Source: Acidithiobacillus sp. AMEEHan | GTDB lineage: Bacteria > Pseudomonadota > Gammaproteobacteria > Acidithiobacillales > Acidithiobacillaceae | Direction: 5' to 3' | DNA: 64,000 nucleotides | Assembly: GCF_030996345.1 (NCBI RefSeq) | Contig: NZ_CP118747.1 | Location: 62,001 to 126,000 of the forward strand | In this document: piece after piece, positions 1 through 64,000 of the stretch | Layout of the letters: every line of letters begins with the position of its first letter | Numbering within the stretch: position 1 is the first letter of the stretch | Made by a program: the position numbers and the translations under genes | Notes under the pieces: model-generated | What the model saw: only the letters and a program-made list of their open reading frames with translations | What the model was told of the DNA's origin: nothing | The model's database searches: none

Positions 1-2
1 TG

Positions 3-737
3 CTTGCCATTGCCGCCGGCAGCCTCGGTTACTTCGTCGTTCTCCGGCGCAGTGCCTTTGCCGCCCATGCCTTGCCGCTTGCCGCCTTTCCCGGCGGCGC
101 CCTGGCCAGCCTATTCGGCTTTGCTCCCCTCTGGGGGCTGGGCAGCTTTGCCATCATCGGCGTCCTGTTTCTTCGCATTTTTTCTCGTCTGGGACGTCGC
201 GATGTAGCAATGGGGCTGCTGCTGAGCAGTTTTCTTGCCCTGGGCGGATTGTTCCTGAGCCTCGGTCGGGAATATGCTGCGCGGGTCTACGGCCTCCTCT
301 TTGGCGAAGTGCTGGGAATCTCCGCTGCCAGTCTCTTGCCTCTGGGCCTGCTCGTCAGCGTCGTATTGCTGCTGCTCCTTTGGCAGTTTCCCACCTTGCT
401 TCTGGAATCCACCCAGGCCGAGCTTGCAAACGCACGCGCCATCTCCAGCGCACATATGGAGTGGTTTTTTCTGCTTCTCCTGGCCCTGGTCAGCGCCGCT
501 GCGGTGCCAGTCGTCGGTACCTTGCTGGTGTTCACCCTGTTGGTGAGTCCCGCCGCAGCCGCCCAACGGCTGTCACGCCGCCCGTATCTCGCCTGGGGGC
601 TCGCCATCCTCTTTGCCGAGCTTCTGAGTTGGTCATCCATTGCCCTATCCTACTGGTCGAACTGGCCGTTGAGTTTTTTTGTTGGCGTTCAAGGGGCGGC
701 ACTCTTTCTGTTCAGTCGCATCTTTGCCCGGAGTTGA
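3..737 (+). CDS. Metal ABC transporter permease, ABC-3 (ZnuB/MntB-like) family, 5' truncated
   Basis: The reading frame is open from the window edge, so the N-terminus lies outside. About 244 residues are visible, almost all in hydrophobic membrane segments. The GEVLGIS stretch near the middle and the late sequence VPVVGTLLVFTLLVSPAAAA are typical of the ABC-3 permeases that pair with ZnuA/ZnuC or MntA/MntC for zinc or manganese uptake. The partner ATPase and binding protein would lie upstream and are not visible. The metal cannot be decided from the permease. It is followed after about 80 bp by a small Cys/His-containing gene. Confidence 0.85.
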   Translation, partial: LAIAAGSLGYFVVLRRSAFAAHALPLAAFPGGALASLFGFAPLWGLGSFAIIGVLFLRIFSRLGRRDVAMGLLLSSFLALGGLFLSLGREYAARVYGLLFGEVLGISAASLLPLGLLVSVVLLLLLWQFPTLLLESTQAELANARAISSAHMEWFFLLLLALVSAAAVPVVGTLLVFTLLVSPAAAAQRLSRRPYLAWGLAILFAELLSWSSIALSYWSNWPLSFFVGVQGAALFLFSRIFARS

Positions 738-818
738 GCGGCTTCCCTCCTCGCTCGCGAGGTGGCATCATCTACGGCCATCGAGAGAAAGAGTACGAAC
801 GCGCTATCGAGGGAAGTC

Positions 819-1187
819 ATGAGCACAACCGGCAGTAAACGACCCGATCGCTTCATCATCAGCGGTGCCCTGCATGGCGTCACTCCGGAAGCACGCAAGA
901 AGCTGGAAGAATTCGAAAAACTCGGGGGGCATGTCGACTATCTGCCGGAAAAGGCCCTTGCCCTGATCCAGTATGATGGCCGTTGCGGTGCGGAACTGGA
1001 GGAACATATGGTGGCGGTGCTGCAGCAGGCCGGCGCCTCCTGTGAATCGCATGGCGTCATTTGCCACGGGAAAGACCATTGTGAACCCCTGAACCTGCAT
1101 GTCGGGCCCTTGGCGCAGGATCATCCCCGCCGAGGAGAGTCGCTCAGCAAACACCTTGGACGCTGGCTACACCTCAAGCAAAAGTAA
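819..1187 (+). CDS. Small Cys/His-containing protein of unknown function
   Basis: 122 residues from the ATG at 819, which has an AGGGAAG ribosome site just upstream; an in-frame ATG at 762 is possible but has no such site. I recognise no family. The N-terminal half is polar (HGVTPEARKKLEEFEKLGGHVDYLPE). The second half holds four cysteines (RCGAEL, ASCESHG, VICHGKDHCEP) interspersed with histidines, a spacing that could bind a metal, though this is inference. It lies between a metal ABC permease and slt on the same strand, so a metal-related role is conceivable but unproven. Confidence 0.6.
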   Translation: MSTTGSKRPDRFIISGALHGVTPEARKKLEEFEKLGGHVDYLPEKALALIQYDGRCGAELEEHMVAVLQQAGASCESHGVICHGKDHCEPLNLHVGPLAQDHPRRGESLSKHLGRWLHLKQK

Positions 1188-1196
1188 GTAACAACC

Positions 1197-3137
1197 ATGC
1201 GGCTGCGTCACTGGTTTGGGGCAGGACTGCTGTTCTTCTCCGGTGTTGTCCACGGCGCCCTCAGCCCGCAACAGGATCAATTGCTGCAACAAGCCGCAGA
1301 TGCCTTCGCCCAAGGGAATTACCAGCCCGCTGCCGCTGCATTGCCCCAGCTCGCGCATACCTACATGGGCCCTTGGGTTGCCTACTGGTCCCTGCAGCCG
1401 CGATTGCAAACCCTGAAAGCCGCACAATTCCAGACCTTCTCCCAGGAATTTCTGCATGGCGCCGCCTACCTGTTGCTGCGCCGACAATGGCTACTGGAAT
1501 TGGGAAAGCGTCGGGATTGGCAGACCTTTGCCGAGGTCTACCGGGCCGGTCCCGCGCCGAAAAACCTCAGTGCCCGTTGTTATGCGGCGCACAATCCATT
1601 GCTCCAGACCGGCGATCCTGCAACCCTATGGGAAGCAGCATCGGCAAGCAATGGCGCCTGCAACCGGATGGCACAGACGGCTCTTGGCCAAGGGCAAATC
1701 CCACAGACGCTGCTCTGGCACAAACTGGCGGAGATGATCCTTGGCGGCCATCTCCACAGCGCCATGACTTTCGCCAGTTTTCTTCCCGGCAATGCGGCGT
1801 CGGCGGTAAAAAATATCCTGCAAAGCCCCGGTGCCTGGCTGGCAAGCCAGGGCGGCAGCGCGCAACAGATCTATGGTCCCGACGTCGGCGCCGAGCTGCT
1901 GCATCTCACTCTGCTCGCGATGCTGCCAAACGACTCCGCGCTCGCGGTAGCCCAAAGCGAAACCCTGCCGGGCCTTCTGCCTGCGCAGCGCGCTTCCATA
2001 TGCTATAGCGCTGCCTTGCAGGCTGCGCGTCGGTTTCAGACCCGCACTGCCAATGCTTGGTATCAGGCCGCCCTGACCGCCGACCCCAGCTACCGACCCA
2101 ATGCGGAAGTTCTCCACTGGATGGTTCGCTCGGCTCTGTTGCAACAGAATTGGTCCCTGGTGCTTGCCGCCGAGCAGCGCTTACCGGCAGATCAGGCGCA
2201 ACAAAGCCAGTGGCAATTCTGGAAGGCGCTGGCATTGCAAAAGACCGGAGAGGACGCATTGGCGCGGCAGCTCTGGCAACAGATCGCCTCCCCCTTCGAT
2301 GCCTATGGACAGCTGGCCAGTGCGGCTCTCGGTCAAAATCTGCGTCTCCCTGTCGCCACCCAGAGCCCTACGGAGCTGGTCGCTGAGGCATTCTCCCAGC
2401 CGACCCATGTCGGCGCCGCCACCAACGGCAGTCTGCGGCGCGCGCTGAAGCTCTACCAGTTGGGACTGTACTTCGATGCGCTGTGGGAATGGGGGCAGTA
2501 CCTCGATACCCTGTCAGACGCCAGCGCGATCAAAGCAGCGGCGCGCCAGGCCGCGCAACATCAAGCCTGGTTGCTGGTCATCAATGCCAGCACACGGATC
2601 GACAACGACGCCGACTGGCAACAAGGCTACGTGCTCCCCTATCGCCAGGACATCATTGCCAGCGCCAACCGCAATGCCCTCTCCCCGTCCTTTGTCGCTG
2701 GCGTGATCCGCCAGGAATCCGGATTCGCACCTGGCATTCGCTCTTCCGTGGGGGCCCAGGGGATCATGCAGGTCATGCCGGCCACTGCGGCCTGGGTGCA
2801 GAGCCGCTTTCCGCAAAGCGCTGCGGCTGACCTGCAGACGGCGGCAGGCAATATCCAGATTGGCACTGCCTATCTGGCCTATCTGCGTTCCCAGTTTGGC
2901 GACTCCCCCATACTCCTCGCCGCTGCCTACAACGCCGGGCCGGGAGCGGTGAATCGTTGGCTACAAAAAATTTCGCTCGCCGAGGGCCCGTGGGCAGGAT
3001 TGATCTTTGCCGCCAATATTCCCTATCAACAGACCCGCGACTATGTCCTGGCGGTGCTGAGCAATGCCATCGTCTATCGTATGCTGCTCTCGGAGTCATC
3101 GGTACCCCCCCTATCCTACTGGCAGCTCGCGCGGTAA
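1197..3137 (+). CDS. slt: Soluble lytic murein transglycosylase
   Basis: 646 residues, matching the Slt70 family length. It starts with a signal peptide (MRLRHWFGAGLLFFSGVVHG), followed by a long alpha-helical superhelical region and a C-terminal lysozyme-like SLT domain. The catalytic glutamate sits in GVIRQESGF (about E507), followed by GAQGIMQVMPATA and AAYNAGPGAV, the usual SLT motifs. The enzyme cleaves periplasmic peptidoglycan between MurNAc and GlcNAc to give 1,6-anhydro muropeptides. It lies just upstream of murJ on the same strand, so both neighbouring genes deal with the cell wall. Confidence 0.95.
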   Translation: MRLRHWFGAGLLFFSGVVHGALSPQQDQLLQQAADAFAQGNYQPAAAALPQLAHTYMGPWVAYWSLQPRLQTLKAAQFQTFSQEFLHGAAYLLLRRQWLLELGKRRDWQTFAEVYRAGPAPKNLSARCYAAHNPLLQTGDPATLWEAASASNGACNRMAQTALGQGQIPQTLLWHKLAEMILGGHLHSAMTFASFLPGNAASAVKNILQSPGAWLASQGGSAQQIYGPDVGAELLHLTLLAMLPNDSALAVAQSETLPGLLPAQRASICYSAALQAARRFQTRTANAWYQAALTADPSYRPNAEVLHWMVRSALLQQNWSLVLAAEQRLPADQAQQSQWQFWKALALQKTGEDALARQLWQQIASPFDAYGQLASAALGQNLRLPVATQSPTELVAEAFSQPTHVGAATNGSLRRALKLYQLGLYFDALWEWGQYLDTLSDASAIKAAARQAAQHQAWLLVINASTRIDNDADWQQGYVLPYRQDIIASANRNALSPSFVAGVIRQESGFAPGIRSSVGAQGIMQVMPATAAWVQSRFPQSAAADLQTAAGNIQIGTAYLAYLRSQFGDSPILLAAAYNAGPGAVNRWLQKISLAEGPWAGLIFAANIPYQQTRDYVLAVLSNAIVYRMLLSESSVPPLSYWQLAR

Positions 3138-3183
3138 TCGTGATGAACAGTAGCCTGGACGCCCGGCCGGGGAATCCCCGAAG

Positions 3184-4710
3184 ATGAGTGTGTCACTTCG
3201 CAATGTCGCCAAGGTGGCCAGCAATACCTTTTTGTCGCGCCTGCTCGGCTTCGCCCGGGACGTGATCCTTGCCCATTTGTTCGGCGCGGGGATGGCGGCC
3301 GATGCCTTCTTCGTTGCCCAGCGCCTCCCCAACCTCTTTCGTAGACTCTTTGGTGAAGGGGCATTCTCCCAGGCCTTCGTGCCAGTGCTTGGCGAGTATG
3401 TCCAGCAACGCAGCCCGCAAGAGACCAGAGAATTCGTCGCTGACATCAGCGGCTGGCTACTGCTGACCCTGTTGATCGTCACCGCGGCAGGCGTCCTTGG
3501 CGCCGGCCTTCTCGTCTACCTCCTCGCCCCCGGCTTTGCCGCTGACCCGGCCAAATACCAGCTCACCGTGCTTCTTACCCGCATCGTCTTCCCGTACCTG
3601 CTGCTGGTGTCGCTCGTGGCGCTCTCCGGCGGCATTCTCAACACCTACGGACACTTTCAGGTACCCGCTTTCACCCCGGTATTTCTCAATCTCGGGATCA
3701 TCGCTGCGGCCCTTTTCTGGGCTCCCCATCTTGCTCAGCCGGTAATTGCCGTCGCTTGGGGCATGATTTTTGGCGGAATCGCGCAGTTGCTTTTCCAGAT
3801 CCCTGCGCTATACCGTATCGGCCATCTGCATTGGCCACGTCTGCGCCGCGGCGATCCTGGCGTAGGTCGCACCCTGCGACTACTGGGACCCGCGGCCCTG
3901 GGCGCTTCCGCAGCGCAGATCAACCTGTTCATCAACACCGTATTGGCATCCTTGGTTGGCGCCAATGTGGTCTCTTATCTGTACTACTCCGATCGCCTGG
4001 TGGAATTTCCCCTGGGCGTCTTCGGTGTAGCCCTGGGCACCGTGGTGCTGCCCACCCTCAGCCGCCAGAGCAAAACGGCAGAGTTTCCCCGCACTCTGGA
4101 CTGGGCCTTGCGCTGGACCTGGCTCATCGCGCTGCCTGCCACCATTGGTCTGCTCGTGCTCGGCAAGCCACTGCTGATCACGCTCTTTCGCTATGGCGCT
4201 TACAGCGCTCAGGATATGGAGCAAAGCTATCTGAGTCTGTTTGGCTACGGCCTCGGCATCCTGCCGATCATTGCCGCGCGTGTCCTGGCACCGGCCTTCT
4301 ACGCCCGCCAGAATACCCAAACCCCGATGCGCTTCGGCATCATCAGCGTCGCCGTAAACATTCTCATCAGCCTCCTCCTGGCCTGGCCCCTACACCAGCT
4401 CGGCCTGTCGCTGGCGACCAGTATCGCCGCACTGGCCAATGCCTTGCTGCTGGCGCGCCGCCTGTGGCGGGAGGAGATCTATCGCCCGGCCCCCGGTTGG
4501 CGCATCTTTCTTGTAAAAACCACTTGCAGCGCCATGGCGCTCGCTATCGGCCTGGTCCTGCTCCGCGGTGCCACGAGCGATTGGCTACACTGGTCCGCCG
4601 GGGCGCGGGTTGCCCATCTCTTGCTGCTCATTGGCGGGAGTGTCGGGTTCTACCTATTTCTCCTCTGGGCCTTGCGCCTGCCAGAACTACGCCAGTTACG
4701 TCGACGCTGA
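3184..4710 (+). CDS. murJ: Lipid II flippase MurJ (MviN)
   Basis: 508 residues, typical length, with about 14 predicted membrane helices. The N-terminus (SNTFLSRLLGFARDVILAHLFGAG, then ADAFFVAQRLPNLFRRLFGEGAFSQAFVPVL) is the hallmark of MurJ in the MOP superfamily. The protein moves lipid-linked peptidoglycan precursor across the inner membrane. The gene begins 46 bp after slt and precedes ribF-ileS-lspA, the usual proteobacterial order (often rpsT-murJ-ribF-ileS-lspA; rpsT is not here). Confidence 0.96.
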   Translation: MSVSLRNVAKVASNTFLSRLLGFARDVILAHLFGAGMAADAFFVAQRLPNLFRRLFGEGAFSQAFVPVLGEYVQQRSPQETREFVADISGWLLLTLLIVTAAGVLGAGLLVYLLAPGFAADPAKYQLTVLLTRIVFPYLLLVSLVALSGGILNTYGHFQVPAFTPVFLNLGIIAAALFWAPHLAQPVIAVAWGMIFGGIAQLLFQIPALYRIGHLHWPRLRRGDPGVGRTLRLLGPAALGASAAQINLFINTVLASLVGANVVSYLYYSDRLVEFPLGVFGVALGTVVLPTLSRQSKTAEFPRTLDWALRWTWLIALPATIGLLVLGKPLLITLFRYGAYSAQDMEQSYLSLFGYGLGILPIIAARVLAPAFYARQNTQTPMRFGIISVAVNILISLLLAWPLHQLGLSLATSIAALANALLLARRLWREEIYRPAPGWRIFLVKTTCSAMALAIGLVLLRGATSDWLHWSAGARVAHLLLLIGGSVGFYLFLLWALRLPELRQLRRR

Positions 4711-4765
4711 ACGGGGTATTCGGGTACACTACAGGGGTTTTTCGCTCGGATGCCCCTTTGCCACC

Positions 4766-5716
4766 ATGACCCAGCCCGTTCGTCTCCACTCGTTGCCCAG
4801 GCGGGCAACGGCACAGGCGCTGACCATTGGCAACTTCGATGGCGTCCACCTAGGGCACCAAAAGCTCCTTGACGGCATGGCGGGGTGTGGATTGCCGCGC
4901 GCTGTACTCACCTTTGAACCCCTGCCGCGGGAGCTGTTTCTCGGCGACAGGGCGCCCATCCGCCTGAGCAGCCTGCGCGAGAAGATGGCAGCGCTCCTGC
5001 ATTACGGGGCAGAGCAAGTCGTCTGCGCGCGCTTCGATACGGCTCTGGCAGCCCTGTCGGCAGAGGACTTCGTCGAGCAAATTCTGCTTCGGCGTCTGCG
5101 GGTGCGGGAGCTTTTCGTCGGCCATGATTTCCGCTTCGGCGCGCAGCGCCGTGGGGATTTTGCGCTGCTGCAGCGCATGGGTAAACGGCATGGTTTCGCT
5201 GTGCACGAGCAGCCTCCCTATCTGCTGGACGGGCGACGGGTCAGTAGCACCGGCATTCGGCAGTTTCTCGAACAAGGCGACCTGGCGCAGGCGGCACGCT
5301 GGCTTGGCCGCCCCTATACCGTCTGCGGTCGAGTGCGGAAGGGTGATCAACTGGGGCGGGAATTGGGCTTCCCCACGGCAAATTTGCCTTTGGCGCATCG
5401 CCCCCTGCCCTTGCGCGGTATTTTTGCCGGCCGGCTCCATAGCACCGTCGGAAACTGGAATGCTGCCATCAGTATTGGCCTGCGCCCTACCGTACAAGGC
5501 AACAGCTTGGTTTTGGAAGCCCATTGCCTCGACGCCGATAGTCCGAACCTCTACGGCAAACTGGTTGGCGTCGAACTGCTGCATAAGTTGCGGGATGAAG
5601 AAAAATATCCCAACCTTGACGTTTTGATCGCCGCCATACAGCAAGATGTAAAAAATGTACGGCAATTTTTTTCTACCCATGACATCGAAAGCCCATGGAT
5701 TACAAAAGCACTCTAA
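4766..5716 (+). CDS. ribF: Bifunctional riboflavin kinase / FAD synthetase
   Basis: 316 residues from the ATG at 4766. The frame is open further upstream, but that part overlaps the end of murJ and lacks family similarity. The N-terminal nucleotidyltransferase domain shows [14 protein letters not shown], and the riboflavin kinase domain begins around [20 protein letters not shown]. It converts riboflavin to FMN and FAD. The stop overlaps the ileS start by 22 bp, suggesting translational coupling. Confidence 0.95.
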
Positions 5717-8501
5717 ATCTTCCCAAGACCGATTTCCCCATGCAGGGTAAACTGCCCCAGCGTGAACCTGAGGTGCTGGCAGGCTGGCAGGAGCTGGACC
5801 TGTATCAACGCCTGCTGCAAACTCGTGCCGACGCACCGAGCTTTGTCCTGCATGATGGCCCGCCCTATGCCAACGGCAAGATCCACATCGGGCACGCCGT
5901 CAACAAAGTACTCAAGGACATCATCAACAAGTCGCGGCTGGTCGAAGGCATGCGGGTTCCCTACGTGCCCGGTTGGGATTGCCACGGCCTGCCCATCGAG
6001 ATTCAGGTGGAGAAGACCCACGGGCGCCCCGGTGAGAAGCTGAGCGCCGCAGCCTTCCGTGCGGCCTGTCGTGCCTATGCGGCGGAGCAGATCGAAGGGC
6101 AGAAGGCGGACTTCATTCGCCTAGGCATCCTTGGGATTGGGAGCATCCCTATCGCACCATGGACTACGCCGCCGAGGCGGACATCCTGCGCGAACTGGGC
6201 AAACTTACCCTCAAGGGACAGGTGTATCGCGGCGCCAAGCCGGTGCACTGGTGTGTCGACTGCGGCAGCGCTTTGGCGGAGGCCGAAGTGGAATATCGCG
6301 ATCGCAGCGACCCCTCCATCGACGTCGGTTTTCTGGTAGAGGATCGCGCGGATCTGTGTCGGCGTTTGGGCATTCCGCCCTTCGGCGGCGAAGCGGAAGT
6401 CGTCATCTGGACCACGACCCCCTGGACCTTGCCCGCCAACCAGGCGGTCGCCGTGCATCCCGAGTACGACTACGTTCTCCTGCAGGCCGGTGCACGCATC
6501 TTGCTGCTGGCCGCCGAGCTGGCGGAGAGCGCCTTGGCCCGCTACGGACATCCGGATGCCCGGCGCCTCGCCACGACTCGCGGCCAGGCCTTGGAGGGAT
6601 TGCGTCTTCATCATCCTTTCCAGGCGCGAACCGTGCCTGTCATTCTTGGCGCGCACGTTACCCTCGACGCCGGCACCGGCTGTGTGCACACCGCGCCCGC
6701 CCACGGCGTGGACGATTATCTGGCCGCCCAGGATTATCATCTGCCCATCGACAGCCCGCTGCGGGGCAATGGCCATTATCGTGACGATCTCGGCGACGGC
6801 CTCGCGGGACTCTCGACTAGCGAGGCCAACCGCGCCATACCGGCTCTCTTGCACGAACGTGGACGCCTGCTACACCAGGAAAAGATCGAGCACAGCTATC
6901 CGCATTGCTGGCGCCACAAGACGCCTCTGCTCTTTCGCGCCACACCCCAATGGTTCATCAGTATGGAGCGCAACGGGCTACGCGAGCAGGCCCTGCAAGC
7001 GATCTCCACAACACGCTGGATCCCTGCCTGGGGCGAGGAACGAATTGCCGACATGGTGCGCAAACGCCCGGATTGGTGCATCTCGCGCCAGCGCGCCTGG
7101 GGCGTACCGGTAGCCCTCTACGCCTGCGCACAGTGCGGCGAGCCCCTGCGCGACGCCGAGGTCTTCCAGCGTATTGCCGCGGCCGTGGAGGCCGGTGGCG
7201 TTGATGCCTGGTTCAGCGGCACAGACCAGGATTTCCTCGGCGATGCCCCGCATCACTGTGCTGCCTGCGGGCACGAGCAGTTTCACAAGGTCAACGACAT
7301 CCTCGACGTCTGGTTCGACTCCGGCTCCACCCACGCCTTCGTCCTTGAACGACGCCCCGAACTGCACAGTCCCGCCGACCTCTACCTGGAGGGTGCGGAT
7401 CAGCATCGCGGCTGGTTTCAGTCGTCGTTACTAGAATCCGTGGCCAGCCGCGGGCGGGCCCCTTACCGGGCGGTGCTCACCCATGGCTTCACCGTCGATG
7501 GTGAAGGGCGGAAGATGAGCAAGTCCGTGGGCAATGTCATCGCCCCGCAGGAAATCATCGATCGCTATGGTGCCGACATCCTCCGCCTGTGGGTAGCCTC
7601 GGAGGATTATCGGGGTGAGATTCCGATTTCCGACAATATCCTGCAGCGCTTGGGCGAGAGCTACCGCCGCATGCGCAACACGGCCCGCTACATCCTTGGC
7701 AATATCCACGATTTCGATCCGGACGTCGACGCCTTGCCGGAATCCGAACTTCTGGAGATGGATCGCTGGATGTTGGGACGCTGCGCCCAGATACAGCAGG
7801 AAATCCGCAACGCCTACGAGCAGTTCCAGTTTCATCGCGTGGTGCAGGCCATACATAACTTTTGCTCCATCGACCTGGGTGGTCTCTATCTGGACGTGCT
7901 CAAGGATCGTCTATATACCACCCAGACCCAGTCACGGGCACGGCGTTCGGCACAAACCGTGCTGGCAAAGATGCTGGATGCCTTGCTGGCCTGGATGGCC
8001 CCCATCCTCAGCTTCACCGCTGAAGAAATTTGGCAACACCTGCCTCGGCCCAGCGCCGAAAGCGTGTTTTTTGCCTGCTATCCTGACCTTGGTGAAAGCC
8101 AGGACCCCGTCCTGGACGCGCGCTGGCAGCGCCTGCTCACTCTGCGCGAGGCCACGAATGCCGCTCTCGAAACGCTGCGACAGGAGAAGAAAATCGGCTC
8201 CGCCCTGGATGCCCAGATAACCCTCTGCGCCAACGCCGACTGGCAGACATTGCTGCAGCCGATGGCTGCAGAACTGCGCTTCCTATTGCTTTGCTCTGAT
8301 CTGCAACTGCGCGATCTCGCCGCCGACGCGAAAGAGGCCCTGCCGGGCCTGGAGATCAAGGTAACAGCTTACGACGCCCCCAAATGCCCGCGTTGCTGGC
8401 ACCGACGCACGGACATCGGCCAGCATCCCGAGCATCCAGAACTCTGTAGCCGCTGTGCGGAAAACGTCGCCGGCGCCGGTGAGACAAGGGAGTACTGCTG
8501 A
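5695..8501 (+). CDS. ileS: Isoleucyl-tRNA synthetase, interrupted by a one-base frameshift
   Basis: The two parts together give a full-length IleS of about 935 residues. The first part carries the N-terminus with the HIGH signature ([10 protein letters not shown]) and [11 protein letters not shown]. The second holds the editing domain, the KMSKS loop ([10 protein letters not shown]) and the C-terminal zinc ribbon (CPRCWHR, CSRCAEN). The frame breaks at 6133-6135: GGG where GGGG would read [18 protein letters not shown] straight through. The whole span is one base short of a multiple of three. IleS is essential, so a sequencing deletion is far more likely than a true mutation. The stop overlaps the lspA start (TGATG). 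Confidence 0.93.
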
Positions 8502-8959
8502 TGCTGCGCTATCTCTGGTTGAGTGTCCTTGTCATCCTCCTTGACCAGGGGGTGAAGCTCTGGCTCAGTCATATTTGGCGGATCGGGCAAGGTATCGTCG
8601 TCATCCCTGGCATTCTCAATCTCCGCCTGGTGCATAACACCGGCGCTGCCTTCAGCTTTCTCGCTGGCGCTGGCGGCTGGCAGCGTTGGCTGCTCATCGT
8701 CATTGCCGTGATTGTCGTTGTGGTGCTCGTCGCCATATTGCGACGCCTGAAACCCGGAGCCCATTGGACCGCCATCGCCCTTGCCCTGATCCTGGGCGGC
8801 GCCTTGGGCAATCTCATCGATCGCATCCGGCTGGGCTATGTGGTGGACTTCATCGGCGTGCACTGGGGGAACCTCTATTGGCCTTATTTCAACATTGCCG
8901 ATAGCGCCATCACCATTGGCGCGCTGATGCTCATTGTCGATGCGTTTCGGCGCCAATGA
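8501..8959 (+). CDS. lspA: Lipoprotein signal peptidase II
   Basis: 152 residues with four membrane segments, typical for LspA. The catalytic aspartates are visible as D116 in GYVVDFI and D134 in FNIADSAI; the conserved NTGAAFS motif lies near residue 47. The enzyme cleaves the signal peptide of diacylglyceryl-prolipoproteins in the inner membrane. It is translationally coupled to ileS through TGATG. The window encodes lipoprotein substrates, including the RND adaptor and the DUF3568 protein. Confidence 0.96.
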   Translation: MLRYLWLSVLVILLDQGVKLWLSHIWRIGQGIVVIPGILNLRLVHNTGAAFSFLAGAGGWQRWLLIVIAVIVVVVLVAILRRLKPGAHWTAIALALILGGALGNLIDRIRLGYVVDFIGVHWGNLYWPYFNIADSAITIGALMLIVDAFRRQ

Positions 8960-8962
8960 TGC

Positions 8963-8990
8963 CTTTTTGTCGTGCAAATACGACAAAAAG
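8963..8990. promoter_or_regulatory. Perfect 11-bp inverted repeat, candidate enhancer-binding site
   Basis: CTTTTTGTCGT at 8963-8973 is followed by a 6-bp spacer and its exact reverse complement ACGACAAAAAG at 8980-8990. The stem is weak, and the downstream side is not followed by a T-run, so an intrinsic terminator for lspA is unlikely. Its centre lies about 100 bp before the transcription start expected from the sigma-54 promoter at 9048, a normal distance for a sigma-54 activator site. The binding role is inferred. Confidence 0.6.
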
Positions 8991-9047
8991 ACCACAGCGC
9001 CCTTCCTGATAAAAAATAACCTATTGTTTTTTAATGAATAATAATAT

Positions 9048-9063
9048 TGGCCCGATACTTGCT
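9048..9063 (+). promoter_or_regulatory. Sigma-54 (RpoN) -24/-12 promoter
   Basis: TGGCCCGATACTTGCT matches the consensus TGGCACG-N4-TTGCW at every defined position except one (A to C). The GG at -24 and GC at -12 have the required spacing. Transcription would start near 9074, about 23 bp before the ATG of the 67-aa gene. The surrounding DNA is AT-rich and lies in a true intergenic gap. RpoN promoters need an activator, and the palindrome at 8963-8990 is well placed for one. Confidence 0.72.
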
Positions 9064-9096
9064 TAACCTTCTGCACACAGCAAAAGGGGCACAGCA

Positions 9097-9300
9097 ATGG
9101 ATAATCGGGCGACTTTACTAGCAGCACTTCGGCGGGTACGGCATTACCCAGCCTATCATTCCTTCATGGCCACCCAGGAACGCGAGCGCATCAAACGCGA
9201 CTTGCAAAAGCGGCTGCTGCGCCTGCGCCGCGGACACCGGTCGCAGGGCGGCGGCTTTGCCTTCTTGCGTAACGCCGTCCTGTCGCAAATCCTCTACTGA
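9097..9300 (+). CDS. Small basic protein of unknown function under a sigma-54 promoter
   Basis: 67 residues, strongly basic, with an amphipathic stretch rich in Arg and Lys (RERIKRDLQKRLLRLRRGHR) and a more hydrophobic C-terminus (GGFAFLRNAVLSQILY). There is no signal peptide and no recognised domain. GGGG(C) lies about 8 bp before the ATG as a plausible ribosome site. The sigma-54 promoter just upstream and the lack of any other gene in the transcript support a real, conditionally expressed gene. It ends three bases before the convergent thioredoxin-like gene. The function is unknown; nucleic-acid binding would fit the charge but is speculation. Confidence 0.6.
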   Translation: MDNRATLLAALRRVRHYPAYHSFMATQERERIKRDLQKRLLRLRRGHRSQGGGFAFLRNAVLSQILY

Positions 9301-9303
9301 ACC

Positions 9304-9870
9304 CTATTGCGGCTCATTACCGGGCCGCCATTTGATACTGCAGCCCATGCAGGGCTGCACCTTGCTTGGAGCGTCCGCACCAGCGAGCACAGCGCGTACC
9401 GCAGCATCGAGGTCCTTACCCGTGATGGCCTCTTCATTCTTGGGCCGCGCGGCGTCGAACTGGCCGTGGTAAAAAAGTTTTCCCGCCGCGTCAAACAAAA
9501 AAATATCCGGGGTGCAGGCGGCATGAAACGCCTTGGCAACCGACTGATCGGCATCGAAGAGATAGGGGAAATCATAGCCTGCCCGCGCCGCCTCGGCCGG
9601 CATCTTTTCCGGCGCATCGTCGGGATAGGTCTGCGGATCGTTACTGTTGATCGCCACCACGGCCAAGCCAGCGCGCTGCCAATCTTTGGCAAGCTCCGCC
9701 AGCTTATGGGCAATATGGATGACGTAGGGGCAATGATTGCAGATGAACAACACCAGCAAGGGCTTACCCTTGGCTGCGGCAGTCGACCAGCTGCCCTCTT
9801 TCCCGCCAAAAGGTAGAGTAAAATCTGGCAATGGGGTCCCCAGGGGTAAATCGAATCCAGTCATAGCCAT
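9304..9870 (-). CDS. Thioredoxin-family (AhpC/TSA-like redoxin) protein
   Basis: 188 residues with the redoxin N-terminus (GTPLPDFTLPFGGKEGSW) and a thioredoxin-type CXXC motif at C44/C47 (FICNHCPYV). The middle (VVAINSNDPQTYPDDAPEKM) and the DGQFD-like sequence HGQFDAARPKN resemble the widespread thioredoxin-family proteins annotated as thiol-specific antioxidant or resA-like. A further cysteine pair (QPCMGCSIKW) near the C-terminus is characteristic of this subgroup. No signal peptide is evident, so it is probably a cytoplasmic disulfide reductase or peroxidase. The partner is unknown. Confidence 0.85.
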   Translation of the reverse strand: MAMTGFDLPLGTPLPDFTLPFGGKEGSWSTAAAKGKPLLVLFICNHCPYVIHIAHKLAELAKDWQRAGLAVVAINSNDPQTYPDDAPEKMPAEAARAGYDFPYLFDADQSVAKAFHAACTPDIFLFDAAGKLFYHGQFDAARPKNEEAITGKDLDAAVRAVLAGADAPSKVQPCMGCSIKWRPGNEPQ

Positions 9871-9897
9871 CGTCTGTATCTCCTTGTACTGAGCAAA

Positions 9898-11669
9898 TCA
9901 TGCGCGCGAAAGGCGGCCGAATGCCAACTGCGCTTCGTCCCCACTGGCCTCGTCTTCCAGACGCCACGCCCCACCACCCAACAGGCGCAGGCAACGCGAA
10001 TGGTAGCGCCAAAGGCTCGAGCGGTGACCGACGCTGATGATAGCAGAATTGGGAAGCTCATCAGCGAGTAGGCGATATAGCTCACCCTCGGCACGTTCGT
10101 CGAGGGCCGAACTTGCCTCATCCAAAAAGATCCAGCGCGGCTTTTGCAGCAGGATTCGGGCAAAGGCCAGGCGTTGCTGTTCGCCTAATGAGAGGGTGTG
10201 CGACCAAAGCCGGGTCTCCTCCATTTGCCCGATTAGGCTGCCCATACCTACCCGTTGCAGCGCTTCCCCCAGCACCTGATCACTGCCGTCCTCCAACCCA
10301 TAGGGGTAAACCAGCGCATCGCGCAACGTGCCCATGGGCAAATAGGGACGCTGCGGCAAAAAGAGCGGCCGCTCGGCAGCGGGCAGCCCCACCGAGCCAT
10401 CCCCATAGGGCCAGATGCCGGCCAACGCGCGAATCAGGGTACTCTTGCCGCTACCGGAAGCCCCATGATCAGCAGGTGTTCGCCCGCAGCCACGTGAAAT
10501 TGGAGTCCATGCACCAGCTCCCGCCCATCGGGCAGACGCACGTTGAGATTGGCAACCTCCAAGCGCGGGGTATCCCGCCGCTCGATATGGTAGTGCTTGT
10601 CCTGGATCTCATGCACTTCCTCCATAGACTGTCGAAAGAAGCGCAGACGATCGACTACCGCGTGCCAATTGGCCAAGGTCGTATAACTGCTGACGATGAA
10701 GGACAGCGCACCTTGCACCTGGGCGAAGGCGGACATGATCTGCTGCAGACCACCGACGCCAATTTCCTTGTTGACGAAATAGGCAGGCAGGCAAACGAGC
10801 AGCGGGAAGATCAGGGCAATCTGGCCATAGGCCGAGGTCCACCAGTTCAGGCGCATACTTCGCCAGATGATCCGCCAGAAATTGGCGTAGACCTCGGCGA
10901 AGCGTTGCCGGAAGTGCTTACCTTCCCGCTCCTCGCCGCCATAAAGGGCAACACTTTCACTGTTTTCCCGCAGACGCATCATGCTGAAACGGAAGTCGGC
11001 TTGATAGCGCTCCTGCATGAAATTGAGACGAATCAGGGGTCTGCCGATCAGGGCGGTGATAATGGTACCGAAAACCGAATAGATCAGCGCCGCCCAGACC
11101 AGATAACCAGGAATGGAAAAGGTCTGCCCACGGAAGGGGATCCAGATCATCGCCGACAGCTCCCAGAGCATGAAGATGAAGGTCCCCAGGGTCACTACCG
11201 AACTGAAGAGGCCGATAGCGATGTTGAGGGTCTGGCTGGTAAAGGAGGCCAGATCCTCACTGATACGCTGATCCGGGTTGTCGGTCCCATCGCCCAGCAC
11301 CTGCATGTGGTAGTAGGTGCGCCGCGCCAGCCAGGAATCCAAGTAGAAGTGGGTCAGCCAACGTCGCCAGCGGATGACCAGCATCTCCGTAAAGAAGCTC
11401 TGGGAGACCGCGGCAATGATGTAGCCCGTAGCCAAGCCGCAAAAAATGAAAATCTGCAGCCAAGCTGCGCTAGCTTGATAGTGTTGTAATGCGTTCCAAA
11501 GAAGTGCATACAACTGGGTGATACGGTAGGAAAAGAACACCATCAGCAGGTTGAGGCCGATGATCAGGGCAAGGACGCCGCGCGCCAGCCAACGATCCTC
11601 CGAACTCGTCCAATAGGGCTTGCTGATTTGCCATAGATCGCGAAAGAACTCGCGATTGAACTGCCGCAT
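9898..11669 (-). CDS. ABC transporter, SbmA/BacA/YddA-type permease-ATPase fusion, frameshifted
   Basis: The N-terminal part (411 aa) is an SbmA/BacA-like membrane domain starting MRQFNREFFRDLWQISKPYW. The C-terminal part (175 aa) is an ATPase domain with signature LSLGEQQRLAFAR and Walker B RWIFLDEASSALDE. The break falls inside Walker A: on the coding strand GGGG (plus-strand CCCC, 10461-10464) should be GGGGG, which would restore IMGASGSGKST. Repaired, the protein is about 590 residues, right for the family. Relatives export or import peptides, vitamin B12 or very-long-chain fatty acids, so the substrate is undetermined. The gene stands divergent from the DsrE gene. Confidence 0.88.
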
Positions 11670-11762
11670 ACTCGCTCTCCGCCTGTCTACCCAAGAAAAC
11701 CAGCCCCGGGCGCAGAATTTGCAAGGTTAAAGGGGCCAATCGATAGCGAAGAGGAGCATAGC

Positions 11763-12251
11763 ATGGCCGAAGACAAAAACCATTCACGTCGCCGCTTTCT
11801 CGGCGGCCTGGTCGCCGCAGGCGCGGCGTCGGCGGTGGCCGTAGCGGCACAGGGCCAGGGCATGGGAATGGGCATGATGGGCCCGTCGAAGAATAAGGTA
11901 GTCTATCAACTTAACCAGTCTGATCCGGCCTACATCCTTGACATTTTACACAGCGCAGCGGTGGTGCTGGAGCATTTCAACAACGACGTCGACATCGTCA
12001 TCGACTGTTTCGGCCCCGGCATTTGGCTCCTGGTCAAGGCCGAGAAAAATCACGAGCACTACAGCCAGTTCATTCGTGAACAGGTTTCCAGCCTACACAT
12101 GTACGGTGTGGTGTTTGCTGCCTGTGAACAGACCATGAAAACGATCAAGATCGGCAATGAAGATCTGATTTCCGAGGCCACTCCGGTATTCAGCGGTGCC
12201 GTCGAGCTCATCACCTTGCAGCAGAAGGGATACGCCTACATCGCTTGGTAG
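11763..12251 (+). CDS. Tat-exported DsrE-family protein
   Basis: 162 residues. The N-terminus carries a twin-arginine signal (SRRRFLGGLVAAGAASAVAVA, arginines 9-11), so the folded protein should be exported to the periplasm. A Met/Gly-rich linker (GMGMGMMG) follows, then a DsrE/DsrF-like domain (VVYQLNQSD, DVDIVIDCFGPGIWLL, MYGVVFAACEQTMK). A ribosome site GAGGAG precedes the ATG. DsrE proteins often relay sulfane sulfur or regulate sulfur metabolism. The cysteines at ACEQT and DCFGP are candidate persulfide carriers. It converges on the nitrilase gene with only 7 bp between stops. Confidence 0.85.
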   Translation: MAEDKNHSRRRFLGGLVAAGAASAVAVAAQGQGMGMGMMGPSKNKVVYQLNQSDPAYILDILHSAAVVLEHFNNDVDIVIDCFGPGIWLLVKAEKNHEHYSQFIREQVSSLHMYGVVFAACEQTMKTIKIGNEDLISEATPVFSGAVELITLQQKGYAYIAW

Positions 12252-12258
12252 CGGGCAG

Positions 12259-13095
12259 CTAGAGCCGGCGGTGCCGTAATGCCGGCAGGCGCGTGCGGAT
12301 CTGCGACAGTTGGCCAAGGTCCAGTTCCGCAAGGGCGATGCCCGCGCCCTTTTCCTGCAGGGCAAGGATCTGCCCCCAGGGATCGATGATCATGCTGTGC
12401 CCCCAGGTCTCCCGCCCGTTGGCATGCTTGCCCCCTTGGTCGGCAGCGAGAACGAAGGCTTGATTTTCTATGGCGCGGGCACGCAACAGCGTCTCCCAAT
12501 GGGCGCGTCCAGTCTGCACGGTGAAGGCGCTCGGCACGACCAGGAGCGATGCGCCTGCATAGTGGCGATAGAGTTCTGGGAAACGCAGATCATAACAGAT
12601 CGATAAACCAATTCCGCCCCAAGGACTCGCGACCAGCACTGGCTGGGCTCCTGGCATAATGGTCGCCGACTCGCGATAACTCTCACCGCCCGCAAGGTCC
12701 ACATCGAAAAGATGGATCTTGTCATAGCGCGCCTGCATTCTGCCTTGCGCGTCATAGACCAAGAGACTGGCGAAACAACGGCCATCCGGGGCGCGCAGGG
12801 GAATGCTGCCGCCCAGCAGCCAAATACCATATTGCGCCGCTTGTTCAGCCAGGAAGTCCTGAATGGGGCCTTGGCCCGGATCTTCCATGAGGGTCAATTT
12901 ATCGGTGTCGCGCTGCCCCATGAAGGCAAAGTTTTCCGGAAGCAGGACCAGCTTGGCGCCAGCGCTGCTGGCGTTGCGGATTGCCTCGCCTGCCGCCGCC
13001 AGATTTTGTTCGAGATTGGCACTGGATACCGTCTGAACGACCGCACACAGAAGTTTTCCTTCCGCCGTCCCCGGCCCCTGCGACGGGCCGTTCAT
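12259..13095 (-). CDS. Carbon-nitrogen hydrolase (Nit1 / omega-amidase-like)
   Basis: 278 residues of the nitrilase superfamily. The catalytic triad is visible: E54 (LPENF), K126 (RYDKIHLFD) and C167 (SICYDLRFPELYR). The ICYDLRFPELYR motif and GGESYRES are typical of the Nit1 branch, which hydrolyses deaminated glutathione, a repair job that fits the glutaredoxin and thioredoxin genes just upstream in the same operon. A generic omega-amidase role cannot be excluded. The start overlaps the trxC stop (ATGA). Confidence 0.9.
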   Translation of the reverse strand: MNGPSQGPGTAEGKLLCAVVQTVSSANLEQNLAAAGEAIRNASSAGAKLVLLPENFAFMGQRDTDKLTLMEDPGQGPIQDFLAEQAAQYGIWLLGGSIPLRAPDGRCFASLLVYDAQGRMQARYDKIHLFDVDLAGGESYRESATIMPGAQPVLVASPWGGIGLSICYDLRFPELYRHYAGASLLVVPSAFTVQTGRAHWETLLRARAIENQAFVLAADQGGKHANGRETWGHSMIIDPWGQILALQEKGAGIALAELDLGQLSQIRTRLPALRHRRL

Positions 13096-13523
13096 ACTCC
13101 CTGTCCGACGAGCCAGCGTTGGATATCGGCAGCACCCATGGCCCCGCTCTGCCGGGCCTGCTCACGCCCACCACGAAACAGCACCATGGTCGGAATCGAA
13201 CGAATCTGGTAGCGCGCCCCAGTCTCGCCATCCGCTTCGGTATTGAGCTTGGCAAAGAGACAGCGTCCCTGCATCTGCTGCGCAGCCTGGGCGAAGGCCG
13301 GCGCCATCATGCGACAGGGTCCACACCAGGGAGCCCAAAAATCCACCAGGACGGGCAAATCGTTGCGCCCAACGTAGCGTTGAAAGGCCGCGCCCTGCAA
13401 CTCCACCGGGTGGTCGGCAAAGAGTGGCTGGTGACACTTGCCGCACTTGGGATGCTGCCCCAAACGCTCCTGAGGAACCGCATTCACGGCACTGCAGTAG
13501 GGACAAACGATATGCATGCTCAT
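13092..13523 (-). CDS. trxC: Thioredoxin 2 with N-terminal zinc ribbon
   Basis: 143 residues. Two CXXC pairs at C7/C10 and C27/C30 form the zinc ribbon that separates TrxC from TrxA. The active site is WCGPC at C67/C70 (VDFWAPWCGPCRMMAP). It is a cytosolic disulfide reductase linked to oxidative stress. It sits between grxC and the nitrilase in a probable operon headed by an ArsR-type regulator, which suggests induction with the rest of that unit. Confidence 0.93.
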   Translation of the reverse strand: MSMHIVCPYCSAVNAVPQERLGQHPKCGKCHQPLFADHPVELQGAAFQRYVGRNDLPVLVDFWAPWCGPCRMMAPAFAQAAQQMQGRCLFAKLNTEADGETGARYQIRSIPTMVLFRGGREQARQSGAMGAADIQRWLVGQGV

Positions 13524-13532
13524 TACTCCCTT

Positions 13533-13790
13533 TCAGTTTCGCAACAGGGAATCCAGCTCTCCGCGCCGTTCCAGGGCGAATAAATCGTCGCAGCCGCCAA
13601 TATGGCGCTGGGCGATGAAGATTTGTGGCACCGTACGCCGACCGGCGGCAAGCTGAATCATTTCTGCACGGCGTTGCGGCTCCTGGTCCACCCAGATGAT
13701 CTGCGCCACGACATGTTTCTGCTGCAGCAACGCCAGAGCACGCCGGCAGTATCCGCAGGCATGGGTCGCATAGACGATGACTTCCGCCAT
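13533..13790 (-). CDS. grxC: Glutaredoxin 3
   Basis: 85 residues from the ATG at 13790, whose A overlaps the last base of the rhodanese stop (TAATG); an upstream in-frame start at 13823 would only add an unconserved extension. The active site is CGYC (C12/C15), a variant of the usual CPYC. RRTVPQIFI provides the conserved cis-proline region and IGGCDDL the glutathione-binding GG. It reduces glutathione mixed disulfides. Confidence 0.92.
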   Translation of the reverse strand: MAEVIVYATHACGYCRRALALLQQKHVVAQIIWVDQEPQRRAEMIQLAAGRRTVPQIFIAQRHIGGCDDLFALERRGELDSLLRN

Positions 13791-14209
13791 TACTTTTCCA
13801 CCGGCAGTCCGGCACTCCGCCATGCCTGGATCCCGCCCTTAAGACTATATACCTTCTGAAAACCTGCCTTGTGCAGAATCGACGCCGCCCGCGCCGAGCG
13901 CATGCCGCTCGCGCACTGGCAAATCACATGATGCTCCTGGTGTTTTTCCAGATCCTTGAGATATTTGTTCAATTCTCCGACGGGGATATGCTTGGCCGCC
14001 GGCAAGTGTCCACGCGACCACTCATTCTGCTCCCGGACATCGATCACCAAGGCATCGTGTTGGTTGATGAGCTGCACGGCACGCTCCGGAGTGATCTCTT
14101 CGATACCCGACAGTTTGCGGCTGAGCGGTCCCTTGAAAATCAGCACGAGAAAGCCCAAAGCCAGCAACAGCAGAGGCCAATGGGTAGACAACTCCGCACC
14201 TAGGTTCAC
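13790..14209 (-). CDS. Membrane-anchored rhodanese-like sulfurtransferase
   Basis: 139 residues. One membrane helix (about residues 10-26, WPLLLLALGFLVLIF) is followed by a single rhodanese domain with the Asp/Arg signature VIDVREQNEW and the active loop CASGMR, catalytic cysteine C99 (C-x4-R). It likely carries a persulfide at the membrane, on the cytoplasmic or periplasmic face depending on helix orientation. Together with the DUF2892 protein just upstream it looks like a split version of YgaP, which joins rhodanese and DUF2892 segments in one protein. Confidence 0.92.
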   Translation of the reverse strand: MNLGAELSTHWPLLLLALGFLVLIFKGPLSRKLSGIEEITPERAVQLINQHDALVIDVREQNEWSRGHLPAAKHIPVGELNKYLKDLEKHQEHHVICQCASGMRSARAASILHKAGFQKVYSLKGGIQAWRSAGLPVEK

Positions 14210-14212
14210 TGC

Positions 14213-14434
14213 TTATCTCCCACAGCTAGGGGCATCGCTGACTCCCATTTTATGCAGAATATTCACCAGCGGACAAAAGCCTGAGATGCCGCTCTGGAAG
14301 AGATTGAATCCGACAAAGAGGGTAAATACCAAAAACCACTCACTCACGAAGATCGGGCTGCTCGGCGCGCCGAGGGCAACGCTGAGGAACACAAAGGTAC
14401 CAGCCACTACCCGAACCCAATTTTCTGTCGTCAT
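14213..14434 (-). CDS. DUF2892 (YgaP-like) inner-membrane protein
   Basis: 73 residues with two hydrophobic segments (VRVVAGTFVFLSVALG and FLVFTLFVGFNLFQSG) followed by GFCPLVNILHKMG, the C-terminal signature of DUF2892. Such domains are commonly fused or adjacent to rhodaneses. It starts 1 bp after the RND pump stop and ends 3 bp before the rhodanese start, so it is almost certainly cotranscribed. The cysteines in GFCPL and APSCGR might handle sulfur; this is speculative. Confidence 0.88.
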   Translation of the reverse strand: MTTENWVRVVAGTFVFLSVALGAPSSPIFVSEWFLVFTLFVGFNLFQSGISGFCPLVNILHKMGVSDAPSCGR

Positions 14435-14435
14435 T

Positions 14436-17400
14436 TCAGGACACTCCCTGCGCCTTGCGCTCTAGATGCCGCTCCCACAGAAAATAGAGCAGCGGAATCA
14501 CGATCAACGTCAACATGGTGGAGGCGAAGGTACCAAAAATCAAGGACACCGCCAGCCCACCAAATACCGGATCGGTAACCATGATTGCCGAGCCAAACAT
14601 AATGGCCAGCGCGGTCAGCAAAATGGGGCGAAAACGCACGGCACCCGCCTCAATCACGGCTTCGTCCAAAGGATAGCCCTCACGCCGATACTCGATAATG
14701 AAATCGATCAGCAGCAGGGAGTTCCGCACGACCACCCCCGCCAAGGCGATGACGCCGATCATCGACGTCGCGTTGAAAGGGGTATTCAACAGCCAGTGAC
14801 CGGGAAAGACACCGACCAGGGTCAGAGGAATCGCGCCCATTACGATGATCGGCATGATGAACGACTGATAATAGGCCACCAGCATCAGGTAAATGAACAC
14901 CAGAGCGACGATGAATGCCGCGCCCAGATCGCGGAAGACGTCCAGAGTCAGGCGCATGTCACCACCCCAAAGGATCTGGTAATGGGTAATGTCATTCGGC
15001 TGTGCCGGCATGAAACCGAGGTTACCCGTCTGTAGACGCACACCGTCCAGGGTTTTACCGTCCAGCATGGCATTCAAGGTATAGGTGGCATAGACCGGGC
15101 TGGAACCCAGCAAATCTCCGGTGACATAAACCACATCATGCTGATCACGATCGACAATCGGCTTGGCCTGGGTCGTTTTTTCGATCGAAACGATGCTCGC
15201 CAACGGCACCTGTTGTCCCGCCTGATTGCGGATACGCAGGCTCAATATCTGCGACTCCCAGGCGCGATCAGCGGGAGGTACGCGAAGAATGATATCCACC
15301 GGCTCACGTGCGCTGGGAACGGCAAGGGTACCGATCTTGGTCCCGGCAATGTAATCGTGCACCAGCTCTGCCACCTCTGCGGGCGCGACCCCGGCCAACA
15401 TCGCCTTTTCCGTCAGGACGTGAATGCGATATTCGGGAACCGTCCCGGTGACCGAATCGTCGACATTGATCATGTCGTAGATCTTGCGGAAGCGCTGTTC
15501 GACCTGACCCGCCAGCCGCCGCAGTTTGTCGTAGTCGGGACCATAGAGCTCCGCCACCACCTGGGCACGTACGGGCGGTCCGGGCGGCACCTCGAAGAGC
15601 TTGATCACCGTACCAGGGAAACGTTGCTGCAGCGGCGCGATCTTGTGGTAGATATCGACGCCGATCGCATGCGACATCGGGCGCTCGCTGCGCGGCACCA
15701 AATTGACCTGGATCTGCGCATAGTTACTGCCTTCGCGCATCATGTCACCACGCACCAGCCCGGCAAAATCCACCGGCGCAGAACGCCCCACGTAGTTCTG
15801 GAAATTTTCAACATACGGATTTTGTGCCAGCACCTGCCCGATCGCTTGCACCACCCGCCCGGTCTGGGCGAGTGCCGTACCGGCCGGGGTGTCGACCTGA
15901 ATCATGAAATCGCTGACATTGCCCGCTGGCAACATCTTGACATTGACCCCAAGGGGGCTCAGGGGACCATTCATGCCGGAGGGGCGGACAAACTGCCAAG
16001 CCGGCATCAACATGGCAAGGAGGAGCAGCACGATGACCACCAGGAAGAAAAGATTACGCCGCCTGCTGGAGCGCAACAGGGGGGTGAAGACCCGCAGATA
16101 CGCATGCTGTAGCGCATCCCGTTGCGGCTGCCCGTGCTCATGCTGCTGATGCACTGCAACATGCCGTTCTGCCTTGCCCCGCAGAAAGCGGTAAGCCCCC
16201 CAGGGAACCACGGTGTAGGCGAGCAGCACCGAGGCGATCATGGCAATGGGAACAAAGATCGGGATAGGCAGCATGAACGGCCCCATCATGCCGGTGACGA
16301 AGGCCATTGGCACAAAGGCCAGGATCACCGCCAGGGTGGCAATATTGGTCGGATTGCCGATCTCGTTGGTGGCCAGCACCACCTTATCGGCAAAACTCCG
16401 CTTTTCGCCGCCATGACTGAGGTGGCGATGGATGTTTTCGATGACGACGATGCCACCATCCACCAACAGACCAAGCGAGAGAATCAAGGCGAAGAGGGTG
16501 ATGCGATTGATGGTCTGCCCGAGGATCCAGCCAATTCCCAGCACCACTCCGAGGGTGAGGGGCACCGTGAGAATGACGATACCCGCTTCGCGCCATCCGA
16601 GAAAGATCAGCAGGATGACGGCGACCACGCCCACCGCAATACTCAAATGCTCGAAGAGGGTGCTCACCGCATCGTCGGCGCGCGCGCCGTAGTCGCGCGT
16701 GACGGATACATGCACCCCCTGCGGAATGGCTTCTGCTTCGAGACGCTGCAACTTGGCCTTGAGAGCATCGGCAACCACCACGGCATTGGTTCCCGGTCGT
16801 TTTGCCAGGGTGATGGTGACTGCCGGCATACTGCTACCCGCCGGTAGCCCGAGGTCATTGGCCGGACCGGTGTTATTGGTCACCAGGGTGTTGGTCTCTG
16901 CCGCCCCCTCTTCTACCCGCGCCACGTCATGCAGATAGATGGGCCGGTTGTCGTGGGAGCCAATGATCACATCACCCACCGCCGAGGCCGAACCGAGCGC
17001 CGCATTGACCCGCAGGGGAATGCGCTGGTTATTGGCGACCAGATGTCCCGCAGGCATCACCAGATTGCTGCCCTGCAACGCCTGCTTCAGTTGCGATAGG
17101 CTTACTCCACTACTGGCGAGCTTTTGCGGATCGATCCAAATGTTCACTGCCTGTCGGGCGCCACCAATCAACTCGGCATTGGCCACGTCGGGCACATTCT
17201 GCAACTGATCCATGACGCGCATGGCCACGGCACGCAGTTGTACCTGATCCAAATGCACGGAGCTCAAGGTGACATCGAGGATAGGAACATCGTTGATGCC
17301 GATGGACTTGACCAGCGGCTGCTTGGTCCCTGGCGGCATGCGATCGATATTGCGACTGAGCTGGTTGTAAACCTCGAGGAGGCTCTTTTCCTCGTTGGCA

Positions 17401-17723
17401 CCGACCTGGAACTGCACGGTGACGATGCCCATGTCATTCACTGCATAGCCATAGGTGTGATGCACGCCGGGCAGAGAGGCCATCAACGCCTCTAGCGGGC
17501 GCACCACGAGGTTATGTATTTCCTCGCTGTTGGAGCCCGGACGCATGACGAAGATCTCCGCTGCTGGCACGACGATTTCCGGGTTGTACAGACGCGGAGT
17601 TACCAGCACCGCCATCGCCCCAAACAGGGCGATCGCGAGCATGATCAATACCGTGATCTTGGAACGATAAAAGCCGCTGGCCAGGCGACCGGCCAGATTC
17701 ATCTTTGCTGCATTCTCAGTCAT
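14436..17723 (-). CDS. RND-family efflux pump, inner-membrane subunit
   Basis: About 1095 residues from the ATG at 17723, which overlaps the adaptor stop by 8 bp. It has the RND pattern of TM1 (ITVLIMLAIALFGAMAVLV), a large periplasmic loop, a TM block with LSLGLLVDGGIVVIENI (the TM4 proton-relay region, showing one Asp where drug pumps of the AcrB type have two), and a second periplasmic loop and TM block. The first loop carries NPEIVVPAAEIFVMRPGSNSEEI. It belongs to the broad HAE1/HME group; the substrate is not readable from sequence. It forms a tripartite system with the two preceding genes. Confidence 0.93.
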   Translation of the reverse strand: MTENAAKMNLAGRLASGFYRSKITVLIMLAIALFGAMAVLVTPRLYNPEIVVPAAEIFVMRPGSNSEEIHNLVVRPLEALMASLPGVHHTYGYAVNDMGIVTVQFQVGANEEKSLLEVYNQLSRNIDRMPPGTKQPLVKSIGINDVPILDVTLSSVHLDQVQLRAVAMRVMDQLQNVPDVANAELIGGARQAVNIWIDPQKLASSGVSLSQLKQALQGSNLVMPAGHLVANNQRIPLRVNAALGSASAVGDVIIGSHDNRPIYLHDVARVEEGAAETNTLVTNNTGPANDLGLPAGSSMPAVTITLAKRPGTNAVVVADALKAKLQRLEAEAIPQGVHVSVTRDYGARADDAVSTLFEHLSIAVGVVAVILLIFLGWREAGIVILTVPLTLGVVLGIGWILGQTINRITLFALILSLGLLVDGGIVVIENIHRHLSHGGEKRSFADKVVLATNEIGNPTNIATLAVILAFVPMAFVTGMMGPFMLPIPIFVPIAMIASVLLAYTVVPWGAYRFLRGKAERHVAVHQQHEHGQPQRDALQHAYLRVFTPLLRSSRRRNLFFLVVIVLLLLAMLMPAWQFVRPSGMNGPLSPLGVNVKMLPAGNVSDFMIQVDTPAGTALAQTGRVVQAIGQVLAQNPYVENFQNYVGRSAPVDFAGLVRGDMMREGSNYAQIQVNLVPRSERPMSHAIGVDIYHKIAPLQQRFPGTVIKLFEVPPGPPVRAQVVAELYGPDYDKLRRLAGQVEQRFRKIYDMINVDDSVTGTVPEYRIHVLTEKAMLAGVAPAEVAELVHDYIAGTKIGTLAVPSAREPVDIILRVPPADRAWESQILSLRIRNQAGQQVPLASIVSIEKTTQAKPIVDRDQHDVVYVTGDLLGSSPVYATYTLNAMLDGKTLDGVRLQTGNLGFMPAQPNDITHYQILWGGDMRLTLDVFRDLGAAFIVALVFIYLMLVAYYQSFIMPIIVMGAIPLTLVGVFPGHWLLNTPFNATSMIGVIALAGVVVRNSLLLIDFIIEYRREGYPLDEAVIEAGAVRFRPILLTALAIMFGSAIMVTDPVFGGLAVSLIFGTFASTMLTLIVIPLLYFLWERHLERKAQGVS

Positions 17724-18789
17724 GCGCAGCCCCAGCACTCTCGATACGGTCGCCGTTGTTGACCGCTTCGGTGTTGCTGACGACGATTCGCTCGCCGGCG
17801 CTCAAACCCGCCAAGATTTGGACCTGATCACCGATCGTCTGGCCCGGACGCACCATACGATACTCTGCCACGCCCTTGGAATTGACGACGAAGACGCCGG
17901 GGATGCCGGCCCGGTTGAGCAGCGCTCTCTGCGGGATACGCAGCGTTGTTGTTTCACTGACCTGGGGAATCTGCACCTGCACAAAAGCCCCCGCCTGGAT
18001 GTCACTGCCAGCAGGCAGGCTCAGCTTCACCAGATGGCTGTGGGTCACCGGATCGGCTACCGGCACCAGATCGCGCACCGTTGCCGTCAGCGACTTACCG
18101 TCATTATCGACGATGAGCTGTTGACCGACGTGGAGGGCGGCAAAGGCTGCACTGCCGACACTGCAATCGATCTCGAGTTGCTGCGGATTGGCCAGGCTCA
18201 GGACCGGACGACCGGGGGCAACCAGATCACCATTTTGCAGATACTTTTCCGTGATCACACCGGCAAAGGGCGCCGTTACCCGCGCATAGCGCAGCTGGGC
18301 GGCAGCGCTGCCAGTGCCAGCGCGCGCCGCGGCAACTTGCGCTTTGGCCATCTGATACTGGCTCTGTACCTGATCCCACTGCTTTTGTGGGATGGCCTGG
18401 GCATCGTAAAGCTTCTTGAAGCGATTGTAGTTGGACTGGGCATCCGCGAAATTGGCCTCGGCCTGGGCGAGGCCCGCCTGCGCCTGCGCCACTTGACTAT
18501 CGACATCCGCTGGATCCACCTGAAAGAGCAACTGGCCCGGACGCACGAACTCACCCACACGTACCTGCAGGCCGCGTAGATAGCCACTCAAACGCGAACC
18601 CAACTGTATCTGCTGACTGGCCATGACCGTGCCCGGCACCGTCTCGTAGCCTAGCCCCTTGCCGGCGGTGAGGGTAAGGGTCTGCGCCTGCACCGCCTCG
18701 CCGGCGGCGGCGGCATGTGGGGGCTTTTGCCCACAACCCGCCAAGCCCAAACTCAGGATGATTCCGACCGTCAAAAGCTCTTTCTTCAC
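17716..18789 (-). CDS. RND efflux periplasmic adaptor lipoprotein (HlyD/AcrA family)
   Basis: 357 residues. The start codon is GTG at 18789, overlapping the TolC-like gene stop (GTGA). A lipobox LAGC puts the acylated cysteine at C19. The coiled-coil hairpin is rich in Ala/Gln (QVAQAQAGLAQAEANFADAQ), flanked by lipoyl-like segments (LRGLQVRVGEFVRPGQLLFQVD and APFAGVITEKYL). It bridges the RND pump and the outer-membrane channel. Confidence 0.93.
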   Translation of the reverse strand: MKKELLTVGIILSLGLAGCGQKPPHAAAAGEAVQAQTLTLTAGKGLGYETVPGTVMASQQIQLGSRLSGYLRGLQVRVGEFVRPGQLLFQVDPADVDSQVAQAQAGLAQAEANFADAQSNYNRFKKLYDAQAIPQKQWDQVQSQYQMAKAQVAAARAGTGSAAAQLRYARVTAPFAGVITEKYLQNGDLVAPGRPVLSLANPQQLEIDCSVGSAAFAALHVGQQLIVDNDGKSLTATVRDLVPVADPVTHSHLVKLSLPAGSDIQAGAFVQVQIPQVSETTTLRIPQRALLNRAGIPGVFVVNSKGVAEYRMVRPGQTIGDQVQILAGLSAGERIVVSNTEAVNNGDRIESAGAAHD

Positions 18790-20216
18790 TTGGTTTCTCC
18801 CGTCGTTGCAGCACCGGTCAGCGTCTGCATATCCATTTTGCCCAGGGCGAGCAGGAGCGCACCACGTTCAACGGCCTCCGCGTAGCGCGCCTGGACCAGC
18901 TCTGCGCGCGACTGATCGAGGGCCGCCTGGCCGCGCAAAAGGCCGGTCAAGGTTTCCACGCCGTTCTGGTAGCGTAACCGCACCAGACGTTGCGCCTCCT
19001 CACTCTGACGCACTGCCAACTCCCGGGTCTTGACGCGCTGCGCCGCGAGCTTCGTAGCCAGGAGGGCCTTCTGCAACTGCAGCCGTGTATCATCCTGGGC
19101 CTTCTGCAGGTTGGCCAATGCCACTTGCACCTTCGCCTGGGCGGCATCCATCTGCCCGGAGCGCGAAAAATCCAGCAAATTCCAAGAAATCTGCCCACCT
19201 ACGGTGTAGGAAGGCACCGCGTTGCCCAAGGTCGTACCGTTCCACTCCTGCTTGGCCATGGCGTTGACATGGGGCAAGTAGGCGGCACGGGCGACACCGA
19301 TACCCGCCTGAGCGGCCCGGACCTTTTCCTGCAAGGCGCGGATGCCTGGATTATTGGCAATGGCCTCTTGCTCCAGGGCATAGGTGTCACCAGCAGGCTG
19401 TGGTGGCAACACCGGGGCATCCACCTGTATCGGGGTAGAAATCGGCTCACCGATGAGCAACGCCAAATTGGCTCGCGCATTGCTGACATTGTCCTTGGCC
19501 TGCTGCACTGCCAGCACCGCTTCCTCCTGGTGCACTTGCGCCGACAGCAAGTCGCTTTTCACCACCACGCCCTGGTTCAGCAACTGCTGCGTGGTCTTGA
19601 CATAGTTGTCGGCCGCACGCAGCGCTTTTTCTGCAACCTCCTCACCGGCCTTGGCAGCAATCAGTCCGTCATAGGCCTGCAGCACGGTGAAGACGAGCTT
19701 CTGCCGGGCATAGCGATCTCCGGCCTGCGCCGCGCGCAGCATGGCCTCCGCTTCGCTGATGCCGCTGCGCACCGCGCCACCATTCCAGATGGGGATAGCG
19801 AGGGAGATCTCCGTGCCGAGATTGTGGTAACCGCCCGGATGATCGAGATTGTTGGGCGCCGTATAGAGAGACTGCGGGTCCGAAGGGTTGAACTGATTGG
19901 CACCAAAATCGTTGAAGGTAGCGACGCGTTGCGAGAGCTTCATACCGAAAACCGTCAGCGCGTTGTTCGACTGTGCCCCAGAAAAACTCGCTGTGACTTT
20001 CGGCAACAGATCGCCATTGGCAGAGCGCAACGCGCCCTTCGCCTCGGCCGCCTGCGCTTCGGCCAACAGGGCGTCGGGGTTACGCTTCTGGGCATCGTGC
20101 ACGCATTGGGCGAAATCCATGGCTTGGACTGCTGGCGCCGCAACAACGGCAAACAGGGCGGCCATGCTGGCAGCCCAGCAACGTCTGCGATTCCTGCAGC
20201 GGTACGTTTTCATCAT
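18786..20216 (-). CDS. TolC-like outer-membrane efflux protein
   Basis: 476 residues. A signal peptide ends near AVVAAPAVQA, then the two repeated OEP domains with long heptad-like helices (for example RAAQAGIGVARAAYLPHVNAMAKQ and AQRLVRLRYQNGVETLTGLL). A second Met codon directly follows the first, at 20213. It should form the outer-membrane exit duct for the adjacent RND pump. It begins 81 bp after the ArsR-type gene; that gap contains an imperfect palindrome. Confidence 0.93.
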   Translation of the reverse strand: MMKTYRCRNRRRCWAASMAALFAVVAAPAVQAMDFAQCVHDAQKRNPDALLAEAQAAEAKGALRSANGDLLPKVTASFSGAQSNNALTVFGMKLSQRVATFNDFGANQFNPSDPQSLYTAPNNLDHPGGYHNLGTEISLAIPIWNGGAVRSGISEAEAMLRAAQAGDRYARQKLVFTVLQAYDGLIAAKAGEEVAEKALRAADNYVKTTQQLLNQGVVVKSDLLSAQVHQEEAVLAVQQAKDNVSNARANLALLIGEPISTPIQVDAPVLPPQPAGDTYALEQEAIANNPGIRALQEKVRAAQAGIGVARAAYLPHVNAMAKQEWNGTTLGNAVPSYTVGGQISWNLLDFSRSGQMDAAQAKVQVALANLQKAQDDTRLQLQKALLATKLAAQRVKTRELAVRQSEEAQRLVRLRYQNGVETLTGLLRGQAALDQSRAELVQARYAEAVERGALLLALGKMDMQTLTGAATTGETK

Positions 20217-20257
20217 CTTTTGACCTCTGCCAAAAGAGGCATAAGCGCTAAAGTTGA

Positions 20258-20279
20258 TCAGTATATAATGATATTCTGA
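20258..20279. promoter_or_regulatory. Imperfect 22-bp palindrome, candidate operator of the ArsR-type regulator
   Basis: The sequence from 20258 to 20279 starts TCAG and ends CTGA, and 18 of its 22 positions match its own reverse complement. It is AT-rich, as ArsR/SmtB-family operators usually are, and lies between the regulator gene and the efflux genes. Binding is inferred; no second copy was found near the regulator start. Confidence 0.4.
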
Positions 20280-20297
20280 AAATAGGAAGTGTGCGCC

Positions 20298-20600
20298 CTA
20301 ATGAATGCTGCAGAACACCTCGCTCATCATGGAGATCAGGCGCAGGGTGCGCGGGTCGCCCACCCGGTAATACACCTTATTGGCATCCTTGCGCGCCTTG
20401 AGGATATCCTTCTCACGCAGGATCGCCAGGTGCTGAGAGATATTGCTTTGCGTAGTGCCCACGGCAGCAACGATATCCTGCACGCTCATCTCCTCCGCGC
20501 CCAAAACGCAGAGCACCTTGAGGCGCAAGGGATGGGCCATAGCCTTGAGTGAGCGCGACGCCTGCTCAATGTCTTCTTCGCGGGTGGGTAGTTCTTCCAT
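20298..20600 (-). CDS. ArsR-family regulator resembling BigR/SqrR/YgaV persulfide sensors
   Basis: 100 residues, a winged helix-turn-helix of the ArsR/SmtB family (VQDIVAAVGTTQSNISQHLAILREKDILKARKDANKVYYRV). It has just two cysteines, C31 in LKVLCVLG and C97 in SEVFCSIH. From memory, the dithiol sensors SqrR and BigR hold their pair at the same two places, about 66 residues apart, exactly as here. Metal-site cysteine pairs of classical ArsR (CVC) or CadC are absent. It leads a same-strand block that includes RND efflux, DUF2892 and rhodanese genes; E. coli likewise pairs ygaV with ygaP. A role as reactive-sulfur-responsive repressor is inferred. The ribosome site is GAGGAT. Confidence 0.82.
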   Translation of the reverse strand: MEELPTREEDIEQASRSLKAMAHPLRLKVLCVLGAEEMSVQDIVAAVGTTQSNISQHLAILREKDILKARKDANKVYYRVGDPRTLRLISMMSEVFCSIH

Positions 20601-20668
20601 TCTTTATCCTCTAATCGTCAGCGTTTACCAGGCCCCGGTCCATACATTCAAACCAGCAACCGATCACC

Positions 20669-20698
20669 TTGCCTTTTCTCGGTTATCTTCTATAGAAT
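20669..20698 (+). promoter_or_regulatory. Sigma-70-type promoter of tRNA-Gly
   Basis: TTGCCT at 20669-20674 and TATAGA at 20691-20696 are separated by 16 bp, and the -10 box ends about 12 bp before the tRNA 5' end. The -10 box is part of a short palindrome, TTCTATAGAA, at 20688-20697. Confidence 0.5.
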
Positions 20699-20707
20699 GA
20701 AACATCC

Positions 20708-20781
20708 GCGGGTGTAGTTCAATGGTAGAACCTGAGCTTCCCAAGCTCATGACGTGGGTTCGATTCCCATCACCCGCTCCA
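20708..20781 (+). tRNA. tRNA-Gly (anticodon CCC)
   Basis: A 74-nt cloverleaf with acceptor stem GCGGGTG paired to CACCCGC, anticodon stem TGAGC/GCTCA around the loop TTCCCAA (anticodon CCC), a T-arm with GGTTCGATTCC, and an encoded CCA end at 20779-20781. It reads the codon GGG. It is convergent with ubiD. Confidence 0.95.
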
Positions 20782-20796
20782 TTTCTTGCTCTCTCG

Positions 20797-22269
20797 TCAG
20801 TAAAGGGGCTTATCCAGACGCCCCAGAATCTCGTCCACCCGTTGCTTGACGGCATCCGTCATCCGGATCGGCGTGCCCCATTCCCGCATCGTCTCGCCGG
20901 GAAGCTTGTTGGTAGCATCAAAGCCAATCTTCCCCCCCAGGCCCGCCACCGGCGAGGCAAAATCGAGATAATCGATCGGTGTATTTTCGACCAGCAAGGT
21001 GTCGCGCACCGGGTCCATCCGCGTAGTCATCGCCCAGATCACATCGGGCCAGCTGCGCGCATCCACATCCTCATCCACCACGATGATAAACTTGGTGTAC
21101 ATGAACTGCCGCAGAAAACCCCAAACCCCAAACATCACTCGCTTGGCATGACCAGGGTAGCCTTTGCGAATCCGCACCACCGCCAGGCGGTAGGAGCAGC
21201 CTTCCGGGGGCAAATAGAAATCGAGAATTTCTGGATACTGTTTTTGCAGGAGCGGGACAAAAACTTCGTTGAGGGCAACTCCCAGAATTGCCGGTTCGTC
21301 CGGGGGTCGTCCGGTGTAGGTGCTGTGATAGATGGGCTTCTCCCGATGCGTCAGGCGCTCCACGGTCAGCACCGGAAACTTCTCGGTTTCATTGTAATAG
21401 CCGGTGTGATCCCCAAACGGACCCTCGACGGCGAAATCATCCGGGTAGATGTGGCCTTCCAGGATCAGCTCGGCGCGCGCCGGCACCTGCAGAGGTACGC
21501 TCAGGGCATTGGCCAGCTCGGTACGCCCGCCGCGCAGCAATCCGGCAAACTGGTGCTCGGAAATCGTATCGGGAATGGGGATAACCGCCGCAAGAATCGT
21601 CGCGGGGTCGGCGCCAAAGGCGACGGCTACGGGAAAAGGCTGACCTGGATTTTGCCGCTGAAATTCGCGCAGATCCTGCGCCCCACCGCGATGCGCCAGC
21701 CAGCGCATGATGACGCGGTTGCGGCCAATACGTTGCTGGCGGTAGATGCCCATATTGGCCCGCCTTTTGAGGGGCCCCTTGGTAATGGTCAAGCCCCAGG
21801 TCAGGAGGGGTCCCACATCCCCCGGCCAACAGGTCTGCACCGGCCATTTTTCCAGATCGATCTCGTCTCCCTGCAGGACTACCTCTTGGCACGGGGGGCG
21901 CGACAGGGTCGTAGGCGCCATGTGCAGGACCTTACGCAAAGTGGGAAGCTTGTTCCAGAGGTCGCGAATCCCCTTCGGAGGGTCTGGCTCCTTGAGATAG
22001 GCAAGCAGACGTCCGATCTCGCGCAAGTCCTCGAGGGATTCTCCGCCCATTCCCAAAGCCACGCGCCGGGTCGTGCCAAAAAGGTTGCCGAGTACTGGGA
22101 TATCATAACCGGTGGGGGTTTCGAAGAGGATGGCAGGACCGCCAGCGCGCAGGCTGCGATCGCAGATTTCCGTCATTTCCAACTGGGGGGATACTGACTC
22201 GCGAATGCGGCGTAATTCCCCGCGAGATTCCAGGTCGTTGATAAAGGCGCGCAGGTCGATGTACGTCAT
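20797..22269 (-). CDS. ubiD: UbiD-family 3-polyprenyl-4-hydroxybenzoate decarboxylase
   Basis: 490 residues, full length for UbiD. Recognisable stretches include [22 protein letters not shown] at the N-terminus, the prFMN-binding region ([18 protein letters not shown]), the [17 protein letters not shown] segment, and catalytic E in the [11 protein letters not shown] loop. It decarboxylates the ubiquinone precursor and needs prenylated FMN from UbiX, which is not in this window. It is last in a same-strand set: tatD, tcdA, SCP2, PhnD-like, ubiD. Confidence 0.95.
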
Positions 22270-22292
22270 TGGCCAATGCTAGCCCATGCGCC

Positions 22293-23167
22293 CTACTTTG
22301 TCTCCTCTCCAGGCTCCGCACGCGCCACCAGGAAGGCACTGTCGTCGATCGCCAGCGTGCTGGTGGCGCGCAGATCGATGGCCTCGTGCCCACTGATGTA
22401 TTCTTCTGCGAGCGCGGTCAGGCATGCCACTTCATCTTCATTGACCGGCTCGAACCCGGAAAAACCGATGTCCTGCAGCAAGCGCTGTCCGGCTTCGCTT
22501 TGCTCCATGCTGCACAAAGTGGCACACAAGCTGTCTTGCAGATGGGCCAGACGTGGCGAGATACAAAAGGCATGGAACGCAAAGGCATCGTCCGATTGCG
22601 CAACGATCTGCAAACTCTCCTGTGTGATGCGACTGGCGCTGGCGAAGACCTCGTTGAATACGAAGGCCAACTCCACCCGTCCCTGCAGCAGACTCTTCAG
22701 CGCCGACTGGTAGCTGCCGGTAAAGGTGAAGTCGAGGCGAGCGCGGTCGATTTCCGCTTTGTCCAGAAGAAACAGACCGACCATATGAACCAAAGTGGCA
22801 TCACTCGCGGAGGCGATATGGATCCGTTCCGGCAGGGAAGCAAAGTCTACCCATGGGGAACCCTGGCGAGAACACAACAGCACTTCGTCGAAATGCTTTT
22901 TGGGTTTTGCCACGGGAATAAACCCTTTCTTCTCGACATACTGCACCCAGTCGAAGGGGTTGGCATATACCAGATCGATTCCTCCCTGCAAAACGCTATT
23001 TCTCCCCTGCTCGAAATCATCTTGGGGGAAAAGCGCAGTCGGCAATTCAACTGTCGCTGCAGATAGGTGCTCATCAGGAACCATCCGGGAAGATTCTTTC
23101 CGGAATAATTCGGGTCTACGGTAAAGCCGTAAGATAGCTTTTCCGTATTTTGCTCGATCACGCCCAT
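22293..23167 (-). CDS. PhnD-like substrate-binding-fold protein, no signal peptide, frameshifted
   Basis: Two overlapping frames join to about 291 residues. The N-terminal frame (MGVIEQNTEKLSYGFTVDPN) leads to YLQRQLNCRL, and the other continues FPQDDFEQGRNSVLQGGIDLVYANPFDWVQY, a PhnD/transferrin-like periplasmic-binding fold. The break is in a plus-strand run of five G and four A at 23024-23032; one more base restores the frame and the length. Unusually, the protein starts directly at the first strand with no export signal, so it may act in the cytoplasm. It overlaps the SCP2 gene stop (TGATG), implying coupling. The ligand is unknown. Confidence 0.72.
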
Positions 23168-23559
23168 CAGATATCGAAATCCACAGGAATTTCTCCCAAA
23201 ATGTTCAAATGAATATTAAATGGCGTCATATATTTCATAGCCGTCATCATCGACCCCTTGAACTTCAACTTGCGGCTCATGAGCGCCGATTTTCCGGTAA
23301 GCTCACCCGAAAGAATTTTTTTCCAGTTTTCCATGGTAGCCCACATGATGAAATCCCGTCGACGCCCGTCAGAGGGACCGGCATAGATCACCTTTCCGGC
23401 CTTACAGAACAGCATCACATGGGGGATATCGGGTCGATCCTCGATATAATACTCCCAAGTGGCGTTGAAATTCCTCAGGTCTTTTTGAATTTCCGGATGG
23501 GCATCCCATTGTTTGCCTACCAGACGAATCCACTCTGCACTCATGAATTTCGCGGCCAT
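23167..23559 (-). CDS. SCP2 sterol-carrier-domain-like protein
   Basis: 130 residues from the ATG at 23559, which has GGAGG five bases upstream; the frame opens at 23571. It resembles the small SCP2 lipid-binding fold: strands around HVMLFCKAGKVIYAG, the segment DFIMWATMENWKKILSGELTG and the C-terminal LKFKGSMMTAMKYMTPFNIH. SCP2 proteins bind hydrophobic lipids, and in proteobacteria UbiJ and UbiT use this fold in ubiquinone synthesis. It lies two genes before ubiD and is coupled to the PhnD-like gene, so a role in lipid or quinone handling is possible but inferred. Confidence 0.72.
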   Translation of the reverse strand: MAAKFMSAEWIRLVGKQWDAHPEIQKDLRNFNATWEYYIEDRPDIPHVMLFCKAGKVIYAGPSDGRRRDFIMWATMENWKKILSGELTGKSALMSRKLKFKGSMMTAMKYMTPFNIHLNILGEIPVDFDI

Positions 23560-23620
23560 CGGCCCCTCCATATATAAGCATATAATAATTGTCTACAGAT
23601 ACTCCGACTGACTACGAAGC

Positions 23621-24370
23621 CTATTTAGCCGACATTTCTATTCCTGCCAAGAGTTGCTGCAGAATGGCTCCCGCCAGATACACGCCAAAAAAGGCCGGCA
23701 TGTAAGAGATCGTGCCATTCACTGTCTTTGGCCTTCCGCCGGGGCCCTGATCCGGTGTCTCGCGGGGAGCAGCGGGTCGGGGACGTTCGCGCGAGTAGAC
23801 CGTCCACAGGTCGAGCGATGCGCCGGCATGACGCAATAGGCCGCGCAACTCCCGCGCCAGGGGACAACCCTCGGTCTGGTTCAGTCGGGCCATGCGTACC
23901 TGGCCCGGATCCAGCCGATTCCCTGCCCCCATGCTTGAGTAGATCTGCATGCCGAGCACCTGCGCCGCCTGAATCAGTGCCGCCTTGCAGGCGATGGCGT
24001 CGATGCAATCGGCAAGTACTGTCGCCTCACTCTCGGCCAGAAGTGTTCGCACATTCTCTGCCTGCAAAAAGGTATGATACGCACTGATTCGACAATTGGG
24101 GGCGATATCGGCAATCCGCTTGGCCATGACTTCTACTTTCGGCTGCCCCAACGTGCTATGCAGTGCCACGAGTTGGCGATTGAGGTTACTTGGCCCCACC
24201 CGGTCATGGTCTACCAGGGTCAGGCGCCCCACCCCGGCACGCGCCAGATTCTCGGCAACGTAGGCGCCGACCCCACCCAAGCCGGCAATGAAGACATGGC
24301 TGGCGGCAAGACGAGCCAGCCCTGCCTCACCAATCAAGATACGAGTCCGTACCGAGGCATCATCTGACAT
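23621..24370 (-). CDS. tcdA: tRNA threonylcarbamoyladenosine dehydratase (ThiF/MoeB/E1-like)
   Basis: 249 residues from the ATG at 24370, overlapping the tatD stop by 11 bp; a longer upstream frame lies inside tatD. It is an E1-like adenylating enzyme: Rossmann motif FIAGLGGVGAYVAENLARAG, then VDHDRVGPSNLNRQ and ADCIDAI. The C-terminal NGTISYMPAFFGVYLAG is characteristic of TcdA (CsdL), which cyclises t6A at tRNA position 37. Confidence 0.92.
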   Translation of the reverse strand: MSDDASVRTRILIGEAGLARLAASHVFIAGLGGVGAYVAENLARAGVGRLTLVDHDRVGPSNLNRQLVALHSTLGQPKVEVMAKRIADIAPNCRISAYHTFLQAENVRTLLAESEATVLADCIDAIACKAALIQAAQVLGMQIYSSMGAGNRLDPGQVRMARLNQTEGCPLARELRGLLRHAGASLDLWTVYSRERPRPAAPRETPDQGPGGRPKTVNGTISYMPAFFGVYLAGAILQQLLAGIEMSAK

Positions 24371-25133
24371 GCTGTTTCTCCAATCTCGGAAAGACTCGCA
24401 GAGTATTCGCTGTACAGATTTCTGCAAGTTGTTCTGCTGACTCCTGCCGCAGCTCCGCTGCAACCGTAAGGATTTCCGTCAGGAAGGCCGGCTCATTGCG
24501 CTCCCCAAGCTGCGCGTGTGGCGCCTGGAATGGGGCATCGGTCTCGAGGACGATGGCATCCTGCGGCAACGCCGCCAGCACGCGCCGCAGGCGTTGTGCG
24601 CGGGGGTGGGTGATTGCTCCCCCGAAACCGAGAGATAAACCGAGGTCGATGGCCTTTTGGGCCTGTTCAAAGCTGCCGGAAAAACTATGCAGCACACCGG
24701 CGACTGGCCGATGCCGACGCAGCAGCTGCAATAATTCTTCCGTCGTTTTCCGCGCATGGAGGATCACCGGCAGGCCATGGGCACGGGCAATGGCCAACTG
24801 TCGTTCCAGGATTGGCAATTGCTGCGCGAGATCCGCTGCGCCTGTACCGCGATCCAGCCCCACTTCACCCACAGCCGCCGCATTGCCAAGCAACGCCTCC
24901 AGGCGCTCCCAATCCCCCACACGCAGATCGGCAAGGAAGCAGGGATGCACACCGAACGCTGCGACTACCCCTCGTTCTCCCGCGCGCAGAGAATCCAGGC
25001 GCGACCAACACCGCGGGCTATAGGCAGGTACGACCCAAGCACGCACTCCGGCCGCACGAGAACGCGCCAGAACCTCGGCCCGGTCCTGCGCAAAATCCTC
25101 GTGGTCGAGATGACAGTGACTGTCGATAAGCAA
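24360..25133 (-). CDS. tatD: TatD-family metal-dependent hydrolase (DNase)
   Basis: 257 residues from a TTG at 25133 that has GAGG eight bases upstream and gives the usual beginning (M)LIDSHCHLDHEDF. The frame also allows a TTG start at 25157. Metal ligands are visible as HCH at the start, the glutamate in VGEVGLD, the H in LPVILHARK, the H in VLHSFSG and the aspartate in VLETDAPF. TatD acts as a 3'-5' exonuclease on damaged DNA. It is divergent from the TetR gene. Confidence 0.92.
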   Translation of the reverse strand: MLIDSHCHLDHEDFAQDRAEVLARSRAAGVRAWVVPAYSPRCWSRLDSLRAGERGVVAAFGVHPCFLADLRVGDWERLEALLGNAAAVGEVGLDRGTGAADLAQQLPILERQLAIARAHGLPVILHARKTTEELLQLLRRHRPVAGVLHSFSGSFEQAQKAIDLGLSLGFGGAITHPRAQRLRRVLAALPQDAIVLETDAPFQAPHAQLGERNEPAFLTEILTVAAELRQESAEQLAEICTANTLRVFPRLEKQHVR

Positions 25134-25150
25134 AAGCCGGACCTCAACAT

Positions 25151-25179
25151 TTGACAAGATACCGATTGGTAGGTATTAA
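25151..25179 (+). promoter_or_regulatory. TetR-gene promoter with operator between -35 and -10
   Basis: TTGACA at 25151-25156 and TATTAA at 25174-25179 are spaced by 17 bp. The operator ATACCGATTGGTAGGTAT occupies 25159-25176, covering the spacer and the first bases of the -10 box. It matches the second operator at 25819 in 17 of 18 bases. Occupancy would block RNA polymerase, indicating autorepression. Confidence 0.75.
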
Positions 25180-25185
25180 TAGCGC

Positions 25186-25803
25186 ATGAGTACTATCATG
25201 GCCAGAAAAATCCGTAACCCCGAGCAGACGCGCACCGACCTGCTCGCGGCGGCGTACACGGAAATTCTTGAAAGCGGCTTTCAGGCCGCCAGCTTGGACC
25301 GCATCCTTGCCAAGACCTCGGTCAGCAAGGGAGCACTATACCATCATTTCGGTACCAAGCAGGAGCTAGGCCTCGCGGTAGTTGAAGATGTGATCGCGCC
25401 GCAACTGGCCCAGCGCTGGTTCGTTCCCCTGCAGCAGACCACCGAGCCCGTGCCCTGCCTGCAACAGCTGCTGGCGGAAAAGATCGACGCGGCCGATGAG
25501 CAACTGCTGCGCTATGGCTGTCCGCTCAACAATCTCATGCAGGAAATGAGCCCATTGGACGAAAATTTCCGGCGCGGTCTGCAGCGCATACTCGATGAAT
25601 GGACCCAAGTGATCAGCGATGCCCTGATGCGCGGCCAACAACGGGGTAATGTGCGCCGGGAAGTGAATCCTAAGGAAGCTGCGTTGTTCATTATCGCAGC
25701 CATCGAAGGTTGCGTCGGTCTTGGGAAAAACGCGCAATCACTGCAAAGTTATCGGACCTGCCTGGGACAATTGCAACAGTACATCGGTACCCTCGCGGCC
25801 TGA
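25186..25803 (+). CDS. TetR/AcrR-family regulator
   Basis: 205 residues. The N-terminal helix-turn-helix is typical (RTDLLAAAYTEILESGFQAASLDRILAKTSVSKGALYHHFGTKQEL). The ligand-binding half carries RYGCPLNNLMQEMSP, a motif seen in the TetR branch that includes NemR- and AcuR-like regulators, and holds one of few cysteines. Near-identical operators lie before this gene and before the downstream hydrolase/old-yellow-enzyme pair, so it very likely represses itself and them. By analogy with NemR it may sense electrophiles through cysteine; this is inferred. Confidence 0.9.
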   Translation: MSTIMARKIRNPEQTRTDLLAAAYTEILESGFQAASLDRILAKTSVSKGALYHHFGTKQELGLAVVEDVIAPQLAQRWFVPLQQTTEPVPCLQQLLAEKIDAADEQLLRYGCPLNNLMQEMSPLDENFRRGLQRILDEWTQVISDALMRGQQRGNVRREVNPKEAALFIIAAIEGCVGLGKNAQSLQSYRTCLGQLQQYIGTLAA

Positions 25804-25810
25804 CCGAGAT

Positions 25811-25839
25811 TTGCGTAGATACCGATTGGTCGGTATCCT
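25811..25839 (+). promoter_or_regulatory. Promoter and perfect TetR operator of the hydrolase operon
   Basis: The operator ATACCGATTGGTCGGTAT at 25819-25836 is a perfect 7-bp inverted repeat around TTGG. It sits between a plausible -35 (TTGCGT, 25811-25816) and -10 (TATCCT, 25834-25839) with a 17-bp spacer, the same geometry as at the TetR gene. Confidence 0.75.
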
Positions 25840-25875
25840 TCTCCCGTCTTTTCCCACGCTGAGGAGTGAATGCCA

Positions 25876-26607
25876 ATGTCGCAAGTCAAATCCGAGTGGT
25901 TGCAAATTTCCCCCAAACTTCGCGCCTACTATTCCCGCCCGGACGGCTCGGGACCGTTCCCGCTGATTCTGGTTTTCATCGAGGCCTTCGGCGTCAATGA
26001 GCATTTCCAGGAAGTCGCGCAACGCCTGGCCAAGGAAGGCTACGCGGCGATCATCCCCGACATCTACCATGGCAAGGTTTATGATTATCAAGATGTTCAG
26101 AATGCCATCGGGCACCTGCGCACCCTGAACGACGAATCGGTCATGGCCGAGGCACGCGCCAGCATCGCTGCCACACAACAGCGACCAGAGGTGGCTGCCG
26201 GCAAGATCGGTATCGTCGGTTTCTGCATGGGAGGAAGATATACTTTTCTGGCGAATGCCGCCCTGGCAGAGCACGCGGCCGTGGCGGTGGCCTTTTACGG
26301 TGGCGGCATCGCTCCCGAATCCGATCCTGTCGGTCGGCCAGCCTTGCTGGAGCACGTACCGGCCATGCGCGCCCCAATCACCTTACTCTATGGCGCGGAG
26401 GATCAGTCGATTCAGCCCGACGAACACGCGCGCATCGTCGCAGCGCTCAGCCGCGCAAAGAAACGCTATACTCTCAGCGTCTTCCCGGGGGCGCCACACG
26501 GCTTTTTCAGCGACCGCCGCGACAGCTACCGGCCAGAAGCAGCGGCCGAGGCCTGGCAGATCACCGTTACGGAATTCGCCAAGTATCTGGGGCAGGCAGG
26601 TGAGTAA
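25876..26607 (+). CDS. Dienelactone hydrolase family protein
   Basis: 243 residues from the ATG at 25876, nine bases after AGGAG; an ATG six bases earlier is too close to it. Alpha/beta hydrolase of the DLH family with nucleophile C117 (GFCMGGRY), D176 (GAEDQSI) and H208 (PGAPHGFF). The natural substrate is unknown; family members open lactones or carboxymethylene esters. It is regulated by the preceding TetR protein through the operator at 25819, and the old-yellow-enzyme start GTG overlaps its last codons. Confidence 0.9.
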   Translation: MSQVKSEWLQISPKLRAYYSRPDGSGPFPLILVFIEAFGVNEHFQEVAQRLAKEGYAAIIPDIYHGKVYDYQDVQNAIGHLRTLNDESVMAEARASIAATQQRPEVAAGKIGIVGFCMGGRYTFLANAALAEHAAVAVAFYGGGIAPESDPVGRPALLEHVPAMRAPITLLYGAEDQSIQPDEHARIVAALSRAKKRYTLSVFPGAPHGFFSDRRDSYRPEAAAEAWQITVTEFAKYLGQAGE

Positions 26608-27675
26608 GTTACTGTTCACTCCCTGGGAATTGCGCAGCGTGACTCTGCGCAATCGCATCATCATGGCTCCCATGTGTCAGTATTCTACCCCGATGGTATC
26701 GCGCGGGACTGGCACATGGTACATCTGGGCAGCCGGGCAGTCGGCGGTGCCGGTATGGTAATGGTCGAGGCCTCTGCAGTCGCTCCTGAAGGACGCATCT
26801 CGCCTGACGACCTGGGCATCTGGAATGATGCCCAGAGCGCAGCGCTGCGTCCCATCGTCCAGTTCATCCAGGACCAGGGAGCTGTTGCCGCCATCCAGAT
26901 TGCTCATGCTGGACGTAAGGCATCGACTGCAGCCCCTTTCCACGGTGGCAAACCAATCCCGCCCAGCGACGCAAGGGGTTGGCAACCCATTGGGGCAAGT
27001 GCCTTGCCCTTCAGCCCGCAGCATACGGTTCCCTGCGAAATGTCGGTGGCAGACCTGGAACGCGTGCGCGGCGATTTCGTTGCCGCCGCCAAGCGCGCCC
27101 ATGCCGCCGGCTTCTCGGTACTCGAACTGCACATGGCGCATGGGTATCTGTTGCATAGCTTTCTCTCTCCCCTCAGCAACCAGCGGCAAGATCGTTATGG
27201 CGGCAAGCTGGAAAATCGCCTGCGTTTTCCCCTGGAGGTGGCACGCGCCGTGCGCGCCGTGTGGCCCGAGGATCTGCCGCTTTGGACCCGCATTTCAGCG
27301 ACGGACTGGGTGCCCGGCGGCTGGGATATCGAACAGTCCCTCGCCCTGGCAAGGGAGTTGCAAAAGATCGGAGTCGACGTCATCGACTGCAGCAGCGGCG
27401 GCTTGACTCCGGATGCGCAGATTCCTGCAGGTCCCGGCTTTCAGGTGCCCTTTGCCGAGCGGATTCGACGCGAGCTACAGATGCCGACGGTGGCGGTTGG
27501 CTTGATCACCGAACCAATGCAGGCCGAGCAGATATTGGTCACCGGCCAGGCAGATGCGGTCGCCCTGGCGCGGGAACTTCTGCGCAATCCTTATTGGCCG
27601 CTACAGGCTGCCCAAGCCCTCGGCGTAGACTGGAGCTGGCCGCCGCAGTACGATCGCGCCAAAGCAAGCCGCTAG
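26600..27675 (+). CDS. Old-yellow-enzyme NADH:flavin oxidoreductase (YqjM/XenA-like), frameshifted
   Basis: A GTG start at 26600, overlapping the hydrolase end, gives KLLFTPWELRSVTLRNRIIMAPMCQYS; then the frame breaks at CCCC (26688-26691). One more C yields [30 protein letters not shown] and continues to 27675, about 358 residues, the normal length. The cysteine in PMCQYS is the redox-modulating Cys of the YqjM class, and HMAHGYLLHSFLSPLSNQRQD is another family signature. These FMN enzymes reduce activated double bonds of electrophiles, consistent with TetR control. Confidence 0.9.
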
Positions 27676-27690
27676 GGCACCGGTATTCTG

Positions 27691-27718
27691 ACCGGGGAGG
27701 CCCGTCCTTCCCGGTTTT
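27691..27718 (+). terminator. Hairpin followed by TTTT between the oxidoreductase and EamA genes
   Basis: ACCGGGGAGG at 27691-27700 pairs with CCTTCCCGGT at 27706-27715 (one G.U pair), with a 5-base loop, and leads into TTTT. It resembles a modest intrinsic terminator that may reduce read-through into the EamA gene. Confidence 0.6.
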
Positions 27719-27739
27719 GCAGCAGAAGGCTTCTTTCCG

Positions 27740-28648
27740 ATGCGTTCCCGAGAAACATATCTGGCTTTCACTGCGATTTTTCTGATCGCTTTGATCTGGG
27801 GCTACAATTGGGTGGTGATGAAGGTCGCGTTGCAAGACAGCGCGCCACTGCTCTTTGCCGCTCTACGAGTAGTGCTCAGCACGCCGGTTTTGTTGCTGTT
27901 CCTGATCATGCAGAAGCGCTCTCTGGCGCTGCCGCCGCTGATTTACATTCTGCCCTACGGCCTCTTGCAGAGTACCGGCTTTGTCGGCGCCACCCTGCTG
28001 GCCCTGGAATATGCCGGAGCGGGTAAAACCGCGATCCTGGTCTACATGATGCCGATCTGGCTGATGCTCTTCGCCTGGCCGGTACTGGGGGAACGCCTGC
28101 ACGGGCTACAAATTCCCGCGCTGGTGTTGGCGCTACTTGGGCTCGTTGTCATTCTGGAGCCATGGCAGGCAGGCTCCTCGCCCTGGCAAGGTCCATTCTT
28201 TGCGATTTTGTCGGGAGTTTCCTGGGCGGCCTCGGCGATCTGGCACAAACGCTTCATGCCCAAGGGTCAGGACCTGATCACCGCAACCTTCTGGCAAGCC
28301 TCCATCGGAGGTCTGGCACTCCTCATCGCGGCGCTGGTGCTGGAAGGCTGGCAGGTGCGATGGACGGATCCCTTTATTGCTGCCCTGGCCTACAATGTCG
28401 TTCCCGGAACTGCACTCGCTTATGTACTGTGGCTCTTTGCCTTGCGCCATCTTCCTTCGGGGGTGGCAGGCATCGCCACCCTCCTCGCCCCTCTCATCGG
28501 CGTCCTGGCAGCCTGGCTGCAACTAGGTGAACGTCCCAGCCTCTGGGAAGCCATTGGGATGGCGGCAATCTTCTCTGCGCTCATCCTGGTCAGCTGGCAA
28601 CACCTGCGGCCCAAGGAGGAAAGCCTCGTCCTGACTACGCAAGATTGA
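27740..28648 (+). CDS. EamA/DMT-family transporter
   Basis: 302 residues with ten predicted helices in two EamA repeats. It starts with FTAIFLIALIWGYNWVVMK, the standard first helix of the family, and ends with ATLLAPLIGVLAAWLQLGERPSLWEAIGMAAIF. DMT transporters export amino acids or small metabolites; the substrate is unknown. It follows the TetR-regulated pair, behind a hairpin terminator, so it may be partly coexpressed. Confidence 0.9.
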   Translation: MRSRETYLAFTAIFLIALIWGYNWVVMKVALQDSAPLLFAALRVVLSTPVLLLFLIMQKRSLALPPLIYILPYGLLQSTGFVGATLLALEYAGAGKTAILVYMMPIWLMLFAWPVLGERLHGLQIPALVLALLGLVVILEPWQAGSSPWQGPFFAILSGVSWAASAIWHKRFMPKGQDLITATFWQASIGGLALLIAALVLEGWQVRWTDPFIAALAYNVVPGTALAYVLWLFALRHLPSGVAGIATLLAPLIGVLAAWLQLGERPSLWEAIGMAAIFSALILVSWQHLRPKEESLVLTTQD

Positions 28649-28791
28649 GGTGAGAATCAGCACGGTGGCCTGTTCCTCGCTCATTCCCGATTGCAGCGTA
28701 AAAACCAATATCTCAGAAGCTCAACTGCATTAAAATTACGGGTCTAACGAAAACAGCGCGACAAGACACCGCTCTAAAGCAGCATCACGCA
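28649..28791. other. 143-bp gap at the left edge of an AT-rich patch
   Basis: Between the stops of the EamA gene and the convergent orphan gene. I see no RNA gene or convincing terminator. A short minus-strand frame runs into it from the orphan gene, but nothing supports it. Confidence 0.5.
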
Positions 28792-29628
28792 TCATTTGCG
28801 CAATCTCTTCAGTATCGTCAGAGGCAAACGTCCGCCTGGAACAACGATATCCAGAGCGTCGCCCGCTACATCCATAAGAAAGTCCGGATCTTTCATCATG
28901 GATATCAGTTCCTTCTTCATTCTGCCACCGCCCACAGTTTTTCCATTGAGACCATCCACCTCCAATACCGCCGTCTTTTGGTCCCAAAGACACTCAAAGG
29001 CATAAACCGGATGATAGTAAAGATAGACTTTATCAAAAGTAATTATATCACTTATTATCTCGCTAGCGTTTACAGAGTGCGCAAGCTCTCTTTCAGTTAT
29101 ATGGATAATCGTCGCGAGCTTTTTCTCCGGCTGCAACAATAGATTGTCCTGCAGGACATCTTCAAACGTCAGCTCCTGCTGTTCCGAAGAATGCTTTTCT
29201 ATGTATTCAACCATCTCTTTTTTGTTCACGTCTCTTTTTGTTCCATAGACATGCGAAACATGAACCTTTTTATTTTTACAGTGCTCCGTCACCGGAATGT
29301 GTATTTTTCGGTCTTGCTTGACATCAAATCTATTCCCGTCAATCTCTATTGAATGAGCATCAGGATTTTTAATTTCTACGGAATATGAAGAAATCGACTT
29401 GAAGAATATCTCTCGCTCCGCCTCAACATACCAGAATGGTTCATATCTTTTCTCTGAGTTGATGATAGTTACGCTTTCATTTGACGGACGCTTCCATACC
29501 TTCAACTTATCCAGGACACCGAAGGCAGATACTTTGTTATTTTCAGCAATCTGTCTCGCAGCCTTATCGTCCAGACGCTCCACCATCTTCAAATATCGCA
29601 AGTAATCATCACAAAATTTCGTTTCCAT
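28792..29628 (-). CDS. Orphan protein of unknown function in an AT-rich patch
   Basis: 278 residues, starting METKFCDDYLRYLKMVERLDD. I recognise no family. The base composition is clearly more AT-rich than the neighbours and codon use includes many A/T-ending codons, suggesting horizontal transfer. The protein is mostly polar with alternating strand-like segments. A notable stretch, YYHPVYAFECLWDQKTAVLEVDGLNGKTVGGG, has the look of a small ligand- or zinc-associated beta domain seen in several uncharacterised proteins. The C-terminus (VAGDALDIVVPGGRLPLTILKRLRK) is weakly hydrophobic then basic. There is no signal peptide. It stands alone, with unrelated flanking operons. Confidence 0.7.
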   Translation of the reverse strand: METKFCDDYLRYLKMVERLDDKAARQIAENNKVSAFGVLDKLKVWKRPSNESVTIINSEKRYEPFWYVEAEREIFFKSISSYSVEIKNPDAHSIEIDGNRFDVKQDRKIHIPVTEHCKNKKVHVSHVYGTKRDVNKKEMVEYIEKHSSEQQELTFEDVLQDNLLLQPEKKLATIIHITERELAHSVNASEIISDIITFDKVYLYYHPVYAFECLWDQKTAVLEVDGLNGKTVGGGRMKKELISMMKDPDFLMDVAGDALDIVVPGGRLPLTILKRLRK

Positions 29629-30062
29629 AGCTTACCCCAAGATATCCAAGAGAATTTTTTCCGCCTCCATTCTAAAAAATAGAAGCAGCGACTCGTAGAA
29701 CACTCTGCACTCTACAATCCGTTTAGCCCGGAGGAAAGAACCATTAATCAATCACGCATTTCGGAAATCAAGCACTGCACAGACGTACCGTGCCAGAGCT
29801 TCATAGCTTCTTGACTCGTTCAGCAATAAGCCATACGTTCCGTGCCTCTAAACCCAGCACGCGCGAATATACCATCGCGCCTGATTTGATCGTGTTCTGT
29901 CCGTCGCACTCGCAGAGAATACTTACCGGCCAGCGCTATCACGATCGCCATGGACAGCCTAACTGCTAGCGCCTGCATCTCCTTCCGTTGCCCAACCACA
30001 GGGCGGCCAGTTGATCATAAGCACCGGGAAGCTGATGCGGCAACATTAGATTACAGACCGAA
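29629..30062. other. 434-bp non-coding stretch with a possible gene remnant
   Basis: No intact gene is seen between the orphan gene and guaA. On the minus strand an open frame of 44 codons, closed by the stop at 29801-29803, reads ...GAMVYSRVLGLEARNVWLIAERVKKL, which looks like a genuine protein C-terminus without its start. It may be the tail of a deleted accessory gene. No terminal repeats or transposase fragments were recognised. Confidence 0.4.
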
Positions 30063-31670
30063 TCACTCCCACTCGATGGTGGCGGGCGGCTTGCTCGAAA
30101 CGTCGTAGGTGACGCGGTTGATGCCACGTACCTCGTTGATGATACGGCTGGAGACCTTTTTGAGCAGGGCGTAGGGTAGTTCGGCCCAGTCGGCGGTCAT
30201 GAAGTCGCTAGTCTGCACGGCGCGCAGAGCAACCACATAGTCGTAGGTGCGACCATCGCCCATCACGCCAACGCTTTTGACCGGCAAGAACACGGCAAAG
30301 GCCTGACTGGTGAGGTCATACCAGCTTTCGCCACTTTCGGTGTCAATGCTTGCCCGCAGTTCTTCGATGAAAATGGCGTCGGCTCGGCGGAGCAGATCGG
30401 CGTATTCTTTTTTGACCTCGCCAAGAATGCGGACCCCCAAACCCGGACCGGGGAAGGGATGTCGATAGACCATCTCCCGCGGCAGGCCAAGGACCAGACC
30501 CAGTTCCCGGACCTCATCCTTGAACAGCTCGCGCAGAGGTTCGAGTAATTCCAACCCGAGTTGTTCCGGCAGGCCACCGACGTTGTGATGGCTCTTGATG
30601 GTGGCGGCCTTCTTGCTCTTGGCACCGCCCGACTCGATGACATCGGGATAGATCGTCCCCTGCGCCAAAAAGCGAACGCCGCGATGACCGGGTCGGGCCC
30701 CTTTGAGTTTCCCGGACTCGGCCTTGAAGACCTCGACAAAGAGGCGACCGATGATCTTGCGCTTCTGCTCCGGGTCGGTAACGCCGGCGAGTTCGCGCAG
30801 AAAGAGCTCACTGGCATCCACCCGCACGACCCTGGCATGGAGCTGACCGGCGAACATGTCCATGACCATGTCTGCTTCGTTCAGGCGCAAGAGACCGTGA
30901 TCGACGAAAACGCAGGTGAGCTGATCACCAATCGCGCGGTGGATCAGGGCAGCGGCGACACTGGAATCTACACCACCGGACAGGCCCAGGAGGACCTCTT
31001 CCTCGCCAACCTGTTCGCGAATGCGCGCCACCGCCGCGGCGACATAGTCACCCATCACCCAGTCGCCCGAGCAGCCGCAGATTTCGTGCACAAAGCGGCG
31101 CAGCAGCACCCTCCCCTGCAGCGTATGGGTGACCTCGGGATGAAACTGTACCCCGTAATAACCGCGCGCCTCGTCTGCCATCCCGGCGATGGGGCAGCTG
31201 GCGGTGCTCGCCATCAGCCGGAAGCCAGGCGGCAGTGCCGTAACCTGGTCGCCGTGACTCATCCAGACCTTGAGCATGCCGTACCCCTCCGGCGTCCGGA
31301 AATCTTCGATACCTTGCAAGAGCCGGGTGTGGCCTCGGGCGCGGACTTCGGCATAGCCGAATTCCTGATGGTCTGTCCAGCTCACCGTACCACCCAGTTG
31401 CGCCGCCATGGTCTGCATACCGTAGCAGATACCGAGTACCGGCACCCCGATCTCCCAAACCGCCTGCGGTGCCCGCAATTCGTGGTGTTCGTAGGTGCTG
31501 CCATGGCTTCCGGAAAGGATGATGCCTTTAGGCGCGAAATCGCGTACAAACGCGTCACCCACATCGCAGGGGTGAATTTCACAATAAACATGCAGCTCGC
31601 GCACGCGGCGAGCGATGAGCTGGGTGACCTGAGAACCAAAGTCTAGGATGAGGATACGTTCTTCACTCAT
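30063..31670 (-). CDS. guaA: GMP synthase (glutamine-hydrolysing)
   Basis: 535 residues from the ATG at 31670 ([21 protein letters not shown]); a GTG at 31682 overlapping the guaB stop would add four residues. The class I glutaminase domain has C82 in GICYGMQ and QFHPEVTHT. The ATP pyrophosphatase has the P-loop LSGGVDSSV, and the C-terminus holds the XMP-binding dimerisation domain. It makes GMP from XMP. It is cotranscribed with guaB directly upstream. Confidence 0.96.
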
Positions 31671-31678
31671 GGAGGCGA

Positions 31679-33145
31679 TCACTCTACCCGGTAGTTGGGG
31701 GCTTCTTTGGTGATGTGCACGTCGTGGACGTGGCTTTCACGCACACCGGCTTGGGTGATCTTGATGAATTTCGCGTCGCGCGCGAGCTGTGCCAGATCGG
31801 CGGCACCCAGATAGCCCATACTGGAGCGCAGCCCCCCCAGAAGCTGATGGATGACCTGGGCCGCCGGACCCTTGTAGGGCACCCGACCTTCGACGCCCTC
31901 AGGCACCAGCTTGGGGGCCTCGGGACTGCTGGCATCCTGGAAATAGCGATCGGCAGAGCCCTGCTGCATGGCACCCAGGGAGCCCATACCGCGATATGCC
32001 TTGAAGCTGCGCCCCTGATAGAGCTCGATCTCGCCGGGGGCCTCGTCGGTACCCGCCAGTAGGCCACCGACCATGACCGTATGCGCGCCCGCCGCCAAGG
32101 CCTTGGCAAAATCCCCCGAGAAACGCACTCCACCATCGGCCACCAAGGGTACGTCAGTACCCGCCAGCGCCTCGGCGACAGTGCTGATCGCGGTGACCTG
32201 CGGCACACCAACACCGGCAACCATGCGCGTGGTGCAGATGGAACCGGGGCCAATACCCACCTTGACGCCGTCGGCGCCGGCACCGACCAGGGCCTTGGCC
32301 GCCTCCGCCGTGGCGATATTGCCACCAATCACTTCGACCATCGGAAAATGTTTTTTCACCCAGGACACGCGATCCAGTACACCCTGACTATGGCCATGGG
32401 CGGTATCCACAATGATCAAGTCCACACCAGCTTCAACCAGACGCTCGACGCGCTCGTCGGTGCCAGCGCCAACCCCAACCGCCGCCCCCACCAGCAGACG
32501 CCCAAAACCGTCACGGCAGGCGTTGGGATGGGCGGTGGCCTTACTGATATCCTTGACGGTGATCAGCCCACGCAGCTCGAAGCGGTCGTTGACCACGAGG
32601 ATCTTTTCGATGCGATGTTTGTGCAGCAGATCCTTGGTGGTATTGAGGCTGCTGCCCTCCGCCACCGTCACCAGGCGCTCTCGCGGGGTCATGACGCTGC
32701 TGACTGGCGCCTCCATGCGCGTTTCGAAACGCAGGTCGCGGTTGGTGACGATACCTTCCAAGCGGCCGTCCTCGCCAACGACCGGGACACCGGAAATACC
32801 GTGCCCGGCCATCAGCAGCAAAACCTCACGGATCGTGGCGTTGGGACCGGTAACGATGGGGTCTTTGATCACTCCCGCCTCGAACTTCTTGACCCGCCGT
32901 ACCTGCGCCGCCTGCGCCTCGGGGCTCATGTTTTTGTGAACGATGCCAATACCACCCTCCTGAGCCATGCAGATGGCCATCGCCGCCTCGGTGACGGTAT
33001 CCATGGCGGCAGACAGCAGGGGGATGTTGATCTGCAGATTGCGGCTCAGGCGAGTACGAACCTGGACATCGCGCGGCAGTACAGTCGAGTGGGCGGGAAC
33101 GAGCAGAACGTCGTCAAAAGTCAGGGCTTCGCCAATCAGTTGCAT
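31679..33145 (-). CDS. guaB: Inosine-5'-monophosphate dehydrogenase
   Basis: 488 residues, standard length. The TIM-barrel catalytic domain carries the active-site loop [18 protein letters not shown] with the IMP-linked cysteine. Two CBS domains are inserted between about residues 95 and 205 ([33 protein letters not shown]). It oxidises IMP to XMP using NAD, the first step to guanine nucleotides. Its leader contains a terminator-like hairpin directly before the ribosome site. Confidence 0.96.
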
Positions 33146-33161
33146 CGGAGATCCTCAAATG

Positions 33162-33194
33162 AAAAAGGGCCGGGCATCGCTGCACACCCAGCCC
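33162..33194 (-). terminator. Terminator-like hairpin in the guaB leader (candidate attenuator)
   Basis: Read on the minus strand, GGGCTGGG (33194-33187) pairs with CCCGGCCC (33174-33167) with one wobble, around a 12-base loop, and is followed at once by TTTTT (33166-33162). The guaB start lies 17 bases further. Since the proposed guaB promoter lies upstream, the hairpin is within the leader and should lower or control read-through. Confidence 0.6.
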
Positions 33195-33209
33195 CGTCAG
33201 GCATGAGCA

Positions 33210-33239
33210 ATGATAGCTGCGGGGCAAAAAAAATGCCAA
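33210..33239 (-). promoter_or_regulatory. Probable guaB promoter
   Basis: On the minus strand TTGGCA (33239-33234) and TATCAT (33215-33210) are separated by 18 bp, predicting a start near 33203 and a leader of about 58 nt that holds the hairpin at 33162-33194. Confidence 0.5.
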
Positions 33240-33325
33240 TTTACGCACTACAATTCCCGCCGCTGGCGGGTGTAGCACCGCCCTGCTAGATTTATCGGCC
33301 TTCCGACCGCGTGGGAGCCGCGCAC

Positions 33326-34387
33326 ATGCGCTTTCGCAATCACAAAATCTGGACGGCTCTGCGCTGGGGCATCCTGCTTATTGCGAGCCTGGCGCTGTCC
33401 CGACTGTTCCAAGTCCTTGGCATCCCTGCTGCCCCCCTCTTTGCCGCTATGCTCGCCGGGATCCTGCAGGCGAGCTGGACGACTGTTCCCTATGGGCGTG
33501 GCTTTCCCCGCGCCGGCCAAGCCCTGCTTGGCTTGGAGATTGGTTTGCTCTTCAGCAAGCAAGCGATGGCAATCATCCTGCGCCATTGGGCACCCATCCT
33601 GCTCATCAGCGCGGCCACCCTGCTTCTCAGTCTAGCGATCGGCGTCCTCTTCAGTCGCTGGCAAAAAGTGGATAGCAGCACCGGTTTGTTGGGAATGACC
33701 GCTGGCGGCGCGGCCGGCATCACCGCCATTGCCCAGGAGCTCGGCGCCGAGACCGGCTTGGTGGCTATCCTGCAGTATCTGCGCGTGGTTCTCGTCATGC
33801 TCAGTCTGCCCTTGGTCGCGCTGTTGATCTTTGCTCGTCCCATCCAGGACGCAACCGGACTGCATACCGTCCACGCCAGCTGGTCTGGCAGCGTAGTCCT
33901 GCTGATTTGTGCCGCCGCCGCCGTGTGGATTGCCAAACGCATCCATTTGACCACGCCGTATCTGCTTGGCCCACTCTTCGTCAGCCTTGCACTGACGGCA
34001 AGCCAACACAGTCCGACCCCGGCACTACCCCGCAGCCTGCTGCTCCTTGCCTACCTACTGATCGGCTGGCAGGCGGGGTTACAACTATCCTTGGCGCGTC
34101 TGCGTGCCTACCTGCGACTGCTGCCGCATGCTCTAGCGCTGATCGTTGCCCTGAACCTGCTCTGCGCCCTGCTGGGAATCCTTCTGGCGCAGCTGGTGGG
34201 GGTAAGCGATCTCGATGGCTACCTGGCTACCGCGCCAGGCGCGCTCTATGCCGCCGTAGCGGTCAGCATGGCGACCCATGGCAACGTGCTCTTCGTGCTC
34301 GGCGCCCATCTCGCGCGCTTACTGATGATGTTGATCATCATGCCACCACTCGCCCAACGCCTGCGGCGCAAGCGTACCGTCGAGTGA
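33326..34387 (+). CDS. AbrB-family membrane protein (putative transporter)
   Basis: 353 residues from the ATG at 33326; an in-frame start at 33311 would add five. About ten membrane helices arranged as an internal duplication, with motifs typical of the AbrB/PF05145 family: GIPAAPLFAAMLAGI, AGQALLGLEIGLLFS and GLLGMTAGGAAGITAIAQELGAE, repeated near the end as YLATAPGALYAAVAVSMATHGN. Members have been linked loosely to regulation of, or transport by, diverse operons; the substrate is unknown. It is divergent from guaB. Confidence 0.85.
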   Translation: MRFRNHKIWTALRWGILLIASLALSRLFQVLGIPAAPLFAAMLAGILQASWTTVPYGRGFPRAGQALLGLEIGLLFSKQAMAIILRHWAPILLISAATLLLSLAIGVLFSRWQKVDSSTGLLGMTAGGAAGITAIAQELGAETGLVAILQYLRVVLVMLSLPLVALLIFARPIQDATGLHTVHASWSGSVVLLICAAAAVWIAKRIHLTTPYLLGPLFVSLALTASQHSPTPALPRSLLLLAYLLIGWQAGLQLSLARLRAYLRLLPHALALIVALNLLCALLGILLAQLVGVSDLDGYLATAPGALYAAVAVSMATHGNVLFVLGAHLARLLMMLIIMPPLAQRLRRKRTVE

Positions 34388-34410
34388 ACTCCGGTGGCAG
34401 CTGTCATTCA

Positions 34411-34439
34411 TTTCGAATATTGCCGATTTTTCGTATACA
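34411..34439 (+). promoter_or_regulatory. Probable pcnB promoter
   Basis: TTTCGA (34411-34416) and TATACA (34434-34439) have a 17-bp spacer in the short gap after the AbrB-type gene. The -10 box is good, the -35 weak. Transcription would begin near 34446, about 30 bases before the proposed pcnB start. Confidence 0.45.
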
Positions 34440-34476
34440 CTGTGCGCGCCAATTGTCGGAGGGCTGGAATCACACT

Positions 34477-35925
34477 TTGGTCTCCCTGAAAAACTTCATT
34501 GCGGCACAATTAGCCGAAGATGCAGTGCCGCCGCCCGCTACTGCCACGCAGACGCCGTCTTTGCCGGCCGGGGCGCAAGTCATCCCGCGAGAGAAACACA
34601 ACATCTCCCGCCGCCAGATCAGTGACGCTGCCCTGCAGGTTCTCAATGGCTTGCATCGAGCCGGCTACCAGGCCTACCTGGTGGGCGGCAGCGTGCGCGA
34701 CCTGCTGCTCGGTCGCGAGCCCAAAGATTTCGATGTCTGTACCGACGCCAGGCCAGAGGAAGTACGCAAACTCTTTCGCCGCAATGCGCGCCTCATCGGT
34801 CGGCGCTTCATCCTCGTGCACGTACAATTTGGCCGGGAGATCATCGAGGTAGCCACCTTTCGCGGGGGTGACAGTGACGGGCAAACGGTTAGTGCCAGTG
34901 GGCGTATTTTGGCGGACAACGTCTATGGCACTTTGGAAGAAGACGCGCAGCGCCGCGATTTCACCGCCAACGCCCTGTACTACAACATAGCTGACCGCAG
35001 CATCATCGATTTTTGCGGCGCCATGGTCGATATCGAGGCCCAGCGCTTGCGCATGATTGGCGAAGCAGCGCAGCGCTTCCACGAAGATCCGGTGCGCATG
35101 CTACGGGCCGCGCGCTTTGCCGCAAAACTCGGCTTTCAACTCGATCCCGCCATCGAGTCTGCCATACCTCCTTGCCGCGAGCTGCTGCGCGAGGTGCCTC
35201 CGGCCCGCCTGTACGAAGAGACCGGCAAGCTGTTTCTGGCCGGCTTTGCCCAACAGAGTCTGGCAGTCTTGCAGCGCTACGGGTTGTTCACCGCCCTCTT
35301 TCCCCAACTCGCGGAACTGCTGGAGCGCGCCGAGGAAGGGATTGCCCGCGAACTGATCCAACTCTCTCTGCGCAACACCGATGCACGGGTAATTGCCGGT
35401 AAATCCGTGCATCCGGCCTTTCTCTTTGCGGCGATGCTCTGGCCAGTGCTGGTGGCGGAGCAAGAGCGGCTGATGCAGGAGGACAAGCCTGAGGCGGTGG
35501 CCATGCAGCAGGCGGCCAGTGCAGTGCTGGAGGAAAACCGTGGACAGATTGCCATTCCCCGTCGCTTTACCTTGACGATCCGGGAAATCTGGGACCTGCA
35601 GGCACGTTTTCATCGTCGCGGCGGGCGTCGACCTTATGCCCTGCTCGCCCACGAGCGTTTCCGCGCGGCCTTCGATTTTTTGCAGCTCCGTTGCGAGGCC
35701 GGCGCCGATCTCACCGCCTTGGCGCAGTGGTGGCAGCAATTTCAGGATGCCGACAGTGAGGGTCGCAAGGAGCTCATCGAATCGGCTCGCCGGGAGGACC
35801 GGGACAACGAAGCTCCGCTCGGTCCCCTGCCCGCCGGCGAGGCCAAGCGCGGCAAGCGGCGGCGACGGCGGCGACGGACTCCCAAACAAGCATCGGAACC
35901 CGTAGCCGCGGCAGAAGGCGAATAG
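34477..35925 (+). CDS. pcnB: Poly(A) polymerase I
   Basis: 482 residues if translation begins at the TTG at 34477; the open frame runs much further up but overlaps the AbrB-type gene. No ATG is suitably placed, and GGAGGG at 34458 is the nearest ribosome site. The nucleotidyltransferase core shows AYLVGGSVRDLLLGREPKDFDVCTDA with the metal-binding DXD, then RRDFTANALYYN and DPVRMLRAARFAAKLGF. The C-terminus is highly basic (GKRRRRRRRTPK), as in PcnB. It adds poly(A) tails that promote RNA decay. The start is uncertain. Confidence 0.88.
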   Translation: MVSLKNFIAAQLAEDAVPPPATATQTPSLPAGAQVIPREKHNISRRQISDAALQVLNGLHRAGYQAYLVGGSVRDLLLGREPKDFDVCTDARPEEVRKLFRRNARLIGRRFILVHVQFGREIIEVATFRGGDSDGQTVSASGRILADNVYGTLEEDAQRRDFTANALYYNIADRSIIDFCGAMVDIEAQRLRMIGEAAQRFHEDPVRMLRAARFAAKLGFQLDPAIESAIPPCRELLREVPPARLYEETGKLFLAGFAQQSLAVLQRYGLFTALFPQLAELLERAEEGIARELIQLSLRNTDARVIAGKSVHPAFLFAAMLWPVLVAEQERLMQEDKPEAVAMQQAASAVLEENRGQIAIPRRFTLTIREIWDLQARFHRRGGRRPYALLAHERFRAAFDFLQLRCEAGADLTALAQWWQQFQDADSEGRKELIESARREDRDNEAPLGPLPAGEAKRGKRRRRRRRTPKQASEPVAAAEGE

Positions 35926-35935
35926 GTCCCGCGCA

Positions 35936-37210
35936 GTGGTCCTCGACAGCGACCACGGAGAACTTCTGCAACGCATCCAGGATTTCTGGCCGGCTGCTCG
36001 CGTGCAGCAGCTTCGCTTTCTGGGCGCAAAGGTCCAAGCCCTTGGTTCTCGGCTTTATCTCGTCGGCGGCGTGGTCCGTGATCTCTTCCTTGCCCGCCCT
36101 AGCCAGGACTGGGATCTTGCCATCGACGGCCCACTCGAACCCTTTCTTGATGTGTTACAAGACCTGGGTTTCCGGCTCGACAAACGTTCGCGATTCGATA
36201 CCGCCACTCTCGTAGGCCCGGAGGGGTTGCGCTGGGATCTGGCCCGCTGTCGCGGCGAGCGTTACCCCCAGCCTGCCGCCTTGCCCGAGGTTTTCCCCGC
36301 CGACATCCATACCGACCTGCAGCGCCGCGATTTTCGTTGCAATGCCATCGCCCTGCAGCTCACCCCGGACGCCTTTGCCGAGGTCCTCGACCCTTTCTGC
36401 GGACGCGAGGATCTCCGCGCCGGCATCCTGGAGGTGCTGCACCCTCGATCTTTCCAGGACGACCCGACGCGGATCCTGCGCGGACTGCGTTTTGCCAAGC
36501 GCTTCGGCTTTTCTCTGGGTCCGCAGTCCCGCCAACAACTGCGCGAGGTGCTCGAAACCCATGTCTTTGTCCATCTGGGGGGTGCTCGGCTGTTTCGCGA
36601 ACTCTCCCTATTGCTGCAGCTTCCTGGACTGCCCGGAAACCTGCAGACATTGCGCGACTGGGGTTTGGGACCGCTCCTACCGCCATTGGCGTCAGCACCG
36701 ACAGAGATCTGGCCAGCGCTAGAGCGGCTCGAACAGTCCCTCGATAAATACCAACAGCAATTTCAGGACACCCCTGACCGGCCTGCCACGGCCCTACTTC
36801 TGCTTGCCCATTTCACTTCCGAGGAAGTGCGAAGGCAGCATTGGCAACATTGGCAGTGGCATGCGGACCGGGCCTGGCTGCACGACCTCGCCGCCTTACC
36901 GGCTCGACTACCGGGGCCGACACCGGCGATGCAGGCGCGCTACTGGCAGAGCTGGACGCCGGCAGGTATCCTTTGCGCTTTGGCCCTTCAGGAGGATCCC
37001 GGGCTGAATCGCTCGGCCTGGCACTATCTGCAGGTACAACGCTGGCAAAGGGTGCCGGTAGATGGTCGGGACCTCCAGAACTGGGGAATCCCCGCCGGCC
37101 CACGACTCGGCGATCTGCTCGCGCGTCTGCAAGATGCGGCCTGGAATGGAGCCTTTGAAGACAAGGATGGTGCCCTGCGTTGGCTGAAACAAGAAAAGCT
37201 ACTGCCGTGA
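35936..37210 (+). CDS. cca: tRNA nucleotidyltransferase (CCA-adding-like), class II polymerase
   Basis: 424 residues with a GTG start, 10 bp after pcnB. The core motifs are LYLVGGVVRDLFLARPSQDWDLAIDG (metal-binding DXD as DWD), RRDFRCNAIALQL and DPTRILRGLRFAKRFGF. It is a paralogue of the preceding PcnB but lacks the basic C-terminal tail, consistent with CCA addition or repair. The C-terminal 170 residues are weakly conserved. Class II enzymes cannot be assigned with certainty from sequence alone, but pcnB directly before it supports cca here. Confidence 0.8.
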   Translation: MVLDSDHGELLQRIQDFWPAARVQQLRFLGAKVQALGSRLYLVGGVVRDLFLARPSQDWDLAIDGPLEPFLDVLQDLGFRLDKRSRFDTATLVGPEGLRWDLARCRGERYPQPAALPEVFPADIHTDLQRRDFRCNAIALQLTPDAFAEVLDPFCGREDLRAGILEVLHPRSFQDDPTRILRGLRFAKRFGFSLGPQSRQQLREVLETHVFVHLGGARLFRELSLLLQLPGLPGNLQTLRDWGLGPLLPPLASAPTEIWPALERLEQSLDKYQQQFQDTPDRPATALLLLAHFTSEEVRRQHWQHWQWHADRAWLHDLAALPARLPGPTPAMQARYWQSWTPAGILCALALQEDPGLNRSAWHYLQVQRWQRVPVDGRDLQNWGIPAGPRLGDLLARLQDAAWNGAFEDKDGALRWLKQEKLLP

Positions 37211-37731
37211 TCGCCTGGGTAGGGATCGGCAGCAACCTGCAAGAGCCACGCGTGCAGGTGGCGCGGGCACGGATGGCCTTGGCAGCGCTGCCGCAATCGC
37301 GTTTGGACTGGATTTCGCAGGATTACCTTTCGGAGCCCATCGGGGGAGTCGCGCAACCTGCCTTCGTCAATGCCGTTGCCCGTTTGGAAACCTCTTTGCC
37401 GCCACAGGATCTGCTCCATGCCCTGCATGCCATCGAAGAGCAGGCCGGGCGTCAGCGTACGCTGGAGCTGGTCTGGGGCCCGCGGGTGCTGGATCTCGAT
37501 CTTCTTCTTTACGGAGATTTGTGCAGCGAAGATAGCAATCTGCGCTTGCCCCATCCGCAAATTGCTCACCGCGCCTTCGTCTTGCAGCCCATGGCGGACT
37601 ACGACCAAACCCTGGTGATCCCCGGCCTCGGCACCATCGCGCAGCTTTTGCCGGCAGTTGCCGACCAGCGCCTGGCGCTAATGCCCGCGCCGACGGAGCC
37701 CGGCAGCGCAGAAGTCCGGCGCTCATGCTGA
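37207..37731 (+). CDS. folK: 2-amino-4-hydroxy-6-hydroxymethyldihydropteridine pyrophosphokinase
   Basis: 174 residues from the GTG at 37207, overlapping the cca stop (GTGA); a TTG at 37180 is also in frame. HPPK signatures: AWVGIGSNL at the start, QPAFVNAVARLET, and the metal-binding GPRVLDLDLLLYGD followed by LPHPQIAHRAFVLQP. It transfers pyrophosphate from ATP to the pterin in folate synthesis. It overlaps the kinase gene downstream by 7 bp. Confidence 0.93.
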   Translation: MIAWVGIGSNLQEPRVQVARARMALAALPQSRLDWISQDYLSEPIGGVAQPAFVNAVARLETSLPPQDLLHALHAIEEQAGRQRTLELVWGPRVLDLDLLLYGDLCSEDSNLRLPHPQIAHRAFVLQPMADYDQTLVIPGLGTIAQLLPAVADQRLALMPAPTEPGSAEVRRSC

Positions 37732-38318
37732 TCGTAGCCGAAGGTCCTATGGGGGTCGGGAAAACCAGCCTCACCCAGCTATTGGCCAGCCATTTTGGCG
37801 CAAAAACCTGTCTGGAGACACCGGGAAACAATCCCTTTCTTGCCGAGCTCTATGCCGATGGTCGTCACGCCCTGGCAACCGAGCTGCATTTCTTACTGCA
37901 GCGCTGTACCCAGTGGCAGGCATTGCCTGACGGCCTGTGTTTCAGCGACCACGGACCGGATAAGGATCTGCTTTTCACCGCGCAGACCCTGTCCACGGCC
38001 GAGCGCGAGCTCTATCTGCAGATTCGTGCCCGACTGCTACCCCAGACGCCCCAGGTGGATCTGATGATCTTCCTCGATGCACCGCTGGCGGTCCTCCATT
38101 CCCGGGTGCGGGCGCGCGGCGACCATTGGGACATGGCTATGCAGCGCGAATACCTGGCGGGGGTCCAGGCGCGTTATGCTGAGTTTTTTGCTGGATATTC
38201 TGGGTCGGTCCTTGATCTGCGCGGCGAGAAGCTGGACTTCGTCGCGCGCGAAAAGGATGCTAAAATCCTGACTGATTTAGTCGGGAATAAACTACACGAG
38301 TTGGGGTGGCGGAATTGA
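37725..38318 (+). CDS. Deoxynucleoside kinase (deoxyadenosine/deoxyguanosine kinase family)
   Basis: 197 residues. It starts with the P-loop MLIVAEGPMGVGKTSL and has the dNK pattern ETPGNNPFL (substrate-binding Glu), SDHGPDKDLLFT, and the LID-region arginines HSRVRARGDHWD. Enzymes of this family salvage deoxynucleosides. The folK-dnk-panB-panC order is common in proteobacteria. The substrate specificity is not decidable from sequence. Confidence 0.87.
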   Translation: MLIVAEGPMGVGKTSLTQLLASHFGAKTCLETPGNNPFLAELYADGRHALATELHFLLQRCTQWQALPDGLCFSDHGPDKDLLFTAQTLSTAERELYLQIRARLLPQTPQVDLMIFLDAPLAVLHSRVRARGDHWDMAMQREYLAGVQARYAEFFAGYSGSVLDLRGEKLDFVAREKDAKILTDLVGNKLHELGWRN

Positions 38319-39100
38319 GCAAACGCATCGATACCTGGATCGCGGCCAAAGAGCGCGGGGAAAAGCGCGTCTTGGTGACAGCTTATGATCATCCCTTCGC
38401 CAAGCTGGCGGAAGAGGCTGGCGTGGATGGCGTTCTGGTTGGCGATTCTCTCGGGATGGTCGTTCAGGGTCATCGCGATACCCTGGGGGTGACCTTGGAA
38501 CAAATGGCCTACCATAGCGAGATGGTGGCGCGCGCCTGTCAGCGCAGCCTGGTCTTTGCCGATCTCCCTTTGGGCAGCTACGAGGAAAGTCCGGCGCAGT
38601 GCTGGCGTTCCGCTACCACCCTGCTGCGCGCTGGCGTCGAGGTGATTAAGTGGGAAGGGGGACTGGAATTCCGCGAGCATCTGGAGTTCTGTGCAGCGCG
38701 CGGATTGAACGTCTGCGTGCATCTCGGTTTGACCCCGCAGCGCCTGCGCCAGTGGGGCGCTTTTCAGCGCCAGGCAACGACGCCCGAGGCGGCGGAACGC
38801 CTGGAGCAGGAGGCCCTGACCCTGGCCCGCTCCGGTGCCCGTTTCCTGCTACTGGAAGCGGTTCCCGCCGCACTGGCCGCGCGGATCACGGCGCAAAGCC
38901 CCGTCCCGGTCATCGGTATTGGTGCCGGGCCGGATACCGATGCCCAGGTTCTCGTCATGCACGACGCCCTCGGCCTTGGTGAAGCGCCACCCTTTGCCCG
39001 TGCCTTCGTCGACGGTGCGGCCCTGTTGCGTGCCGGTCTCGGCGACTACGTGCAGGCAGTGCGCGAACGGTCCTTTCCTGCCAAACCGGGTAAGCGCTGA
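38306..39100 (+). CDS. panB: 3-methyl-2-oxobutanoate hydroxymethyltransferase
   Basis: 264 residues from the GTG at 38306; a TTG at 38315 overlapping the kinase stop is an alternative. Typical PanB motifs include VTAYDHPFAKLAEEAGVDGVLVGDSLGMV (metal-binding Asp) and PVIGIGAGPDTDAQVLVMHD. It makes ketopantoate, the first committed step to pantothenate and CoA. panC follows through TGATG. Confidence 0.95.
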   Translation: MAELSKRIDTWIAAKERGEKRVLVTAYDHPFAKLAEEAGVDGVLVGDSLGMVVQGHRDTLGVTLEQMAYHSEMVARACQRSLVFADLPLGSYEESPAQCWRSATTLLRAGVEVIKWEGGLEFREHLEFCAARGLNVCVHLGLTPQRLRQWGAFQRQATTPEAAERLEQEALTLARSGARFLLLEAVPAALAARITAQSPVPVIGIGAGPDTDAQVLVMHDALGLGEAPPFARAFVDGAALLRAGLGDYVQAVRERSFPAKPGKR

Positions 39101-39933
39101 TGCCGATTCTACGCAACCCGGAAGGCTTGCGGAGCTGGCGGCAACGCCAGCGTGGCAGTCTGGCGCTGGTCCCCACCATGGGCCATCTCCACGCCGGGCA
39201 CATCTCGTTATTGCGCCTCGCCCAGGCGCGGGCCGAGCAGGTGTTGGTGAGCATCTACGTCAATCCCTTGCAGTTTGGCCCCGGGGAGGATTTTGCCGCC
39301 TATCCGCGCAGTCTGGAGAGTGACCTGCAGCAACTGGCGGGGCACGGCTGCACCGCCGTCTTCGTGCCGGGCGACGAGGATCTCTATCCCAGGGGCGCCA
39401 CCGAACAGACGCGGATCGTCCCGCCCGAACGACTCAGCAATATCCTCTGCGGCGCGCAGCGTCCAGGACATTTCGCCGGCGTGGCCACCATCGTCCTCAA
39501 GCTGCTGCACCTAGCCCAGCCAGACATCCTGGTATTAGGGGAAAAGGATTTCCAGCAATACCGGATCGTCGGACAGATGCTCGACGACCTGAATCTTTCC
39601 ACCCAACTCCTTTGTGGACCGACCCAGCGCGATGAAGATGGCCTCGCCCTGAGTTCCCGCAACAGCCGCCTGACGTCCGCACAGCGGGTTCTGGCGCCGC
39701 GCCTTGCCGCCGAACTGCGGCAGCTCTGCCAGCTTCCCATAGGTAGCCCGGCACAGGCGCCAGCCCAGGCGGCGCGGGAGCGTCTGCAGGCAGCGGGCTT
39801 CCGCGTGGACTATCTGGAACTGCGGGACAGCGAAAGTCTGGAACCGATAGCCGAGTCTCGCCCTGGGGCGCGCTGGCTGCTTGCCGCCCGCCTGGGCGAT
39901 GTCCGTCTCATCGACAACATGGTGATCCCATGA
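39100..39933 (+). CDS. panC: Pantoate-beta-alanine ligase
   Basis: 277 residues. The HIGH-like motif is [14 protein letters not shown], followed by [15 protein letters not shown], the KDFQQY segment and SSRNSRLT, all diagnostic of PanC. It joins pantoate and beta-alanine using ATP. The stop overlaps the start of the giant dehydrogenase gene (ATGA). panD was not found here. Confidence 0.96.
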
Positions 39934-42900
39934 GCGAGAGACGCGAAATTCCTTACAACTATACCTCCTTTTCCGACCGGGAGATCGTCTGCCGATTCCT
40001 TGGAGAAGAGGCCTGGGCGACCCTGGAAACGCTGCGCGGGCACCGGGTCACCGGGCGCTCGGCGCGGATGCTCTTCGAGGTGCTGGGCGATCTCTGGGTG
40101 GTTGCGCGCAACCCCTATCTGCAGGAGGACCTCTCTTCCGACCCCAAACGGCGGCGCGCCCTCTGGCAGGCCCTGGATCATCGTTTGGACGAGATTGATC
40201 AGCGCGCCGAAGGTAACGTCCTGGTCCTGCAACTCCTTGATCGCTGTCGTGCAGCCAAGCAACGTTTCATCGCCAACTTCGATGCCGAGCGCGACCTGCG
40301 CAAACGCGCGGCGCAGGCCCTGGCCAAGGTCAGCCCCAAAGATCATGTGGACTTCAGCCCCTATGCCCGGGTGGCACATGTGACCGACGCCTCGGATTGG
40401 CGCGTCGAGCTGCCGCTGGTGGTCCTCTACCCGGCAACGGAGGCAGAACTGGCCGAGCAGGTGCGCGTCTGTCGCGAATTGCAACTGGCCATCATCCCGC
40501 GCGGAGGTGGCACCGGCTATACCGGCGGCGCGATTCCGCTGACGCCGCGAAGCGCCGTCATCAACACCGAAAAACTGGACTATCTATCGCCGATTCAGAA
40601 AACCGCCCTACCCGGCTGCGATGCCCCGGTACCCGTCGTCGAGGCGGGTGCCGGAGTGGTGACCAAGGCCGTAGCTGATCTGGCCGAAAGCGCCGGGCTC
40701 GTCTTTGCCGTCGATCCCACCTCTCTCGATGCCTCCACTATCGGCGGCAACATCGCCATGAATGCAGGCGGCAAAAAGGCAGTACTCTGGGGTACTACCC
40801 TCGACAACTTGGCATCCTGGCGTATGGTCATGCCTGATGCCCGCTGGCTGGAGGTGGAACGCCTGGATCACAATCTGGGGAAGATCCACGATCAGGAACT
40901 GGTGCGCTTCCGTATCACCCGCTACGACGCGGATGGAAAGACTCCCAGCAACGCACCGGAGATCCTCGAACTTCCGGGCAGCAGTTTCCGCAAAGCCGGC
41001 TTGGGCAAGGACGTTACGGATAAAGCCCTGGGAGGCCTGCCGGGCATACAGAAGGAAGGCTGCGACGGCATCATCACCTCGGGACGCTTCATCCTGCACC
41101 GCATGCCCAAGCATCTGCGCACGGTCTGTCTGGAATTCTACGGTAAAGATCTGGAACCGGCGGTCGCTGCCATCGTCGAAGTCAAGACTTATGTGGAAGG
41201 GCGCGCGGAGGTGCTGCTGACCGGATTGGAGCACCTTGATGAGCGCTACATCAAAGCGGTCAAGTACAGCAACAAGGCGCCACGGCGCGAGCGTCCGCGC
41301 ATGCTGCTGCTCGCCGACATCGCCGGCGACGATGCCGACGCCGTGGGGGCCTGCGCCTCGGCAGTGGTGCGTCTGGCCAATGCCCGCGGCGCCGAGGGCT
41401 TCATCGCCACCACTCCCGAATCGCGGCGGCGCTTCTGGGCCGACCGTAGTCGCACCGCCGCCATCGCCGCGCACACCAACGCCTTCAAGATCAATGAAGA
41501 TGTCGTCATCCCCCTGGACCGGCTGGGCGAGTACACCCGCTCCGTCGAGCGCTTGAACATCGAACAATCGATCGCCAACAAATTGCGCATCATCGATGCC
41601 TTGCGCGTCTACCTGCAGGGAGAGATGCCGGAACTGCGCCGGGTGAAGGATTTTGAGGACAGCGCCGAGGAACAGGCGATTGTCGCCGGCAAACGAGATG
41701 CCGCACTGAAACTCTTGCGAGAAATATATGATCGCTGGGAAAAATATCTCGCTCATCTCGACCAGCCCGCCCGCGATCTGCTGCCCGGGTTGCCCGCAGA
41801 AGAGCAAGGGCAGATCGATCCGGAGCAGAGCCTCCTCCAACTGCTCTTGCGCCGTGACCTGCGCATCAGTTACCGCGAAGACATCGGCAAACCACTGGAA
41901 GAACTTTTCGCCGGAGAGCGCTTCTCCGCTGTTCTGGAGGAGATCCGGCGCATCCACGAGCGGGTCCGGCGCACAAGGATCTTTGTCGCACTGCACATGC
42001 ACGCCGGCGACGGCAACATCCACACCAATATCCCAGTGCTCTCTTCTGACCGCGAGATGCTGCAGGAGGCCGATCGGGTGGTCGACCGCATCATGGAGAT
42101 CGCCAAGGAGCTGGATGGGGTCATCTCCGGCGAGCATGGCATCGGTATCACCAAAATGCGCTGGCTGGAACCGGAAAAGGTGGCGGCATTCCAGCGATAC
42201 AAGGCACAGATCGATTCCGAGGGCGTGTTCAATCCAGGGAAACTGCTGCCCGGCTCCGGCTTGGAAGCTGCCTATACCCCCTCCCTGCAACTGGTGGAGC
42301 AGGAAGCGCTGATTCTCGAGGCGAGTGAGCTCGACAGCCTCAACCGCGAGATCAAAGACTGCCTGCGTTGCGGCAAGTGCAAGCCGGTCTGCATGACCCA
42401 TGTGCCGCGCGCCAATCTGCTCTATTCGCCGCGCAACAAGATCCTGGCGACAGGGCTTTTGATCGAGGCCTTCCTCTACGAAGAGCAGACCCGACGCGGG
42501 GTATCGCAACAGCATTTTCAGGCTCTGGAAGATGTGGCGGACCATTGCACCACCTGCCACAAGTGCATGACCCCCTGCCCGGTGGACATCGATTTCGGCG
42601 AGGTCTCGGTGCACATCCGCAATCTTCTGCGGGCGCGCGGCGAAAAGACTTTCAGTGCCGGTACCCGGCTGGCCATGAGCTATCTCAACGCCAGTGACCC
42701 GCAGACCGTGCACTTTCTGCGCCGTGGCGTGTTGCAGCCGGCCTATCAGGCGCAGGCCCTGGCGCACCGCATCGTCCGCCCCCTACTACCCAAGGGCGAG
42801 GCGCCGGCCACCACGGGCAAGGCCGATGTCCGCGCCGAGGTCATCCATTTTTTGCGCAAGCCCCTGCCGACCGACATGGGTGCCCAGACCATGCGCCAGA

Positions 42901-43757
42901 TCCTCGGTATCGTCGACCACGAAACGGTGCCCATTCTGCGCGATCCGCAGGCCGCCCCGGACAGCGAGGCGGTATTCTATTTTCCCGGCTGCGGCAGCGA
43001 GCGCCTCTTCAGCCATATTGGCCTGGCCACCCTCGCCATGCTCTATCGCGTGGGAGTGCAAACGGTGCTGCCACCGGGCTACCTCTGCTGCGGCTACCCG
43101 CAGACCGCTGCCGGACAGGAAGACAAGGGACAGGAAATCTCGGTACGCAATCAGGTGCTCTTCCATCGTGTTGCCAACACCCTCAATTATCTCGATATCA
43201 AGACCGTCATCCTGTCCTGCGGCACCTGCATGGATCAGTTGCTCAAGTACCAGTTTGAGCAGATCTTTCCCGGCTGCCGGCTGCTCGACATCCATGAGTT
43301 TCTCATGGAAAAGGGCGTGCGCATGGAAGGGGTTTCCGGCGTGCAGTATCTCTACCATGATCCTTGTCATAGTCCGATGAAGACGCACAAACCGCTGATC
43401 GTGGCGGAAACCCTGTTGGGGCAACCGGTGCGCGGCTCCGAGCGTTGCTGCGGCGAGGCCGGCACCTTGGCCAGCAGCCGTCCGGATATCGCGACGCAAC
43501 TGCGCGCGCGCAAGGAGGAAGTCCTGCACAACGACATCCAGGCCCTCACCGGGGCGCCCAAAGCGCAGGGCGGGAACGTCAAGCTGCTGACTTCCTGCCC
43601 GGCCTGTCAACAGGGTTTGGAACGCTACCGCCTGGATACTGGCCTCGGTACCGACTATATCGTCGTGGAGCTCGCCAAGGCGCAGATGGGGGCCGATTGG
43701 GCGCGACAATTTGCCGACGCCGCCCGCAACGGTGGCATCGAACGGGTCTTGCTTTAG
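39930..43757 (+). CDS. DUF3683-type FAD-linked oxidase / Fe-S dehydrogenase fusion
   Basis: 1275 residues. An N-terminal DUF3683-like segment of about 170 residues precedes an FAD-binding domain ([44 protein letters not shown]) and an FAD-oxidase C-terminal domain with [15 protein letters not shown] and [10 protein letters not shown]. Next come two 4Fe-4S clusters ([28 protein letters not shown]) and two CCG domains ([34 protein letters not shown]). The layout resembles D-lactate or other D-2-hydroxyacid dehydrogenases that feed electrons to quinones. The exact substrate is unknown. Confidence 0.9.
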
Positions 43758-43759
43758 GC

Positions 43760-44422
43760 ATGACGCAGGCATTTACCCGTGCCGACCTGCGCATTCAACT
43801 CCTTTCCGCCATCGCCGCCTCCGCTGACGTGACGGCATTCCTTCGTTTTCACGACGTCTTTACCTCGGCCATGACCGGCAATCTCGCCCTCCTGGGCCTG
43901 GCCCTGGGGCAGGGACATCTGGCCCTAGCGACGCACTCCCTCCTGGCCCTCGTCGGCTTCACCCTCGGCGCCGTGGCTGCCAGTGCCTTGGGAACCACCG
44001 CCTGGGGGCGGGGAGAACGCATCCTCTTTCTGGAACTGTTGGGGCTCTGGATCTTTGCTGCCGGCTGGTGCCTGTGGGGCTTTCCCGTCGGCGGCGGACC
44101 GCTGGCACTGATGATCCTGGGTTCTGCCGTGGCCATGGGCACGCAAAGCGTCCTGGCACGGAGAATCAATGTGGCCGGCGTGCCCTCAGTAGTATTCACC
44201 AACACCCTGACCAGCATTCTCATTGGCCTCACCGAAGCGCTGCGAGCGGGCAAAAAGCCTGCCTGGGTAACCGTGCAACAGCTCACCGCCCTCCTCGCCT
44301 ACGCGGGCGGTGCTGTCCTCATCGCGGCCCTACTCTGGTTCAGTCCGCTCCTCGCCGTCAATCTGCCTTGGGTCGCACTACTGGTGGTATGGTTTTTAGG
44401 ACGACATGAAACAAGCGCGTGA
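43760..44422 (+). CDS. DUF1275 (YoaK-like) membrane protein
   Basis: 220 residues from the ATG at 43760, just after the dehydrogenase stop; the frame opens earlier inside that gene. Six hydrophobic segments with the family motifs DVTAFLRFHDVFTSAMTGNLALLGLALGQG and VAGVPSVVFTNTLTSILIGLTEAL. The function of DUF1275 proteins is unknown. It overlaps the Smr gene by 17 bp. Confidence 0.87.
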   Translation: MTQAFTRADLRIQLLSAIAASADVTAFLRFHDVFTSAMTGNLALLGLALGQGHLALATHSLLALVGFTLGAVAASALGTTAWGRGERILFLELLGLWIFAAGWCLWGFPVGGGPLALMILGSAVAMGTQSVLARRINVAGVPSVVFTNTLTSILIGLTEALRAGKKPAWVTVQQLTALLAYAGGAVLIAALLWFSPLLAVNLPWVALLVVWFLGRHETSA

Positions 44423-44789
44423 GGACCGCACCGTGCCCGTCCCCCTCGACGGCGTTCTCGATCTGCACCAGTTTCGCCCGGCAGAAGTCGACGACCTGGT
44501 CCGCGAGTATCTTCGCGCCTGTCGCGCCGCCGGGGTCCTGCAGGTCCGCATCATCCACGGCAAAGGCAAGGGCGTCCTGCGCCGGCGGGTGCATGCCATC
44601 CTGCGCCGTGAGGTAGCGGTACGGGCCTTCGGCCTTGCCCAGGACCGCAGCAGCTGGGGGGCTACCTGGGTCGACCTCTACCCCGCCGACGTCACCCCGC
44701 CCGCCAAGGCCGCGCCGGGCGTCGAACTGACAGTCAGCAAAGCGCCGTTCTGGTATCGTCTGCTGCAGTCCATCTTTTTGCGGAAGTGA
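44406..44789 (+). CDS. Smr-domain protein
   Basis: 127 residues. A stand-alone Smr domain (VLDLHQFRPAEVDDLVREYL, then VRIIHGKGKGVLRRRVHAIL), with LDLH and HGKG the nuclease-associated motifs known from MutS2 and SmrA/SmrB. SmrB-type proteins cleave mRNA at collided ribosomes; this short one lacks an N-terminal extension and could be a related nuclease. Its role is inferred only. Confidence 0.88.
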   Translation: MKQAREDRTVPVPLDGVLDLHQFRPAEVDDLVREYLRACRAAGVLQVRIIHGKGKGVLRRRVHAILRREVAVRAFGLAQDRSSWGATWVDLYPADVTPPAKAAPGVELTVSKAPFWYRLLQSIFLRK

Positions 44790-44792
44790 TAC

Positions 44793-45404
44793 ATGGAAGA
44801 AGAAGGCGTCATCAAGTTTCAACTGCATTGGCAGGCGAGCAGTGCCCCTGCCCCAGATCTCATCCGCGAACTGGAAGCCTGGCGCAGTCGAGTGCGTGCC
44901 ATCGGCGGCATTGGCGCAAACCCGCGTCGTTATGGCGGGATTGGTTTCGGCAACCTCAGTCACCGCTGCGCCGAGGGTTTCTGGATCACCGGCACGCAAA
45001 CCGGGGAGCTCGCCAGCCTCGGTCCCCAACACTACAGTCTCGTCGAGCGTTGGGATATTGGCGCCAACACCGTCTATGCCAGTGGTCCAGTGGCACCCTC
45101 CTCCGAATCCCTGAGCCATGCGGCGCTTTATGATCTACGGCGAGACATCCACTGGGTGTTTCATGCGCACCTGCCGGAGCTATGGAGACGTGCGGCAGAA
45201 CTGGACCTGCCACGCACTCCCGCTGACATCGCGTATGGTACGCCGGCCATGGCCCTGGCCGTGCAGGAGATAGCGCGCCATGCCAGATTGCCGCTGCTGC
45301 TCAGCATGACCGGCCACGAAGACGGCATCCTGGTAGCCGGCCAGCAGGCCGACGAATGCGGCCAGGCATTGCTGCGCGCGATTGCCCGCGCACCCGCCAT
45401 CTGA
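44793..45404 (+). CDS. Class II aldolase/adducin-like protein
   Basis: 203 residues. It has the class II aldolase fold signature: GNLSHR in place of the usual GN-S-R motif, then VFHAHLPELW with zinc-ligand histidines and TGHEDGILV with a further histidine. FWITGTQTGELASL is the substrate-binding TGTxTGxL region. The substrate is unknown; homologues act on fuculose-phosphate or methylthioribulose-phosphate. It is convergent with the small protein gene. Confidence 0.85.
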   Translation: MEEEGVIKFQLHWQASSAPAPDLIRELEAWRSRVRAIGGIGANPRRYGGIGFGNLSHRCAEGFWITGTQTGELASLGPQHYSLVERWDIGANTVYASGPVAPSSESLSHAALYDLRRDIHWVFHAHLPELWRRAAELDLPRTPADIAYGTPAMALAVQEIARHARLPLLLSMTGHEDGILVAGQQADECGQALLRAIARAPAI

Positions 45405-45410
45405 GCGACG

Positions 45411-45683
45411 TTATTCCTGAACCACTTCCAGCGCCCCCGCCTCGAGCAAGGCTGCCTCGGCGATGGCCGCCGCCTGGGGGTCAAACCCCCCATAGACAGC
45501 GGCGATAGCCGGCTTCTCCGCAAACTCCGCCGCTTCCATGCGAGGGTTTTCACTCAACAACAGTTGCAACGCCGACTGCAGTTCCAGCGGTGCATCCTGC
45601 AATTCGGCAAGCTGCTCGCGAACTTTGCTCAGGGCCATCTGCATGGCATCGGCACTGGGAAACAACACTTTGAGAAGAAACAC
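45411..45683 (-). CDS. Small acidic protein of unknown function
   Basis: 90 residues from a GTG at 45683 that has GGAGG four bases upstream. The longer frame to 45791 is not supported by a ribosome site. The sequence (VREQLAELQDAPLELQSALQLLLSENPRMEAAEFAEKPAIAAVYGG) suggests two helices followed by a short beta segment. I recognise no family. It lies convergent to the aldolase gene and next to tRNA-Ser. Confidence 0.55.
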   Translation of the reverse strand: MFLLKVLFPSADAMQMALSKVREQLAELQDAPLELQSALQLLLSENPRMEAAEFAEKPAIAAVYGGFDPQAAAIAEAALLEAGALEVVQE

Positions 45684-45828
45684 GGATCCTCCAACTGCGG
45701 GGAAATGGAGCCACCCATGATACGCGCGATGTTTACGCTCGATCCAGAACTGCGGGCCAATCTCGTTGCCGAGCTTTGTTCCTCTTCGCATTCCCCAGCG
45801 GCGTCATTTTTCGTACACTGGGCGCTTC

Positions 45829-45918
45829 GGAGGTGTGGCAGAGCGGTTGATTGCACCGGTCTTGAAAACCGGCAGGGGTTCACGCCCCTCGTGAGTTCGA
45901 ATCTCACCGCCTCCGCCA
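45829..45918 (+). tRNA. tRNA-Ser (anticodon TGA)
   Basis: A 90-nt class II tRNA with acceptor GGAGGTG paired to CGCCTCC (one G.U), the anticodon loop CTTGAAA (anticodon TGA), a long variable arm, a T-loop in GAGTTCGAATCTC, and encoded CCA at 45916-45918. It reads UCN serine codons. Confidence 0.95.
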
Positions 45919-45922
45919 CTAC

Positions 45923-46422
45923 TCAATTCACCAGTTTTCGGCCGAGGATCAGCAGATCTCTTGTCTCGCCGTCGAGCTCGGCGACGTCCGGCAGGTTTCC
46001 CCATTCGACAAAGCCAAATTTCTTGAACAACCGTACACTCGCCTGATTTTCCGCGAAGATGAAGCCTAGCAATGTGAAAATGCCCAGTGCTGGGCCAGCA
46101 TGCAGCGCATGTTCCATCAAGATACTGGCCTGACCTTTTCCCCGCTGATCCTCCCGCACATAGATCGCAACCTCCGCAGTGGCAGCATAGGCCGGGCGTC
46201 CGTAAAAATCGGAGAGGCTCAGCCAGGCATCGATTCCGGCACCACTCTGCAGTACCAGATCGGCCGTCGCTTGGGATCATGGGCTTGAAACCAGGGGATC
46301 CGGCTCGCAACCGTTACCGGATCGGTATCAGCGGTAACCGTGCGAGATGCAATAGTGGAGTTGTAGATGGCGACGATTTCCGGCAAGTCCTCCAGAGTCG
46401 CCAAGCGCAAGGAGCTCTCCAT
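45923..46422 (-). CDS. GNAT acetyltransferase (phosphinothricin acetyltransferase-like), frameshifted
   Basis: Two frames join to about 166 residues. The first starts at 46422 (MESSLRLATLEDLPEIVAIYNSTIASRT) and the other ends REDQRGKGQASILMEHALHA...GFVEWGNLPDVAELDG. The acetyl-CoA loop RGKGQA and FKKFGF place it among Pat/Bar-like N-acetyltransferases. The break is at about 46255-46256, where GG on the coding strand should be GGG to keep IWVLQSGAGIDAWLSLSDFYGRP in frame. The start overlaps the NFACT stop (TGATG). The substrate is unknown. Confidence 0.8.
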
Positions 46423-47909
46423 CACTTCCTGCCACTTCCACGCCGGCGCACGCGCAGGGTCTGAAACTGTCGATACAGAACCCGTCCCTGTCCGCCTTGC
46501 GGGTGCCGGCTTACGTGGCGCAGTTCGGTCCAGTCGACCTCCGCGCTCAGAGCCTGGCAATCGCTGTGCTGCAGGGCGATTTCGGCTGCCGCGCGCAAGA
46601 CCTCCGCGGGTACCACCTGCTGGGGATGGGAGCGGCGGATCAGCACATGACTGCCCTGCAGATCCTGCACATGCAGCCAGAGGTCCTGCGGCCTACCCAG
46701 ACGAAACGTCAGGTATTCGTTGGCGCGCGCGTTTTTTCCCCAGAGGATGGTAAAGCCCTCCACCACCCGCTCTTCGATGCCCTGCCGACGCGCTTGCGCG
46801 GGCTGCTCTTTGCCGGGCCTGGATATGCTGGCCTGGAGAGGAAGCTCATTGGGCAAGGTGGCCAGCGCCTTTTCCACAGCGACAATCTCTTCGTGGATGC
46901 GCTGCTGCGCTCGCTGTGCGCGCTGGGCACGGCGGAGAAGTTCCCGCGCATGGTCATGGAGGAGTTTTCCCGCTGGAATATCCAGCTCTATCTGGCCAAT
47001 GCCATCAGGAAGGTACTCAGGCACCAGCAACGGACCTCCCGAATGCACGCGATCGGGCAAGGCAAAAAGTGCCGACGCATACCGTCGATCATCCACTGGA
47101 AGGCTCTGCCAACGGGCGAGATCGGCTTGCAGCCGCTGCAGGCGCCGCCGTAAGCGCCGTTCCTCGCGCTCATGCTGCGCCCTTTCCAAGACAGCGCCGC
47201 TAGCCGGCGCAGCCGCCGGCAGTTCCTGCCAATACGTGGCTGCGTGTACCGGAAGCGCGCTTGCAGCAGGGTCATTGCCCAGAGGATGCGGCCCTTGCCC
47301 TGGTGACTGCCACCATCCGGCACAGGGCGGCCCATGCAGAACGGCATCGATCTGCGTCCCGGCGTCGCTGGCCATCAGCGCGCGGCGTGCGGGATGCAGC
47401 AACAGGAGCGGGTTGCCAAGCTCTTCCCAGTGCCGTGTCGTCGTGGGCGGCTGATACGCTGCCTGCGGCAGAATACGCGCTGTTCCCTGATCAAGAGAAT
47501 CCCAGCGGGAAGACCAGTGGATTCGCAAGTTCTCATCCAGCAAGAGCAGTGCTCCACGCCCTCCGAAACACTCGGCGATCAGCGTCCAGTTCCGTTCCTG
47601 CCGATCCAGACCAACATGGCGGAAAGACAAGGACACGATGCGATCGGCCCAGGGGACTGCGATGGCCAGCAGACGAAAACCCGCGAGCTTCTGCCCCAAC
47701 AAGGCCGCAGGACCAGCGGGTTTCGGAACCGTGGAGGTCGCCTCGCTCCAATACAAGCCCAGGGGTGCTGCCTGATACGCCAGCAGCAGTCGTTTGCGGG
47801 CAAAATGCAGGGTCGCTCTGCCCCCTTCTACAGAGACACCCCGCAGGCTCTGCTCAACGAAGTCCTCTTGCAGACAGCGCGCGGCGGCAAAGATCTGCAG
47901 GGTATCCAC
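46422..47909 (-). CDS. NFACT (RqcH/Rqc2-like) ribosome-quality-control protein
   Basis: 495 residues. NFACT-N domain at the start, a basic coiled-coil region (EREERRLRRRLQRLQADLARW), and the NFACT-R domain GFTILWGKNARANEYLTFRLGRPQDLWLHVQDLQGSHVLIR, which is the family signature. Bacterial homologues bind stalled 50S subunits and add alanine tails. Older annotations call it fibronectin-binding. It overlaps the acetyltransferase start. Confidence 0.88.
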   Translation of the reverse strand: MDTLQIFAAARCLQEDFVEQSLRGVSVEGGRATLHFARKRLLLAYQAAPLGLYWSEATSTVPKPAGPAALLGQKLAGFRLLAIAVPWADRIVSLSFRHVGLDRQERNWTLIAECFGGRGALLLLDENLRIHWSSRWDSLDQGTARILPQAAYQPPTTTRHWEELGNPLLLLHPARRALMASDAGTQIDAVLHGPPCAGWWQSPGQGPHPLGNDPAASALPVHAATYWQELPAAAPASGAVLERAQHEREERRLRRRLQRLQADLARWQSLPVDDRRYASALFALPDRVHSGGPLLVPEYLPDGIGQIELDIPAGKLLHDHARELLRRAQRAQRAQQRIHEEIVAVEKALATLPNELPLQASISRPGKEQPAQARRQGIEERVVEGFTILWGKNARANEYLTFRLGRPQDLWLHVQDLQGSHVLIRRSHPQQVVPAEVLRAAAEIALQHSDCQALSAEVDWTELRHVSRHPQGGQGRVLYRQFQTLRVRRRGSGRK

Positions 47910-47912
47910 AAG

Positions 47913-49558
47913 CTAGGGCCGCACTTGCAATACGCCGGCGCTCAGCAAATAGTGCCAGATGATGTCGAGGGCCTCGCTGTCCGTCGCTTGACTGGTGTCC
48001 AAACGCAGCTCCGGCGCCTCGGGCTCCTCGTAAGGGTCGCTCACCCCGGTAAAGCTGGCGATTTCGCCGCGCTGCGCGCGAGCGTAGAGTCCTTTCGGAT
48101 CGCGTAGCGCACAAACCGCCAGCGGCGTCGCCACATGCACCTCGAGGAACAAGCCACCGGCCTCCTCTACCAGTCTACGTGCCTCGGCACGTGCATTCCG
48201 GTAGGGAGAGATGGCGGCAACCAAGGCAATGCCGCCATGACGCGCGATGAGGCTTGCCACAAAGCCAATGCGACGGATGTTTTCATCGCGATCCGCGCGG
48301 CTGAACCCCAGGCCCTTGGAGAGAAATCGGCGTACGACATCGCCATCGAGCAGAGTCAGTGCGCGGGAGTCCTGACTTTCCAGGCGACGTGCCAGCATGC
48401 CGGCCAAGGTACTTTTGCCACTGGCGGAGAGCCCGGTAAACCAGACCACCAGCCCACGGCGGTCCGCGCCGCGATAAGCTTGACGGAGGATGCGGATGAC
48501 CTCCGGGGGAGAGAACCATTCCGGGATTTCTTCATTGGCCGCCAGACGCCGCCGCAACTCCGTGCCCGACAGCTCGGACAGGCGCTCGCCGTTGGCCTCG
48601 GCGCGGGGTACGTAAGCGCGTCGACTGGGGGAGTAGGCGTACTCCGGCAGGAGCACGGGCACGATGCCCAGTTCGTTCCGGTGTTCCTCCAGCAGCTCTT
48701 GCGCGGCAAAGGGCGGGTACCAACTGCCCTGCTCCGGGTGCCCGGGATCGGCATGGGCCCGTCCCACCACAAAGTGGGTAGCACCGTGATTGCGCCGGAT
48801 CAGCGCATGCCAAAGCGCCTCGCGCGGTCCAGCCATGCGCATCGCCAGGGGGAGCGGGGAAAGCAGTACTCGCCGCGCGGGATAATGGGGCAGCACGGCG
48901 CGGTACGCGCGCATGCGCGCCGCCGCATCCACATCACCCGGCTTGGTGGGACCGATCGCCGGGTGCAGGAGCAAACGGGCCTCCTCACCCAGCTCCGCCA
49001 GCGCCGCCTGGGTGATGGCAATGTGCGCATGGTGCAAGGGATTTCTGGTCTGAAAAGCAAGTAAAGGACGCCCAGTCGCCAGCTCGCGGATTTCTTTGGG
49101 ATATAGGTATTCTGGGGGAACTCCACGGCGGCAGCACGGCGTAGGGCATTCTCTTCCCACGGCTCGACGCTGCCAGCAACATTCCAGGGAAGCGAATCGA
49201 GAATCTGCGCCACCCCGGGATGTCTACGGTCATCACTACCGTAAACCACCAAGGCCTCCCGTCGACGCTCGGGCCGATAGATCTCACTCACCTGCAAACG
49301 CGCCAAAGGCGTGCCGTCTTCCCGGTCGAGACGCAGCATTGCCCCCTCTTCCAGACCCTGCGCCAGGTGATCGCTTACCTCGAGGGTGATGGGAATGGGC
49401 CACAGGCTGCCGTCGGGCAAGCGCATCTGCGTCAGTACCGACTCCCAGCTCGCCTGATCCATGAAGCCCGGCAGAGGCGCAAAGGCACCATTGAGCAGCA
49501 GCTCCAGGTCGCAGCGCTGGCGTGCGCTCAGCACATGTACGGCAACTTCGCTGCTCAT
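47913..49558 (-). CDS. Bifunctional sulfate adenylyltransferase / adenylylsulfate kinase, frameshifted
   Basis: A Sat-CysC fusion of about 548 residues once repaired. The N-terminal part runs from [33 protein letters not shown] to AAAVEFP. The remainder has the ATP-binding QTRNPLHHAH motif, GRAHADPG, and the CysC domain with P-loop GLSASGKST and the DGDVVRRFL/NIRRIGFVASL segments. The break is at the plus-strand run GGGGG, 49114-49118; one more base gives PPEYLYPKEIREL. It forms APS and PAPS from sulfate and ATP, or works in reverse during sulfur oxidation. The phosphoribosyltransferase gene overlaps its start. Confidence 0.9.
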
Positions 49559-50127
49559 GCGGTCTGCAGGGGAAAGAGGGGAAGATGCGCCAGCGACAGC
49601 AAGGGTTCCGCCAGTTGTGGCTGGTCGCCTTCGGTGCAGATCGTCGCCACGGCAGCAACCCGCGCCCGCGCTTCGCGCATCAGGTTGCGCATGGCTTCCA
49701 GCGTCGAACCCGTACTGATCACATCATCCACCAGCACCACCGGCTGTTCCTGCAGCAAAGCGCGGTCCTTGGCATCCAAGTAGAGAGTCTGCGGCTTGCC
49801 AGTGGTGATCGACAGGGTCGAAGCCTGTAACGCCTCCCCCATGTAGGACTTATAGCTCTTGCGCAACACTACGTAGGGCTTCTTCGTCCGTAAGGAAAGC
49901 GCGTAGGCCAGCGGGATGCTCTTCGCCTCGGCGGTCACCAAGGCCACATACTCGTGGACGCTCAGCTCTTTGGCCAAGGCTTCGGCGGCAGCCTCGCAGA
50001 GTTCCGTGTCTCCCAGGATGTTGAGTACGGCAATCGCCAGATCCGGGCTGACGGCAAAGAGCGGGAGATCGCGCTGCACCGTACCGATGCGCAAGCTGTG
50101 ACTTTCTTGCGGGAGGGAATTCTGCAT
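49555..50127 (-). CDS. Purine phosphoribosyltransferase (adenine/xanthine type)
   Basis: 190 residues from the ATG at 50127; a longer frame opens at 50172 without support. The PRPP-binding motif is [54 protein letters not shown] fits the Apt/Xpt-like purine PRT group. It would salvage a free purine base to the nucleotide. It overlaps sat-cysC (ATGA) and is divergent from purH. Confidence 0.82.
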
Positions 50128-50229
50128 TGAGGGCCTATCCTGTTCACTTTTTGGAGAGCGCCAGTTTGCCACGACTGGGCACGCTGCCCAAGCACCCTGC
50201 TTCCAACGATCCCGCTTTCATCATGGCTA

Positions 50230-50258
50230 TTGCGTGACTTTCATTCCGGGTATATTAT
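50230..50258 (+). promoter_or_regulatory. Probable purH promoter
   Basis: TTGCGT (50230-50235) and TATTAT (50253-50258) have a 17-bp spacer. A start near 50265 gives a leader of about 125 nt, which contains small hairpins and an intrinsic terminator before purH. Confidence 0.5.
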
Positions 50259-50317
50259 CCAACCGTTCCGTCGCCGTCGGCGATGTGTACGTAACGCTCC
50301 CTCCATCAGGAGGTTTG

Positions 50318-50349
50318 GGTACGACAGGTTTCCTGATCGTACCTTTTTT
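50318..50349 (+). terminator. Intrinsic terminator in the purH leader (candidate attenuator)
   Basis: GGTACGACAGG at 50318-50328 pairs with CCTGATCGTACC at 50332-50343 (one bulged T) around a 3-base loop, followed by six Ts (50344-50349). No plus-strand gene ends here; the proposed purH promoter lies upstream, so this hairpin is inside the leader. Two smaller hairpins precede it, about 50270-50282 (CGCC/GGCG) and 50300-50313 (CCTCC/GGAGG). No known riboswitch consensus was recognised. Confidence 0.65.
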
Positions 50350-50389
50350 ATTTCATCGTCCCGCGGACGACAGGCAGACAAGAGGTCAC

Positions 50390-51960
50390 ATGGGCGGTAT
50401 CACAAGGGCTCTCATCAGCGTTTCCGACAAAACTGGCGTGGTAGAATTGGCGCGCGGTCTGGCCGCCCGTGGGGTAGAGCTGCTATCCACCGGTGGCACG
50501 GCACGCCTGTTGCGCGAGGCGGGACTCCCGGTGATCGAGGTGGGAGACTACACCGGCTTCCCGGAAATGCTTGAAGGTCGGCTGAAGACCTTGCACCCCA
50601 AAATTCATGGTGGCCTGCTAGCCCGCCGCGATGATCCGCGGCATCAGGAAGACATGCGCCGCGAGGGCATCCCGCCCATTGACCTGCTCTGCGTCAATCT
50701 CTATCCCTTCGAAGCGACCATCGCCAAGGAGGGCGTGAGTCTGGAGGAGGCCATCGAGCAGATCGACATTGGCGGGCCGACCATGCTGCGCGCTGGCGCC
50801 AAGAACTGGGAAGGGGTAACCGTCTTGGTCGATCCCGCAGACTATGAGCTGGTGCTGCGGGAAATGGAACAGAGCCGCGGTGGCGTTGGTGCAAAACTGC
50901 GTTTTCGCCTAGCGGCCAAGGTTTTCGCCCATACCGCTCGCTATGATGGCCTGATTGCCAATCATCTCTCCCGCCACCTCGACAATCTCGACCAGCCCGA
51001 CGACTTCCCCAAATCCTCACGCTGCAACTGCAGCAGAAGCAGGGGCTGCGCTACGGCGAAAACCCGCACCAGCGGGCGGCTTTTTATGCCGATGCCAGCG
51101 GCGCCGGCCTGGCCCATGCACAGCAACTGCAGGGCAAGGAGCTTTCCTACAACAACTTGAGTGACAGCGACGCGGCGGTGAATCTGGTGGTGGAATTCGA
51201 CGAACCCGCCTGTGCCATCATCAAGCATGGCAATCCTTGTGGTGCCGCCATTGGCAAGGACATTAGCGATGCCTTTTCCCGCGCCTGGTCGGCCGACCCG
51301 GTCTCCGCCTTTGGCAGTGTCATTGCCTGCAATCGCAGTATCGATGCAGTGCTTGCCCAAGCGATGACCGAATCGTTCATCGAAGTCATTCTGGCACCAG
51401 AGCTTGCGCCCGAGGCAGCGGCCATCCTGGGGCGCAAGAAAAATCTGCGGGTTCTCGCCTTTGGCGATATGGCGCAATGGCGACGGGCGGGCGCCTGGGA
51501 CTACAAGCGCGTTCGTGGTGGCATGCTCGTGCAGGACTTTGACGATCTCGTCGAAGATGAAGCTCAGTGGCGGATGGTAAGCGAGCGCCAGCCGAGCGCG
51601 GCAGAGCTGCAGGACCTGCGCTTTGCCTGGAAAGTCGCCAAGCATGTACGTTCCAATGCCATCGTCTATGCTGCCGACGGCCGCACCGTAGGGGTTGGCG
51701 CCGGGCAGATGAGTCGCGTCGATGCCGCTCGTTGCGGCGCCGCCAAAGCAGAAGAACTGGGCTTTTCCCTGCAGGGTGCGGCCTTGGCTTCCGACGCCTT
51801 CTTCCCCTTCCGCGATGGGGTGGACGCCGCCGCGGCAGCGGGGGTCAAGGCGATCATCCAGCCCGGCGGATCGATTCGCGATGAAGAAGTCATCGCCAGT
51901 GCCAACGAGCACGGTATCGCGATGATCTTCACCAGCGTCCGCCACTTTCGCCATGGTTAA
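50390..51960 (+). CDS. purH: Bifunctional AICAR transformylase / IMP cyclohydrolase, frameshifted
   Basis: About 523 residues when joined. Translation starts at the ATG at 50390 ([37 protein letters not shown]), which has an AGAGG site. IMP cyclohydrolase motifs ([15 protein letters not shown]) are in the first part; the transformylase part shows [25 protein letters not shown] and the C-terminal [10 protein letters not shown]. The break is CCCC at 51007-51010, which should be CCCCC to give [12 protein letters not shown]. It performs the last two steps of IMP synthesis. purD follows by 12 bp. Confidence 0.93.
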
Positions 51961-51972
51961 GGGAGAGTAGCT

Positions 51973-53234
51973 ATGCACAAGGTCATGGTCCTCGGTAGCG
52001 GTGGTCGGGAGCACGCCATCGCCTGGAAACTCGCGCAATCGCCGGCCGTCGAGGCCGTGCTCTGCGTACCCGGCAACCCCGGCACCGCCGCCGAAGCCAA
52101 GTGTCGCAATCTCCCTCTCTCCCCCTCGATGCGGCAGTCGTGGTCGCTGCCGCCCATGCCGAAGGCGTCTCCCTGGTGGTGCTGGGTCCAGAAGCGCCGC
52201 TGGTGGCGGGGGTTTCCGATGCCCTGCGCCGTAGCGGTCTGGCCGTCTTTGGCCCCAATGCCGCCGCTGCCCGCCTCGAGGGGAGCAAGGCCTTCGCCAA
52301 GGAATTCATGGAGCGGCATGGAATCCCCACCGCTGCCTATGGCCGCTTCACGGAAATCAAGGCGGCACATGCTTTTCTGGCCCGGCAGCCCTTGCCTATC
52401 GTCATCAAGGCCGATGGTCTGGCGGCGGGCAAAGGCGTGGTGATTGCCGAGAGCCAGGAGGAGGCGGAAGAAGCCCTGACGCGCTTCTTGGCCTGGGGTC
52501 CCGTGGTCATCGAAGAGTTTCTGCGCGGCGAGGAAGGGAGTTTCATTGCCATCATTGCCGACGGGCAGGTCCTGCCTCTGGCCGGCTCCCAAGACCATAA
52601 GCGCCTCGCTGACGGTGATCAGGGCCCCAACACCGGCGGCATGGGGGCTTACTCCCCTACTCCCATCCTCGACATCGCAATGAGCGAGCGGGTGCGGCGG
52701 GAAGTCATGTTGCCCATGGCCCGTGCCCTGCAGGCCGAAGGCCTGCCCTACCGCGGCTTTCTCTATGCCGGCTTGATGATCACCGAAAGCGGCCCCAAGG
52801 TCCTCGAGTTCAACTGTCGCCTAGGAGACCCAGAAACCCAGCCCCTGCTGATGCGTCTGGATTCGGACTTGTTTTTGACCCTGCTCGCCGCTGCCCGCGG
52901 TGATGCCTTGCCGCCAGAGCTGCAGTGGAAGAAGGAACTGGCCCTCTGCGTGGTGTTGGCAGCCCCCGGCTATCCCGACGCGCCACAGCTCGGGCAGACC
53001 ATCCGCGGGCTGGAAAGATCCCTTGATGGCGCGACGGCGAAGGTTTTTCATGCCGGCACCCGTGTCCAGGACGGCGCTCTGGTCACTGCTGGTGGGCGGG
53101 TGCTCGGGGTGACGGTCCTCGCGCCGAGCATCAGTGCCGCCCAGGCACAAGCCTACGCCCTGGCGCAGCAGATACATTGGCCGGGGATGCAGTTGCGCCA
53201 CGACATCGGCTGGCGGGCCCGTGCTCGTAGCTAG
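51973..53234 (+). CDS. purD: Phosphoribosylamine-glycine ligase, frameshifted
   Basis: About 420 residues when joined. It starts [23 protein letters not shown] with the GGREHA motif; the remainder has the ATP-grasp elements [18 protein letters not shown] and [14 protein letters not shown]. The break is CCCCC at 52121-52125; one more C reads [15 protein letters not shown] in the same frame. It forms GAR in purine synthesis. It is the second gene of the purH-purD pair, just as in many proteobacteria. Confidence 0.93.
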
Positions 53235-53235
53235 C

Positions 53236-53796
53236 ATGTTGCCGCGCCATCCTCGTCGTCAGGCCCTGCGCAAAGCCGTCGCCGAGTTGCGACGGGGGGG
53301 CGTCCTCGCCTACCCAACGGAAGGGGTCTGGGGCCTAGGCTGCGACCCCCGCAATCGGCGTGCCTTGCGCAAGATTCTTGCTCTCAAGGCCCGACCCCAG
53401 AAAAAGGGCGTGCTTCTCGTTGCCGCCAATCAGGCGCAAACTCGGTTCTATTGGCAGGCTACGGAGCCCTTGGCGCTGCAGCCAGAAGCCTACTGGCCCG
53501 GCACTACCCTGGTCCTTCCCGCCAGCAGACCTTGTCCCGCATGGATTCGCGGCCAGCACGATGGCATTGCCCTGCGCGTGAGCGCGCACCCTGGAATACG
53601 TGCCCTGTGCCGGGCCTTCGGCGGCGCCATTGTCTCCACCAGTGCCAATCCTGCTGGAAAGCGCCCAGCGCGCTCCCTGCGCGAGCTGCGCCGCCACTTT
53701 GGTCGGGACTTGCTCACGCTGCCCGCGCGCTTAGGTGGCCAAGGCCGCCCAAGTCGCATTATTGATGCCCGTAGTGGCAAGATCCTCAGGAGTTGA
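53236..53796 (+). CDS. tsaC: Threonylcarbamoyl-AMP synthase (Sua5/YrdC family)
   Basis: 186 residues from the ATG at 53236, immediately after purD. It has the YrdC domain: [18 protein letters not shown] near the start, then [12 protein letters not shown] and [17 protein letters not shown]. It makes the intermediate for t6A37 of tRNA; TcdA, further modifying t6A, is encoded at 23.6 kb. hemF starts 2 bp after the stop. Confidence 0.92.
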
Positions 53797-53798
53797 GT

Positions 53799-54689
53799 AT
53801 GAGCGCCTTAGATCTCTCGTCCCTGGAACAGTTTTTACTGCAATTACAGGATGAGATATGCACCCAGCTTGCTGCCGCCGATGGCGTCGCGAGCTTCCGC
53901 GAGGATCTCTGGGAGCGCGCCGAGGGGGGTGGAGGTCGCACCCGAGTCCTGGCCGAAGGCGATCTCTTTGAAAAGGCCGGGGTGAATTTTTCTCGCGTGC
54001 ATGGACGGCAGCTACCGCCTTCCGCTACCGCTGCGCGACCCGAGCTGGCCGGCCAGGGCTTCGACGCCCTGGGTGTCTCCCTCGTTCTGCACCCGCGCAA
54101 TCCCTACGTGCCCATCGTCCACATGAACTATCGCTTTTTTAGCGCGGGGAGTACCTGGTGGTTTGGCGGCGGTGCGGATTTGACCCCTATCTACGGCTTT
54201 GTCGAGGACGCCGAGCATTTTCACCGTACCTTGAAGACCGCTTGCGATCGTCACGACCCGGCCTACTATCCGCGTTTCAAGGCTTGGTGTGATGACTATT
54301 TCACCATTCGCCATCGCGGCGAGATGCGCGGCGTCGGCGGGATCTTCTTCGACGATCTCCACGGCGACGCCGAACGGATTCGCGCCCTCTGGGAAGATGT
54401 AGCGCAGAGCTTTCTGCCGAGCTACCTGCCGATCACCGAACGTCGTCGCCATCTGCCCTATGGCGGACGGGAGCGGCAGTTTCAGCTCTTGCGACGCGGG
54501 CGTTACGTCGAGTTCAACCTCGTCTACGACCGCGGCACCCTCTTTGGCCTGCAATCGGGGGGGCGTACCGAGAGCATCCTCATGTCCCTGCCTCCCCTCG
54601 CGGCTTGGGAGTACGACTGGCAAGGTGAGGCTGGCAGCCCTGAGGCAAGGCTGAAGAGCGAGTTTCTGACGCCGCGGGATTGGGCATGA
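53799..54689 (+). CDS. hemF: Oxygen-dependent coproporphyrinogen-III oxidase
   Basis: 296 residues from the ATG at 53799. HemF signatures: [25 protein letters not shown] and the tail RVEFNL-type segment [32 protein letters not shown]. It oxidatively decarboxylates coproporphyrinogen in heme synthesis and needs oxygen, consistent with an aerobe. The stop overlaps the pyrD start (ATGA). Confidence 0.95.
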
Positions 54690-55771
54690 TCGAAGAGCAA
54701 CTGCGCAGCTGGCTCTTCCGCTTTGAGCCCGAGCGCGCCCATGCCCTCGCCATGAGCGCCCTGGAAGCCCTAGGCAAGATGCCGCGCACCCGTATCCGAC
54801 TCTGGCCGAGCAACGAAGCCATCGACCCCATGCTACGACAGACCCTCTGGGGGCTCGACTTCAGCCACCCCTTGGGTCTTGCCGCTGGCTTCGACAAAGA
54901 TGCCCGCGCCCTGCCCGCCCTTGCCGCCATGGGTTTTGCCTTTGTCGAGATCGGTACCATCACTCCCCAGCCCCAAGCCGGCAATCCCGCGCCGCGGCTG
55001 TTTCGGTACCCGCAGCAGGGGGCAATCATCAATCGCCTGGGCTTCCCTAGCGAGGGCATGCTGCGGGTAGGCGAACGTCTGGCGAGCCAGGGACATCCGG
55101 CCATTACCGTCGGTATAAATCTCGGCAAAAACAAAGACACGCCGCTGGAGCGGGCGGTGGAGGACTATGAGCAGCTACTGCGGCACCTGCATCCTTTCGC
55201 GGACTACTGGGTGGTCAACGTCAGTTCTCCCAACACCCCCGGTCTGCGCCAACTGCAGAGCCTCAATGCCCTGCGCCCGCTGCTCAGCAGACTGCGGGAG
55301 ATACGCCGCGAACTGGCAGGCACGGAGGCGCCGCGGCCGCTCTTGCTGAAAATCGCCCCCGACCTAACCGACGAGGAAATCCAGGAAATCGGTAGCCTAG
55401 CGCAGGACGCGCAGCCGCTCTTGGAAGGCTTCATCGCGACCAATACGACGATTTCGCGCCCAGAGGGATGGCCGTATGCCGCCGAAGCCGGTGGCTTGAG
55501 CGGTCTGCCCCTGCGGCGGCAGGCGCTGGCGGTGCTACGTCAATTACGGCGTAGTACAGGCGGCCAAGTGCCAATCATTGGCGTCGGCGGCATAGCGAGC
55601 GCCGAGGATGCCTACGAACGCATTCTTGCCGGCGCCAGTTTGCTACAGAGCTACACCGGCTGGCTCTACCGCGGATCGTCTCTAGTGCAGGAACTGACGC
55701 GCAACCTACCGGAATATTTGCGGCGCGACGGCTTTTCCTGCCTCGCGGAAGCCGTCGGCCAGGGCTCCTAG
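54686..55771 (+). CDS. pyrD: Dihydroorotate dehydrogenase (quinone), class 2
   Basis: 361 residues from the ATG at 54686. The N-terminal membrane-associating helix ([24 protein letters not shown]) and the catalytic serine in [15 protein letters not shown] mark class 2 PyrD, which passes electrons to ubiquinone. FMN-binding [12 protein letters not shown] and IIGVGGI are present. It converges on the DUF3568 gene. Confidence 0.96.
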
Positions 55772-55772
55772 C

Positions 55773-56288
55773 CTATTGCTGCAGCGGAATGGTCTGCTGC
55801 TCCGGCTCTTGAGGTGCTGGGGCCGGTGCTGCTGCGGCGGGAGCCGGCGCCTGGCTCTCTACCGAACTCGCCGCCATCGGCTGCAGACCGAGTTGATTGG
55901 CTAGGGCCTGTTGGAAGCCCAACGACACCCGCTTGTCGCCAAAGGTGCCGACACGGATATTGACCTTGCTCACATCGGTGGCCATGGAAGTGATGGTTAC
56001 TTTGACCCGCTGCGCCTGCTGGTCGCTGCCCTCGATCATGACCTCGCTAGGCGTTTTCTGGATCATTCCCTGGTATTGGATGCCAACCTGGGAAAAGGCC
56101 GCCTGGGTCGCCTGCGCCGCTCGCGCCACAGAAACCGGATAGTAGGCATAATAATTGGCTACGCCGCCATTTTCGACGTAGGTGACGGCACCAGCACCAG
56201 CACCAGCGCCGAGCAAGGCTACACAACCACTCAAAGGAACCGTAGCCAACAACGTCGCCGCCAGCAAGTAACGAGAAGAAAAGCGCAT
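55773..56288 (-). CDS. DUF3568-type lipoprotein
   Basis: 171 residues from the ATG at 56288, seven bases after GGAG. A lipoprotein signal with lipobox LSGC (C around residue 20) is followed by an Ala/Gly stretch, then VARAAQATQAAFSQVGIQYQGMIQKTPSEVMIEGSDQQAQRVKVTI, typical of DUF3568. A Pro/Ala-rich tail follows. Function unknown; such lipoproteins probably sit in the outer membrane. The tRNA-Leu terminator lies directly upstream, so it needs its own promoter or read-through. Confidence 0.82.
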   Translation of the reverse strand: MRFSSRYLLAATLLATVPLSGCVALLGAGAGAGAVTYVENGGVANYYAYYPVSVARAAQATQAAFSQVGIQYQGMIQKTPSEVMIEGSDQQAQRVKVTITSMATDVSKVNIRVGTFGDKRVSLGFQQALANQLGLQPMAASSVESQAPAPAAAAPAPAPQEPEQQTIPLQQ

Positions 56289-56317
56289 TTTTGTCTCCGA
56301 AGGCATCCCGCCGCCCA

Positions 56318-56342
56318 CAAAAAAGCCCGGGCTGCCCGGGCT
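56318..56342 (-). terminator. Intrinsic terminator of tRNA-Leu
   Basis: On the minus strand, AGCCCGGG (56342-56335) and CCCGGGCT (56331-56324) form an 8-bp stem with a 3-base loop, followed by a T-run at 56323-56318. It lies 11 bases after the tRNA CCA end. Confidence 0.85.
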
Positions 56343-56353
56343 CTTTCTCAACA

Positions 56354-56440
56354 TGGTACCGAGAGTCGGAGTCGAACCGACACGGTGTCACCACCACCGG
56401 ATTTTGAGTCCGGCGCGTCTACCAATTCCGCCATCCCGGC
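56354..56440 (-). tRNA. tRNA-Leu (anticodon CAA)
   Basis: 87-nt class II tRNA: acceptor GCCGGGA paired with TCTCGGT (including G.U pairs), anticodon stem CCGGA/TCCGG around loop CTCAAAA (anticodon CAA), a long variable arm, T-arm GGTTCGACTCC and an encoded CCA at 56356-56354. It reads UUG. Confidence 0.95.
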
Positions 56441-56566
56441 AATTCAAGCGCGAAGGATACCAAGGTGGGAAATTTCTGACAATGGGCGCCACATTCGGGA
56501 GCAGTGTTGCGAGGCGAGCTTCACGAGGGTGACAATGGCAGCAAGACTACGACGGCTCTACCTTTA

Positions 56567-57544
56567 ATGACCAATGCACCTGTTTCATCTCTGATCCGAC
56601 ACCTGAGTCTACGCCAGCTGCAGATTTTCGTGACCGTGATACGCCTGGGCAGTTTCAGCAAAGCGGCGGATGCCCTGTTCCTGGCCCAACCAACGATTTC
56701 TCTGCAGATGAAAAAGCTGGCAGACACGGTGGGCATGCCACTCTGGGAACAGGTGGGGCGGACTATTCGTCCAACCGGAGCGGGGGAAGATCTGTATGCG
56801 GCCTGCGAAGAAATTTTTCAAAGCCTGGAGAACTTCGACAGCCAAATCGCCGAACGCAAGGGAATGCGACGGGGAAATCTTCGCCTGGGGGTCGTGACCA
56901 CGGCGAAATACATTGCCCCGGAACTGTTGGCGGCTTTTGGGGAGCAGTATTCCGGTATTCACTTTGCGATGCAGGTACGCAATCGCGACGAAATCATCCT
57001 ACGTATCCAAGCCCATGAAGACGATCTCTACATCATGGGTCAGGTGCCAGAGACAGAGGTCGATGTCGAGGCCATCCCCTTCGCCCTGAATCCCCTGGCT
57101 GTGATGACCCCCCGCGACCACCCGCTGCTGAAGGGCACCCCGCCCCTGCCCCTGGCAAGTATCGCGCAAGTACCTTTCCTGGCCCGTGAGCCGGGTTCGG
57201 GAACGCGCAACGCCTATTTGCGCCTTTTTGCCGAACAGGGGCTGAAACCGCAGATCGCCATGGAGCTGAGCAGCAACGAGGCGATCAAGCACGCCGTCGC
57301 CAGTGGACTGGGGATTTCCATTCTTTCCGTACATTCCCTGGCCTTGGAGGGGACTGGAGGTCCAATTCAGATCCTCGAGGTGGAGGGCTTTCCCATTCTG
57401 CGCCAATGGTATTTGGTCTATCCACGAGGCAAGACCCTTTCACTCACTGCCCAGCGATTTTTGGAGTTTTGCGTGGCTCAGGAAGATTTTATCACGCGCC
57501 GTTTGGTGGCTCTCTGGCCAGGCCTGGCGCAACATTTGCGCTGA
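56567..57544 (+). CDS. cbbR: LysR-family regulator, CbbR-like
   Basis: 325 residues from the ATG at 56567. The helix-turn-helix LRQLQIFVTVIRLGSFSKAADALFLAQPTISLQMKKLAD and the effector domain (RLGVVTTAKYIAPELLAAFGE, FLAREPGSGTR) match CbbR, which activates carbon-fixation genes in response to metabolites such as RuBP or NADPH. Its position directly before dabB-dabA supports control of inorganic-carbon uptake. Confidence 0.88.
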   Translation: MTNAPVSSLIRHLSLRQLQIFVTVIRLGSFSKAADALFLAQPTISLQMKKLADTVGMPLWEQVGRTIRPTGAGEDLYAACEEIFQSLENFDSQIAERKGMRRGNLRLGVVTTAKYIAPELLAAFGEQYSGIHFAMQVRNRDEIILRIQAHEDDLYIMGQVPETEVDVEAIPFALNPLAVMTPRDHPLLKGTPPLPLASIAQVPFLAREPGSGTRNAYLRLFAEQGLKPQIAMELSSNEAIKHAVASGLGISILSVHSLALEGTGGPIQILEVEGFPILRQWYLVYPRGKTLSLTAQRFLEFCVAQEDFITRRLVALWPGLAQHLR

Positions 57545-57551
57545 CGTGGCT

Positions 57552-57600
57552 TTAACATTTATAAAAATAAATCTATTTCATTGTTAATTCAAATTTGAAT
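57552..57600. promoter_or_regulatory. AT-rich dabB upstream region with CbbR-type sites
   Basis: TTA-N7-TAA at 57552-57564 fits the reported CbbR consensus TNA-N7/8-TNA, and ATTCAAATTTGAAT at 57587-57600 is a perfect 14-bp palindrome containing a LysR-type arrangement. Both lie within the 109-bp gap between cbbR and dabB. That they bind CbbR is inferred from position and form. Confidence 0.45.
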
Positions 57601-57653
57601 AAATAGGATACATCTCCTAGAGTCTCCCTCGGTTTCTTACGAAGGAGGCAGCG

Positions 57654-59348
57654 ATGTATACCCATCTTTCCGTCCCCTGGCTCAGCGCAGCGGCCTTGGC
57701 CCTCATGCCCACAGGACTCTTGTTGGCAGCCCTGGCGCGGGTACAGCCCACCCGTCACGCTGCCCTCAACACCCGTCAACGGATACGCTGGGCAGCCTTC
57801 TTCGCCTTGGCAGCGGCGCTGTTCGCCGATTGCACGTTTTTGCTCGGTGCCCGCGCCGACTTGACGCTGGCGGAGATTCCCCTTCCAAGTCTGCATTTTT
57901 CGCTACCGCTATCGATTGCCGTCAATGGACTCACCCTGACCCTGGCCACCCTGGCAGCCTTTGTCATCGTCATGATTGCGCAGTACAGCGTGCAATACCT
58001 CGATGGTGACCCGCAGCAGGCACGTTTTTCGCGGCTTTTGGCCAGCACTGCCGGTTTCTTTCTCATTGTCGTCGTGGCCGGCAACGTCGGGCTCTTTACC
58101 TTGGGAATTTTTGCCACCGGCTTTACCCTGCATCGATTGCTGAAGTTCTACAGCGAGCGCCCAAAAGCGATCATGGCTGCGCACAAGAAGTCGATCTTCA
58201 GCCGCAGTGCGGATCTCTGCCTACTCGGGGCAACCGTCCTCATCGGCCAAGCGACGGGCAGCCTGCAATTTGCGGCGCTGCGCCACAGCGTGGAACACAG
58301 CGCAAGCTTGCCCATCAGCCTGCAGATTGCCGCATGGTTGCTGGTTGCAGCGGTTATCCTCAAAAGCGCGTTGTTTCCCTTTCAAGGTTGGCTGATTCAG
58401 GTCATGGAGGCGCCAACCCCGGTCTCGGCCCTGATGCACGCCGGAGTCGTGTACAGCGGCGCCATCATCGCTCTGCGCTGCAGTGCTCTGCTGGTACGAG
58501 TACCCGACGCATTGCTTTTCCTGGGGGCGGTGGGCCTGCTCACGGTGTTCTTTGCCTCTCTGGTCATGACCACCCAAACCGCCATCAAGTCAGCCCTTGC
58601 CTGGTCGACGACGGCACAGCTGGGATTCATGTCACTCGAATTGGGTTTGGGTCTTTTCCCCTTGGCACTCCTGCATCTCCTGGGGCACTCCCTGTACAAG
58701 GCGCACGCTTTTCTTTCCTCGGGGAGCGTGACCGACCAACTGCGGCAGGTGCCGGCGGGTCCCAAGAAGATCCCGACCATGGGCGTCTGGATGGCAGCAG
58801 TGCTGGCGGGAGTGGTCATTGCTGGCGGCGGGGCTTGGGCATTGGGGGAAAATCCCCTGGCCGACCCAGACTGGTTTGCCTTGGTCGCCATCGTCTCCAT
58901 CGCCCTGTCGCAGCTTTTGGTCAAAGGCTTTGGCTTCGACAACCTGGCGGATCGCTTGAGCGCCCTCAGCCTGGCGTTGCTGACTGGCGGGCTCTACCTG
59001 CTCCTGCACAGTCTCTTTGTTTGGCTCTTCCGCAGCGATTTGGCTGCTCCCCTGGATGATACGGGCCTTGCCGAGCAAGTCTTGGTCTATGCCGTTGCCG
59101 CCAGCTTTTTGCTCCTGAGCTGGCTGCAGGGGCCAGGCCGAGCATTGCTACCCCAGCGCTTGCAACTCGCCCTCTACACCCATCTCTACAACGGCTTGTA
59201 CGTGGACTACTGGGTCGAGCAGTTTTCCCATCGCTTCTGGGCCGAGAAGGTCGGAGTGGAGCTGCCGCGCAAGAATCTTGCCTTGGAGTCTTTGGAGAAT
59301 ATCGCCCGTAATCAGGAAGTTCTGGAAAATTCTGGAGGTGCGCAATGA
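57654..59348 (+). CDS. dabB: DabB: proton-conducting (NuoL-like) subunit of the DAB carbon pump
   Basis: 564 residues with many membrane helices of the proton-antiporter/NuoL family. The motif HAGVVYSGAIIALRCSALL and FPFQGWLIQVMEAPTPVSALMHAG are the NuoL-like channel helices. It is preceded by an ideal AGGAGG site. DabB alone cannot be told from other NuoL paralogues, but the immediately adjacent DUF2309 gene fixes it as the membrane partner of DabA. It is believed to use the proton gradient to drive CO2 hydration. Confidence 0.9.
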   Translation: MYTHLSVPWLSAAALALMPTGLLLAALARVQPTRHAALNTRQRIRWAAFFALAAALFADCTFLLGARADLTLAEIPLPSLHFSLPLSIAVNGLTLTLATLAAFVIVMIAQYSVQYLDGDPQQARFSRLLASTAGFFLIVVVAGNVGLFTLGIFATGFTLHRLLKFYSERPKAIMAAHKKSIFSRSADLCLLGATVLIGQATGSLQFAALRHSVEHSASLPISLQIAAWLLVAAVILKSALFPFQGWLIQVMEAPTPVSALMHAGVVYSGAIIALRCSALLVRVPDALLFLGAVGLLTVFFASLVMTTQTAIKSALAWSTTAQLGFMSLELGLGLFPLALLHLLGHSLYKAHAFLSSGSVTDQLRQVPAGPKKIPTMGVWMAAVLAGVVIAGGGAWALGENPLADPDWFALVAIVSIALSQLLVKGFGFDNLADRLSALSLALLTGGLYLLLHSLFVWLFRSDLAAPLDDTGLAEQVLVYAVAASFLLLSWLQGPGRALLPQRLQLALYTHLYNGLYVDYWVEQFSHRFWAEKVGVELPRKNLALESLENIARNQEVLENSGGAQ

Positions 59349-61753
59349 ATCGTGAAGAGCAATTTACCACCCTCTGCGAGCAGGTGACACGCCGCATCGC
59401 CCCGCTCTGGCCCCTGGATAGCTACATTGCCGTAAATCCCTACTGGGGCTTTGCCGACCGCCCCTTTGCCGAGCTCGCCGCAGAGCTGCAAGGAAGCGTT
59501 GGCGAGCGGGTGATCATGGACCGGCGCTGGTACGCCGAGCAAGTGAGCGCGGGCAAACTTTCCATTGAAGACATCCTTCGTGCTGCCGAAGACTTGGGTC
59601 TTGGTGGGGACGAAGAGGATTGGCAAGCCTATCTGCAGGGGCAGATAGAGCCGCCCATGCGCCTGCCCCTGCTGCCGGAGCTCATGAACCGACAGGGACA
59701 CGCATCCATCTCGCAATACGTACTGGAGCAGATCAGTCATTTTTTGGCGGCCTACTATGATCGCGGGCAGGCCCTTTGGTCCTTGCCCAAAGATCCGAGT
59801 CAGGGACTGTTTGCCGCCTGGCGCCAATATACCCTGCACGATCACAGCCTGGGTCCCATGGGCTTGCGCCCTGCCCGTAAACAGCTGCTTGCTCTCTCTA
59901 CAGATGCAACAGCAGCCAGACGCTGGGCTCTGGAGGTTCTGGACCTACCCGATGCAGTAGTAGAGGCGTATCTTCTGGTCCTACTCAAATCCATCAACGG
60001 CTGGGCGAGCTGGTGCCGCTACCTGCTCTGGCAAGCGGAGCTCGAGGGGAAGTCCGATGCGGATCTTCTCGATCTGCTTAGCATTCGTCTGGTCTGGGAG
60101 GCACTCCTGCGCCAGCTCGCAAAGCCCGCGATCGTGGACTCCTGGCGGCGACAGCTGCGCGGCTGGCTTTACGACGACAAGAATGCCGAACACGAGGATG
60201 CACGGCGCAGCGAGGTGCTCCTGCGTGCCAGCGAAATCGCCTATCGCCGCCAGCTCGCAGCGTGCCTGCGCCGCCAGCCCTCGCGGACCCATCGAAGCAA
60301 CGGGAAACCGCGGATACAGGCGGCATTCTGTATCGACGTCCGCTCCGAGGTCTTTCGTCGCCACCTGGAGAGCGTCCTCGACGATTTTGAGACCATCGGC
60401 TTTGCCGGTTTCTTTGGCGTCCTGCTCGACTACAAACGCCAGGGCGACAATGTCGCCCGCGCGCAGGCACCGGTGCTGCTACGTCCGCAAGTGCATGTCG
60501 AGGAGACCGGACCAGAAAAGATCCTGCAGCGGCGTTTTCGCCGCCTGCGTCGGAGCGCCGAATGGAAGCACTTCAAACTATCGGCGGCATCCTGTTTCTC
60601 TTTCGTCGAGACCGCTGGCTTGAGCTACGTCGGCAAACTGCTGGCGCACACCGTGGGCTGGCAGCGCCCCTCTTTGCCACCCGATCTGGCTGGGCTCTCC
60701 GCCGCTGCACGGACCCGGTTGCACTGCGTTTTGCCACCCTCCCTGCATCCCGAAGAGCGGGTGCAGATGGCGGCATCCATCCTCACTGGTCTGGGGCTGA
60801 ATCACGGCATGGCACAGCTGGTGCTCTTGGTAGGGCACGGCAGCTCTACCACCAACAACCCGCACCGCGCTGGTCTCGATTGTGGCGCCTGCGCAGGGCA
60901 AACCGGAGAGGTAAATGCCCGCGCAGCAGCGGATCTGCTCAACGACCCAGCGGTGCGTATCGGCCTGCGCGCAAAAGGTTGGGAGATCGACGACAAGGTC
61001 GTCTTTTTGCCTGCCCTGCACGATACCACCACCGATCAAGTGGAAATCCTGGTCGGCATCGACGACCCGCGCCTCGACCCCGAACGGCTACGGGAATTAC
61101 AGGAGAGTCTGGCCGAAGCCGGTAAGCGTTGCGGATTGGAGCGCATCCTGCGCCTCGAACCCGATCTACGTGACCCTGTCGCCGTGGCGCAAAACCTCCT
61201 GCATCGAGGTCGGGACTGGTCCCAGGTGCGACCGGAATGGGCCCTGGCCGGCAATGCCGCCTTCATCGCCGCCCCGCGCTGGCGAACTCGGGGACGCAAT
61301 CTCGCCGGCCGCGCTTTCCTGCACGACTATGACGCGAACAAAGACCCGGACTTTTCCGTATTGCGGCTCATCCTTACCGCACCCTTGGTGGTAGCGAACT
61401 GGATCAACATGCAATACTACGCGTCGACCATCGATAACCAGCGCCAAGGCTGCGGCAACAAGGTACTGCACAATGTGGTCGGCGGCACCATCGGCGTCCT
61501 GGAAGGTAACGGCGGTGATCTGCGGGTAGGCTTGTCCGAGCAATCCTTGCGCGACAATACCAGCAATTTGCAGCATGAGCCCCTGCGCCTCTCGGCCCTC
61601 GTAGAGGCACCTTGTGAGGCCATGGACCGCATCATCGCCGAAAGTCCAGCCCTGCGCCAACTGGTCGATAACCGCTGGCTAACCCTACTGCAGATCGGTC
61701 GCGAGGGGGAATTGCGCGAGCGACGCGGCGCCGGAGACTGGGTGCGCGTCTAG
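59345..61753 (+). CDS. dabA: DabA: DUF2309 carbonic-anhydrase-like subunit of the DAB carbon pump
   Basis: 802 residues. The beta-carbonic-anhydrase-like zinc ligands are visible: C329 and D331 in FCIDVRSE, H498 in LVGHGSST and C513 in GLDCGAC. This matches the Cys-Asp-His-Cys set reported for Halothiobacillus DabA. The start overlaps dabB (ATGA). With DabB it accumulates bicarbonate in the cytoplasm for carboxysomes or RuBisCO. Neither rubisco nor carboxysome genes are in this window. Confidence 0.95.
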   Translation: MNREEQFTTLCEQVTRRIAPLWPLDSYIAVNPYWGFADRPFAELAAELQGSVGERVIMDRRWYAEQVSAGKLSIEDILRAAEDLGLGGDEEDWQAYLQGQIEPPMRLPLLPELMNRQGHASISQYVLEQISHFLAAYYDRGQALWSLPKDPSQGLFAAWRQYTLHDHSLGPMGLRPARKQLLALSTDATAARRWALEVLDLPDAVVEAYLLVLLKSINGWASWCRYLLWQAELEGKSDADLLDLLSIRLVWEALLRQLAKPAIVDSWRRQLRGWLYDDKNAEHEDARRSEVLLRASEIAYRRQLAACLRRQPSRTHRSNGKPRIQAAFCIDVRSEVFRRHLESVLDDFETIGFAGFFGVLLDYKRQGDNVARAQAPVLLRPQVHVEETGPEKILQRRFRRLRRSAEWKHFKLSAASCFSFVETAGLSYVGKLLAHTVGWQRPSLPPDLAGLSAAARTRLHCVLPPSLHPEERVQMAASILTGLGLNHGMAQLVLLVGHGSSTTNNPHRAGLDCGACAGQTGEVNARAAADLLNDPAVRIGLRAKGWEIDDKVVFLPALHDTTTDQVEILVGIDDPRLDPERLRELQESLAEAGKRCGLERILRLEPDLRDPVAVAQNLLHRGRDWSQVRPEWALAGNAAFIAAPRWRTRGRNLAGRAFLHDYDANKDPDFSVLRLILTAPLVVANWINMQYYASTIDNQRQGCGNKVLHNVVGGTIGVLEGNGGDLRVGLSEQSLRDNTSNLQHEPLRLSALVEAPCEAMDRIIAESPALRQLVDNRWLTLLQIGREGELRERRGAGDWVRV

Positions 61754-61776
61754 TATTCACCGTTTGCTTCGTACTT

Positions 61777-61802
61777 GGCCCCGCGCAGAGATTCTCGGGG
61801 CC
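61777..61802 (+). other. Inverted repeat after dabA
   Basis: GGCCCCG (61777-61783) and CGGGGCC (61796-61802) can form a hairpin with a 12-base loop. There is no T-run after it, so it may be an mRNA-end or processing structure rather than an intrinsic terminator. Confidence 0.4.
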
Positions 61803-61881
61803 ACTGACTTGCGGCGGCTGCAATCTATCGCAATCTCTGCTACTTTCAGCGGGCTTCGTCATCCACCAAGAGGATCTTCCC

Positions 61882-62124
61882 ATGGAAAGCGAACATCAGG
61901 ATCTAGCAACGGAATTTCCGGAACTTGCAGCACGCATCAGCACCCTCCGCGTCAATCATCCCCACTTTGCTAAACGCTTGGCCGAGTTCGACGCCTTGAC
62001 GGCCGAGATCGAGCACATCGAGCGGAATGACGCTGCCTCCGGCAGCAGTTCCCTGGAGGAAATGAAGAAACAGCGTCTCGCCCTCAAGGACGAGCTCTAT
62101 CGGATCCTGCAGTCGGAAAGTTGA
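61882..62124 (+). CDS. YdcH-family (DUF465) small protein
   Basis: 80 residues. The helix-rich pattern RISTLRVNHPHFAKRLAEFDALTAEIEHIER followed by SLEEMKKQRLALKDELYRIL is that of DUF465/YdcH proteins, which form a predicted coiled coil. Function is unknown. It follows dabA by 128 bp and precedes the phospholipase-D-like gene by 25 bp on the same strand. Confidence 0.82.
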   Translation: MESEHQDLATEFPELAARISTLRVNHPHFAKRLAEFDALTAEIEHIERNDAASGSSSLEEMKKQRLALKDELYRILQSES

Positions 62125-62149
62125 GCCAGCCCATTGCGGAAGCCCTCTC

Positions 62150-63178
62150 ATGCTCTACATCGAACCCAACGCGGGCGTGCAACCGGTGCTCCAAATCATT
62201 CGCGATGCGCGCCGCGAACTGGACATTGGTGTCTATTACCTGAATGATCGGAAAATCCTCGCGGCGCTGGCAAACGCCCAGGAACGAGGGGTGCGAGTGC
62301 GGGTGATCATCGCCGCCAAGCCCTACGGCATGAAGCCGTGGCAGGTACAGAAAGAAGAGCGCGCCATAGCCGCGACGGGAGTGCAGTGGAAAACGGCGCC
62401 CTATCGCTTCACCTCCCATGGTGAGCACTACGCTTTCTACCACGCCAAATATTGCGCCAATGGCCATGAAGCAGAAATCGGCAGCGCCAATTTCAGTTGG
62501 TCGGCCTTTCACCACAACCGGGAATATCTGTATGTCACCCGAGATCCCGCCATTGTCTCGGCAGTGCATGCGGTTTTCGACGCTGACTGGGACAATCGGC
62601 GCGCGCCCCAAGAGAGCGCAGAGCGTCTGGTCCTTTCCCCCGGCCACAGTCTCGGGCCCATCCTCGACGTCATTCGGCAGCCAGGGGCCATTGCCATAGA
62701 AAGCGAGGAACTCGGGCCCTATCGTCCCATTCTCGATGCGTTGGCCGCCAAGGGTAGCGAGCTGCGTCTCCTGCTGCCGGCGACGCTGAATCCCGATGAT
62801 CTGCAGAATGTCGAACTCCTGCGCCAGCACGGTTGCCAGGTGCGCTTCTTGCCAAGCAAACCGCTCTATCTCCACGCCAAGATGATCGTGGGCACCAATC
62901 TGGCCTTCGTGGGCTCCGAGAATTTCAGCCAGACCAGTTTGGAAGACAACCGGGAGATGGGGGTCTTGCTCCGCAGTGCGGCCGTCTCCACCCTGCAGCA
63001 GCAGTTCGACGCCGACTGGCAGCAAGGGCAGGAGCATCCGGAACATGCCGCCCAGACACCTGCGTCAGACACCCATCATTTACCAAATGGCATGGGTTGG
63101 GCCATAGGCAAGGCGGTCGTCGAAGGCGGGCGATTGGTCGTGGATGCAGCCGGTGACGCCTTACGCCACGCGCGTTAG
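62150..63178 (+). CDS. Phospholipase-D-like protein
   Basis: 342 residues with two PLD half-sites: FYHAKYCANGHEAEIGSANFS and LYLHAKMIVGTNLAFVGSENFS. Each carries the HxK part of the HKD motif; the aspartate is replaced by E/N-type residues, as in many PLD-like nucleases and cardiolipin-synthase relatives. There is no signal peptide. The reaction could be nuclease, phospholipase or phosphotransferase. It is probably cotranscribed with the YdcH-like gene. Confidence 0.85.
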   Translation: MLYIEPNAGVQPVLQIIRDARRELDIGVYYLNDRKILAALANAQERGVRVRVIIAAKPYGMKPWQVQKEERAIAATGVQWKTAPYRFTSHGEHYAFYHAKYCANGHEAEIGSANFSWSAFHHNREYLYVTRDPAIVSAVHAVFDADWDNRRAPQESAERLVLSPGHSLGPILDVIRQPGAIAIESEELGPYRPILDALAAKGSELRLLLPATLNPDDLQNVELLRQHGCQVRFLPSKPLYLHAKMIVGTNLAFVGSENFSQTSLEDNREMGVLLRSAAVSTLQQQFDADWQQGQEHPEHAAQTPASDTHHLPNGMGWAIGKAVVEGGRLVVDAAGDALRHAR

Positions 63179-63259
63179 CGATCTGGCTATCGATGCTGAG
63201 GCAGCGACAGCGGATCGGCTCATGACGCCCTCGCGGGCCGCCGCCACACGTTTCACATT

Positions 63260-64000
63260 CTACTCGTCCTCCCCCGCCTGATAAGCCGCGAGGGGTGCGT
63301 GATGGGCCGCCGCCATCTTCTGCAGGTAGGCCATGACCTGCTCATAGGACTTCACCCCTTTACTCGCAATCCACTCCTGCTTCATCTGCTCGGGGCCGGG
63401 CACCTTAAGTAAGGTGGTGGGGCTGTAGCTGACATCCTTGGCCGGCGGTGGTAACTGGGCACCAAGCTCATTCTGATGACGACGGAACCAGGCGCCACTC
63501 AGGGAGTGACCGGCCATACCGGCTTCCCGACGTAAGAGTTTGATATCGCCGCATTGCCCGGGATTGAAGGCTAAGGGCACCTGAATGGGAATGGGCTTGG
63601 GCGTGGGAGCAAAGTCCGGATGGTCGGTCCAAATTCCGCTGAAGACGCTCGCATTCTGGTCCCACTGCGACATCGGCGGCAGGTCGAGGATGGCCTCCGT
63701 CGTCTTCAGGATGTTCACCTGGGAGTAGAGATTGGTTTCCAGAAAACCCTTTTTGACCCAAGGCCCCATGGCCAAAGCAAAGGTACGGTGCGCATTGATG
63801 TGGTCGGCGCCGGACTGGGCGTCATCCTCGGTGAGGAACACCACCATGTGTTTCCACTCGGGGGTGGTGGAGAGGTAATGAATGAACTTGGCAGTGGCGT
63901 AATCGTTGTTGGCCACATAATAGTCCGGGGTGTAGTAGCAGGGACTGCGTCCGGCAGTGTGATCGTCGGGTAACCAGATATAGATGAAACGCGGAAACTT
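63260..64000 (-). CDS. Phosphoesterase (PF04185-like), 5' truncated at the window edge
   Basis: About 246 residues are visible, in frame to the last base. Features of the alkaline phosphatase-like phosphoesterase fold include FIYIWLPDDHTAG, VVFLTEDDAQSGADHINAHRTFALAMGPWVKKG and ILDLPPMSQWDQNAS. Such proteins include bifunctional YncE-phosphoesterases and phospholipase C relatives, often exported. The N-terminus is outside the window. The substrate is unknown. Confidence 0.82.
   Translation of the reverse strand, partial: KFPRFIYIWLPDDHTAGRSPCYYTPDYYVANNDYATAKFIHYLSTTPEWKHMVVFLTEDDAQSGADHINAHRTFALAMGPWVKKGFLETNLYSQVNILKTTEAILDLPPMSQWDQNASVFSGIWTDHPDFAPTPKPIPIQVPLAFNPGQCGDIKLLRREAGMAGHSLSGAWFRRHQNELGAQLPPPAKDVSYSPTTLLKVPGPEQMKQEWIASKGVKSYEQVMAYLQKMAAAHHAPLAAYQAGEDE

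Follow-up and report, generated by a model that had tools for sequence, protein, structure and literature searches.

The DNA evidence gives good support for a conserved sigma-54 unit of the GlrR type that drives an orphan small protein in the Acidithiobacillaceae. The unit lies in a 64,000-nt window, the whole stretch of DNA that we analysed (G000:C1:62001-126000), of a 2.63-Mb genome. Its activator is, by strong inference from motif and homology, one or the other of two GlrR paralogs, and the unit probably serves to turn on a small cytoplasmic protein devoted to envelope homeostasis. This regulatory design is already known; the 67-aa protein family, and its promoter as a GlrR-type target, appear to be undescribed in the literature that we searched.

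The gene (9097-9300, + strand, ATG start) was found once in each of 29 Acidithiobacillaceae genomes from four genera and in none of 28 outgroup genomes, in a search of 57 relatives. The ORF is therefore kept in close relatives (29/29), a point on which the earlier note had staked its proposal beforehand. A scan of one genome per species (84,980 species) returned 22 loci, and those with informative titles were Acidithiobacillus or Igneacidithiobacillus; the scan used short patterns, and a lack of matches elsewhere is thus not conclusive. When 369 class members were searched with a profile, the only matches came from the two sampled genomes of the family and from a weakly scoring outsider (G181, E 3.7e-4); we ascribe this last match to chance because just 28 residues aligned and no convincing promoter or site stood in front. 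The gene is thus specific to the family within our sampling. Its conserved upstream neighbour is lspA, encoding signal peptidase II (8501-8959, + strand; PF01252, E 1.1e-44), and an lspA motif was found upstream of 28 of the 29 orthologs. The downstream boundary of the unit is a convergent gene of the redoxin/AhpC-TSA family (9304-9870, - strand; PF00578, E 1.1e-18), and because downstream genes were mostly convergent in the seven relatives inspected as well, the small-protein gene appears to be monocistronic. The Acidithiobacillaceae are extreme acidophiles that are used in biomining, and these results define an orphan family of small proteins that no sampled member of this lineage lacks.

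The gene is preceded by a sigma-54 -24/-12 element, TTGGCCCGATACTTGCT (9047-9063, + strand; GG at 9049-9050 and GC at 9061-9062), that has one mismatch to the consensus YTGGCACGNNNNTTGCW, where 0.33 one-mismatch sites are expected per window. Two other such sites, at 19468 (TolC-family ORF, opposite strand) and 27346 (333-aa ORF), are inside coding sequence and probably arose by chance, which leaves 9047-9063 as the only one-mismatch site of the window in promoter position. The element is present at all 29 orthologous loci: GG-N10-GC with TTGC at -12 occurs in every ortholog, GGC and TTGC are invariant, and the GG stands 45-59 bp from the ATG. The locus thus has the -24 GG and -12 GC of a sigma-54-dependent promoter, with 10-bp spacing and TGGC/TTGC context, and rpoN is encoded in the genome (PF04552, E 4.1e-70). 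Transcription would be expected to start at ~9074 on the + strand, about 12 nt past the -12 GC, leaving a 5' leader of ~23 nt; the start predicted in the earlier note agrees with this promoter geometry.

Further upstream is a perfect 11-bp inverted repeat, CTTTTTGTCGT-N6-ACGACAAAAAG (8963-8990, unstranded). It is the sole perfect inverted repeat in the window with arms of at least 11 and a loop of at most 10, and 20 Markov-1 simulated windows held a mean of 0.1 such repeats per window. This palindrome, unique in the window, the RpoN-type element and the 67-aa ORF thus all lie where the earlier note had placed them. Conservation and a published consensus identify the core of the repeat as a putative upstream activating sequence of the GlrR/QseF type, TGTC-N10-GACA (TGTCGTGCAAATACGACA; 8968-8985, + strand). 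The exact core stands upstream of the small-protein gene in 26/29 family genomes, and a looser TGT-N12-ACR (ACA or ACG) in 28/29, with 80-83 bp between the site and the -24 GG. The exact palindrome is lacking in G004, G005 and G006, two of which keep the activator GlrR-1 described below, and the outlier in spacing is L005, where TGTCGCAAGATGCCAACA lies 71 bp from the GG, about one helical turn shorter. Across the other 28 genomes the distance from site to promoter is nearly fixed (sd 0.8), whereas the gap between the lspA stop and the site can be as short as 8 bp or as long as 284 bp (sd 74.5). The palindrome therefore moves with the promoter and not with lspA, and an upstream activating sequence is its best interpretation. 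A combined site-plus-promoter pattern matched in 26 of the 29 genomes, in 25 of them at the small-protein gene, and a reversed-pattern control gave two matches across all 29; at the small-protein gene G016 is the exception, since its GGGC -24 falls outside the pattern. Conservation of this kind (ORF and promoter 29/29, palindrome core 26/29) is far beyond chance, and it marks the promoter as apparently ancient and activator-dependent, as the earlier note had proposed for a small basic protein.

A search of the genome along the lines suggested by that note found the exact palindrome TTGTCG-N8-CGACAA only once, with shorter-core sites and sigma-54 promoters standing before other genes as well. 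This strict 20-bp palindrome was rejected as a marker of the regulon across the genome, because its family-wide count, taken alone, barely exceeds that of a reversed control. Separately, a sodB-like gene has TGTCGTCTGCAAACGACA (L083:2522-2539; G000:C1:1746021) ~30 bp in front of it with no sigma-54 promoter seen between them, possibly another use of a similar palindrome or a chance occurrence.

The consensus for QseF/GlrR is quoted as TGTCN10GACA (PMC8745638), and TGTN12ACA is given as its site in work on E. coli, where GlrR (QseF) controls envelope homeostasis (PMC6075780). Reading the E. coli glmY promoter, we found three sites of the TGTC-N10-GACA type, TGTCTGTAAATCACGACA, TGTCGCTTTCTGGCGACA and TGTCTCTTTTTAGCGACA. 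The small-protein gene has such a site (TGTC-N10-GACA, also fitting TGT-N12-ACA) upstream, and the genome encodes two GlrR-family activators with a matching DNA-binding domain, L060 (GlrR-1) and L069 (GlrR_2). Among at least 13 activator genes read in G000, a listing that the earlier note had called for, these two are the closest to E. coli GlrR, with 58% identity over 427 aa for L060 and 48% for L069. They alone among the 13 strongly share its C-terminal DNA-binding region (E 1e-20 and 2e-19, respectively; next best 2e-4). The best NCBIfam model for both is GlrR, at scores below the equivalog cut-off (626 bits for L060; cut-off 763), which makes them likely rather than certified orthologs of E. 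coli GlrR. Furthermore, the gene order at L069 is kinase, lipoprotein-like ORF, activator, like that of E. coli glrK-qseG-glrR, and beside L060 a kinase ORF runs on into lipoprotein-like sequence. In one such ORF (L087:5159-7336; G000:C1:711158-713335, minus strand), the reading frame of a GlrK-like kinase extends into the lipoprotein-like stretch LALSLSGCAEMPV, which would fit a fusion of the kinase to a QseG-like protein or a shortened kinase end in G000. At least one GlrR-type C-terminus was found in all 29 family genomes; GlrR-1 is present in 27 (missing from G004 and G027) and GlrR_2 in 28 (missing from G012), G012 and G027 being less complete assemblies. One pair of activator genes recurs, with identical scores and spacing, at either end of contig C1 (14729-17842 and 2550814-2553927), an offset of 2,536,085 that suggests an untrimmed circular overlap in the assembly.

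Together, these data make the small-protein locus a strong family-wide candidate for a GlrR target with a predicted binding site. The earlier note had seen a unit with no attachment to known metabolism. The unit can nevertheless be tied to a known, envelope-linked regulatory system, since the genome encodes GlrR-like activators and the palindrome fits the GlrR/QseF consensus. The note's interpretation of the sigma-54 unit, the upstream activating sequence and the kept ORF thus stands, but it had missed the link to GlrR. Sigma-54 in Acidithiobacillia was surveyed in 2025, with GlrR/GlrK and GlrR_2/QseE among the groups listed; passages of that survey's main text discuss targets for HupR, NtrC, NtrX, TspR and flagellar regulators and name none there for GlrR (PMC12194929).

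With at least 13 activator genes in G000, the unit could be sigma-54-dependent and yet have its palindrome bound by a different activator (TspR, NtrC, NtrX, PilR, HupR or an unassigned one), which we regard as unlikely. TspR invites the comparison, as its site, TGTCCCAAATGGGACA, is also of the form TGTC...GACA (PMC6335251). Its half-sites stand N8 apart (TGTC-N8-GACA), two bases closer than at the small-protein locus, where 26/29 genomes have N10, and we rejected TspR on this half-site spacing. Moreover, the sox cluster associated with TspR is described in the survey as found mainly in sulfur oxidisers and absent from most iron-sulfur oxidisers (PMC12194929), whereas the palindrome is family-wide. 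Among the activators compared, a set that leaves out NtrX, PilR and the unassigned ones, a published N10 consensus exists for GlrR only.

Could the palindrome instead be a transcription terminator of the ileS-lspA operon? In the window it begins 4 bp past the lspA stop, and its RNA folds well (-14 kcal/mol, z -3.84). However, no T run follows the palindrome, as one would follow the G+C-rich stem of an intrinsic terminator, and a terminator scan of the site was negative. In other genera, where the site lies up to 284 bp from lspA, the RNA folds no better than shuffled sequence, and TGTC/GACA and the promoter distance are kept where the stem is lost. We thus rejected the terminator, a very improbable reading of the palindrome, which may have a secondary terminator role in the genus of the window alone.

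The earlier note had left open whether the protein or its mRNA is the product, and here the evidence favours the protein and speaks against the mRNA. Although GlmY, the best-known target of GlrR in E. coli, is annotated there as a stand-alone ncRNA gene, it is highly improbable that the functional product is a GlmY-like or dual-function RNA with an incidental ORF, and we rejected this reading because the codons are under selection (pS 0.25-0.88 vs pN 0.01-0.21), 27 residues of the protein are invariant and the locus has no Rfam match. With pN/pS at 0.02-0.27, purifying selection on the codons is strong, which indicates a protein as the functional product. The 27 invariant positions of the ortholog alignment are all among the first 44 residues. 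The protein and its orthologs have a pI of 11.7-12.0 and a net charge of +10 to +14, no signal-like N-terminus or signal peptide was found, and the most strongly amphipathic stretch is residues 30-48. AlphaFold2 predicts a helical hairpin (helices 4-16 and 23-65) with moderate confidence (mean pLDDT 73.7). Searches of Pfam, NCBIfam and PDB sequences gave no significant match, and Foldseek with the predicted fold returned nothing below E 3 from the PDB and no informative relative. A cytoplasmic protein with a predicted helical hairpin is the best reading, and its binding partner may be RNA, an anionic membrane or an acidic protein.

Other candidate site-promoter pairs, found by pattern searches that give an incomplete regulon scan, appear to precede mainly envelope genes; names other than MdoG were assigned by eye, several of them on the basis of signal peptides and composition with no match in Pfam. 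Pairs stand before an outer-membrane-barrel-like gene in G000 and G005 (a further match in G007 is similar in sequence), a TolC-like gene in G000 (with CGGC instead of TGGC at -24), a small exported ORF upstream of a TolC-like gene in G007, and mdoG/opgG in G016 (PF04349, E 2.5e-162). For two MKKIVA-type exported proteins in G000, ~235 bp separate the TGTC-N10-GACA site from a sigma-54-like promoter. A pattern search in which the gap of the pair was lengthened to 70-100 bp gave no match. The MKKIVA genes are in tandem (L082:1174-2600; G000:C1:308673-310099), each with its own site and promoter and with near-identical leaders, apparently a duplicated regulatory unit. At L081:391-4364 (G000:C1:293390-297363), a TolC-like gene and an outer-membrane-barrel/proline-rich exported gene are divergent, and each is preceded by a GlrR-type site and a sigma-54-like promoter.

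We propose that a phosphorylated GlrR-family activator would bind the palindrome at 8968-8985 and loop to sigma-54 RNA polymerase waiting at 9047-9063. A short monocistronic mRNA beginning at ~9074 would then encode the strongly basic helical-hairpin protein, which would act in envelope homeostasis, probably through an acidic partner (RNA, anionic membrane or protein). As the small protein lacks a signal peptide and a known relative, this last role is a guess from the company it keeps; the candidate regulon points to the envelope, and so does what GlrR controls in E. coli (PMC6075780). A more speculative and rather unlikely reading makes the protein a counterpart of GlmY: the core GlrR output in Acidithiobacillaceae, a small regulator that would bind RNA or protein and, in extreme acid, tune the synthesis of envelope precursors or the control of envelope stress, taking over from the small-RNA branch of the Enterobacteriaceae.

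Among known systems, the TspR-sigma-54 promoter of sox-II in Acidithiobacillus caldus shares the family, sigma-54 and a TGTC...GACA palindrome with the small-protein locus, but it has TGTC-N8-GACA, drives a sulfur-oxidation operon and is lineage-restricted. QseF-activated rpoE P2 of E. coli (PMC6075780) places an envelope-homeostasis gene under GlrR and sigma-54, the control that we propose here, with a sigma factor as its target rather than an orphan small protein. The E. coli glmY system likewise combines TGTC-N10-GACA upstream sites, a -24/-12 promoter and a short product with a GlrR-family activator that has kinase and lipoprotein partner genes. It differs in having three sites where the small-protein gene has one, and in that its target lies beside the glrK-qseG-glrR operon, whereas the small-protein gene adjoins lspA. 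Finally, the glmY product is a small RNA and that of the Acidithiobacillaceae unit a conserved protein, which suggests an envelope role of GlrR beyond the Enterobacteriaceae in which a protein replaces the small RNA.
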